From Acidobacteriota bacterium (lineage in GTDB: Bacteria; Acidobacteriota; Terriglobia; UBA7540), in NCBI GenBank assembly GCA_902812465.1, contig CADDZE010000032.1, positions 1 to 44,909 of the forward strand: DNA of 44,909 nt, given 5' to 3'. The notes under the pieces were generated by a model. The model was given only the letters and a program-made list of their open reading frames with translations. It ran no database searches and was not told where the DNA came from. Each line of letters starts with the position of its first letter. Position 1 is the first letter of the stretch. Positions 1 through 44,909 of the stretch are shown piece after piece. A program made the translations under genes and the position numbers.

Positions 1-522
1 GGTGAAGACCGCGGCACGGTCGTCGGGACGCAGCGCCTGGCCGAGATAGTGGATGGCCGCTTGGCGTGTACGGCCCAGTTCCTCGATATCCGCATGCACG
101 TCGTCAAAATAGAGCGCCAAGTAGCGGCGCTGTGGCGGCGAGGCAGCGGGCGGCGTGCCTGGTGGCTTCGCCCGCCCGGGGGCAGCGGCCAGCCGTGAGC
201 CGGAAGGCCGGGCCGCGCCTTCCACGCTGAAATGGGTGATCTTCTGCGGCCGGCCATCGTCGAGCAACCGAAAGTCCTCCTGGCGCAGGCTGCCGATCGC
301 GCGTCCGTTACGATCGCGGACTACCACGCGCACCAGCACAAGGTTCCTTTCGACGTGAAGCTTAAAGGTGGGTTCCGCCTCCGTGCTTTGCACTTCCGCC
401 GGATCGGAAGTTTGCGGCGGCGCCGCCATCACCGCCGTCCCCCCCAGCGCGACCGCCAGGCACAGGCCCGCCCAAGGCGGTCTGCGGCGCGCCATCTGGC
501 CCGCTTCGTGGCAGTTCTTCAC
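1..522 (-). CDS. VWFA-related Acidobacterial-domain secreted protein (N-terminal part, cut by the window edge)
   Basis: The reading frame is open to base 1, so only the first ~174 codons are present and the C-terminal domain lies outside. After a basic start and a hydrophobic signal segment (LCLAVALGGTAVMAA) comes NLVLVRVVVRDRNGRAIGSL, then LRQEDFRLLDDGRPQKI, a proline-rich linker and RRYLALYFDDVHADIEELG. This order matches the N-terminal half of the VWFA-related Acidobacterial domain family (TIGR03436), in which a beta-rich region precedes a von Willebrand A fold. The DD after LALYF would begin the metal-site region. The GTG at 522 has GGAG four bases upstream. The ATG at 495 is an alternative that keeps the same signal peptide. 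The family is abundant in Acidobacteria and its function is largely unknown. Assignment to the family is firm; a molecular role cannot be given. Confidence 0.85.
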   Translation of the reverse strand, partial: MKNCHEAGQMARRRPPWAGLCLAVALGGTAVMAAPPQTSDPAEVQSTEAEPTFKLHVERNLVLVRVVVRDRNGRAIGSLRQEDFRLLDDGRPQKITHFSVEGAARPSGSRLAAAPGRAKPPGTPPAASPPQRRYLALYFDDVHADIEELGRTRQAAIHYLGQALRPDDRAAVFT

Positions 523-786
523 GGCTCTCCGCCTTTGCCCCCGCGGATAGGCGTCAGTTCCTCTTACCCGGAGCCGCCGCATAGCGAGTGCGCCGGTGCG
601 GGTAGTATCCGGCCCGCAAAGGAGACCTGTCAAGAGCGCCGATCCGCTGTCGTGACGGAGGTCATGTTGAAGCCCTCGGGCTTTCGCCAGGGAGCGGCCT
701 AAAGCGGCCTGGAAGGGCTGGCACCCGACCTTGGAGCGGGGGGCCGGTTGGTTGACAAATCCGGCAGCGCTGGCCATCCTAAACAC

Positions 787-2064
787 ATGCACCACGCAGT
801 ACCCAACCACACGCTTCGCGTGCTCTTCATGCTCATGCTCCTCCTCTGGCTTGTCTCCAGTCAGGTCTATTGGATCAGCCGTGTGGGCCGGTGGCTGGCC
901 CGGAGCCGGCGCGGGCGTTTGCTGGCGACTTCCTTGCTGGCTGCGCTGCTGCTCTTGGCCCTCGCTTACAACCTTACCGTGTTTCAGCTCGAGCACAGCC
1001 CGACCACGCTCACCTGGAAGGCAGCACTCCTCCAGGCCCCTCTCGAATGGTGGGTTTTTGGTTCCGTACTGGGGTTTGGCATACTCGTAATTTTCGGCGT
1101 GTTCGACCGCCTCGCGCGGGCGCTGCTGTGGTGCTACCGAAAACTACGGCAGGCCATGGTGCCGCCGCTGACGCTGGCAACCGCGGGGGCCGTTTCGAGC
1201 TCCCGCCGGGAGTTCCTTGAGCGGACCGCGGTCACTTTGGGCGTGGCACCTTTTGTCGCCGGAGCTTACGGCCTCTTCTACGGACGGCTCAATCTGCAGG
1301 TCACACATCGGCGCATTGCTCTGAGGCGCTGCCCCAGGGCTTTGGCGGGCTTCCGCATCGCCCAGCTTTCCGACCTGCACATTGGCCCGTTCATGCCTGA
1401 GGAGGAGATCCGCAAGTATGTGGGCGTCGCCAACGCGCTGAAGCCGGACCTGATTGTCCTCACTGGCGACTACGTCACCTGGGATCCGTCGACCCAAGGC
1501 GCGGTGGTGAATGCGTTGTCTGGGTTGAAGGCACCCTTTGGGGTCTTTGGCTGCCTGGGCAACCATGAGCTGTGGACAGAAACCGAGGATTCCATCACCC
1601 GCCTCTTCGCGGAGCGCGGCATCCGCATCCTACGCGGCGAGCGGGTCTGCCTCCGGTGCGGTGGGGAGGAGATCAATCTGGTGGGCGTGGACTTTCAGAC
1701 GCGTTCCTCCATGGGGCGGCACAGCGAGGGCTTGGTGCATTCGTACCTGGACGGCGTCGAGAAACTGGTGCGGCCGGATACGGTCAACATCCTCCTCAGC
1801 CATAACCCCAATACCTTCGACCGTGCTGCCCAGCTCGGCATTGATCTAAGTCTCGCTGGCCACACCCACGGCGGCCAGGTGGCGCTCGAGTTTGTCCACT
1901 ACGACATCTCGCCCAGCCGCCTCATTACCCCCTACGTCCGGGGGTTGTTCCGCAAGCCCGGCGGCCAGCTCTACGTCAACTGCGGCATCGGGACCATCGG
2001 CGTTCCTATCCGTCTGGGGGCTCCTCCAGAAATCAGCCTCTTCGAACTGGTGCCCGAAGCCTGA
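787..2064 (+). CDS. Membrane-anchored metallophosphoesterase (YkuE/YaeI-like)
   Basis: A 425-residue calcineurin-like phosphoesterase. All metal-site motifs of the fold are visible: SDLHIG (D196, H198), LTGDYV (D228), GNHE (N259, H260), a later SHNPN, and GHTHGGQ (H359, H361). The catalytic domain follows three hydrophobic segments near residues 10-30, 45-62 and 78-98. Between them and the enzyme lies RREFLERTAVTLGVAPFVAG, which looks like a twin-arginine signal (R140-R141) placed internally. The enzyme should therefore face the periplasm. Relatives act on UDP-diacylglucosamine or other lipid-linked phosphoesters, but the substrate here cannot be read from sequence. I chose the first ATG (787). 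An in-frame TTG at 748 has GGAG and a G-run upstream and would add 13 residues. The gene is monocistronic, divergent from the VWFA gene and convergent with the ABC ATPase. Confidence 0.88.
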   Translation: MHHAVPNHTLRVLFMLMLLLWLVSSQVYWISRVGRWLARSRRGRLLATSLLAALLLLALAYNLTVFQLEHSPTTLTWKAALLQAPLEWWVFGSVLGFGILVIFGVFDRLARALLWCYRKLRQAMVPPLTLATAGAVSSSRREFLERTAVTLGVAPFVAGAYGLFYGRLNLQVTHRRIALRRCPRALAGFRIAQLSDLHIGPFMPEEEIRKYVGVANALKPDLIVLTGDYVTWDPSTQGAVVNALSGLKAPFGVFGCLGNHELWTETEDSITRLFAERGIRILRGERVCLRCGGEEINLVGVDFQTRSSMGRHSEGLVHSYLDGVEKLVRPDTVNILLSHNPNTFDRAAQLGIDLSLAGHTHGGQVALEFVHYDISPSRLITPYVRGLFRKPGGQLYVNCGIGTIGVPIRLGAPPEISLFELVPEA

Positions 2065-2197
2065 CCACTCTAACAAGCCGCTGCCGTCTCGGACGCGTGG
2101 CTTTCCCCAAGGGAAACCGCCGCGGGAGGGCCGGCCGGCGCTCTCGAGGCGGATGGTGGCGCCGCGCCGCCCCAGCCCTTGTCACCACGCGGTCCTC

Positions 2198-2989
2198 TCA
2201 CCCGGCCGCCTCCATGTAGTCCAGGTAGAGCTTCTCCAAGTCTTCTTGCTCTAACTCCTCCCGGCTTCTCTGCATGACCATCTTGCCAGCCTTCATAATG
2301 CCCACGCGCGCTGCCACCTGCTTGGAGCGGAAGATGTCGTGCGTAGACATCAGGATGGCTTTGCCCTGCTGTCGCAGCCGGTCGAGCAGCTCCAGGAATT
2401 CAGCCGCTGCCTTGGGGTCCAGGCCGGAGGTCGGCTCGTCCAGAAAGATGGCGGGTGCGTCCTTCGTGATGGCGATGGCGATGCCGAGCTTCTGCCGCAT
2501 GCCCTTGGAGAATTCTTTCACCCGCTGCTCGAACGCCTTTTCCGGCAGTCCCACCTCCGCGAGAATGCGATCGTAATCGTCGCGGCTCAGGTGGTCCTTG
2601 CCGCCGAGCTTGGCGAAATAGTCCAGGTTCTGCCGAGCGGTAAAGTTCCCGTAGAGCATGACATTCTCGGAAACGTAAGCCACGTGCTTCTTGGCGCGAA
2701 GCGGCTCGCGGTGGCAGTTGATACCGTTGATGCACGCCTCGCCGTCGGTGGGCTCGATGAAGTCGAGAAACAAATTGATGGTGGTCGTCTTGCCGGCGCC
2801 GTTGGCGCCGAGCAGGCAAAACACTTGGCCGGGGTAAATTTGGAAGCTGACACGGTCGAGGGCCAGCAGGCCATCTTCATAACGCTTGGTCAGGTTGATG
2901 GCCTCGATGACGGGTGGGCGGTTGGCGGATGCCTGATCGGAGGCAGGTTTTCCTTGGCTCGCCATCATGAGTCCTGGCTCCAAGTTCAT
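2198..2989 (-). CDS. ABC transporter ATP-binding protein (ABC-2 / CcmA type)
   Basis: A 263-residue nucleotide-binding subunit. Walker A is GANGAGKTT (61-69), the signature is the divergent FSKGMRQK (160-167), Walker B is IFLDEPT (181-187), and a switch His lies in MSTHD. The Q-loop position reads YVSENVMLYGN, with Glu where many families have Gln. These features resemble ATPases of ABC-2 exporters such as Nod, CcmA and gliding-type systems. The gene follows the NEW3-domain gene by 77 bases on the same strand, so they are probably co-transcribed. No permease gene follows: the next gene downstream is convergent. A GGAG upstream of ATGATG at 2968/2965 suggests translation may start there rather than at 2989. 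It presumably powers export through a permease encoded elsewhere. Confidence 0.9.
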   Translation of the reverse strand: MNLEPGLMMASQGKPASDQASANRPPVIEAINLTKRYEDGLLALDRVSFQIYPGQVFCLLGANGAGKTTTINLFLDFIEPTDGEACINGINCHREPLRAKKHVAYVSENVMLYGNFTARQNLDYFAKLGGKDHLSRDDYDRILAEVGLPEKAFEQRVKEFSKGMRQKLGIAIAITKDAPAIFLDEPTSGLDPKAAAEFLELLDRLRQQGKAILMSTHDIFRSKQVAARVGIMKAGKMVMQRSREELEQEDLEKLYLDYMEAAG

Positions 2990-3066
2990 TGGAGGCTCGC
3001 CCTTGGGTATTTCCCCCTAGCCACCGCCCGGTGCCGGCCTGCTAGCGGCTTGTGCCCTGGGCGCGC

Positions 3067-4647
3067 TTACCGTCGTGCCATCCGGATGCCAAAGACTACC
3101 ACGCCCCCGACCAGCGCAAGCAGCAAAGCGACCACCGTCGCCGTCAGCCGCACGTTGGGCGGCGCGGACACGTGAACGCGGTCAGACTGGTCAGTGGCCG
3201 GCACCTTGCGGTTATCCGAGATGGCCTCGGGCTTAATCCGCACTTCGTAGTCACCCACACCCACATCGGGCGGCGGCACGATCCTCAGCTTCACCACTTG
3301 TTCTTGGTTAGGATCGAGCTGGGCGACCGTGTCGGGTGCGGGAATCGACCGCCAGTTCAGCGGATTCTCTGTGTTGAGGTGGACGTTGTGAACCGTGCGG
3401 GTTCCGGTATTCTTCACCGTCAGGTTCAGCTCAACCGTGTCACCCGGACGGATTTCCTGGTAGAGACTGGGCGCTGACGCCTCGATGCGCCCCACGCCCC
3501 TCGGAATCAGCTCAAGCCGGACTTTGCCGCACTTCAGCGCTTCAATCTGGGCGTTGGTGTAAGTCTTGGCGGGATCGAGAGCCGCCGCCTGCTGCGGGGT
3601 CATCACCAGTGCCCAGAAGGCAAGCGGTGTATCCAGCCGGACGCGCTCGTCCACCTTGTCGGGCAGCGACAGCCGGAGCTGCAGATTCTGGCTAGTGACC
3701 CCTTCGGGGAACCTCACTTGGTACAAGCGCGCTCCAGAAGCAGGCTCGACGAAGTCGCGGGCGATCTGCTGCGGCAGGTTCAGCGTCATCAGAGTGAAGG
3801 CCCGGGCTGACTTGGTGAACTGTTCGAGGTGCAGGTTGTAACTAGCCTGCCCGCCCAGGTCGGCTTCCAGCGAGACCTCTTCCGAGCTGAGGCTGACGAT
3901 GTTGGCCGAAGGGTCCTTCTCCAGGTAAATCTCGCGCTCTTCTTCGCGGCCGTTGTAGTATAGCCCCACCACTAGCGCGTCAACGTCCTTCAGCAAACCA
4001 AAGTCGAGTGTCCGCTGTTCGCCCACCTCGAGCTTAGGAATATAAGCTGAGTAGGGGTCCGAAATCACCGCGTCGGGTATTGCCGCGGGAGCCGCGGGCG
4101 TCCCATTGACGGCGGGCGGCGAGGCCGCGGCCTCCTTGAGCGACACCCGAATGTCCGTCAGCTCGCGCATCTTCATCTGATCGGGCAACTGGACGTCGGT
4201 GGCCGAAATCCCGAACAGCCGGTAGTCCAGAACGGCACCGGAGTTGTTCTTGACCGTCACCCGGACATACTTGGAGCCGTCCGGACGCTGGTATTTGACG
4301 GCCGAGACCACGTCCAGCCGCGGCGCCTCCGCAAACAGCCTGAGGAAGGCCTGCTGGAAATCCACTTGTGCCTGGCGAAAAAGGATCTCCGCCGCTTCGT
4401 AGTTGGCCTGCGAGCCCAGGCCCTGGTCTAGCAGCAGCTTGGCCCGGTCACGGTTCGCTTTGGCCTGGTTCAGGGCCAGCTCGAGCCGCTTCAGCTCCAG
4501 CAGCCGCTGAGCTTCAGTGTTTGCCGAAGGGCCAGTGACGCTGCCAGCTCCAACTTGCTGTGACCATGAGGCGAGCGGAACCGACAGCAAGAGAAAGATC
4601 CCCCAACAAGCCAAGCAGAGCTGGGAACGGGAGGCGCGGCAAGCCAT
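3067..4647 (-). CDS. Membrane-anchored NEW3-domain protein with N-terminal coiled coil
   Basis: A 526-residue protein with a signal peptide (hydrophobic CLACWGIFLLLSVPLASWS). A helical stretch rich in Leu, Gln and Lys follows (about 35-90), resembling the hairpin of TolC-like proteins. Beta-rich domains come next. Near the C-terminus is a NEW3/CARDB-like domain (GDTVELNLTVKNTGTRTVHN), then one transmembrane helix (VVALLLALVGGVVVFGI) and a short basic tail. This suggests a large periplasmic part anchored by the C-terminus, like the COG1470 group. Such proteins are often encoded beside ABC-2 transporters, and an ABC ATPase follows here. I chose the ATG at 4647 because it opens directly into the signal peptide. 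The frame stays open upstream to 4869, but that extension is Pro/Gly-rich and unlike a protein start. No enzymatic function is visible. Confidence 0.75.
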   Translation of the reverse strand: MACRASRSQLCLACWGIFLLLSVPLASWSQQVGAGSVTGPSANTEAQRLLELKRLELALNQAKANRDRAKLLLDQGLGSQANYEAAEILFRQAQVDFQQAFLRLFAEAPRLDVVSAVKYQRPDGSKYVRVTVKNNSGAVLDYRLFGISATDVQLPDQMKMRELTDIRVSLKEAAASPPAVNGTPAAPAAIPDAVISDPYSAYIPKLEVGEQRTLDFGLLKDVDALVVGLYYNGREEEREIYLEKDPSANIVSLSSEEVSLEADLGGQASYNLHLEQFTKSARAFTLMTLNLPQQIARDFVEPASGARLYQVRFPEGVTSQNLQLRLSLPDKVDERVRLDTPLAFWALVMTPQQAAALDPAKTYTNAQIEALKCGKVRLELIPRGVGRIEASAPSLYQEIRPGDTVELNLTVKNTGTRTVHNVHLNTENPLNWRSIPAPDTVAQLDPNQEQVVKLRIVPPPDVGVGDYEVRIKPEAISDNRKVPATDQSDRVHVSAPPNVRLTATVVALLLALVGGVVVFGIRMARR

Positions 4648-5215
<568 letters not shown>

Positions 5216-5286
5216 GGCGGAGAACTTCACCACGTCACCCAGCCCTGGGCTGCATGCGCACCCTTCCTGCACCGCGTCTTTCCGGC

Positions 5287-5871
<585 letters not shown>

Positions 5872-5901
5872 TCAAAACGCGCAGCCAAGGAGGAGCACGC
5901 C

Positions 5902-6831
5902 ATGAACCGGAGAGAATTTGCCCGCTGGAGCCTCAAGGCCGCCGGGGTTGCTGCCGCGGCGACGGCGTCTCCCTCGCTCTTTTACACCGCGCCAGTGAGT
6001 ATTCCTATTGGCCTCGAGCTCTATACTGTGCGCCACGACCTGGAAAGGGACTTCGATGGCACGCTCGCCAAAGTGGCGGCCATCGGATACCGGGAGGTGG
6101 AGCTCTACGGCTCTTGGGAAAGACGCCGCAAGAGGTTCGCAAGTCGTTAAGCGCCGTCGGGCTTGAGTGCCAGGCTGGGCACACGCGCCCGGGCGCTGGC
6201 GGCTGATTTCCGGAAGGAAGTGGCCACCGCGAAGGAGCTCGGCCTGCGTTACCTGGTCTGCGCGCTCGACGAGCCGGTGCGCCCTTCAGCGCTCGCGCCT
6301 CCCCCCAAGAGCTCCGGAAACTCTTTTCGCCATGGGCTGGGGGACATGAACGCACGCGACTACCAGGATCTGGCTGAACTTTACAACCGCGTGGGCAGTG
6401 CGTGCCGGGATGCGGGAATCGTTTTTGGCTTTCATGCCCACAACTACGAGTTTCGCGATGTGGGCGGCCGCACGGGTTTCGACACCCTCGTCCAATATAC
6501 CGATCCGAAACGGGTGTGTGTGGAGCTCGACTGCTACTGGGTGGCGCGCGCCGGCCGCGACCCGGTCGACTCCATTCGCAAGCTGGCGGGCCGCGTTCCT
6601 CTGCTCCACATCAAGGACATGGAGGCGGGGCACGCCCCCACCACCGATCTGGCAGCAGGCAGCGATGCCTTTACCGAAGTGGGGCGGGGAAGCATCGACT
6701 GGAAAGCGGTATTTCGCGCCGCAGAAGCAAGCGGTGTCCAACGGGCGTTTGTGGAGCAGGACCAGTGCGAGGGTCCTCCGCTCCAAAGTGCCCGCATGAG
6801 TTTTGAGTATTTGAAAACTCTGCAGTTGTAG
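5902..6831 (+). pseudogene. Tat-exported sugar phosphate isomerase/epimerase (xylose isomerase-like TIM barrel), interrupted by two frameshifts
   Basis: The start is clear: AAGGAGG sits 8 bases before the ATG at 5902, and the product opens with a Tat signal (NRREFARWSLKAAGVAAAAT). The frame runs into the barrel (IGLELYTVRHDLERDFDG, IGYREVELYG) and stops at 6150. The next part, GKTPQEVRKSLSAVGLEC, is encoded from about 6111 in another frame. From about 6190 the original frame returns with ALAADFRKEVATAKELGLRY and continues to the stop at 6831. The C-terminal part has barrel motifs: FGFHAHNYEF, VCVELDCYW, LLHIKDME, and EVGRGSIDW near the end. One missing base near 6111-6116 and one extra base near 6175-6195 would explain it. 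The two changes cancel, so sequencing or assembly error is as likely as true decay. No canonical slippery heptamer is present at the first break. The substrate is unknown. Confidence 0.8.
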
Positions 6832-6868
6832 GACGGGCTGCGCGAAGGCATCGGGCGGCCGCCGCTGG

Positions 6869-7561
6869 CTAGGGGTTTCCATTCATCGGCAGCAGCCGGC
6901 CCTTCTCGAGGTGATGGACGACGCTGGCGAAGCGCGCCGCATGCGGGTCATGCGTCACCATCACCACCGTCTTGCCGAACTCCTGGTTCAGCCGCGCCAG
7001 AAGGTGGAGGATGTCCTCGGCCGAAGCGGCGTCCAGGTTGCCCGTCGGCTCATCCGCGAGGATCAGCGCCGGATCGGTGACAATAGCCCGCGCGATGGCG
7101 ACGCGCTGCTCCTGGCCGCCGGAGAGCTGTCGCGGATAGTGTCCCAGCCGGTCGCCCAGTCCCACCAGTTTTAGCGCCGTCACCGCATGATCGATGCGCT
7201 CCTGCTTCTTGAGGGGCGTCAGCTTCAGCGGCAATTCGACGTTCTCCAGCGCCGTCAATACCGGAATCAAGTTGAACGATTGAAAGACGAAACCCACGTT
7301 CTCGTTGCGCCAGCGCGCAATGGCGCGGTCGCTCAGCTTGCGCAGGTCTTGCCCGAGCACCTTGATCTCGCCGCTGGTGGGAACATCCATGGCGGCGATG
7401 AGGTGCAGCAGGGTTGACTTGCCGGAGCCCGAGGGCCCCATGAGGGCCACGAATTCCCCTCGCTTGACCTCGAGGTCCACGTCCTGCAGGGCGGTGATGT
7501 GGAATTCGTCGCGGATGTACTCCTTGCTGAGTCGCCGCGTCTCGATGACCGTTTCACTCAT
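6869..7561 (-). CDS. ABC transporter ATP-binding protein (MacB/LolD type)
   Basis: A 230-residue ATPase with GPSGSGKST (42-50), [14 protein letters not shown] (from 146), [10 protein letters not shown] (from 168) and switch His in VTHDPH. The [10 protein letters not shown] motif and length are typical of the LolD/MacB/FtsE group, which drives mechanotransmission-type export rather than substrate transport across the inner membrane. It is the last gene of a four-gene minus-strand operon behind an adaptor and two FtsX-type permeases. GAGGAAAG lies just before the ATG at 7561. It should bind both permeases of the operon. The cargo is not apparent: candidates include lipoproteins, peptides or small toxic molecules. 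Confidence 0.92.
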
Positions 7562-7623
7562 AGGCTTTCCTCAGACGGAAGTTCGCGATCAGGTGGATCG
7601 CAGCTTGAAGGATGCCAAGCGGC

Positions 7624-8973
7624 TCAGGCCGTCTTGGCGCGCACGCGGGCGCCGTCTTTCAGGCCGGGGGGCGGGCTGACGATCAAATCCTCGCCGCCGA
7701 CTAGCCCTTGACGCACTTGCACGCCGCGACTAGTGGTCAGGCCCAGCTGGACGGGCCGGAGCACCGCCTTCCCGTCCAGGACCACGAACACGGCGCCATT
7801 CCTCACCGCCGAGGCCGGCACGACGATGAGTGGCGGGGCAACCGCGCAGGTCTCCGAGCCCGGCTTCTCCTCGCTGAGGAAGGCAACGCTGGCATTCATC
7901 TCCGGGCGCAGATAATCGTCAGGATGGAGGATCTTTACTTTCACCTGCACCGTCGCCTTTTGCCGGTCCGCCTCGGGAGCAATCTCCGAGATGACGCCCT
8001 CATACTTGCGGTCCGGATAGGCGTCGGTGGTGACGATTCCCTTTTGGCCCATGTGCAGCTTGGCGAAGTCGTTCTGAGCGATGTCCAGCTCCACCTGCAG
8101 GTCATTTAGATCGGCGAGTGAAACCACGTATCCCTTCGCGCCCTTCTCGCCCACGAAGCCGGTGGTGACGAACTCGCCCTTCTCGACGTTGCGCTCAAGG
8201 ATGGTGCCGGTGACGGGCGCGCGGATGACCGTATTTTCGAGCTGGCTTTCGGCGAAGGCGACGTTGCCTTGGGCCTGTTCGATCTGCCCTTTCGTCGCTT
8301 CGATCTCTTCCTGCCGGGGGCCGAGGCGTGCCAGCTCATAGGCCCTTTCGAGCGAGGCCACGCGGGCCACCTGTGCGTCGTATTTGGTCTGGGCGTCGTC
8401 CAGCGCCTGCCGGGCCAGCACGCCCTCCTGAACGAGAGGGCGCGTGCGCTCGAGGGTGATCCTGGCGGCTTCGAGGTCGGCCCGCGCTTGGTCCAGATTG
8501 GCTTTGGCCTGCGCGATCTCCTCCGGGCGCGAACCGTGCTCGAGCTCGAGCAAGTGGGCTTCGAGGCTGGCCAGAGCGCCCCGCGCCTGCTGGAGCTGAG
8601 CGCGGTATTCGTCGTCCTCAAGGCGCACAATCACCTGGCCCTGCTGTACGTGGTCGCCCTTCTCGACGCCAATCCAGGCCACCCGGCCGACTACCTTGGA
8701 CGCCACCTCAATCTTGTGGTGGGCCACGATGTAACCAGTGGCGTTCAGCACCACCCCAGGTTCGCTCGCACTTCCCGCGGCCGCCGCTGCCACGCGGATG
8801 GTTTCGACTTCGGTGGCTGCGTTCAGCCGGTTGTAAACCAGACGTCCTAAGCCCACCAGCAGCAGCAGAGCTACGCTCGTGAGGATCCAGCGCGTCGCCC
8901 ACTTGGAAGGCCCCGCAGGCTCGCGCCGCGGCGTCCGATCGATTTGCAGACTCTTCAGGTCAATATCCATCAT
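7624..8973 (-). CDS. HlyD/MacA-family periplasmic adaptor
   Basis: A 449-residue membrane fusion protein. A short cytosolic part precedes one transmembrane helix (ILTSVALLLLVGLGRLVYNRL, about 31-50). Then come a lipoyl half-motif (GYIVAHHKIEVASKVVGRV), a long alpha-helical hairpin rich in Ala, Leu, Glu and Gln (about 110-235), the second lipoyl half (VIRAPVTGTILERNVEKGE), and beta-barrel and membrane-proximal domains. The order is that of MacA-like adaptors joining an inner-membrane ABC transporter to an outer-membrane TolC-type channel. The gene lies between permease 2 and the ATPase, 62 bases before the latter. No TolC gene is in this operon; the TolC-family gene near 27 kb belongs to the Cus system. 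Confidence 0.9.
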   Translation of the reverse strand: MMDIDLKSLQIDRTPRREPAGPSKWATRWILTSVALLLLVGLGRLVYNRLNAATEVETIRVAAAAAGSASEPGVVLNATGYIVAHHKIEVASKVVGRVAWIGVEKGDHVQQGQVIVRLEDDEYRAQLQQARGALASLEAHLLELEHGSRPEEIAQAKANLDQARADLEAARITLERTRPLVQEGVLARQALDDAQTKYDAQVARVASLERAYELARLGPRQEEIEATKGQIEQAQGNVAFAESQLENTVIRAPVTGTILERNVEKGEFVTTGFVGEKGAKGYVVSLADLNDLQVELDIAQNDFAKLHMGQKGIVTTDAYPDRKYEGVISEIAPEADRQKATVQVKVKILHPDDYLRPEMNASVAFLSEEKPGSETCAVAPPLIVVPASAVRNGAVFVVLDGKAVLRPVQLGLTTSRGVQVRQGLVGGEDLIVSPPPGLKDGARVRAKTA

Positions 8974-9061
8974 TCCAAAGGTGGAACTCGATTCTCCGCC
9001 AGGAGATCAGATCGCCTGCCTGGCCGGCAACGGTGACTCTCGGCTTCCGATCCTAAACCCG

Positions 9062-10228
9062 TCATCCCTCCCGCAGCGCCACCAGAATTTCCTTGCGCGC
9101 GGCATTCCACGCCGGGAAGAGCCCGCCCAAAGCTCCCATGATGATGGCGAACACCATGCCACCCATCAGGATGCGCGGCGTGAGCGTCAAGTTGAAATCG
9201 GTTTCGGAGAAGGTCCGGAAATTCCCCACTCCGGTGGTCATGCCGTGAAGCGGTAGAACCAGCAAACACCCGATCAAGCCGCCGAGGAGGGCCAGCAGCA
9301 CCGACTCGGTAAAGAAACTAGCCAGGATGCTGAGGCGCGAAAACCCCAGCACGCGCAACGTGCCGATCTCCTTGCTGCGCCGGGCCACCGCCGCGTACAT
9401 CGTGTTCATAGCGGCGAAGCAGCTTCCCACGGCCATGACGATGGCCACAAACCAGCCCAGTCCCTTGATCAGGGCTCCGGACGACTGCTGGGCCTCGTAG
9501 TAGGCGGTCTCCAGCTCGGCATCCATGTTCAGTTGCTGGTCCTGGGAAATACGGTTCACCAGCGCCTGCGCCGCCACGGCGTCCGTGGCCTGAACGAGCG
9601 CTGAGCTGAGCACCTCGGTGCGGTGCTGGTCAGAGCTGAGCTGGTTGAGATCCGCCCAGATCTCGCTATTGATCGCGCTCTGGCCGGATGCCATCACCCC
9701 CACAATGTCCCAATCGCCGGTCCCGAAATGGAGCTGCTTGCCCATTTTGACATCGGGGAAGCGCTTCACGAGAGCTTGGCCCACCACGACCTCACGCCGG
9801 CCGGGGGTGAACCAGCGGCCGGCCACCAGCTTCAGATTTTTGCGCATCTTGATTCCGACGGGCTCGAGACCGCGCACGGTGACGTTGATCCCATCGGGCG
9901 CATCGACGCTGACCAGGTTGATGACAGTGACCATTTCGAGCGACACCAAGGGATTGCCCGCTTCATCCCGCGCGATCCCCGCCTTGGTCTTCAGTACCTG
10001 AAAGCCGGTGCGCGTAAAGTTGCTCACCAGTTCCGAGTTGGCTCCTTTGCGAAGCACCAGCACGTGCAGGGGATCGCCGGTGGATTTCAGGGAAGTCTCT
10101 AACCCATGCAACAGCGCCAGAACCGCGAGCAGGACGGCGACAGTCAGCGAGATGCCTAGGGCGGTCATAATGGTCGTCGCCTTGCGAACCGCCAGATTGC
10201 GGAAGTTGTAGGCAATGGGAATCGACAT
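9062..10228 (-). CDS. ABC transporter permease, FtsX/MacB type (second of two)
   Basis: A 388-residue protein with the FtsX-family layout: an N-terminal helix ([23 protein letters not shown]), a large periplasmic domain (about 50-255), and three C-terminal helices ([60 protein letters not shown]). It ends in the family-typical [13 protein letters not shown]. The coupling stretch [20 protein letters not shown] is conserved in MacB/LolC/LolE permeases and contacts the ATPase. It is the second gene of the operon, 57 bases after the first permease. The two permeases have the same length but quite different periplasmic domains, which suggests a heterodimer like LolC-LolE rather than a MacB homodimer. 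Confidence 0.9.
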
Positions 10229-10285
10229 GGGAAACTGCCTTTAACTAAATCGCCGGTGGCTGCTGCGCCCCGGCTTGGCCCAGCT

Positions 10286-11449
10286 TCATTCGGTACTCCT
10301 CAGGGCCTCGACGATCGGCGTGCGCGACGCATGGTACGCGGGCACGAAAGCACTGGCCAAGCCGATCATGGCGGCTACGCCGAGGCACAGCACGGCCACC
10401 GAGGGCTGAATCGTTAGCGTCTCCAGCTGGTCGTTAAAAGTCGGCATGGCGCGGACCACGGCCGACATCAACTGGGCCATCAGCAGCCCTAGCATGGCGC
10501 CCACCAGGGAGATGGCCACCGCTTCTCCCAGAATGATTCCAAGGATTGCTTCCGACGTGTACCCCAGCGTCTTGAGCACCCCCACTTCGTGCACGCGCTC
10601 CCGCACCGACATGGCGATGGTGTTGGCAGAAACCAGCAGGATGGTGAAGGTGACCGCCCCGCACACGCTGAGCAGGATCAGCTTGACGTTGCCCAAAAAG
10701 GCCAGGAAGCTCAAGCCAAAGGCGCTTTGCGTCTCGGTCTTCGTTTGGATAGGCGAATTTTGGAACTGGCTATCCACGGCCCTCTCGATTCGCGGGACGT
10801 TGTCCGGCGAATTGGCGAGGATGGTGAAGGTACCCACCAAGCCGCGACGCGCCTGGGGCAGGCTCTGTTCCAGATACTCGCGGTTGAAGTAGAGGGAACG
10901 GTTCATGAAGGCATCCTTGGCGTCAAAGATGCCGCGGAGGGTGAATTCTAGGTTTACTGGGAAGATATCACCCTCGATGGTGATGCGGTCCCCCAGGTTC
11001 CAGTGCTGCTTCTGAGCTAGCTCGCGTCCCGCAATGCAGGCGCTGCGTTCTTGCTGGAACGCCTTCTTTTGTTCATCGGGAATGTTCACGTCGGGATAGA
11101 TTGTAAAGAACTTGTCGGGCTCCACGGCCAGGCGGGCGAAGAGGTGCTCGGGACGATTGTCGATATAGACGCCGCCGAACCACTGTTCCGCCTCAACTTC
11201 ACGCACGCCGGGAATTTGGCGGATCCGGTCGCCGTAGAACTGGGGCATAGGCAAGGCGAGCGAGACCTTGTTGCGCGTCACCAGGCGGAGGTCCTGTTCG
11301 GGCGGCGTATTGGTAAAGTAAAAGGCGTGGTAAATGGCCATCATCAAGCCGAGAATCATCAGCGAAACGCCCATGCTGAGAATGGTCAGGACGGTGCGGC
11401 GGCGGTTTCGCCAGGCGTTTTTCAGTACCAGCGGCAGATGTCGAAGCAT
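10286..11449 (-). CDS. ABC transporter permease, FtsX/MacB type (first of two)
   Basis: A 387-residue FtsX-type permease. NAWRNRRRTVLTILSMGVSL begins the first helix. A periplasmic domain of about 220 residues follows, then three helices (LILLSVCGAVTFTILLVSAN, ILGEAVAISLVGAMLGLLMA, SVAVLCLGVAAMIGLASAFV) and the terminal YHASRTPIVEALRSTE. RERVHEVGVLKTLGYTSEAI is the ATPase-coupling element. I start it at the ATG at 11449, because AGGAAAGGCGG precedes it and it opens directly on the permease N-terminus. The frame is open upstream to 11692, but that extension is unlike the family. It is the first gene of the operon (permease, permease, adaptor, ATPase), so the promoter should lie in 11450-11675. 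Confidence 0.9.
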   Translation of the reverse strand: MLRHLPLVLKNAWRNRRRTVLTILSMGVSLMILGLMMAIYHAFYFTNTPPEQDLRLVTRNKVSLALPMPQFYGDRIRQIPGVREVEAEQWFGGVYIDNRPEHLFARLAVEPDKFFTIYPDVNIPDEQKKAFQQERSACIAGRELAQKQHWNLGDRITIEGDIFPVNLEFTLRGIFDAKDAFMNRSLYFNREYLEQSLPQARRGLVGTFTILANSPDNVPRIERAVDSQFQNSPIQTKTETQSAFGLSFLAFLGNVKLILLSVCGAVTFTILLVSANTIAMSVRERVHEVGVLKTLGYTSEAILGIILGEAVAISLVGAMLGLLMAQLMSAVVRAMPTFNDQLETLTIQPSVAVLCLGVAAMIGLASAFVPAYHASRTPIVEALRSTE

Positions 11450-11675
11450 CGGTTTTCCGCCTTTCCTGTGTTCCGGAGGGACGCGCCACAGCGCCTCGGA
11501 ATGTCCCTCCGATGGATCCATACGAACCGTGGGCGTAGAGATTACACCCACTAGAATCTTAGCATGGCCCCATCGCCTGTCTGAGGCGCGGCACGGCTCG
11601 CTCAGTCGGCGCTCACACTGGGAATTTACGTGCGGCTCGGGTACGATAGTTCCCGTCAACCGCGGGAGTTTAAAG

Positions 11676-12038
11676 ATGTCAGTGGCGATCAAGCGGGCGT
11701 ACGAACCAGCCGCCGAGGAGGATGGTTACCGCGTCCTGGTGGATGGCTTGTGGCCGCGCGGACTTTCGAAACAGCGGCTGCGCGTGGATGAATGGATGGC
11801 GGACATTGCGCCTTCCCCCGAGCTGCGCCAGTGGTACGGGCACCAGGAAGACCGCTGGCCCGAGTTTCGCCGCCGCTACCGCCAGGAGCTGGGCCGTCCG
11901 CCACGTAAGGCGCTGGTAGATGCCCTGGTGAAGCGCGCCCTCTCGGGGCGCCTGACGCTTGTCTTCGGAACGCGCCAAGGCGAGCGCTCCAACGCTGCGG
12001 TTCTGGCCGAAGTGATTCGCCAGAAGTTAAAGGGCTAA
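11676..12038 (+). CDS. DUF488 family protein
   Basis: A 120-residue protein with the DUF488 hallmarks: IKRAYEPAAEEDGYRVLVDGLWPRGLSK near the start, DEWMADIAPSPELRQWYGH in the middle, and LTLVFGTRQGERSNAAVL near the end. The family is widespread and small, and has no settled biochemical function; some members have been linked to metal or stress contexts. GGGAG lies 8 bases upstream of the chosen ATG at 11676. The frame stays open far upstream but without family similarity. It is divergent from the export operon. Its stop codon overlaps the stop codon of the converging unknown gene (12035-12038). Confidence 0.88.
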   Translation: MSVAIKRAYEPAAEEDGYRVLVDGLWPRGLSKQRLRVDEWMADIAPSPELRQWYGHQEDRWPEFRRRYRQELGRPPRKALVDALVKRALSGRLTLVFGTRQGERSNAAVLAEVIRQKLKG

Positions 12039-12742
12039 AGGTAGAACAAGCTGAGGCGGGGCACGCCGTGGGCGTCAAAGAGGACCTTCTTCACGTACTG
12101 GCGCCGGAGCGTTTCGATCTGCTCCGCTGTCAGGGTGTGACGGTGGCGCGCCAGGCTACGGTTGAACTCGGCGTCGATGCTGGCTAGCCGCTCGACAGAG
12201 GCGGCGCGCGTCAGCGACGCGGTCAGCTTGTCTTCCATAGCCGAAAGCTGCTGTTCGAGACCCTCCAGGTCAGCCAGGAGGTCGCCGCTGTTGGCTAGGC
12301 GGCGGAGGACCGCTTCCGCGTCGCGCAGGTCGGCCGCCAGCACCTCCGCACCTCCTTCCTTGGCTCGAGCAGCTGCACGCGCAAGCGCTTCCAGGTTCTG
12401 CTCGAGGTATCGGCTTACCTCCTCCGCGGCAAAGGGAGGTTCCGCTTGCTCGCGCGGCGTCCGGTATTCTGCCGCGGGCGGAACCGCCTTCCATTCCTCA
12501 GCCGCTTCGAACACGGTCTGCACGCAGTAAGCAAGGCTATTCACTTTCTGGGACCGCGGTTTCCGCTGGGCGAATTTCTGGAAGGCTCGCTCGATTCCGG
12601 CACGGACGGCGTCCAGAGGGATGCCGGCGTCCTTCCAGGACTCAATCAGCGCCCAGTCCAGCGGTGAAAGCAGCGTTGGCGTCCCGCGGCAGCGGCAGAA
12701 GCACTCTTCGATCTCGGTAAAGTAGTTGAAGTAGTTCTCCAT
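12035..12742 (-). CDS. Uncharacterised helical protein, probably an acidobacterial family
   Basis: A 235-residue protein that I cannot assign to a named domain. It starts MENYFNYFTEIEECFCRCRG, followed by LLSPLDWALIESWKDAGIPL and VNSLAYCVQTVFEAAEEWK, an N-terminal helical module. I believe I have met similar N-termini in other acidobacterial proteins, but that is memory, not a search. The rest (about 110-235) is Ala, Glu and Leu-rich and probably coiled coil, ending in a more conserved-looking RRQYVKKVLFDAHGVPRLSL. There is no signal peptide and no membrane segment, so it is cytoplasmic. The ATG at 12742 gives the clean start; an ATG at 12808 would add 22 Ala/Arg-rich residues. It follows coaX on the same strand with a 172-base gap. 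Confidence 0.65.
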   Translation of the reverse strand: MENYFNYFTEIEECFCRCRGTPTLLSPLDWALIESWKDAGIPLDAVRAGIERAFQKFAQRKPRSQKVNSLAYCVQTVFEAAEEWKAVPPAAEYRTPREQAEPPFAAEEVSRYLEQNLEALARAAARAKEGGAEVLAADLRDAEAVLRRLANSGDLLADLEGLEQQLSAMEDKLTASLTRAASVERLASIDAEFNRSLARHRHTLTAEQIETLRRQYVKKVLFDAHGVPRLSLFYL

Positions 12743-12914
12743 GAAGCAGAAACGACTCGTGAGAAGCTCAGGAGCGTTGGTGCCCGCCGTGGCCCGCGCT
12801 CGCGCCATGCTCTCGCCGGAGGAGCCGAGTGCGGCCCCGTATCGTGTTTTCGCGTCGCGTTGGGAAGAGGGGCCGGCGATGAGGAGGACAAGGCGTTCGG
12901 GGTGGACTGTGGCA

Positions 12915-13751
12915 TCAGCTGCTCGCTTCTGCTTTGGGTCTTCGGCCCGGTCTCCTTTCGGCTTTGCCTTCCAGATTTCGCTCGTAGATGATCCTCAGTC
13001 CTTCCAGCGTCAGCGACGAGTCAACCGGCGGCTTGTACTTGGAGGCGGGAGCCACGAGGGCAGCCTGGCCGCCAGTAGCGATGACCTTGGTCCTGCCTCC
13101 CAGCTCGGCGCAGATGCGGTCGAGGATGCCGTCCATCATGCCTACCGCACCGTAAAACAGCCCGGATTGCATGCTACCCACAGTGTTGGTGCCGATGACG
13201 CGCTGGGGCTCCCGGATGTCGACGCGCGGCAAGCGGGCAGCCCGCTGGAACAGGGCTTCCGAGGCGATGCCGATTCCCGGAGCGATGACGCCACCCAGGT
13301 ACTCGCCCTTCTCGGAGACGGCGTCAAAGGTGATGGCTGTGCCGAAGTCGACGATCACGCAGGGGCCTCCGTATTTGGCAAAGGCCGCCACCGCGTTGGC
13401 GATGCGGTCCGCGCCCACCTCCTGCGGGTTGTCGTACTGGATGGCCATGCCGGTCCGCACACCTGGCTCGAGAAAAAGAGCGCGCAGGTGAAAGTACTTT
13501 TCCGCCGTCTCTTCGAGCAGCAGATTGAGCGGGGGCACAACGCTGGCGATCATGATGCCAGTAATTTCGTCCGAGCGGATGCCCTCGAGGGCGAAGAGGT
13601 TGCGGATGAGGATGCCATATTCGTCGGCCGTCTGAGCGCGATTGGTGGTCAGCCGCCACTGGGCTCGGAGGCGGGCTTGATAGAACACTCCGAGCACGGT
13701 GTGGGTATTGCCGACATCGATGGCCAGGAGTCTCAGGTTGTGATTGCCCAT
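12915..13751 (-). CDS. coaX: Type III pantothenate kinase CoaX
   Basis: A 278-residue kinase for the first step of coenzyme A synthesis (pantothenate to 4'-phosphopantothenate). The ASKHA-fold phosphate-1 motif is AIDVGNTHTVLGVF (D12). A pantothenate-site stretch reads YDNPQEVGADRIANAVAAF, with VIVDFGTAITFDAVS as the second phosphate motif and ATGGQAALV near the adenosine site. I chose the ATG at 13751, which opens just before the first motif. Type III enzymes need a monovalent cation and are not feedback-inhibited by CoA. birA lies immediately upstream (55 bases), a common birA-coaX pairing. The last ~15 residues are a basic Arg/Pro tail. Confidence 0.95.
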   Translation of the reverse strand: MGNHNLRLLAIDVGNTHTVLGVFYQARLRAQWRLTTNRAQTADEYGILIRNLFALEGIRSDEITGIMIASVVPPLNLLLEETAEKYFHLRALFLEPGVRTGMAIQYDNPQEVGADRIANAVAAFAKYGGPCVIVDFGTAITFDAVSEKGEYLGGVIAPGIGIASEALFQRAARLPRVDIREPQRVIGTNTVGSMQSGLFYGAVGMMDGILDRICAELGGRTKVIATGGQAALVAPASKYKPPVDSSLTLEGLRIIYERNLEGKAERRPGRRPKAEASS

Positions 13752-13806
13752 GCGTCCACCAGAGGCTGGCGAAGGTCTCGTGCCGGTCTCTCCGCCACGG
13801 CCTTGG

Positions 13807-14796
13807 TCATTTGACTTCGACAATTTCGCCCGCCACCAACGACTCTTCACGCCCGTCGTCGCGGCGCACGCGAAGGGCTCCGTTCTCTTGCAGCCCCGCC
13901 GTGGTGGCAAAGTATTCCTCGCTCGCCGTCACCACGCGAATGCGCTTGCCGCGGCAGTAGCTGGAGGCCGCCGCTACCCCCTGGATGATAGCCTCCCGCT
14001 GGCCGGCGATCAGCAGTCGGTAAAGTCGCTCCAGCTCCTTTAGCAAAGTGGCCAGCAGGTGCAGCCGCGACCACACCTTGCCCGTCTCCCGCCGCAGGGA
14101 GGTGGCGATGGATTCCAACTCGGGCGGCATCGTGGTGTGGTTGACATTGATCCCGATGCCCACCACCACCGCGTGCAACCGGTCCACCTCCGCGCTCATT
14201 TCCGTCAGAATGCCAGACACCTTCTTGCCCTTCACCAGGATGTCGTTCGGCCAGCGGATGTCGGCCGTCAAGCCGGTGGTCTGAGTAATCGTCCGGTGTG
14301 CGGCCAGGCCGGCCATCAGGGTAATCACCGTCGCGGCGGCGGGGGGCAGCGGGGGCCGCAACAAGATCGAGCTGTAAATGCCGCGCGACTTTTCCGAATA
14401 CCAGTGGCGCCCCAAGCGCCCGCGTCCCGAGGTCTGCTCCTCGGCCAGCACCACGGTACCGTGAGGCGCGCCCTGCCGCGCCAGCTCGAGCGCATCGTCG
14501 TTGGTCGAAGCGGTGCGGAAATAGTGGACGACGCGTCGGCCGATCTCCTGGTCGCCTAATTCCGCGCGAACCAGGCTGGGCGCCAAAATGTCCGGCAGCT
14601 TCTCCAGTTGATAGCCGCTGGCCGGGTGTCCCTTGATGCGAACGCCGAGGCTGCGGAGCCTTTCCACCCACGACCATACCGTGGAACGAGTGACCCCGAT
14701 CTCCTCGGCGATCTTGGGCCCGGGCACTACGACCGTGGCGTTCTTTACCAAGAGGCCGATCAGCTTGTCGATGCGACGGTCCGTGGACTGAGCCAT
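13807..14796 (-). CDS. birA: Biotin-[acetyl-CoA-carboxylase] ligase with N-terminal HTH (BirA)
   Basis: A 329-residue bifunctional BirA-type protein. Residues 1-60 form a winged helix-turn-helix (GPKIAEEIGVTRSTVWSWVERL). The ligase domain carries the biotinyl-AMP loop GRGRLGR (124-130), RWPNDILVKGKKVSGILTE (catalytic Lys region) and VVGIGINVN. A C-terminal SH3-like domain ends GEESLVAGEIVEVK-like. It attaches biotin to AccB, whose gene lies at the right end of this window. The HTH suggests it may also repress biotin genes, but no bio gene is seen here. It forms a probable operon with coaX. Confidence 0.95.
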   Translation of the reverse strand: MAQSTDRRIDKLIGLLVKNATVVVPGPKIAEEIGVTRSTVWSWVERLRSLGVRIKGHPASGYQLEKLPDILAPSLVRAELGDQEIGRRVVHYFRTASTNDDALELARQGAPHGTVVLAEEQTSGRGRLGRHWYSEKSRGIYSSILLRPPLPPAAATVITLMAGLAAHRTITQTTGLTADIRWPNDILVKGKKVSGILTEMSAEVDRLHAVVVGIGINVNHTTMPPELESIATSLRRETGKVWSRLHLLATLLKELERLYRLLIAGQREAIIQGVAAASSYCRGKRIRVVTASEEYFATTAGLQENGALRVRRDDGREESLVAGEIVEVK

Positions 14797-14844
14797 GTAG
14801 CGCAGCGGCGATGCATCCGCTGACGATCCAGCGATGCGTGCTCC

Positions 14845-17634
14845 CTACTCTCCCAGCTCTAGCCTCTCCAGCGACTCATTCAGCTTCTGGATCTGCGCCC
14901 TCAGTTCGGCATGGCGGCGCTCGGCCCCGCGCACCACCTCTTCGGGCGCCCGCTCACGGAAGCTCCGGTTACCCAGCTGCTTTTCCACCCCAATGAGCTG
15001 CTGCAGCACCTTGTCCCGCTCGCGCACCAGGCGCGACCGCTCCGCCGCGCGGTCCACGGCCCTCTCCTGTAAAAGGCGCAGGTCCACGGAGGCGCCAACG
15101 TGGCGCAAGCCGTCCGTGCCGGCCGGCAGGCGGCCGCGGGTGAAGTTCAGTGCCTGCAACCCCGCTAACCGCAGAACTGCCTCCTGGTGCTCGCGAAACA
15201 GCTCCAGCAGGCGGACGTCCTCGCTGGCTACCTGGGCGCTGGGGCGCCGCGACTGTAGGCCCAGGTCGGCCTTGGCCTTGCGCGCCGCTATGATCAGCTC
15301 CTGCAGCGCCGTGAACTCCGCTTCGGACACAGGATCGGCGGTGCGCTCGCTGACGAGCTGGAAGGGTTCGAGCGAGATCGATGGCCCGCGCTCGGCCAGC
15401 GGAAGCTGGTGCCATAGCTCTTCGGTGATAAACGGCATGAAGGGATGGAGTAAATGCAGTGCAGCGTCGAAGACGCGAACCAGGTTGATCCACGCCGCCG
15501 TCAGCGCCCGGCCGGGCGTCTCCGCCCCTTTGCCGTTACCCCCCAGCGTGATCTCAGGTTTGATCCACTCCAGGTACCAGTCGCAGAACTCGTGCCAGAA
15601 AAAGTGATAGATGGTGCTGGCCGCCTCGTGGAAGCGGAAATCCGCCAGCGCCTGGCCAAGGGCGTGCGTGACGGAAAGCAAGCGGGAGAAGACCCAAGCG
15701 TCCGCCAGGCGGTTGGAGGGATTCTGGGAATTCCATGCCGGCTCGAAACCCACGCCGGACCTGGGCTGGAGGGCGCTGGCCAGTTGGTTTCGGTGCGCTT
15801 CCGGCAGCTTAGCTAGATTCATCAGGATGAAGCGGGCGGCGTTCCAGATTTTGTTGGCGAAGGCACGGTTGGCTTCGATCTTATCGACGCTGAAAGCGAT
15901 GTCGGTGCCGGGCGCGGCGCTGACGGCCAGCGCAAACCGCACCGCATCCGTCCCGTATTTTTCCGTGATCTCCAGGGGATCGATCACATTCCCCTTGGTC
16001 TTCGACATCTTCTGGCGCTCAGCGTCGCGCACTAGGCCGTGGATGTAGAGCTGGCGAAAAGGCACCTGGCCGGTGAACTTCAGCCCCAGCATGATCATGC
16101 GTGCTGCCCAGAAGAACAGGATGTCAAACCCCATGATCATGAGATCGTTGGGATAAAAGCGGCGGAGGTCCTCGGTGTCGTCCGGCCATCCCAGGGTCAC
16201 AAAAGGCCACAGCCCGGAGCTGAACCAGGTGTCCAGCACATCCGTCTCTGGCCGCAGGACGCTGCCCTGGCACTGCGGGCAACGGACTGGTGTCTGGCGC
16301 GCCACGATCACGTGATTACAGGTCTCGCAATACCAGGCGGGGATGCGATGCCCCCACCAGAGTTGCCGCGAGATGCACCAGTCGTGGATGCGGCTCATCC
16401 AGTCGAGGTAGATCTTCCGGTAATTGTCGGGAATAATCTCGATACCCCCCTCTTCCACGGCACGGATCGCCGGTCCGGCCAGCGGTTCCATCTTCATAAA
16501 CCACTGGGTCGAAAGCAGGGGTTCGATGACGGTCTTGCAACGCTGGCAAGTGCCGACCGACAGCGCGTAATCCTCGGTCTTCTCGAGCAGCCCTTGCTGC
16601 TGCAGGGCGGCCAAGACCTGCTCGCGGGCCTCGTACCGGTCGAGGCCCTGGTAGGGACCGGCTTCGCTGGTCATGCGCGCTTCGGCGTTGATCACCACCA
16701 CGCGGGGCAAGCGGTGCCGCTCCGCCAGGGCGAAGTCGTTAGCGTCGTGCGCGGGCGTCACCTTCAATGCGCCCGTGCCAAAAGCCGGGTCGACCGCTTC
16801 GTCGGCAATCACGGGAATTCGCCGTCCTAGCAAGGGAAGCCGCACTTGCTGGCCAATGGCGCGGCGGTAGCGCTCGTCGCCTGGGTGGACGGCCACCGCC
16901 GTATCACCCAGCATGGTTTCGGGGCGGGTGGTGGCCACCGTGATCGCGCCCGAGCCGCTCTCGAAGGGATAACGGATATACCAGAGATGACCTCGCCGCT
17001 CCTCGTGGACTACCTCGAGGTCCGAGACTGCGGTGCCGCAGCGCGGGCACCAGTTGACGATATACTCGCCGCGATAGATCAGTCCTTCCTGGTAAAGGCG
17101 CACGAACGCTTCGACCACCGCCCGCGAGTAACCGGGGTCCATCGTGAAGCGCTCGCGGGTCCAATCCACCGAGGCGCCCAGCCGCTCCATCTGCCGTCGG
17201 ATCGTGCCACCGTTCTCTTCCTTCCACCTCCAGCACCGCTCGACGAACTGCTCCCGCCCCATTTCCAGCCGCCGGCGCTGCCCGGCCCGCCGCCAGTCAG
17301 CCGGGGTCGCCCGCGGGTCATCCTTTAATACTTCGCGCCCCAGCTCCTGCTCGACGATCATCTGGGTAGCGATCGACGCGTGGTCGGTGCCGGGCAGCCA
17401 TAGCACGTTCTTGCCCGACATGCGTTGCCAGCGCATCACAATGTCAATCTCCGTGTGCTCCAGCATGTGCCCCATATGAAGCGAGCCGGTGATGTTGGGC
17501 GGCGGAATGGTGAGGCAAAAACGCGGGCGGGTGGGATCGTCCGAGGGGCGGTAGAGCGCGCTCTCCGCCCAGTAGCGCGCCCACCGTGGCTCAATGGTGC
17601 TCGGTGAATAAACCTTGGCGATTTCCGCTTCCAT
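14845..17634 (-). CDS. valS: Valyl-tRNA synthetase
   Basis: A 929-residue class I synthetase that charges tRNA-Val. The HIGH motif is HMGH (53-56) in PPPNITGSLHMGHMLEH, and KMSKT lies at 542-546. Between them are the editing domain (GDTAVAVHPGDERY; PAFGTGALKVTPAHDANDF) and zinc-binding cysteine pairs (WCPRCGTAV; CETCNHVI and CPQCQG). The RIHDWCISRQLWWGHRIPAW stretch is typical of ValRS. The C-terminal ~65 residues are the tRNA-binding coiled-coil arm (LVRERDKVLQQLIGVEKQLG). Length and order are normal for bacterial ValRS, and no break is seen. birA starts 48 bases downstream. Confidence 0.98.
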   Translation of the reverse strand: MEAEIAKVYSPSTIEPRWARYWAESALYRPSDDPTRPRFCLTIPPPNITGSLHMGHMLEHTEIDIVMRWQRMSGKNVLWLPGTDHASIATQMIVEQELGREVLKDDPRATPADWRRAGQRRRLEMGREQFVERCWRWKEENGGTIRRQMERLGASVDWTRERFTMDPGYSRAVVEAFVRLYQEGLIYRGEYIVNWCPRCGTAVSDLEVVHEERRGHLWYIRYPFESGSGAITVATTRPETMLGDTAVAVHPGDERYRRAIGQQVRLPLLGRRIPVIADEAVDPAFGTGALKVTPAHDANDFALAERHRLPRVVVINAEARMTSEAGPYQGLDRYEAREQVLAALQQQGLLEKTEDYALSVGTCQRCKTVIEPLLSTQWFMKMEPLAGPAIRAVEEGGIEIIPDNYRKIYLDWMSRIHDWCISRQLWWGHRIPAWYCETCNHVIVARQTPVRCPQCQGSVLRPETDVLDTWFSSGLWPFVTLGWPDDTEDLRRFYPNDLMIMGFDILFFWAARMIMLGLKFTGQVPFRQLYIHGLVRDAERQKMSKTKGNVIDPLEITEKYGTDAVRFALAVSAAPGTDIAFSVDKIEANRAFANKIWNAARFILMNLAKLPEAHRNQLASALQPRSGVGFEPAWNSQNPSNRLADAWVFSRLLSVTHALGQALADFRFHEAASTIYHFFWHEFCDWYLEWIKPEITLGGNGKGAETPGRALTAAWINLVRVFDAALHLLHPFMPFITEELWHQLPLAERGPSISLEPFQLVSERTADPVSEAEFTALQELIIAARKAKADLGLQSRRPSAQVASEDVRLLELFREHQEAVLRLAGLQALNFTRGRLPAGTDGLRHVGASVDLRLLQERAVDRAAERSRLVRERDKVLQQLIGVEKQLGNRSFRERAPEEVVRGAERRHAELRAQIQKLNESLERLELGE

Positions 17635-17760
17635 CGCTGGCGGACTCCTCCGGGGAGGCCGAATCTAGCCAATATAGCTTCCGCGCTCATGGGCCGTCAA
17701 ACTCACGGAGGCTTGACACTGCACCACGGGCCTCCGCGCGCGGTCGGGTAATCTCGACGC

Positions 17761-19104
17761 CTAGCGGGCGGCGTCCAGTTCGCCGATGATCTCGGAGGTA
17801 AGAGTTTGGGTAAGGTCGCGGAGGATGGCAGGGGAGAGTACGGACGGCGCCATGCGGCGAACAACCTTCTCCACAATCTGCTCGACGCTGGCGGTGTCGA
17901 GCCGTCCCGGCGATTCCGCCATTGAAGTGGGCGCGAACTCTTCATCCACGACCTTGGCCGGAGGGGCCGTCTCTTGTGACCCAAGGGCCGAAGCGGGGTG
18001 CGTCGGCGCGGCACCCGTGACCGCCGAGGCGTCAAGATTGGCGGCATCGGTTGCGGCCGCCAGCCCAGGAGGCGCCGCCGGAGCCTCGTCCGTCGCGGCA
18101 AACAAGTCCTCGGAAGCCGGCGCTTCGGCATACCAGGCCAGCTCTGCATCGTCCGCCACACGCTCCGGGGAGACCGCTGCTTCCGGGGCGCTCTCCACCC
18201 CCTGGCACTCGCGCTCACTCCGGTCTGGAAGCAAGGCTTCCAGGACTTGCTTCTCGTCCGGTGTCGTGGGCCCGGCAGTATCGGCTGTGGCTGCTGGCGG
18301 AATCCAAGGCTGGGCCAGATACTCTTCGTCGGAAATGATGCGGCCGACCGCGGGTGAAGGGGGTGCAGGGGACTCAGCAACTGGTTGGGGCGTCACCGGC
18401 CCGGTCGTGGTGGTCGACTCCGCAGACCCACCTGACGCTTCGAACGCCGGAGGACGGGTGGTGGCGGCGCTTGCAGGACCACTCGCTTCGACCGGCGACA
18501 CTGCTTCCAGCAGATCGCCGAAGGCGAGGCCTTCCTCGAGCGTCACCTCCGCCATGCCGGTGCTGCCGCGGCCCACTCGCAACTCGTGGTCAGCCGCTTC
18601 CGCATCCAAGGTAGCGTCCGGCCCTTCCTGTTTCGCGGCGGCCTCTGTCAGCCCTGGTTTGACCACCAGGCGGCTGGCGCTCCCACCCGGCGCTTCCGGC
18701 GTGGCTGGAGCCTCGGCATCCGCCGCCGGACCAGCCGGCGCTGGCATCGACTTCTGGACAGCGGCGAGCAGCTCGGCAGCATCGAAGGGCTTGCGGATGA
18801 TGCCATCGGCTCGCACCTGCGCGCCCCGGCCCTCGTCGTAGGGTTCCAGGTCGCTTACCGCCAGCAGCACGGCCACGTGAGCCAGCTCCGGAGACTTCTT
18901 GACGAAGTCGCAAAGCTCGTAGCCATCCTTGCCAGGCATGGAAACGTCCGCTACGATCACGTGAGGCTTGGCGGTGGCGAGCTTGCGGATAGCCGTCACA
19001 CCGTTGGACACGGTCACCACCTCCAGGCCGGCGCTGGCGAGAATGTCGGCGGCCATGCGCTGGAGGGTGAGGCTGTCATCGGCAACCAAGACGGTTTGTC
19101 CCAT
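17761..19104 (-). CDS. Response regulator receiver protein with long low-complexity tail
   Basis: A 447-residue protein. Residues 1-120 are a CheY-like receiver: acidic pair D9-D10, phospho-acceptor D53 in VIVADVSMPGKDGYE, S84 at the Thr/Ser switch position, and K105 in GIIRKPFD. The next ~270 residues are Ala, Pro, Glu, Thr and Ser-rich with no fold visible. The last ~50 (VEQIVEKVVRRMAPSVLSPA onward) return to a helical, well-ordered sequence that may be a binding or dimer module. No DNA-binding or enzymatic output domain is present, and no kinase gene is nearby. It probably acts by protein contact. A TATGAT hexamer 21 bases upstream of the ATG could be a -10 box. Confidence 0.85.
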   Translation of the reverse strand: MGQTVLVADDSLTLQRMAADILASAGLEVVTVSNGVTAIRKLATAKPHVIVADVSMPGKDGYELCDFVKKSPELAHVAVLLAVSDLEPYDEGRGAQVRADGIIRKPFDAAELLAAVQKSMPAPAGPAADAEAPATPEAPGGSASRLVVKPGLTEAAAKQEGPDATLDAEAADHELRVGRGSTGMAEVTLEEGLAFGDLLEAVSPVEASGPASAATTRPPAFEASGGSAESTTTTGPVTPQPVAESPAPPSPAVGRIISDEEYLAQPWIPPAATADTAGPTTPDEKQVLEALLPDRSERECQGVESAPEAAVSPERVADDAELAWYAEAPASEDLFAATDEAPAAPPGLAAATDAANLDASAVTGAAPTHPASALGSQETAPPAKVVDEEFAPTSMAESPGRLDTASVEQIVEKVVRRMAPSVLSPAILRDLTQTLTSEIIGELDAAR

Positions 19105-19212
19105 AGGGGCTAGCCTGCTATTACATCATACAGTGATACCCGTTCGGTATACCATCCCCCGCCCGCGAAGTCAAGCTCCGCGGGGCAAACCTTCCCCCTG
19201 TCAAAGCGACGC

Positions 19213-20337
19213 TCAAATCGCCAAGTATTCGTCAAGCTCCTGCCGGGTAAAACCGACCAATTCCGGCTCCAGTTCGATCATCAAGCCTGTGCGGGCGTAA
19301 ACCGTTTGGCGGATGTGGCGCGCCAGCGTCAGCACCTCGTGCGCCGAAGCTCCGCCGCGGTTGAGTAAGACGAGGGGCTGGGTCTCGTTAACCTGCGCTC
19401 TGCCCATCTGGTATCCTTTCAGCTCGCAAGCTTCGATGAGGAAAGCGGTGGGGATTTTCACACGCCCGTCTTTCGCTCGGCGCCTGTGCAGTGACTCAAG
19501 CTTGGCGGCAACCTCCGGCGCGAATTGGGCACGCACCGCGCGCTCGAGCTGGCGATATTCCGGCTCGGTCAGCCACAGATTCTTGAAGAACGAGCCAGCG
19601 TTGCCGCCCCGCTCTTCCCTAGGGAAGGGAAACTTGCGGTCGCGGATGGCGATGATAGCCTCGCGTAATTGCGGAAGCGCCGGCTCGGTGACCCCGCGCT
19701 GGGTGAAGTAGGCGGCCACGTCCGGATACTGCAGGTTCGCCTGGCCTTGCTTGGCCAGCCGCAGCTTGAGGCTCAAAATCACATATTCGCCCTTGCCGCT
19801 CGAATTGAAGATGCTCCGGCGGTAGGCAAACCCGCAGGCCGCTGCCTCAAGGGACTTCACTTGGCCGGAGCGGATCTCGAGCACTTCGGCGGATTCGAAG
19901 ACATCCCGGATTTCGGCTCCGTAGGCGCCGATGTTTTGCACCAGCGCGGCCCCAGCCTGGCCAGGAATATGGGACAGGTTTTCGATGCCCCACCAGCCGC
20001 GCTCTACGGCCAGGGCTACGACGCCGTCCCAGGTTTCACCCGCGGCTATCCGCAGCGTCACGCCCGTGTCGTTTTCGGCCGTCACCTCGATGCCTCGCAG
20101 GGCGACGTGGATGACCAGCCCGTCAAACCCGTGATCGCTGACCAGGATGTTGCTGCCACCGCCCAGAATGAATAAGGCCAGCCGGCGTTCAGCCGCGAAC
20201 TCCAGGGCTTGGCGCAGCGCCTCCAGGGTTTCAACGCGTGCGAAGTAGCGGGCGGGTCCGCCAATCTTGAAAGTGGTGTAAGGCTTGAGGGGCTCTTGGA
20301 TAGAGATTTCGAGAGCCGTGTTTCCAGGTGCGGGCAT
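19213..20337 (-). CDS. murB: UDP-N-acetylenolpyruvoylglucosamine reductase MurB
   Basis: A 374-residue FAD enzyme that reduces UDP-GlcNAc-enolpyruvate to UDP-MurNAc in peptidoglycan synthesis. The FAD-binding part shows TTFKIGGPARYF, GGGSNILVSD (59-68) and IPGQAGAALVQNIGAYG (to 140). The substrate part has YRRSIF (172-177) and the catalytic Ser in GGNAGSFFKN (S249). The C-terminus ACELKGYQMGRAQVNETQPL and the Glu in IELEPELV fit the E. coli-like type I enzyme. I start at the ATG at 20337, which opens just before the conserved N-terminus. The frame is open upstream to 20619, overlapping the preceding gene, without similarity. It lies downstream of the thiolase/dehydrogenase pair and may be co-transcribed. 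Confidence 0.95.
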   Translation of the reverse strand: MPAPGNTALEISIQEPLKPYTTFKIGGPARYFARVETLEALRQALEFAAERRLALFILGGGSNILVSDHGFDGLVIHVALRGIEVTAENDTGVTLRIAAGETWDGVVALAVERGWWGIENLSHIPGQAGAALVQNIGAYGAEIRDVFESAEVLEIRSGQVKSLEAAACGFAYRRSIFNSSGKGEYVILSLKLRLAKQGQANLQYPDVAAYFTQRGVTEPALPQLREAIIAIRDRKFPFPREERGGNAGSFFKNLWLTEPEYRQLERAVRAQFAPEVAAKLESLHRRRAKDGRVKIPTAFLIEACELKGYQMGRAQVNETQPLVLLNRGGASAHEVLTLARHIRQTVYARTGLMIELEPELVGFTRQELDEYLAI

Positions 20338-20459
20338 GCGTCGTGAATTGTAGCAAAGCGGGTTTGTGAAGCGCGGGCGGGGACGAGGCAGGCGGCCCAG
20401 CTCCGAGCCCAAGGGCTTTAGACGCCGGACTGCCACGTTCCGGCCAGCCGGGCAGGAAG

Positions 20460-21416
20460 CTATCGTTCCGCCTGGCCTTGCGCCTTGGGGTAGTCGTAAA
20501 AGCCGCGCCCGCTCTTGCGGCCCAGCCACCCGGCACTGACCATCCTTTCGAGCAGCGGGCAGGGACGGTACTTCGGATCGCGGAACCCCTCGTAGAGGAC
20601 CTTCAGGATGTCGAGGCAAACGTCCAGGCCGATGAAGTCCGCGAGTTCGAGCGGACCCATCGGATGGTTCATCCCGAGCTTGAAGACCGTATCGATGCCC
20701 CGGGCGTCAGCAACGCCTTCCATCAGGGCGAAGACGGCCTCATTGATCATGGGCAGGAGCACGCGGTTCGAAACAAAGCCCGGGAAATCCTGCACCCGCA
20801 CTATGGTCTTTTCGAGAGAGGCGGCGAGCTGTTCAGCCGCTGCGACCGTTTCGGGGGAGGTTTGCAACCCGGGAATGAGCTCTACCAGCTTCATCACCGG
20901 CACTGGGTTAAAGAAGTGGAGGCCGACGAAGCGTGCGGGACGCCCGCTGGAGGCCGCTAGCTTGGTGATGGAGATTGAGGAAGTGTTGGTCGCGAAGACG
21001 ACGTCAGGCCGGCAGATGGAGTCCAGCGCACGAAAGACGTTCGCCTTTGTCTCGAAGTTCTCGGCAACGGCCTCGATGACGAAGTCTGCAGGGGCCAGGT
21101 TGTGGAGGCCAGGTTCGAGCTTCAGGCGCTCGAGCGCCTGCTGCTTCTGTTCCGGCGTCAGGCGGCCCTTTTCGACGTCCCGATCCAGCCCTTGGGCGAT
21201 CCGCGCCGCCCCCGCGGCCAGCGCCGGGGAAGAGACATCGGTGAGCGCGACCGGGTAGCCATGCCGGAGGAGCACCTGGGCGATGCCCTGCCCCATAGTG
21301 CCAGCGCCGACCACCGCGACGGTTTTCAGGGGGTTACCGCAAGATAGCGCATGGAGCGGTCCGGGTGAGAGCCACTGGAGGGGGCATGATGTTTGCAGGC
21401 TTTCGGATGAGATCAT
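20460..21416 (-). CDS. 3-hydroxyacyl-CoA (3-hydroxybutyryl-CoA) dehydrogenase
   Basis: A 318-residue NAD(P)-dependent dehydrogenase for (S)-3-hydroxyacyl-CoA and 3-ketoacyl-CoA. The nucleotide-binding motif is VAVVGAGTMGQGIAQ (GAGTMGQG at 37-44). ATNTSSISIT and GLHFFNPVPVMKLVE carry the catalytic Ser and His region, and ends such as KLGMNHPMGPLELADFIGLD are typical of the Hbd/PaaH family. It follows the thiolase by 28 bases, so together they would interconvert acetyl-CoA and 3-hydroxybutyryl-CoA, in fatty-acid breakdown or butyrate-type metabolism. The start is uncertain: the ATG at 21416 leaves about 27 residues before the usual N-terminus and AGGAG is 14 bases away. No better start codon is present. 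Confidence 0.93.
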   Translation of the reverse strand: MISSESLQTSCPLQWLSPGPLHALSCGNPLKTVAVVGAGTMGQGIAQVLLRHGYPVALTDVSSPALAAGAARIAQGLDRDVEKGRLTPEQKQQALERLKLEPGLHNLAPADFVIEAVAENFETKANVFRALDSICRPDVVFATNTSSISITKLAASSGRPARFVGLHFFNPVPVMKLVELIPGLQTSPETVAAAEQLAASLEKTIVRVQDFPGFVSNRVLLPMINEAVFALMEGVADARGIDTVFKLGMNHPMGPLELADFIGLDVCLDILKVLYEGFRDPKYRPCPLLERMVSAGWLGRKSGRGFYDYPKAQGQAER

Positions 21417-21444
21417 GCTCGTGATGGGCGGCTCCTCGGTCGCC

Positions 21445-22632
21445 TTAATGGTTCGTGGACTCCACGGCCAGCGCCACCGCATTACCACCGCCCAGGCACA
21501 ACGCCGCAATCCCGCGTGCGGCCTGGCGCCGCTTCATTTCGTACAACAGGGTTACCAGGATGCGCGCCCCTGAGGCACCGATGGGGTGTCCGAGGGCAAC
21601 GGCGCCACCGTTCACGTTGGTTTTGGCGGGATCGAGTCCCAGTTCCTGGATCACAGCCAGCGCCTGCACGGCGAACGCTTCGTTCAGCTCGAAGAGATCC
21701 ACCTGCTCGAGCTTCCAGCCGATCTTCTTCAGCAAGGCCTGGACGGCGCTGACGGGCGCCATCATCACCCATTTGGGCTCCACGCCGCTTACCGCGTGCC
21801 CCACAATGCGGGCCATGGGCGCCGTGCCTAATTCGTAGGCTCGCTCTGCTGAGGTCACCACCAGTGCCGCGGCACCGTCGTTGGTCCCCGGAGCGTTGCC
21901 GGCAGTCACCGTGCCGTCCGGCTTGAAGACGGGCTTGAGCCGGGCCAGAGCTTCCAGGGACGTGTCTGGACGAGGCGATTCATCCTGAGTAACCGCGACG
22001 GGCTCGCCTTTGCGCTGGGGAATAGACACCGGGACCACCTCTTCGCGAAAGCGGCAGCTGCGGATGGCCTCGACGGCCCGGCGATGGCTCTCCACGGCGT
22101 AGGCATCCTGCTGCTGGCGAGAAATTTGATACTTCTCGGCCACCAGCTCGGCCGTCATCCCCATGTGGACATCTTCGTAAGCGTCCCATAATCCGTCGTG
22201 GATCATGGCGTCTAGCACCTTGGCATGACCCAGACGGTAACCCTGACGGAGCTGGGGCAGCAGGTAAGGGCAGTTGCTCATGGACTCCATGCCGCCGGCC
22301 ACGACGATGTCAACGTCGCCCGTCTGGATTCCTTGCGCGGCCAGCGCCACCGCCTTGAGGCCGGAGCCGCAAACCTTGTTAATGGTCATGGCGGCCACGC
22401 GGTGGTCCAGTCCACCCCTCAGGCCAGCCTGCCGCGCCGGATTTTGGCCGAGGCCCGCGGACACGACGTTGCCCATGATAATTTCATCCACCTGGCCGGG
22501 CTCGATCCCGGCGCGCCGCACTGCCTCCCGGACGGCGATAGCTCCCAGCTCGAGGGCGGAAAGAGCCGATAACGCACCCTGAAATTTCCCGATGGGTGTG
22601 CGGACGGCCGCGATAAGGACGGGTTGACGCAT
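21445..22632 (-). CDS. Acetyl-CoA C-acetyltransferase (thiolase)
   Basis: A 395-residue thiolase. The nucleophile C88 lies in [11 protein letters not shown], the His in [12 protein letters not shown] (H349) and the second Cys in [10 protein letters not shown] (C379), all in the usual order. The length and [10 protein letters not shown] context fit the AtoB/PhaA biosynthetic-type enzymes that condense two acetyl-CoA, though degradative use is possible. The ATG at 22632 gives the normal N-terminus ([15 protein letters not shown]). An ATG at 22653 lies inside a TATAAT hexamer (22657-22652) and so is probably upstream of the transcript start. It leads an operon with the 3-hydroxyacyl-CoA dehydrogenase. 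Confidence 0.95.
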
Positions 22633-22651
22633 GGGTCTGCCGGACACCCGC

Positions 22652-22657
22652 ATTATA
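22652..22657 (-). promoter_or_regulatory. Candidate -10 box of the thiolase operon
   Basis: A perfect TATAAT on the minus strand lies 19 bases before the thiolase ATG. The predicted transcript start falls a few bases downstream of it, giving a very short leader. No good -35 hexamer stands at 16-18 bases, so this rests on the -10 match alone. Confidence 0.45.
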
Positions 22658-22691
22658 CAAGAGGCGCGCCCTCTCCGCAGGCGGAAAGAGC

Positions 22692-24299
22692 CTACTTCCC
22701 GCGGAGACCAAAGCAGTAGACGTTCGAATCATGGTCCACGGCAAACACGCGGCCCTCGGCGATAGCCAGGCCGCTGAAGTGGACCCAGCTGGTCATGGTC
22801 TGGCCGCTTTGGTAGAGAACCTTGCCCGTCTTCGCATCCAGGGCGTAGAGCACGGAACGGTGAGTGTCTTGCTCCCGCTGCTGATCGGTCAGCAGCTTCT
22901 GGCCCGAGTAGATCACCCGCGGGCCTACCGTCTGCCTGGGGTTTTCTCCGGTAGACTGCACGAAGACAACGCCATCGGCGATGGCCGGCGGATCCGGCAA
23001 ATCGAGGTCACCGGAGACCCACACCGGCTCGAGGGTGGGCTTTCGGCTGCCGGAAAGGAGCGCGATGTCGTTTGGAAGCCTCACCCGAAAAGCCATCAGG
23101 CAGCCGTGAGGAGTGGGCCCGTTCGCCAGCGGGAACCGGGGAGCGTGAGTCGATAGCGGCCCGTAGATGGGAACGTAAAGCCAGGAGTGGCCCCTGTCGT
23201 CCTGCCAGGTTGCTGGTGCACCCCAGATGCCTTGGCCTTGAAACGCCTCCTCGTCATTGGCTAGCTTCAGCGCCGCGAGCGCCGTATGATGGTCCTTGGC
23301 TCCCAGCGAGTCGGCATCAAGCAAATAGAGCACTCCCTCTTTGCCGCCGCCCGCCAGCAGGTTGTAATCGCCGGATGCCAACCACACGGGGGACGAAGCG
23401 GAGATATCGAGATCGTAGTCGGTAATGTGTTTCGAGTTGACCGGCGAATAATAGTCCAGAAGGCGGAGGTCACGCAGAGAAGTGGCGATAAAGCTGCTGC
23501 CGAAATCACCCGCATCCGGGTCCAAGGCACCATCGCCGGTGGCGGCGTAGACGCGTCCATTGGGGCCAATCACCGGCCCGCCGCGCCCCCAGATTCCGGC
23601 TGGTCCGGTCTTGGACGAGATCATCAGGCTTTCAACCACCGGATGCCGCGGCGGCGCGACCTCCATGGCGTAGATGCCTGAGTAGGCGCCACCACAGCCC
23701 TGAGAGACCGAGGTGTAGACCGTCGAGCCGCGCAGGTTCAGGCTCCAGTTCTTGGAGTAAGGGGGCACGAACTGCACCGGCCCAAACTTCACCGTGCCGC
23801 TGGCGAGGTCCAGCCCCCACAGCTTGCCGTCGGAGGCGATCGCGTAAAGAGTCGCGGTGTGCTTATCGATCACCGGCGTGGCATTGAGGTTGTTCGGACA
23901 AAGCCACATGCTCTCGTCCTTGGGCAGGGCGTGGGTTTCGAAGGTATGGCTCCAGAGCAGGTCACCGCTGGTCGCGTCCAGGGCAAAGACGTGGTCGGAA
24001 CTTCCCGCGACGTAGACCACCGTCCTCCTGCCCTTGGCCGTATCCACGTTGGAGGCGACCACTGGGGCGGTCAAAGCCGTGAGCGACCGCGGCTCGTTTT
24101 TCATCTGCACTTTCCACTTCAGTTCGAGTTGGGCTGCGGTCCGCGGCGTCAGCGCTGTCTCTTCCGGTGCCCAGCCCGAGCGCTGCGCGTCGTGGCCGAA
24201 GGTCGGCCAGTCCAGGGCGTGAAGGTTGAGGGGGAGGAGCAGGAAAGGGAAGGCGAGCCACCACCTGCGAGCCGCGAGCTTGCTTCGACTGCCGATCAC
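22692..24299 (-). CDS. Secreted PQQ-like beta-propeller repeat protein
   Basis: A 535-residue exported protein. The signal is [19 protein letters not shown]. The mature part begins [20 protein letters not shown], a typical opening of PQQ-like/BamB-like propellers. Blade motifs recur, for example [53 protein letters not shown] and VYCFGLRGK at the end. It resembles quinoprotein dehydrogenases in fold, but I cannot confirm a PQQ site or a heme, so an enzymatic role is not claimed. I chose the GTG at 24299: AGGAGG stands 7 bases upstream and the product opens on the signal. The longer frame to 24488 is not signal-like. It is divergent from the PIG-L gene. Confidence 0.85.
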
Positions 24300-24632
24300 C
24301 GATGCACCTCCTGAACCGCGCGACGGGTATACATGGTATGGTTTCCCTCCTGTGCGACCTCGGCGTGCATGGACTTTATCTGGAAGTTTGGGCCCTGGCA
24401 AGAAGGCGCTCGGCAGGCCTTTACAAAGCCGCCCACCGCCGGGTAATAGGGAGGCCGCAGCCGGACGTGCAACACGCTTGCGAAGCATGGTTACACGCTT
24501 CTACGGGCCATTCCTGAAGGCTGCCCGGCGCGACTTCGGCGCCTGGGGGCGAGGAAACGAGTTCTACGCGCCACAGAAGCCGGCGCCATACACTTACCAC
24601 AAACCGTACAAAGAGAGACTAAGGAGGATAAC
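24300..24632. other. Divergent intergenic region between the propeller and PIG-L genes
   Basis: Apart from the two ribosome sites at its ends (AGGAGG for the minus gene, AAGGAGG for the plus gene) it holds no gene that I can support. Both promoters must lie here. I see no clear -35/-10 pair; TACACT near 24590 is a weak -10 candidate for the plus gene. Confidence 0.45.
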
Positions 24633-26057
24633 GTGTCGAAGAGGAACGATCGCCGCATGATCACCCTGCGGGTAACGGCTCTCCTCGGCTTGTCGCTGGC
24701 CGTGCTGGTGAGCGGATCTCGGCCTGCAGCTTGGCCCCTGCCTGCCGGTCAGCTTCCCGAAGCGCCTCCCAGTTCTGAGCCGGACGACCGTTACAAGGCC
24801 GATATTCTGGTGGTTGTCGCTCATCCGGATGACGAAACCGAGATTACCGGCTATCTGGCCAAGGCAATTTACGACGAGCACAAGCGGGTCGCCGTCATCT
24901 ACGGGACGCGCGGCGATGCGGGCGGCAACGCCGCCGGCTATGAGCAAGCAGCCGCCCTGGGTGCCGAGCGCGAAATCGAGGCCAGGCGGGCTTTGGCGTC
25001 CTTCGGCATCCTGAACGTGTGGTTTCTGGACGGCCCGGACACACCGGGTCAGGACGTACTGCGGTCGCTGGAAACTTGGAATCACGGCTCAGCCCTGGGG
25101 AAGGCGGTGCGCCTGGTGCGCCTGACCCGCCCGGAGGTGATCCTCACCTGGCTGCCCGACTATGTGGCCGGCGAAAACCACGGCGACCACCAGGCGGCGG
25201 GCGTGATCGCCACGGAAGCCTTCGCGCTGGCCGGTGACCCTACCCGGTTTCCGGAACAAGTCGCTGCCCCGCGCAACCATGAGAATATCGGCAATCTCAC
25301 CGAAGGACTGCGCGTGTGGCAGCCGAAAAAGCTCTACTACTTTTCCGATGCCTCGCACACCGACTTTTTAGTTGGCAAGGGTCCCGAGTATTCCATGACC
25401 GACGTCTCGCCGTCACGGCACGTTCCCTATTTCCGCCTGGTGGCGGAAGAAATGAGCTACCATCTCACTCAGGCCGATACAGGCCAGGAGGCGAAGAAAG
25501 CCCTGGCTACAGGAAAGCTTGATGCTTTCAAGCAGCCGGAGCGTTTGGTGCTGGGCAAATCGCTGGTGCCGGCCTCCGTCACCGGCGATGTCTTCGAAGG
25601 GGTTAGCCCGGGCCCCATTCCGTTCACGCCCGTTCCGGGCTATCAGCCGGAACCTCACGGCGGCCTCTGGGTGGAGCTCGGCGGTCCCTGGGCGTTCTAT
25701 CGTCGGTTCTGGAAGGCTCAGGGCGTCGAAAGGCTGGCGGATCTCCTGCCTGTACCGGAAGTGAGCGTGGGTGCCGGCGAAATCCTGCACGTCCCGCTTC
25801 TCATCCGCAATGACACGCCCGAGCAGGCGGAGGTTCGGCTGACGATTTCGCCCCCCTCGGGCTGGGAAGTGCGGAGCGGAACGGCGCGCTACGGAGTCCG
25901 GCCGCAGGACACGTATCCGGCCGAAACCTCGGTGGCGGTGCCGGCCGGAGCGAAACCCGGGTGGCAGCAGGTCAGCTACCTAGCCGAGGCCGGCGGACGA
26001 ACCATCGGTTCCATTACTCTGCGGGTGAACGTCGCGGGCGGTGGACTGCCGCAATGA
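24633..26057 (+). CDS. PIG-L/LmbE family deacetylase with C-terminal NEW3-like domain
   Basis: A 474-residue exported protein that starts at a GTG with AAGGAGG five bases upstream and a signal segment (LLGLSLAVLVSGSRPAAWP). The PIG-L fold shows zinc ligands in VVAHPDDETE (H64, D67) and HGDH (H183, H186), with TRGDAGGNAAGY between, as in GlcNAc-PI and mycothiol-type N-acetylglucosamine deacetylases. The C-terminal ~110 residues (LHVPLLIRNDTPEQAEVRLT, PPSGWEV, VPAGAKPGWQQVSYLAEAGG) look like a NEW3/alpha-galactosidase-associated beta domain, often used for carbohydrate or surface contacts. The likely reaction is hydrolysis of an N-acetyl group on a periplasmic sugar; the substrate is unknown. 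It is divergent from the propeller gene. Confidence 0.88.
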   Translation: MSKRNDRRMITLRVTALLGLSLAVLVSGSRPAAWPLPAGQLPEAPPSSEPDDRYKADILVVVAHPDDETEITGYLAKAIYDEHKRVAVIYGTRGDAGGNAAGYEQAAALGAEREIEARRALASFGILNVWFLDGPDTPGQDVLRSLETWNHGSALGKAVRLVRLTRPEVILTWLPDYVAGENHGDHQAAGVIATEAFALAGDPTRFPEQVAAPRNHENIGNLTEGLRVWQPKKLYYFSDASHTDFLVGKGPEYSMTDVSPSRHVPYFRLVAEEMSYHLTQADTGQEAKKALATGKLDAFKQPERLVLGKSLVPASVTGDVFEGVSPGPIPFTPVPGYQPEPHGGLWVELGGPWAFYRRFWKAQGVERLADLLPVPEVSVGAGEILHVPLLIRNDTPEQAEVRLTISPPSGWEVRSGTARYGVRPQDTYPAETSVAVPAGAKPGWQQVSYLAEAGGRTIGSITLRVNVAGGGLPQ

Positions 26058-26108
26058 GGACGCGCCGCCGGGAGTTCGCCTGCGAATTCGGCCAGCGCCG
26101 CTGACCTA

Positions 26109-26137
26109 TTGCCTTTGGCCCTGGGCCGCAGTATAAG
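26109..26137 (+). promoter_or_regulatory. Candidate sigma-70-type promoter before the Cys-rich gene and Cus operon
   Basis: TTGCCT (26109-26114) and TATAAG (26132-26137) are separated by exactly 17 bases. The matches to TTGACA and TATAAT are 4/6 and 5/6. The predicted start of transcription falls at or next to the ATG at 26145, so the Cys-rich gene would be leaderless or nearly so. Confidence 0.5.
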
Positions 26138-26144
26138 TGCGAGT

Positions 26145-26603
26145 ATGGTCGTTCTGGGCCGGGTGGCGCGAAGGCGCGGTGTGCCTGCGGTTATGGTGGC
26201 CGCGATTCTCGCCACGGCGGTGCTGGCACTTACCTCGACGCCGGTGTGCGGGAGTGCGTTGGACGTTGACCCGCTGGCGTGTTGTGCGCGCCACTCGTGC
26301 GCCCACACCGGTGAGACCAGCTGCGAGGCAAGCCACCGTGAAGCGCCCTGCTGCCGGGCTGGCTCACCCTCGCCGTCGCTTCGCGGGTGCGCTGCGGAAC
26401 GTTGCTGCCAGCTAGGTGAGCTAAGCTATCCCAACGCCAACCCATCCTCCCCTGCCCGGGTGGGGTGGGCACGCAGGAGCACGGTTCTGGCGCTTCCGCC
26501 CCTAGCCCTGCCCCCGGCGCCGGCGGGCAGTTGGCGTTTTGAACCGCCTCCCCGGACGCTGCTGATTCCACTGTACACCCTCATCGCAACCTACCGCATT
26601 TAG
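26145..26603 (+). CDS. Small Cys/His-rich membrane or exported protein leading the Cus operon
   Basis: A 152-residue protein without a named domain that I recognise. An N-terminal hydrophobic segment (VPAVMVAAILATAVLALTSTP, about 13-33) is a signal or membrane anchor. The next part holds ten Cys (35, 46, 47, 52, 60, 69, 70, 82, 87, 88) and His 50, 54 and 64, with three CC pairs. A Pro/Ala-rich stretch then leads to a short hydrophobic end (TLLIPLYTLIATYRI). It precedes cusC by 106 bases on the same strand, so a metal-binding or metal-sensing role near the membrane is a reasonable inference. The ATG at 26145 lacks a ribosome site, but a promoter-like pair puts the transcript start right there. 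Frame use is consistent, though this could be a chance frame in GC-rich DNA. Confidence 0.6.
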   Translation: MVVLGRVARRRGVPAVMVAAILATAVLALTSTPVCGSALDVDPLACCARHSCAHTGETSCEASHREAPCCRAGSPSPSLRGCAAERCCQLGELSYPNANPSSPARVGWARRSTVLALPPLALPPAPAGSWRFEPPPRTLLIPLYTLIATYRI

Positions 26604-26673
26604 ACCGCCGGGTTTCACCTCCGTAGCGCTCCACCCGATCGCTGCCTGGCGAGAGGGAAGCGGAGTTCCGACC

Positions 26674-26691
26674 TTGAAACAATCGTTTCAA
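26674..26691. promoter_or_regulatory. Operator-like perfect inverted repeat before cusC
   Basis: TTGAAAC (26674-26680) and GTTTCAA (26685-26691) are exact reverse complements around the four bases AATC. It sits 18 bases upstream of the cusC ATG, directly before its ribosome site. The half-site and spacing are like those bound by dimeric repressors such as TetR-family proteins. No regulator gene is nearby. Confidence 0.55.
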
Positions 26692-26709
26692 CCGGAAGGA
26701 GGAGACTCT

Positions 26710-28047
26710 ATGTCCAAGAGCCGGGGCGGCTTACATCCGTTGGCAGGTGTCTTGCTATTGATCGTCGCGGGCCTGGCGCCGCCTTGCGCGGCGGAAGCAC
26801 CCTCGAGTTTCAGAACAACGCCGCTGCAAGCGAGTCCCAACCCTGAGGGCGCGGCGACGCCCCTGCCCACCTTGATCGGCGAGGCGGACCGAAGCAATCC
26901 CCAAATTCAGGCCGCATTCCGTGCATGGAAAGCTGCCACGCAGGTATCCTCGCAGGTTTCGGCGCCCTCCGATCCCCAGCTGACGGTTCAGCAGTTCGCT
27001 GTAGGCAGCCCGCGCCCTTTCGCCGGGTTCAGTAATAGTGATTTCGCTTACCTCGGCCTGGGTGTTTCGCAGGACTTGCCCTACCCCGGAAAGCTTCACC
27101 TGCGAGGGGAAATCGCGCGGCAGGACGCGGCCGCGGCTCGCGAGCGCTATGAAGCGGTCCGGCGATCGGTGATCGAACAACTGGAGACGGCCTACCTCCA
27201 GCTCGCTTATGAACTTCAGGAGATCCGGATTCTGCGGCAGGATGGCAAGCTGCTGGAGCAAGTCGCCCGGATCGCGGAGGCTCGCTACCGGGTGGGCCAA
27301 GGGAATCAACAGGATGTCCTCCGGGCGCAGCTAGAGAGAACCAAGTTGCTGCGTGATGAGGCCATGTACCACCAGGAACACTACAGCCTGCAGGCGCGAC
27401 TCCGACAGCTTTTGAACCGCACTTCGGGCGAGCCGGACGTGTTTCCTGAGCCTCTAACCGAGAGTCCGCTGAAGTACACCCTCGACGAGCTCCTGACCAA
27501 GGCGCGCATCGCTAACCCCGACCTTCGCCAGCAGGAGGCGATCGTGGGCCGCCAGAGTCTACAGGTGGAGCTCGCACGCAAGGATTTCTATCCGGATTTC
27601 AACCTCCAGTATATGTGGCAGCACACGGCCGGGCAGTTCCGCGACTACTACGTGCTGACTTTTGGCGTGCACCTTCCCGTTTACCGGCACCGCCGGCAGG
27701 AGCCGGAACTGGCGCAAGCCGCCGAAGAGCTGAACCGCTCCCGTCGCGATTATGAGGCCCGGCTTCAGCAAGCTTACTTCGAGACTCGTGATCAGTATTG
27801 GCAGGCGGAAACGTCCGCCCAGATCTTGCGCATGTACCGGGAGGGTTTAATTCCTCAGGCGGCGGCCGCCTTCAAAGCCGGGCTGGCAGCTTACCAGGCC
27901 CATCGCCAGGACTTCGAGTCCCTGCTGAACTCCTTTCTCGATGTTCTGCGGCTCGATGAGGAATATTGGCACGCGCTGCTTGACCACGAGACGGCGCTTG
28001 CCCGGCTGGAGCAGTTGACGGGTGTGAGCCTGCTCCGGCCGCGGTAG
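26710..28047 (+). CDS. cusC: TolC-family outer membrane channel of the metal efflux system (CusC/CzcC-like)
   Basis: A 445-residue outer membrane efflux protein. It has a signal peptide (LAGVLLLIVAGLAPPCAAEA) and then two structural repeats of the TolC type. The helical pairs show typical stretches: LIGEADRSNPQIQAAFRAWK, AYLQLAYELQEIRIL and EARYRVGQGNQQDVLRAQLE in the first, and LLTKARIANPDLRQQEAIVG and FKAGLAAYQAHRQDFESLLN in the second. It would form the trimeric exit duct joined to the adaptor and CusA pump. I chose the ATG at 26710 because GGAGGAG is close upstream. A TTG at 26674 in the same frame lies inside the inverted repeat. It is the first structural gene of cusCBA, with 14 bases before the adaptor. 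Confidence 0.9.
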   Translation: MSKSRGGLHPLAGVLLLIVAGLAPPCAAEAPSSFRTTPLQASPNPEGAATPLPTLIGEADRSNPQIQAAFRAWKAATQVSSQVSAPSDPQLTVQQFAVGSPRPFAGFSNSDFAYLGLGVSQDLPYPGKLHLRGEIARQDAAAARERYEAVRRSVIEQLETAYLQLAYELQEIRILRQDGKLLEQVARIAEARYRVGQGNQQDVLRAQLERTKLLRDEAMYHQEHYSLQARLRQLLNRTSGEPDVFPEPLTESPLKYTLDELLTKARIANPDLRQQEAIVGRQSLQVELARKDFYPDFNLQYMWQHTAGQFRDYYVLTFGVHLPVYRHRRQEPELAQAAEELNRSRRDYEARLQQAYFETRDQYWQAETSAQILRMYREGLIPQAAAAFKAGLAAYQAHRQDFESLLNSFLDVLRLDEEYWHALLDHETALARLEQLTGVSLLRPR

Positions 28048-28061
28048 GGGAGGGCGAAACG

Positions 28062-29618
28062 ATGAAAAACTACCGGACGGCTTTCACTCTGGCTCTGATG
28101 CTCAATCTGGTTCTGGCTGGCGGGCTGGCCCTCGTCTGGTGGCGCGGACGTCCGGTACGTCTGGGTGCCCGCTTGCGCCGGCTAGCCCGTCCAGCTCCGG
28201 CGGCGCCTCCGGAGTCTGGGGGAACGGCCGGCGTCTCGGCGCCGGAAACGCGCTTAGTCCCCCTGCAGCTCTCGCCCGAGCGCCTGCAGAGCATTGGCGT
28301 CCAAACCGGCACCGTCGAGGCCAAGCCCGTCACGGACGAGATTCGCACCGTGGGTGACGTCGAGGTGGACGAGACTCGCCTTGCCTCCGTGCAGGTGCGC
28401 TTCCCGGGCTGGATTCAAAAGGTCTTCGCGGATTCCACGTACCAATATATCCGCAAAGGCCAGCCGCTGTTCACCATCTATAGCCCCGACCTCGTAACCA
28501 CCGAACAGGAGTACCTGCTCGCCCGCCAGAACCGCGATGAGTTGACGCGAAGTTCGGTGCCGGGAGTTGCTTCCGGGGCGGCTTCGCTGCTGGAGGCTGC
28601 TACCGAACGGCTGCGACAGTGGCAGGTGCCGGACCGCGAAATTGCCCTGCTCGAATCAACGGGCAAGGTGCGCCCTGAGCTGGAGATTGACTCGCCCGTT
28701 TCCGGCTACATCACCCAGCGCCACGCCTTACCCAACATGTACGTCCAGCCGGAGACCAGACTCTACACGGTGGCCGACCTCTCGACGGTCTGGGTCTATG
28801 CCCAGGTCTTCCAGACGGACGTGGCACGCATCAAGCCGGGGGATCCGGCCACGGTCACCACCGATGCCTATCCCGGCCGGTCGTTCCAAGGGCGGGTCGA
28901 TTTCATCTGGCCGCAGGTGGATCTGACCACCCGCACCCAGCGCGTGCGGCTGGTGTTTCCCAATGCTGGCATGAAGCTGACGCCGGGCATGTTTGTCAAC
29001 GTGCGCCTCGAGATTCCCATGGGAACGCATCGGGTGATTCCCGCTTCTGGCGTGTTGTTGACCGGGACGCACCAGGTTGTGTTCATCGATCACGGAGGGG
29101 GATATCTGGAGCCGCGGGAGATTGAGCTCGGGCCGCGCGTGGGTGACGAATACATCGTGCTGAAGGGGCTGAAGGCTGGCGAGCGGATTGTGACCTCCGC
29201 CAACTTTCTTATCGATTCCGAGAGCCAGTTGCAGGCGGCCCTGGGCTCGTTCACTCCCCCGCCCCCCGGCGCCGGCACGGCGCCGATGACCGGCCCTTCG
29301 GCAAACATTGAATTCAGCACCATTCCCTCGCCCCCCCATAAGGGTGGCAACACCTTTCGAGTGAAGCTGACGGACAGCAGAGGTGCACCCCTGACCGGTG
29401 CCCAGGTGACCGTAAGCTTCTTTATGCCTGCTATGCCGGCCATGGGGATGGCGGCGATGCGGACGGTTACCCAGCTCAGCGATCAAGGCGGAGGCATCTA
29501 TGAGGGCTCCGGCAAGTTGGAGAGCGGAGGGCTCTGGCAGGTCAGCGTTGTCGCGCAGAAGAACGGCCGGACGCTCGCTAGTAAGCAACTGACGGTAAAC
29601 GCGGAAGGGGGAATGTAA
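28062..29618 (+). CDS. cusB: CusB-like periplasmic adaptor fused to a C-terminal FixH/YtkA-like domain
   Basis: A 518-residue adaptor. An N-terminal transmembrane anchor (TLALMLNLVLAGGLALVWW) precedes beta and lipoyl-like parts: VGDVEVDETRLASVQVRFPG, QPLFTIYSPDLVTTEQEYLL and VYAQVFQTDVARIKPGDPAT are typical of the CusB group. The helical hairpin is short, as in CusB. After about residue 400 a Pro/Gly linker leads to a beta domain (FRVKLTDSRGAPLTGAQVTV) with a Met cluster at 455-466 (MPAMPAMGMAAM), as in FixH/YtkA-like domains. The N-terminal heavy-metal-binding domain and Cys/His motifs of some homologues are missing. It hands metal to the pump and links it to the channel. It ends one base before the cusA ATG. 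Confidence 0.9.
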   Translation: MKNYRTAFTLALMLNLVLAGGLALVWWRGRPVRLGARLRRLARPAPAAPPESGGTAGVSAPETRLVPLQLSPERLQSIGVQTGTVEAKPVTDEIRTVGDVEVDETRLASVQVRFPGWIQKVFADSTYQYIRKGQPLFTIYSPDLVTTEQEYLLARQNRDELTRSSVPGVASGAASLLEAATERLRQWQVPDREIALLESTGKVRPELEIDSPVSGYITQRHALPNMYVQPETRLYTVADLSTVWVYAQVFQTDVARIKPGDPATVTTDAYPGRSFQGRVDFIWPQVDLTTRTQRVRLVFPNAGMKLTPGMFVNVRLEIPMGTHRVIPASGVLLTGTHQVVFIDHGGGYLEPREIELGPRVGDEYIVLKGLKAGERIVTSANFLIDSESQLQAALGSFTPPPPGAGTAPMTGPSANIEFSTIPSPPHKGGNTFRVKLTDSRGAPLTGAQVTVSFFMPAMPAMGMAAMRTVTQLSDQGGGIYEGSGKLESGGLWQVSVVAQKNGRTLASKQLTVNAEGGM

Positions 29619-29619
29619 C

Positions 29620-32600
29620 ATGATTGCCCGCTGGATTGACTGGTGCGCCCGTAACCGCTTTCTGGTGTTCACCGGGACTTTGCTGCTGGTGCTGGCCGGC
29701 ATTGGGTCCTTGAAGCGTGTCCCTCTGGATGCCCTGCCGGACATCTCGGACGTCCAGGTCATTATCCACACCAGGTGGATGGGAGAACCTCCCGACATCA
29801 TCGAAGACCAGGTGACCTATCCGATCGTGACGGCCCTCTTGGCTGCGCCCCACGTCAAGGCCGTGCGCGCTCAAACCATGTTCGGAGATTCCTATGTCTT
29901 CGTCGTCTTCGAAGACGGCACCGACCTGTACTGGGCAAGGTCCCGGGTGCTGGAGTACATGCAGCAAATCTCCGGGCGACTTCCCTCCGCTGTACATCCC
30001 GTGATCGGGCCAGACGCCACCGGCGCCGGCTGGGTGTACGAATACGTGCTCCTCGACCGCAGCCATCGTTACAGTCTGGCGGACTTGCGCAGCCTGCAGG
30101 ACTGGTTCTTGCGCTACCAGCTCGAAACCGTTCCGGGTGTGGCCGAGGTGGCCACCCTCGGCGGGTTCGTCCGCCAATATCAGGTGAGGCTTGATCCCAA
30201 CAAACTTCGCGCTTATGGCATTCCCCTTTCCACCGTTATTGAACGGGTGCAGGCAAGCACGAACGAGGTTGGGGGAAGGGTCATGGAACTGAGCGGGGCC
30301 GAATACATGGTCCGCGGACTGGGATACCTGCGCTCCCTGAGTGATCTCGAAAACGTGCCGGTGGCCAACCAGAACGGCGTGCCCGTCCTCATCCGAGATG
30401 TCGGCACCGTGTCCTTCGGACCTGACATTCGCGAGGGGGTGGCGGAGTGGAATGGTGAGGGTGAAGCCGTCGGCGGGATTATCGTGATGCGCGACGGGAT
30501 GAATGCCCTCAAGGTGATTCAGGGCGTCAAGAAGAAGCTGGCTGAAATCGCGCCTTCGCTGCCGCCGGGCGTGAAAGTGGTGGCCGGGTACGACCGGTCC
30601 GGTCTGATTGATGAGTCCATCCGTACACTGCAACGGGACCTCCTGGAAGAGGCCCTGATCGTCAGCCTGGTGATCATCGTTTTCCTGTTTCATTTCCGTT
30701 CGGCGCTGATTCCCATCCTCACCTTGCCGATCGCCGTCCTGGCTTCCTTCATTCCCATGTCCTACCTGCACGTGAGCTCGAACATCATGTCGCTCGGCGG
30801 GCTCGCGCTGACCATCGGAGTCTTGGTGGATGCGGCGCTGGTGATGGTCGAAAACGGATACCGGCAGCTATCCGAATACGGCTTGGCGCGTCCTTCGCGA
30901 CCCAACGGGCCTCCGCCGGAGGCGGCGCCGGTCGTCAGCGAGGCGGAGAGGCGCCGCATCCTGCTGCAGGCTGCCAAACAGGTAGGGCCTGCCCTCTTCT
31001 TCTCCCTGCTGATTATCGTGGTTTCCTTCCTGCCCGTTTTTCTTCTGGAAGCGCAGGAAGGGCGCATGTTTCGCCCCTTGGCGTGGACCAAGACCCTGGC
31101 CGTGGGCTTTTCCTCGCTTCTCTCCATCACCCTGGTTCCGGTTCTGATGCTGATTTTCATTCGCGGCCGTCTGCGGCCTGAGGCGAAGAATCCCATTTCC
31201 CGCTTCACTCAGTTTTTGTACCTGCCGGTCCTCAAATTCTGCCTGCGTCACCGCGTGCTGACGTTGCTCGTCAACCTGGCCTTCCTTGCGCTCATCATCC
31301 CCCTGGTGTTCCGTATCGGCAGCCAGTTTATGCCGCCTCTGTTCGAGGGATCATCGCTTTACATGCCCACCGCGCTTCCGGGCATTTCGATCACTCAAGC
31401 CTCGCAGCTCCTCCAAGAGCAGGACCGGATGATCCGGTCATTTCCCGAGGTCGAAAGCGTCTTCGGATCGGTCGGGAGGTGCGACAGCGCCACGGACAAC
31501 GCTCCACTCGACATGTACAACACCACGATCATGCTGAAACCCCGCGAAAACTGGCGTCCCGGCATGACCTACGAAAAGCTCATCCAGGAGATGGACCGCA
31601 AGCTTCAGTTCCCGGGACTCTCCAATACCTGGACGATGCCGGTGGAGAACCGTCTCGACATGGAGCTGACCGGGATCAAGACGCCTGTAGGCCTGAAAAT
31701 TCAGGGTCCGTCGCTGGAGGGTATTCAGAAAGTGGGCACCCAGGTCCAGCAGGCTCTATCGTCACTGCCCGAGGTCCGGTCGATGTTCGCTGAACGCGTC
31801 GCCGACGGCTTCTACATTAACGTGGAAGTAGACCGTTGGGAAGCGGCGCGCTACGGGCTCACGATCGCCGACGTGCAGCGGGCGGTGACTTCGGGAATCG
31901 GCGGCGAAAACATCGCCGAAAATGTCGAAGGCCGCGAGCGTTATCCCATCCATGTCCGTTACAACCGGGATTTTCGCCGTGACCTGGATCAGTTGAGGCG
32001 AGTCCTTCTGGCCACTCCTTCGGGCGCTCAAATCCCGATCGGAGAAGTTGCCAGGGTCTTTGTCTCGCGCGGTCCCTCCATGATCCGCGATGAAGATGCC
32101 CAGCTGACTGGCTACGTCTATTTCGACCTCAACACCAAAGACTACGGCGGCTTTGTGAGCAAGGCCGATCATCTGCTGCGCACCAAGGTCAGCCTGCCTC
32201 CCGGCTATACCTACAAGTGGTCGGGCGAATATGAGTTTGAGGTCAGAGCCAGGGAGCGATTGAAGCTCATCCTGCCGGTGGTGTTCTTCGCGATCTTCCT
32301 GTTGCTTTACATGGTCTTTCATTCGGCCACGGAAGCGGCTGTACTCATCTTTCCCACGCTCTACGCCCTGACGGGCGGCCTGATGCTGCAGTACCTGCTG
32401 GGTTACAACTTCAGCGTGGCGGTTTGGGTGGGGTACATCGCTCTGTTCGGCATCGCGGTGGAGACCGGCGTGGTGATGGTGGTCTATCTCCACGAAGCCC
32501 TGGACCGGCGGCTGAACAGCGGCATGCCGGTGAAGCACGAGGACATCGAAGAAGCGGCTATCGAAGGGGCGGTTCAACGCCTGCGGCCCAAGCTCATGAC

Positions 32601-32799
32601 CGTCAGCGCGGTGCTGGCCAGTCTCGTCCCGATCCTGTGGGAAACCGGCATCGGTTCCGACGTCATGAAACCCATAGCGGCCCCGATCGTCGGCGGAATG
32701 ATCACCTCCACCATCCACGTCCTGATTCTCGTGCCCGTCTTCTTCGCCTTGATGAAGGAGCGAGCGCTGCGGCGCGGAACACTGTCGCCCTCGCGGTGA
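29620..32799 (+). CDS. cusA: CusA-type heavy-metal efflux RND transporter
   Basis: A 1059-residue RND pump with twelve expected membrane helices. DVQVIIHTRWMGEPPDIIED, SGLIDESIRTLQRDLLEEAL and GVLVDAALVMVENGYRQLSE are family marks. In E. coli CusA, Met573, Met623 and Met672 bind Cu(I)/Ag(I). Here M582 (SLYMPTALPGIS), M632 (NAPLDMYNTTI) and M681 (RLDMELTGIKTP) stand at the same spacing (50 and 49 residues) in matching contexts. This favours monovalent copper or silver over Zn/Co/Cd. The charged relay in the fourth helix reads VDAALVMVEN. It takes metal from the periplasm or cytosol and drives it out through CusC using the proton gradient. Last gene of cusCBA. Confidence 0.95.
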   Translation: MIARWIDWCARNRFLVFTGTLLLVLAGIGSLKRVPLDALPDISDVQVIIHTRWMGEPPDIIEDQVTYPIVTALLAAPHVKAVRAQTMFGDSYVFVVFEDGTDLYWARSRVLEYMQQISGRLPSAVHPVIGPDATGAGWVYEYVLLDRSHRYSLADLRSLQDWFLRYQLETVPGVAEVATLGGFVRQYQVRLDPNKLRAYGIPLSTVIERVQASTNEVGGRVMELSGAEYMVRGLGYLRSLSDLENVPVANQNGVPVLIRDVGTVSFGPDIREGVAEWNGEGEAVGGIIVMRDGMNALKVIQGVKKKLAEIAPSLPPGVKVVAGYDRSGLIDESIRTLQRDLLEEALIVSLVIIVFLFHFRSALIPILTLPIAVLASFIPMSYLHVSSNIMSLGGLALTIGVLVDAALVMVENGYRQLSEYGLARPSRPNGPPPEAAPVVSEAERRRILLQAAKQVGPALFFSLLIIVVSFLPVFLLEAQEGRMFRPLAWTKTLAVGFSSLLSITLVPVLMLIFIRGRLRPEAKNPISRFTQFLYLPVLKFCLRHRVLTLLVNLAFLALIIPLVFRIGSQFMPPLFEGSSLYMPTALPGISITQASQLLQEQDRMIRSFPEVESVFGSVGRCDSATDNAPLDMYNTTIMLKPRENWRPGMTYEKLIQEMDRKLQFPGLSNTWTMPVENRLDMELTGIKTPVGLKIQGPSLEGIQKVGTQVQQALSSLPEVRSMFAERVADGFYINVEVDRWEAARYGLTIADVQRAVTSGIGGENIAENVEGRERYPIHVRYNRDFRRDLDQLRRVLLATPSGAQIPIGEVARVFVSRGPSMIRDEDAQLTGYVYFDLNTKDYGGFVSKADHLLRTKVSLPPGYTYKWSGEYEFEVRARERLKLILPVVFFAIFLLLYMVFHSATEAAVLIFPTLYALTGGLMLQYLLGYNFSVAVWVGYIALFGIAVETGVVMVVYLHEALDRRLNSGMPVKHEDIEEAAIEGAVQRLRPKLMTVSAVLASLVPILWETGIGSDVMKPIAAPIVGGMITSTIHVLILVPVFFALMKERALRRGTLSPSR

Positions 32800-33130
32800 A
32801 CCGAGCAGATCGGCGCCCGGTTATCTGCCGGGGCCTGAAAGGTCCAGCAGGCATGTCCGCGGCCGGACACCGGCATCCCAGAAACGGGCACTCGCCGGCT
32901 CCGGCCGAACCGCCTGAACGCACCAAAACCGCAAGCGCGGCGCTGCGTTCTGCGTCCGGCCTTCGCGCCGAAGTTCAAGGAAAGATGTCCGGTTCAAACA
33001 CGCCGCCAACTGGCGGGTGACCGCACGAACCTAGCTCGCTGCGCCGGCATCATAGTTGGTCGCCGGGTTGCATCCCGGAGCGTGGTGGCCGTGCCCCCAA
33101 ACGAAACTTTTGGAAACTAACGGCGGCCCA

Positions 33131-33152
33131 AACACGTATGAAACTATGTGTT
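33131..33152 (+). repeat. 8-bp stem-loop
   Basis: AACACGTA (33131-33138) pairs with TATGTGTT (33145-33152) with one G-U pair around the six-base loop TGAAAC. CC before and GG after could extend it past a one-base bulge. The strand is a guess from the direction of the next gene. Confidence 0.5.
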
Positions 33153-33203
33153 GGAAGGATGCGATGTTCATGATGGACGCACCTTGACGGCTTAGGGGCA
33201 ACT

Positions 33204-33230
33204 GGCCAGCATCAGGAAATAATGCTGGCC
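33204..33230 (+). repeat. 9-bp perfect stem-loop
   Basis: GGCCAGCAT (33204-33212) and ATGCTGGCC (33222-33230) pair perfectly around a nine-base A-rich loop. No T-run follows, so it is not a normal intrinsic terminator. It could be part of a larger structured leader or mark the end of the cus transcript. Confidence 0.5.
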
Positions 33231-33312
33231 CAGCTAACGCAAACGCGGCGTGCTGCGTCTAAAGAGAGGCCAGAAGGGTAAGAAGAGAAGTAAGAAGCGA
33301 ACTTGATAGAGA

Positions 33313-33417
33313 GGGGTTAAATAGATCGGGCGTCGCTGTGGTTTGGCGGCCTGGGCGACGCCGCGATCCCGTGGAAAGCTCGCGGCCCTGACGGGTCGGC
33401 GCCTTTCATTTAACCCC
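33313..33417 (+). ncRNA. Candidate structured RNA: multi-stem junction closed by a perfect 10-bp helix
   Basis: GGGGTTAAAT (33313-33322) and ATTTAACCCC (33408-33417) form a perfect closing helix. Inside, GATCGGGCGTCGC (33324-33336) pairs with 33355-33368 over 13 bp with a single bulged G (33363) and an 18-base loop. A third stem is CCGTG (33369-33373) with CGCGG (33381-33385). CCCGT (33368-33372) could instead pair with ACGGG (33391-33395), so two folds compete. It does not match any riboswitch consensus that I recall. It lies 136 bases before the ATG of a small secreted protein on the plus strand. Nothing proves transcription or strand. Confidence 0.5.
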
Positions 33418-33418
33418 G

Positions 33419-33468
33419 CGTCATTTTAGGAAGGCTTGTTTGAAAAAAGCAAGCCCTAAATGGTGACG
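33419..33468 (+). repeat. Extended imperfect hairpin next to the structured RNA
   Basis: CGTCA (33419-33423) pairs with TGACG (33464-33468) and GGCTTG (33433-33438) with CAAGCC (33450-33455). Between them an A/T-rich middle (CATTTTAGG/CCTAAATG) pairs with a bulge. The loop is A-rich. It follows the previous structure with one base between them. Confidence 0.5.
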
Positions 33469-33553
33469 AACCTTGACCGCACAGCTGGCAGCTGGCCGGA
33501 CTGCCTGGATGAACCGACTGATAACCGAAGAAGTAACGGAAAGGAGAACCCAA

Positions 33554-33919
33554 ATGTCCAGACGAGTCCGTACGCTTGCCTTGGCGGTGGCGTTCCTAAT
33601 GTGCCTTCCGGCGGTCGCCAAGAACAAGGATCGGGGCAGCGCCAATTTGACGATATCGCACGCGGTCACCGTGGGCGGAGTCCAACTTCACGAGGGACCG
33701 TACAAGGTCACTTGGGAGCATCACAGCCCGGGCCTTACGGTGAGCTTCAGCCAGCACAAGCAAGAGGTGGCGTCGGCTACCGCCCAAATGGTGGAGCGGC
33801 CGGTAACTTACGCCTCCGACTCGGTGTTGTATAACACCAACCCCGATGGCAGCTACACGCTGCTCGAGATTCGTATTGGGGGTACAAACCAGGCGATTGT
33901 CTTCCAGCAGCCTTCGTAA
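33554..33919 (+). CDS. Small secreted beta-rich protein, unknown function
   Basis: A 121-residue protein with a clear signal peptide (RTLALAVAFLMCLPAVAKN). The mature part alternates short beta-like stretches: ANLTISHAVTVGGVQLHEGP, YKVTWEHHSPGLTVSFSQHK, QEVASATAQMVERP, and LLEIRIGGTNQAIVFQ at the end. I recall small acidobacterial exported proteins with a similar 'value-TL-G-YKV-W' layout, probably a beta-sandwich, but cannot name a family. AAGGAG stands 7 bases before the chosen ATG. An in-frame ATG upstream would only add a non-signal extension. The gene stands alone, behind an unusually long and structured leader region, which suggests strong post-transcriptional control if that region is transcribed. 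Confidence 0.75.
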   Translation: MSRRVRTLALAVAFLMCLPAVAKNKDRGSANLTISHAVTVGGVQLHEGPYKVTWEHHSPGLTVSFSQHKQEVASATAQMVERPVTYASDSVLYNTNPDGSYTLLEIRIGGTNQAIVFQQPS

Positions 33920-34401
33920 CCTGCAACGGCCAGCCGTCGCGCAGCGCTTGCTAGGGCACTGTTCCAAGGGAGGTCGCCAAGGCGCTCCAGGGCGAAGCTG
34001 AAGCGAAGCAAAACTCTCGCCTTCTGGGCGGGGGGCTTCGCGCGGTGCGCAACGCTCGGCAGGACGACACAAGTTTGGGCAGGCACGCTCGAACCGCTTG
34101 CCCATGGTAGGGGAGATAGCTCTTGCACCTCTCGTTCTCCTCCGGCCGGGAGGTTCAGAACTTCTCCCCTACCCTTAATGTTTTCCGCCGGCTCGCCCGC
34201 TCCTACCATCAATCCCGCGTTCCTGACTGACCCCATGCTTTTGCATGTTTCCCGGTGAAGCGGAAGCACGCTCCCTGGCAGGATAAAACCGAGGATGGCG
34301 CAGCCTCCTCGTCAGCCCCGATGGCACCCTTGACCTCCCGCGCCATGCCAACTTTCAGCCCCTTTCTCAGTCAGCCCCGCAGGTTAGAATAGCCTGACTA
34401 A
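33920..34401. other. Non-coding region between the small secreted protein and rhomboid genes
   Basis: No gene that I can support. It holds the inverted-repeat element at 34106-34173, a small hairpin CATGC-TTTT-GCATG followed by TTT (34234-34250) that might be a weak terminator for the upstream gene, and TAGAAT (34385-34390) just before the rhomboid ATG as a possible -10 box without a clear -35. Confidence 0.45.
34106..34173. repeat. Nested inverted-repeat element
   Basis: GGTAGGGGAGA (34106-34116) and TCTCCCCTACC (34163-34173) are perfect 11-bp reverse complements. Within the 46-base space a second stem CCTCC/GGAGG (34139-34143, 34149-34153) forms. Only CTTAATG follows, so no T-run. It could be a small RNA, a terminator-like structure or a dispersed repeat unit. 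Confidence 0.5.
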
Positions 34402-35106
34402 ATGTTTCCCATTCCCATCGCCGACAACGTGCGCCGGCGGATTTTCTGGCTCTCCGTGCTGGCGCTGATCGTTGCCAACGTTTCTGCCTTCGAATTTGAG
34501 CTCTCGGTGGGCCGCAACGTGAATCGCCTCATCTTCTACTACGGCATTATTCCAGCGCGCTACGTCACCACGCGCGGACTTCGACCGTTCACCCTGCACT
34601 CGCTCCTGGTTCCCATCCTGGTCTCCATGTTTCTGCACGGCGGCTGGGTGCACCTGCTGAGCAACATGCTGTTCCTTTATGTCTTCGGGCGCAGCGTCGA
34701 GGACCGCTTCGGCCACGCCAAGCTGCTGCTCTTGTACTTTGCCAGCGGCGTTGCCGGGGCCCTGCTGCACATCGGCTTGAACCCGGGGTCGCGCGTGCCT
34801 TCGATCGGCGCCAGCGGGGCTATCGCGGGAATTCTCGGCGCCTACTTTGTGTCTTTTCCCCGGGCGCGGATTGACACTTTTATTCTGCCGTTCTTCTTCT
34901 GGACGTTTCAGCTGCCGGCGCTGGTGATCCTGGGCTACTGGTTCCTGATGCAGTTTCTGAGCGGCTACTTCCAATTACTGATGATTCAGTCTGCCACGCA
35001 GGGCGGAGTGGCCTGGTGGGCCCACGTGGGTGGCTTTGTGACAGGCGCGCTGATGGCGTTGATTCTCGAGCCGCGGCGCCCGCGCGCGGAATGGATGGCT
35101 GCCTGA
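34402..35106 (+). CDS. Rhomboid family intramembrane serine protease
   Basis: A 234-residue polytopic membrane protein. The catalytic Ser is S138 in the conserved IGASGAIAGILGAY, and the His is H208 in AHVGGFVTGAL. The first part has the typical HGGWVHLLSNMLFLYVFGRSVED (loop and second helix). About six hydrophobic segments are visible, starting with RIFWLSVLALIVANVSAFEF and including LLLLYFASGVAGALLHIG and LPALVILGYWFLMQFL. Rhomboids cut single-pass membrane proteins within the bilayer; the target here is unknown. It is a stand-alone gene convergent with the enoyl reductase-like gene. Confidence 0.94.
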   Translation: MFPIPIADNVRRRIFWLSVLALIVANVSAFEFELSVGRNVNRLIFYYGIIPARYVTTRGLRPFTLHSLLVPILVSMFLHGGWVHLLSNMLFLYVFGRSVEDRFGHAKLLLLYFASGVAGALLHIGLNPGSRVPSIGASGAIAGILGAYFVSFPRARIDTFILPFFFWTFQLPALVILGYWFLMQFLSGYFQLLMIQSATQGGVAWWAHVGGFVTGALMALILEPRRPRAEWMAA

Positions 35107-35206
35107 GGGCAGGGGCGGGGCCAGCCCATTCGGGGGCGCCAACCCTCCTTTCAGGCGTCCAGTCTGATCTTTCAGGAAAGGCAGGCCGCGGGCGCGGCGA
35201 GGCTGC

Positions 35207-36013
35207 TCAGGCTACGAGATCCTCGCCGCCATCGACGCGGATCACGTTCCCCGTCATCCAGTAAGTGCGATCGTCCATGAGGGCAGCGATGGCCGCGGCC
35301 ACATCCTCAGGTCTGGTGAGCCGCCCCCCCGGATTGCGCAGCCGGGCAAATTCCGCCAGCTTTTCAATCCCCGGAATCTTACTGGAGCCGGGTGTGATGG
35401 TGACGCCGGCCTGGATCGAATTGGCGGTAATGTTGTGGGGCATCAGCTCGAAGGCGAGCTGGCGGATATGGGATTCCAATACCGCCTTGGCCGCGGATAC
35501 CGGTCCGTATTTAGGGATCACGCTGTGTCCGCCGGCACTGGTCATAGCAAAGATGCGGCTGCCAGCGCGCAGCATCTTTCGCTGCATCAACTCCTGTACC
35601 CAGTAGACCAGGTTGTTGCCCATCACGTCGAGGGTCATTTCCATCTGCGCTTGCGATACCTGCCCGTCCCGCGAGTCAGCGAGGTACGGCAGCAGGGAGC
35701 CAAAGGCCACCGAGTGCAGAAAGACCTTGATGAAGTGATCGCCGCCCTTTTGCTTCCAGTGCTCCTGCATGCGATCCAGACTTTCTGCACGCTTGGCCGC
35801 GTCCGCCGCGTTGATGTTGAAGAACAGGACGTCCTGCCCGGTGGCCCGGATCGCCTCCATCACCTCGTTGACATGCGGCATGGCCGAGCGCCTGTCAAAA
35901 TGCACTCCGAAAATGCTGAGCCCGGCGCGGGCCAGTTCCTTGCTGGTTGCCTCTCCGAATCCACTCGATGCACCCACAATGAGGGCCCACGGCGTGGGCT
36001 TGGTTTCCGTCAT
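35207..36013 (-). CDS. FabL-like enoyl-ACP reductase (short-chain dehydrogenase)
   Basis: A 268-residue SDR. The cofactor site is VGASSGFGEATSKELARAGL. The active site is Y169-X6-K176 (KYGPVSAAK) with Ser in MTSAGG before it. That Tyr-X6-Lys spacing belongs to enoyl-ACP reductases (FabI, FabL, InhA), not to the Tyr-X3-Lys of ordinary SDRs. TANSIQAGVTITPGSS and GNVIRVDGGEDLV are also like FabL/FabI. It would reduce the enoyl-ACP double bond in the last step of fatty acid elongation, or a related enoyl substrate. The basic N-terminal region RRSAMPHVNEVMEAI might favour NADPH. I do not assign fabI or fabL firmly. It stands alone on the minus strand. Confidence 0.85.
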   Translation of the reverse strand: MTETKPTPWALIVGASSGFGEATSKELARAGLSIFGVHFDRRSAMPHVNEVMEAIRATGQDVLFFNINAADAAKRAESLDRMQEHWKQKGGDHFIKVFLHSVAFGSLLPYLADSRDGQVSQAQMEMTLDVMGNNLVYWVQELMQRKMLRAGSRIFAMTSAGGHSVIPKYGPVSAAKAVLESHIRQLAFELMPHNITANSIQAGVTITPGSSKIPGIEKLAEFARLRNPGGRLTRPEDVAAAIAALMDDRTYWMTGNVIRVDGGEDLVA

Positions 36014-36131
36014 CTTGGCTCCTCTCCTGGATCGTTTGCTTGCCGCCAGTGAACCCGGCGCCGCGCGCTACCCCCGGGGAGGGTACTCGCGCGAAGGCGC
36101 GGGAACGACGCAGGGCGGACGGCGCACCGCG

Positions 36132-36635
36132 TTACCTCTTTTCCGTTCCTGCTGCCGGCATGGCTCGGCGTACCACGATCCGCCGTTCGTCCCCGCCCAA
36201 GTGCGTGAGCTCAATCTCGATGCGGGGCACCGGCAGTTCAGGACCCAGCTTGTCGCCCCACTCGATGAGAACCGTCGCCCGCGCGGCCATGAGCTCTTCC
36301 AGGCCTAAGGTTTCGATCTCCCGGCTGCCTTCCACCCGGTAGAGGTCAGCATGGTAAACGCAATGGTCGCCTTGCCGGTACTCGTGAACCAGCGTGAAGC
36401 TCGGACTGGTGACATCCTCCTCGCGAGCGGCGCCCAGACCCACAACAATGCCCTTGGCCAGGGTTGTCTTGCCGCTTCCCAGTTCGCCTCGCAGCAACAC
36501 GACGCAAGGGGGCTGGAGCAGGTGCACGAGGCTCGATCCCAAGGCTTGAGTCTCTTCCGGCGAGTGAGTCATGAACTCTAGGAGCGTTTCGAGGCTGCAG
36601 CCTGCCGAAGTCTGGTGATCAGTGATAGTGCTCAT
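36132..36635 (-). CDS. tsaE: tRNA threonylcarbamoyladenosine biosynthesis ATPase TsaE
   Basis: A 167-residue P-loop ATPase. Walker A is GELGSGKTT (50-58), followed by the family-typical VTSPSFTLVHEYRQGDHCVYHADLYR and ELMAARATVLIEWGDKLG. TsaE works with TsaB, TsaC and TsaD to place the t6A37 modification on tRNAs that read ANN codons. It follows nnrD by 34 bases on the same strand, the usual yjeF-yjeE neighbourhood. There is no sign of truncation. Confidence 0.95.
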   Translation of the reverse strand: MSTITDHQTSAGCSLETLLEFMTHSPEETQALGSSLVHLLQPPCVVLLRGELGSGKTTLAKGIVVGLGAAREEDVTSPSFTLVHEYRQGDHCVYHADLYRVEGSREIETLGLEELMAARATVLIEWGDKLGPELPVPRIEIELTHLGGDERRIVVRRAMPAAGTEKR

Positions 36636-36669
36636 GTCGCAAAGGGGCGTAAAGCCGACGGGTATTGAG

Positions 36670-38250
36670 CTAAGACCTGCTCACGCTGGCCCGCAATTCC
36701 TGAAAAGCCTGCGGCACCGCTTCCAGCAGGTCGCTGGCGATCATCGAAGCCTCACCCTTCTCGCGAGCCGCCCAATCGCCGGCGAGGCCATGCAGGTAGA
36801 CCGCAGCGGCCGCCACTTCGTTGGCAGGCCGGTCGCGATGCTGGGCGAGCAGGCCAGCGACGAGACCCGTCAGAACGTCGCCGGTGCCGCCCGTGGCCAT
36901 GCCGGGGTTTCCGGTGGGGTTTACCCGCACACGGCCTTCGGGTGAAGCGACCAGCGTGCGAAAGCCTTTCAGCACCAGATGAACCTGGTGCTGGCGGGCG
37001 AAGTCGCGCGCCACACCGATGCGGTCCTGTGCGACCGCCGCCGTACTCTTGCCGATAAGCCGGGCCATCTCGCCCGGATGGGGCGTTAGGATGCGGACCC
37101 GGCCGGCCGCCTGGAGCGCGGCTGGGCAGCCGGCAAAGGCATTTACGCCGTCAGCGTCCAGAACGACAGGCGCCGGACAGCGATTCACCGCGCTTTGCAC
37201 GACTTCGGCGGTTTCCGGATGCATCCCCAAGCCCGGGCCCACCGCCACGACGGACTTGCCTTCCATCAGCCGGTCCAGGCGGCCGTCATCCAGGGCACGC
37301 CGGGAAACAGTACCCGCCTCCGTTTCGGGCAGAGGCTCGGTCATGAATTCCATGCCCAGGGAGGCCACTATGGGTAGCGCGCTGCGCGGCGTGGCGACGG
37401 TCACTAAGCCAGCGCCGGCGCGGAGGGCGGCTTTGGCGGTCATCGCTGCGGCCCCCGTCTTGCCGACCGAACCGGCCAGAACCAGCACGTGACCATAGGT
37501 TCCCTTGTGCGAGGTTAGTGGACGGCGCTGGACCACCCAGGCGAAATCCCCAGGCTGGATGAGCTCCAGAAACAACTCCGGATCCTCTAGAGCTTCGGGC
37601 GGAGTGCCGATCTGCTTCACCACCCATTCGCCGACGTATTCGCAAGCCGGCGGAAAGACATGGGCCATCTTCGGGGCGGTGAAGGTGACGGAAGCGTGGG
37701 CGTGCACGCACTCCCCGATGAGCTCACCGGTGTCAGCGGAGAGCCCGCTGGGTAGGTCGATCGCCACGATGCGCGGACCAGCGAGACGATTCACGTCGCG
37801 CACCACCTCCAGCAAAAGCCCCTCGAGCGGCTTGGAAAGGCCGGTGCCCAGGAGGCCGTCGATCAACAGGGTGGCTTCCTGCAGCGCGGGTTTGACGCGC
37901 GTCCAGGTCTCCAGGTTCTCAACAATCTCCGGCGCCCCGGTTGCCGCCAACCGTTCGAAGTTCACCGCCGCATCGCCCCGAAGGTGTTCGGGCCGGGCGA
38001 ACAACAGCACCCGCGGTCTGGCCCCCCGCTCGCGCAACAGGCGCGCTACAACGAAGCCATCGCCCCCGTTGTTCCCGCGCCCGCAAAGGATCAGCATGCG
38101 CTGCCCGCTCAGCGGAGCGAATCGCGCCTCCAGGAACTCTACCACCCCGGCGCCCGCGTTCTCCATCAGAGTCAGGCTGGGGACGCCGTAGCGTTCCGTG
38201 GTGAGGCGGTCGATATACTGCATTTGCGCGGCGGTAAGAATCTTCATCAT
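36670..38250 (-). CDS. nnr: Bifunctional NAD(P)H-hydrate epimerase / ADP-dependent dehydratase
   Basis: A 526-residue fusion enzyme that repairs hydrated NAD(P)H. The epimerase domain fills about 1-215 (MENAGAGVVEFLEA, LCGRGNNGGDGFVVARLL, AIDLPSGLSADTGE). The dehydratase domain fills about 230-526 (GHVLVLAGSVGKTGAAAMTA, VAVGPGLG, LDADGVNAFAG, LTPHPGEMARLIG, and NPGMATGGTGDVLTGLVA near the ATP site). It starts at an ATG pair at 38250/38247, with a short purine-rich stretch upstream. It forms an operon with tsaE. The order and length equal the E. coli NnrDE-like protein (YjeF). Confidence 0.95.
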   Translation of the reverse strand: MMKILTAAQMQYIDRLTTERYGVPSLTLMENAGAGVVEFLEARFAPLSGQRMLILCGRGNNGGDGFVVARLLRERGARPRVLLFARPEHLRGDAAVNFERLAATGAPEIVENLETWTRVKPALQEATLLIDGLLGTGLSKPLEGLLLEVVRDVNRLAGPRIVAIDLPSGLSADTGELIGECVHAHASVTFTAPKMAHVFPPACEYVGEWVVKQIGTPPEALEDPELFLELIQPGDFAWVVQRRPLTSHKGTYGHVLVLAGSVGKTGAAAMTAKAALRAGAGLVTVATPRSALPIVASLGMEFMTEPLPETEAGTVSRRALDDGRLDRLMEGKSVVAVGPGLGMHPETAEVVQSAVNRCPAPVVLDADGVNAFAGCPAALQAAGRVRILTPHPGEMARLIGKSTAAVAQDRIGVARDFARQHQVHLVLKGFRTLVASPEGRVRVNPTGNPGMATGGTGDVLTGLVAGLLAQHRDRPANEVAAAAVYLHGLAGDWAAREKGEASMIASDLLEAVPQAFQELRASVSRS

Positions 38251-38345
38251 CTCATAGCTTTCCCGGGGCACTGCTCCGACGGCGAGGCCAGGCACGCTGG
38301 AAGCGACGAACGGAGATTTTCCCTGAGCACGTCGCGGAGCAGCCC

Positions 38346-40457
38346 TTACACGGCCTTGGCAGCGAGCAGGGTCATGTCATCCTGCAGCTCCGGGCTTCCG
38401 GTCCATTCGCTCACACTGCGATAGATCTCCTCCACCAGGGTCTCGGGCGGCGCGTTGGCGGCGCGTCGCAGAACTTCGAGCAGGCGCTCCTCGCCAAACT
38501 CTTCTCCGTAGGAATTCTCCGGCTCGGTGATGCCATCGGTGTAAGCGAGCAGGAGGTCTCCCGGCTCGAGCTGGACCACCGCCTGGTCATACTTCGCGGT
38601 GGCAAACAACCCTACCACTGTGCCTCCCGCCGCCAAGCGCTCCACGGAGCCGCGGCGGAGCAGGATGGGTGGCGGGTGCCCGGCCGTCGTGTAGGTGAGG
38701 CGCCGGCAGGAACCATCGTACACGGCGTAGAAGAAGGTGGCGTACTTCTCCCGCGGCGTGCTGGCATAGAGCTGGCGGTTGAGCCGCCCCACGACCTCGG
38801 CGGTGGAAATGGGAACGAGGTCGCCCGCACCGTGGGGTGAGTGGCCATTATAGAACTGAGCGTGAAGCGAGGATTGAATGGCTGCCATCAGCAGGGCTGC
38901 TGAAATCCCTTTGCCGCTGATGTCTCCCAGCACCAGGCCGAGCCGGTCCTCCCCCAGCTCGAGGAAGTCGTAATAATCGCCGCTCACCACCCGGGCAGGC
39001 TTGCAGACCCCGTGGATTTGCAGTCCGGCCACCTGAGGGGCGGTGCGCGGGAAGAGCTGGTGCTGCACCTCGCGCGCAATCTCGAGTTCGCCCTCGAGGC
39101 GCGTCTTTTCCAGCGACTCTTTGAGCAACCGCTCGACGGAGGCGGTCATGCCGTCAAAGGCTTCTCCCAAGGCGCTGAGTTGGTCCGTGGCGGGCAAGCC
39201 AATGCGATAGGAAAAGTCACCCAGTTTTACCCGCTCCGTCGCCTTCTGCAGCTTGTCGACGGTCTTGGTCATAGAACGGGTCAAGCGGATGCCGATGACC
39301 AACGCGAGGAACTCGAGGAGAAGGAACAGCAGCCCCAGTACCGCGAAAGCGTACCAGTAGACGCTAGAAAAGAATCCCAGGGTGGAAACGAGCTGGGTAT
39401 CGAGAGCGGTGACCCGCGACGTCACATAAAAGATCCCCACGCCTTCGCGCTTTTCCTCGGTGGCGTTCCAGGGCACTACCATCAGGCTCTGCGCGTTATA
39501 CACGGTGTAATCGAACCGGCTGGCCGGGGGTGGTACCTGGAGGGACTTGGAGCGAATGGTGAAAGCGGGCCGGGGACCCTGATCGGTACTGAGGATGACG
39601 CCTTGCCGGTGGGGTTGGCCAACCGAGAGGCTGACGTTCACTCCCTTTGGCGGGCTGGGCGAGGTGCCGGCTTCGGATCCACCAAGCTCCGGCAAAACGA
39701 CGCCTACCGGGCCAATGCCGGCGCCGATCTGGTCCAGCAGCTCCGGGGTGATGGGCTGGGAGACGATCAGCACTAGCTCACCCTGACGGGTTGGCTGGCG
39801 CTGCAGGGAGCGGAGCAGTACCTGCTTTCCATCGAGCACAATGTCGCTAAGGTCGTCGCGGTGAAGCCAGGAAGGTACTTCCACGGGCTTCACGGCTGCG
39901 CCGTCTGCGGGCCGGAAAGCGCGCACCTGGCCTCCGACACGAATCGTAATCTCCAGGCCCGGGTAGGAAACTCCGTAACCGCGCAGATCAGCGACTACGA
40001 AGTTCTGCAGCTGGTCGATGAGCTGGCGCGGCGAGCCCTGGGGCACTAGCTCGGCCTGGTGGACCATCAGGTGGCTGAGTTGATCGAGGCTTTCGACGTG
40101 GTGGCGAAAGTTCGAGGCCACGAGGAAGGAAGCGAATTGGCCATTGATAATGTAGGCCGCTAGCCCTACCAAAAGCAGAATCAGGACGATAGGGACGACG
40201 GCAATGAAGAAATAAGCCAGGATGAGGCGCCGCCGCAGATGCCAGAGGAACCGCCGGCGCAGCACGCCTACCAGCCTCACCATTCCGTAAACCGCCACCG
40301 GAATGAAGCACAGCCAGAAGACGACCCAGAGAAAGACCGGCGCTCCTCCCAAGACAGTACGGGTTAGCCACAGGGCAAGCCCATACGCCACCGTCCAGGC
40401 AGAGAAGCGGACCATGCGGCGGCGGCGATATTCTTGCAGAAGGCGATCCAGCCTCAT
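38346..40457 (-). CDS. Membrane-bound PP2C/SpoIIE-type serine phosphatase with HAMP (RsbU-like)
   Basis: A 703-residue sensor phosphatase. The N-terminus has two close helices (MVRFSAWTVAYGLALWLTRT, VFLWVVFWLCFIPVAVYGMV) and a third (LILAYFFIAVVPIVLILLLV). Then comes a periplasmic domain of about 270 residues, a fourth helix (WYAFAVLGLLFLLLEFLALV) and a HAMP region (RLTRSMTKTVDKLQKATERV). The phosphatase domain carries EIAREVQHQLFP, RVVSGDYYDFLEL, GLVLGDISGKGISAALLM, TYTTAGHPPPILL and LQDDMTLLAAK, the usual metal ligands of the RsbU/SpoIIE group. It should dephosphorylate an anti-sigma antagonist when it senses a periplasmic signal. No such partner gene is near. AGGA lies 8 bases before the ATG. 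Confidence 0.93.
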   Translation of the reverse strand: MRLDRLLQEYRRRRMVRFSAWTVAYGLALWLTRTVLGGAPVFLWVVFWLCFIPVAVYGMVRLVGVLRRRFLWHLRRRLILAYFFIAVVPIVLILLLVGLAAYIINGQFASFLVASNFRHHVESLDQLSHLMVHQAELVPQGSPRQLIDQLQNFVVADLRGYGVSYPGLEITIRVGGQVRAFRPADGAAVKPVEVPSWLHRDDLSDIVLDGKQVLLRSLQRQPTRQGELVLIVSQPITPELLDQIGAGIGPVGVVLPELGGSEAGTSPSPPKGVNVSLSVGQPHRQGVILSTDQGPRPAFTIRSKSLQVPPPASRFDYTVYNAQSLMVVPWNATEEKREGVGIFYVTSRVTALDTQLVSTLGFFSSVYWYAFAVLGLLFLLLEFLALVIGIRLTRSMTKTVDKLQKATERVKLGDFSYRIGLPATDQLSALGEAFDGMTASVERLLKESLEKTRLEGELEIAREVQHQLFPRTAPQVAGLQIHGVCKPARVVSGDYYDFLELGEDRLGLVLGDISGKGISAALLMAAIQSSLHAQFYNGHSPHGAGDLVPISTAEVVGRLNRQLYASTPREKYATFFYAVYDGSCRRLTYTTAGHPPPILLRRGSVERLAAGGTVVGLFATAKYDQAVVQLEPGDLLLAYTDGITEPENSYGEEFGEERLLEVLRRAANAPPETLVEEIYRSVSEWTGSPELQDDMTLLAAKAV

Positions 40458-40668
40458 CGGGACGTCCTAAGCAGGTGCCTCGCTGAGCAGGATGATCGAC
40501 TTCCGGGCTTACTTCGTTCGGCGAAGCTGGGAGTTGTTCCTCACCCTGCTTCGGGCGGGCTCGGAGCGAAGCGATGGCGGAATCCGAATTTCTTCCTTGG
40601 CCCAGCGTGCTATTGGGCTGAGGTCTTCTCAGCAGCCTATCAGTTTAGCAGGAAGTAGCGAGAGTTTG

Positions 40669-40688
40669 AGAGGCCCCCGGGGCCCTCT
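40669..40688 (-). terminator. GC-rich hairpin just after the permease stop
   Basis: AGAGG and CCTCT pair around a near-palindromic CCCCCGGGGC core, starting 3 bases beyond the permease stop codon (40692). There is one central mismatch and no T-run, so termination is only possible, not shown. Confidence 0.3.
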
Positions 40689-40691
40689 GCC

Positions 40692-42263
40692 CTAGGGCTC
40701 GGTTCTGACGATATCCGCCAAGGCCCCGCTTCGGGCCGTCGCCTGCACCACGCTGTGACGCCGGCCGTAGCCAAAGTAGATGCAAAGGCCGATGACCAAC
40801 CACACGAGCAGGCGAATCCAGGTGGTGCGGGGCAAGCTGGCCATCATTCCAAGGGAAATCGCCGCCCCCAGGATCGGAACCAGGGGCACGAGGGGTGTCT
40901 TAAACGGACGCTTCAGATCGGGGCGCCGCACGCGCAGCACCCATACGCCCAGGCAGACAATGACGAAGGCGAGCAGGGTACCAATGTTCACGAGGGAAGC
41001 CAGATCCCCGATCGTCAGAACCGAAGCGAAGGTGGCCGCGAAGACGCCTACCACGATCGAGGTGATCCATGGGGTACGAAAGCGCGGGTGAACAGCGCTG
41101 GCCCAGCGCGGCAGCAAGCCGTCGCGCGACATAGAGTAGAGGACGCGCGACTGTCCATAAAGCATCACCAGCATGACGCTGGCCAAGCCCGCCACTACGC
41201 CCGCGTCAACCAGGACGCTGCCCCAATGGATTCCGATCGCATCCACGCCGACGGCCACCGGATCCGCCACATTCAAGCTGGTGTAAGGGACGATGGCCGT
41301 CAGTAGCCCGGCGACGATGATATAAAGGACGGTGCAGATGAGCAGCGAGCCGATAATGCCAATGGGCATGTCCTTCTGAGGATTCCTGGCCTCCTGTGCG
41401 GAAGTAGAGACAGCATCGAAGCCGATGTAGGCGAAGAAGATCACCGCTGCGCCGCGTGCCACCCCCGACCAGCCAAAGGCGCCGAATTGGCCCGTGTTCG
41501 GGGGCAAAAAGGGATGCCAGTTCCGCGCTGCGACGTCCGGATGCTTCAAGACGAACGCGGTCGCCAATCCGATGAAGATAAAGACCACGGTCAGCTTGAT
41601 GGCCACCATCGCAGAGTTGAGGTTGGCCGACTCACGCACCCCAATCACCAGAACCACGGTGACCACAGCGATGGCGAGGCAGGCAACCAGATTGAAGTGC
41701 GCGACCGCGTGCGGCAGGGTGGCCGGATCCACTCCCGCTGCCTGCAGCGCCGGCCTCACGGTCGCCAGCGCGGACCACCTCCCGGCGTAGAAGACCATTT
41801 CCGTGCCCGGTGTCGCGGTCCACTGAGGCGGCAGCTGAATGCCCAGGTCCCGCAGTAAGCTCACAAAGTAGCCGCTCCACCCGGAGGCCACCGTGGCCGC
41901 GCCAAAGGCGTATTCGAGGATCAGATCCCAGCCGATGATCCAGGCAAATATCTCCCCCAGCGTCGCGTACCCATAGGTGTAGGCCGAACCCGCGATCGGT
42001 ATGAGCGAGGCAAACTCCGTGTAGCACAGGCCAGCAAAGGCGCAGCCGATTCCTGCCAGCACAAACGAAATCACGATGGCCGGCCCGGCGTGCATCGCCG
42101 CTGCCTGGCCGGTGAGAACAAAAATGCCCGTGCCGATGATCGCGCCAATCCCCAGCATGATAAGGTTCACGGGACCGAGCGCGCGCTTGAGGGTGTTTGC
42201 GCCTTGTCCCTCAGCTTCGGCCAGGATCGCATCAATCGGCTTCGTGATCAGCAGCTTGGACAT
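40692..42263 (-). CDS. APC-family amino acid permease
   Basis: A 523-residue permease with about twelve membrane helices. The first-helix substrate motif is GIGAIIGTGIFVLTG. The next part (CAFAGLCYTEFASLIPIAGS, AYTYGYATLGEIFAWIIGWD) is typical of the cationic amino acid/YfnA-type APC transporters. A later AYIGFDAVSTSAQEARNPQK and VLYSMSRDGLLPRW also fit. It imports one or more amino acids with a proton; the specificity is unknown. GGAGG is placed 5 bases before the ATG. It is monocistronic, upstream of the phosphatase gene on the same strand with a 234-base gap. Confidence 0.94.
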   Translation of the reverse strand: MSKLLITKPIDAILAEAEGQGANTLKRALGPVNLIMLGIGAIIGTGIFVLTGQAAAMHAGPAIVISFVLAGIGCAFAGLCYTEFASLIPIAGSAYTYGYATLGEIFAWIIGWDLILEYAFGAATVASGWSGYFVSLLRDLGIQLPPQWTATPGTEMVFYAGRWSALATVRPALQAAGVDPATLPHAVAHFNLVACLAIAVVTVVLVIGVRESANLNSAMVAIKLTVVFIFIGLATAFVLKHPDVAARNWHPFLPPNTGQFGAFGWSGVARGAAVIFFAYIGFDAVSTSAQEARNPQKDMPIGIIGSLLICTVLYIIVAGLLTAIVPYTSLNVADPVAVGVDAIGIHWGSVLVDAGVVAGLASVMLVMLYGQSRVLYSMSRDGLLPRWASAVHPRFRTPWITSIVVGVFAATFASVLTIGDLASLVNIGTLLAFVIVCLGVWVLRVRRPDLKRPFKTPLVPLVPILGAAISLGMMASLPRTTWIRLLVWLVIGLCIYFGYGRRHSVVQATARSGALADIVRTEP

Positions 42264-42444
42264 GCATCCTCCAAGGGGAGGTTGACTACCCCTTCCTCAG
42301 GGGTTGCAGGCGGAGGCCGGCATCGGAGTCTTTAAAATAGAGCTGGTGGTGCAGGCTGGAGACCTGGCCTCGCCGCCAGCAAGAATATAGACTGGAACCT
42401 ATCATTCCACAAACGATATCTGCGGCCGCTCGCGGGCTGTGCGG

Positions 42445-43065
42445 TCAACCTTCGAGCGTTGCCAGGAATTCTCTTGCCCGCTGCTCGATGTCCGGGGCCC
42501 GCAGCAAATCGCCGATGACCGCCACGGCGTCCGCCCCCGCGGCGATCACGGAGGGCGCGTTCTCGAGCGTGATGCCTCCGATGGCCACCAGGGGCTTGCG
42601 CGTGGCTTGGCGAGCTTGTTGGACGCCCGCCAGGCCTACTACCGGATCCGCCTGCTTCTTGCTCTCCGTCGGGAACACGGGGCCGATGGCGAGGTAATCC
42701 GCGCTGGTGGCCTCTCCGGCACGAACCTGAGCCAAGTTGTGCGTCGAAAGGCCGATCACCGAGCCTGGGGGGAGGAGCGCGCGCGCCAGTTCCACCGGGA
42801 GATCATCCTGGCCCAGGTGAACGCCGGCAGCACCAGTGAGCAGCGCGACGTCCGCGCGGTCGTTCACGATGAACAGCGAGCGATACGAGCCGGCGAGCAC
42901 CGCCAGCTGCCGGCAGCGCTCAAAGAGCTGCCGGGTGGGGCTTCCCTTGTCGCGATACTGCAGGGCGCGCACGCCCGCGCGCAGCAGCGACTCCGCCAAC
43001 GCGGCTACGGGGCGCTCGCCCGCTTGCGCGGCATCCAGAATGGCGTAGAGCTTGGGGAGCTGCAC
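42445..43065 (-). CDS. thiE: Thiamine-phosphate synthase ThiE
   Basis: A 206-residue TIM-barrel enzyme that joins HMP-pyrophosphate and thiazole phosphate to thiamine phosphate. Motifs: [44 protein letters not shown] with [41 protein letters not shown], and [12 protein letters not shown]. The GTG at 43065 has GGAGG twelve bases upstream and starts just before the conserved part. A GTG at 43098 would add 11 residues. It follows accC on the same strand with only a short gap. No other thi gene is seen. Confidence 0.93.
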
Positions 43066-43116
43066 CGGACGCGGACTCCTCCCGCAAGGCGCACCCACCC
43101 GCCGGCGCCCTGGGTG

Positions 43117-44469
43117 TCAAACCACGCCCGCGCCGTTGCGGGAAAACCGCGCCAAAAACCGGGTGTCGTAGTTCCCGGCCTGGAAATCGGGGTCGGCCAT
43201 GATTCGCTCGTGCAGCGGAATGGAGGTCGATATCCCCTCGATCACAAACATCGAGAGGGCGCGCGCCATGCGGCGGATGGCTTCGCTGCGGTCTTGACCG
43301 TGGGCGATCAGTTTGGCAATCAGCGAGTCGTAGTAGGGCGTGACCACCGACTCGGCGTACACGGTTGGGTCGACCCGAATGCCCGGCCCCCCGGGCAGAT
43401 GCACGCCCGTCACCTTGCCGACGCTGGGAGCGAACGTTTCTGGGTGCTCGGCGACGATGCGGCACTCGATGGCGTGCCCTCGCACTTCAACGGTTTCGCC
43501 CTCGAGGGGAAGGGGCTCGCCGGCGGCAATGCGGATCTGCTGCTTCACCAGGTCGATGCCCGTGACCATCTCGGTGACCGGATGTTCGACCTGGATGCGC
43601 GTGTTCATCTCCAGGAAGTAGAGGTTGCGCTGCTCGTCCATCAGAAACTCCACCGTGCCGGCGTTGGTGTAGCCCACCTGCTTCAGCGCCTCAACCACCT
43701 GGTGTCCCACCTGGCAACGCCGCGCGGCGTCCAGGCGCGGTGAAGGCGACTCCTCCACCAGCTTCTGATGCCGCCGCTGGATGCTGCACTCGCGTTCTCC
43801 CAGATGAATCACCTTGCCGCGCTGGTCCCCCAGAACTTGGAACTCAATATGGCGAGGGGCGGCAATGTATTTCTCGAGGTAGACGTCGGGTGAGCCAAAG
43901 GCGGCCATGGCCTCCGTTCGGGCGGTGCGGACCTGGTCCGGCAGGTCCTGGGCGGACAGGGCCAGGCGCATCCCCCGTCCCCCGCCTCCAGCCGCGGCCT
44001 TGATCATCACCGGATAGCCGATGCGCTGGGCAGCCTCCAGCGCCTCCTCTTCCGAGGCCACCACGCCCGAGCCGGGCAGCACCGGCAGGCCCAGGTCGGC
44101 CATGGCCTGGCGCGCCCGGTTCTTGTCTCCCATCAAGCGCATGACTTCCGGGCGGGGACCGATGAAGGTAATGTTGCAGCTCTCGCACACCTCGGCGAAG
44201 TGGGCGTTCTCAGAAAGAAACCCATAGCCGGGATGGATGGCGTCCGCGTCTGTGATCTCCGCGGCAGAAATAATGCTGGCCACGTTCAAATAGCTCTCCG
44301 AGCTGGGGGGCGGGCCAATGCAGATCGCCTCATCCGCAAAACGCACGTGCAACGCGTCGCGGTCCGCTTCGGAATAGACCGCGACGGTGGGAATACCCAG
44401 TTCCTTGCACGCGCAGATTACCCGCAGCGCGATTTCACCGCGGTTGGCAATGAGAATTTTCCGAAACAT
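43117..44469 (-). CDS. accC: Biotin carboxylase subunit of acetyl-CoA carboxylase
   Basis: A 450-residue ATP-grasp enzyme that carboxylates the biotin of AccB, the first step of fatty acid synthesis. Motifs: [45 protein letters not shown] (ATP loop), [57 protein letters not shown] with [12 protein letters not shown], and [20 protein letters not shown]. The start at the ATG at 44469 gives the normal N-terminus; the ATG-like extension to 44487 is not needed. accB lies 44 bases upstream and thiE 51 bases downstream, so it is probably one operon. Confidence 0.97.
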
Positions 44470-44513
44470 CGGTCCAAGCTGGGACACGCCTGCCCCGGGT
44501 CCTGTGCGGGAAG

Positions 44514-44909
<396 letters not shown>

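Follow-up and report, generated by a model that had tools for sequence, protein, structure and literature searches.

Plasmid antisense RNAs of the pT181 RNAI type are structured molecules directed against a long 5′ leader. In Escherichia coli, IstR-1 and tisB make up a type I toxin–antitoxin system in which a stress-induced gene and the RNA gene diverge, the 5′ UTR of the former being complementary to the RNA (PMC4147584). In Acidobacteria, Acido-1 and Acido-Lenti-1 (RF01686 and RF01687) have been reported as predicted noncoding RNAs (PMC2864571). Here we describe a locus on a 44,909-nucleotide stretch of DNA from an Acidobacteriota bacterium (contig CADDZE010000032.1; the whole stretch is referred to as the window), which encodes an RNA of a new, uncatalogued family. 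The family shows strong covariation and belongs to a bacterial group in which few regulatory RNAs have been described. Its features in the window are collected in Table 1.

Table 1 Features of the RNA locus and of the adjacent gene (window coordinates)
Feature	Position	Strand	Basis or conservation
Structured RNA, three-way junction, ~105 nt	33313–33417	−, read 33417 to 33313	Covariance-model homologues, covariation, fold z −4.2
P1 closing helix, 5′ strand GGGGUUAAAUG, partner 33313–33323	33407–33417	−	Covariation on 36 homologues
P1 closing helix, 3′ strand	33313–33323	−	Covariation on 36 homologues
Near-invariant apical motif GGCCGCCAAACC, tip of P3	33340–33351	−	Hardly varies across families
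−10 box TAAAAT of the putative RNA promoter	33423–33428	−	TANAAT-type hexamer in 45/48 loci
−35 box TTGCTT, 18 nt spacer	33447–33452	−	Promoter scoring
ECF-type promoter motif GAAAC-N17-CGTA, facing the secreted-protein gene	33113–33138	+	Kept in 33/46 loci
Second ECF-type motif TAAC-N17-CGTC	33235–33259	+	22/46 loci
Small secreted-protein gene, 121 aa, signal-peptide-like start, predicted all-β; start 137 nt from the 5′ end of the RNA	33554–33919	+	

An earlier note on this DNA had proposed a new structured RNA here and had suggested a comparison with Rfam. The interval 33313–33417 has no match in Rfam 15 at gathering or relaxed thresholds (best relaxed score 13.1 bits, against a threshold of 181.5), and Acido-1 and Acido-Lenti-1, both of which are in Rfam, differ from it in that neither matches even when thresholds are relaxed. 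At the DNA level, the element was detected in 14 of 39 genomes from the same family, a set that includes the window's own genome; the matches typically begin on, or close to, closing-helix base 33313. With a covariance model (R1) whose input sequences all came from the family, copies were detected in 19 of 40 genomes at the level of the order and in 37 of 399 at that of the class; a refined model (R2) raised the latter to 45 of the 399, representing 28 of 136 genera. Opposite-strand model matches at known copies (below 33 bits), which occur because P1 is palindromic, were left out. R1 also matched 6 of 396 genomes drawn across the phylum; the sole match outside the class was weak (29 bits), had no promoter and is probably due to chance. 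The window's genome has one copy of the RNA, as is usual elsewhere, and no homologue was found on the annotated plasmids searched. In genus g2 (L055, L053, L056 and L069), RNA and gene are duplicated in tandem, with an RNA for each gene copy; these RNAs have diverged slightly and have kept their structure.

The perfect 10-bp closing helix that the earlier note had described (33313–33322 with 33408–33417) is present exactly as claimed, and its long arm with an 18-base loop and its third stem can likewise be found in the sequence. Folding of 33303–33427 gave a z-score of −3.4 for the plus strand (1 of 200 shuffles as good) and −4.2 for the minus strand (0 of 200). Across 36 homologues, 91% of cells are paired, rising to 95% in P1, where 6 of 11 pairs have changed on both sides. 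Both-side changes occur in 27 of the 35 pairs in all, compared with 16.8 in shuffles and 5 to 10 in slid versions, and the covariation score is 0.379, compared with 0.182 for shuffled and at most 0.084 for slid alignments. Compensatory base changes, which the earlier note had named as a check, are also found in 22 sequences outside the family used for R1 (28 of 35 pairs with both-side changes; score 0.421 versus 0.161 shuffled). These alignments were fitted to the covariance model and therefore lean towards it; distant members folded freely, one by one (for example, L078 and L087), adopt the same three-way junction without this bias. By these comparisons the structured RNA at 33313–33417 is real, its three-way junction being backed by compensatory changes. 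The single strand of the junction is pyrimidine-rich and resembles an anti-Shine–Dalgarno sequence, and the apical motif is close to invariant across families.

Competing, switch-like pairings of the strand CCCGTG, also pointed out in the earlier note, do exist in the window sequence. They were rejected as a property of the family: they are fully formed in only 1–2 of 32 aligned homologues, and the native inner P2 pairs are formed in 21–25 of 33. Judged by this alignment, they are a chance feature of the window sequence alone, and the conserved competing helices expected of a riboswitch were not found on the gene strand of the 32 homologues.

The RNA is very probably made from the minus strand, rather than from the plus strand implied in the earlier note, because its promoter, T-rich tail, GNRA loops, z-scores and consensus folding, taken together, point that way. 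The closing helix is preceded on the minus strand by a sigma70-like promoter (TTGCAT, 16–18 nt, TANAAT), 5–9 nt from the first G. Of 48 loci, 45 have a hexamer that reads TANAAT or nearly so directly upstream of this G, and in most a −35-type TTGCAT, TTGCGT or TTGTGT stands 16–18 bases upstream of the −10. Promoter scores average 8.0 here; random positions give 5.5 (s.d. 1.1) and the opposite end of the RNA gives 6.1. At the level of the motif, these 45 loci have a putative promoter on the strand opposite the target, as expected of a cis-antisense RNA. The first 10 bases past the 3′ end of the RNA on the minus strand are 45% T, compared with about 25% farther on; no strong terminator follows P1 in the window. 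Ten members have GNRA loops when read as the minus strand and one when read as the plus strand; in 32 cases of 45 the minus strand has the lower shuffle z-score; and RNAalifold on 17 sequences gives −20.4 kcal/mol for minus versus −11.8 for plus. G–U versus A–C pair counts, a weak test, barely favour minus (69 to 45) and approach equality on structure-free alignments, and raw folding energy shows no mean difference between the strands.

In 40 of 46 loci, the strand opposite the RNA carries a gene of the secreted-protein family that begins 93–242 nt (median 130) from the 5′ end of the RNA, in keeping with the link to the 33554 gene drawn in the earlier note. Relatives of the 33554 protein occur in 20 of the same 39 family genomes, with the RNA about 250 bases upstream of the region that matches. 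The protein has no Pfam match above the cut-off, no NCBIfam match and no PDB fold match at E ≤ 0.001. Because this family has no assigned function, the RNA offers a way into its regulation. The exceptions (L059, L061, L080, L082 and probably L077) have other genes, at least some with a secretion-signal-like start; the module thus stands before other genes too, and wherever such a gene was seen it lay on the other strand. In L059 (1853–2536) and L061 (693–1403), the RNA precedes a different gene, whose similarity to metalloproteases is weak and below the cutoff; therefore, the module of RNA and promoter is not restricted to a single gene family.

Promoters recognized by ECF sigma factors have an AAC element at −35 and CGTA or CGTC at −10. 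On the gene strand, G[A/G]AAC-N15-18-CGTA is found in 33 of 46 loci, compared with 0.8% of control windows and 2 of 46 loci on the other strand; TAAC-N16-18-CGTC is found in 22 of 46, compared with 2.1% of control windows and none on the other strand. By resemblance, these motifs look like ECF-sigma promoters. They are placed beyond the 3′ end of the RNA and point through the RNA region at the secreted-protein gene. Between the two in the window, at 33202–33233, lies an inverted repeat, CTGGCCAGCAT ... ATGCTGGCCCAG. A sigmaW gene has been reported to be stress-induced in Granulicella sp. WH15 (PMC7074687). Taken as sequence comparisons, the results support the structure, the strand, the promoter motifs and the linkage to the gene.

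We favour, as somewhat better than an even bet, a model in which a constitutive antisense RNA restrains, or is titrated by, the ECF-sigma-driven mRNA of the secreted protein. The minus strand from 33417 to 33313 would be a separate small RNA gene, its transcript starting from the housekeeping (sigma70-like) promoter at the GGGG of the closing helix, folding as the three-way junction with its near-invariant apical motif and ending within or just past the T-rich stretch beyond P1. From the opposite strand, one or two ECF-sigma-type promoters would drive the message of the small secreted protein, which would traverse the RNA gene and make the RNA a perfect antisense of its 5′ leader. Made constitutively, the RNA would hold the leader in a duplex, with decay of that duplex or a block to translation as the result, until it is outnumbered through ECF transcription, and the message would in turn titrate the RNA. 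We infer the overlap of the transcripts in cells, their pairing and the direction of regulation. Because the ECF-type motifs beyond the 3′ end of the RNA point at the gene, the RNA would be antisense to a long 5′ leader: the message probably extends across the RNA region and would thus contain the RNA's complement within its leader, an overlap that the conserved upstream motifs, as motifs, imply. A housekeeping promoter and ECF-type promoters would thus face each other across one structured RNA, forming a testable circuit.

This arrangement resembles IstR-1/tisB, where a stress-induced gene has, encoded opposite it, a small RNA that the stress does not induce and whose complementarity to the 5′ UTR falls far from the start codon (PMC4147584). 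The two differ in that complementarity is 21 nt there, whereas it would cover the whole RNA here, and in that the stress promoter is LexA-controlled there and ECF-type here. They differ also in the product, a short membrane toxin there; type I toxins are short and hydrophobic, typically under 60 aa, whereas the 121-aa protein here, with a signal-like start followed by a predicted all-β domain, is not toxin-like. The likeness to pT181 RNAI would lie in a long 5′ leader targeted by an antisense RNA that is itself structured and, in family f10, in a leader segment that might vie with the RNA for one complement. However, that competing segment is absent from the window and the window's family, and no conserved leader terminator was found in the window, where a simple pattern scan of 33000–33700 gave no terminator-like site.

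The earlier note had left the choice between a leader RNA of the 33554 gene and an independent RNA, of which the latter fits best. A plus-strand leader, riboswitch-like or another cis element, with an incidental minus-strand promoter, would agree with ECF-type promoters that point through the region towards the gene, with a complement that also folds well and with G–U counts that barely favour minus. Yet the promoter that adjoins the RNA in 45 of 48 loci, the GNRA loops and the T-rich tail all indicate the minus strand, and the competing helices are not kept in relatives; we regard this explanation as improbable. A DNA palindrome or repeat without RNA function, such as a mobile-element end, would be suggested by P1, a perfect inverted repeat, and by the tandem units of genus g2, but covariation extends through P2 and P3, a promoter adjoins the element and there is usually one copy per genome, which leaves this explanation with hardly any weight.

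Cis-antisense pairing alone would not require an apical loop as conserved as this one, and a second partner is therefore plausible; the near-invariant loop would predict such a binding partner. An independent, trans-acting small RNA or protein-binding RNA, its loop GGCCGCCAAACC contacting a protein or distant messages and ECF transcription mainly shutting the RNA off by collision, would account for the scant variation of the loop across families and for the anti-Shine–Dalgarno-like junction. It would also account for the recurrence of GGCCGCC, the start of the apical motif, in the gene leader of 13 of 20 f10 loci, as a shared binding site would recur (0 of 26 loci elsewhere; background 0.02 per such stretch). 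Against it, the place beside the same gene family, which trans action does not need, is kept in 40 of 46 loci, the genome contains only 4 copies of the loop complement and pairing of the RNA with the ribosome-binding region of the gene is no better than shuffled. We consider it possible, though on balance unlikely. The f10 leaders could also be read within the antisense model: the loop may imitate a segment of its target's own leader, so that RNA and leader vie for one complement. A single module would then hold two opposing promoters, and ECF-sigma transcription, of the envelope-stress type, would feed into a leader switch that the RNA controls. This elaboration is doubtful. Pairing of the f10 leader segment with the loop complement that its own message carries is predicted at p ≤ 0.05 in 8 of 20 loci, compared with 0 of 25 elsewhere; the duplicated segment behind it is seen in family f10 only, and the repeat is, by its distribution, a lineage feature. 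In L091 to L099 and other f10 loci, the leader GGCCGCC..AACC equals the apical-loop sequence and lies on the gene strand 30–110 nt past the 5′ end of the RNA, just before a hairpin and the ribosome-binding site.
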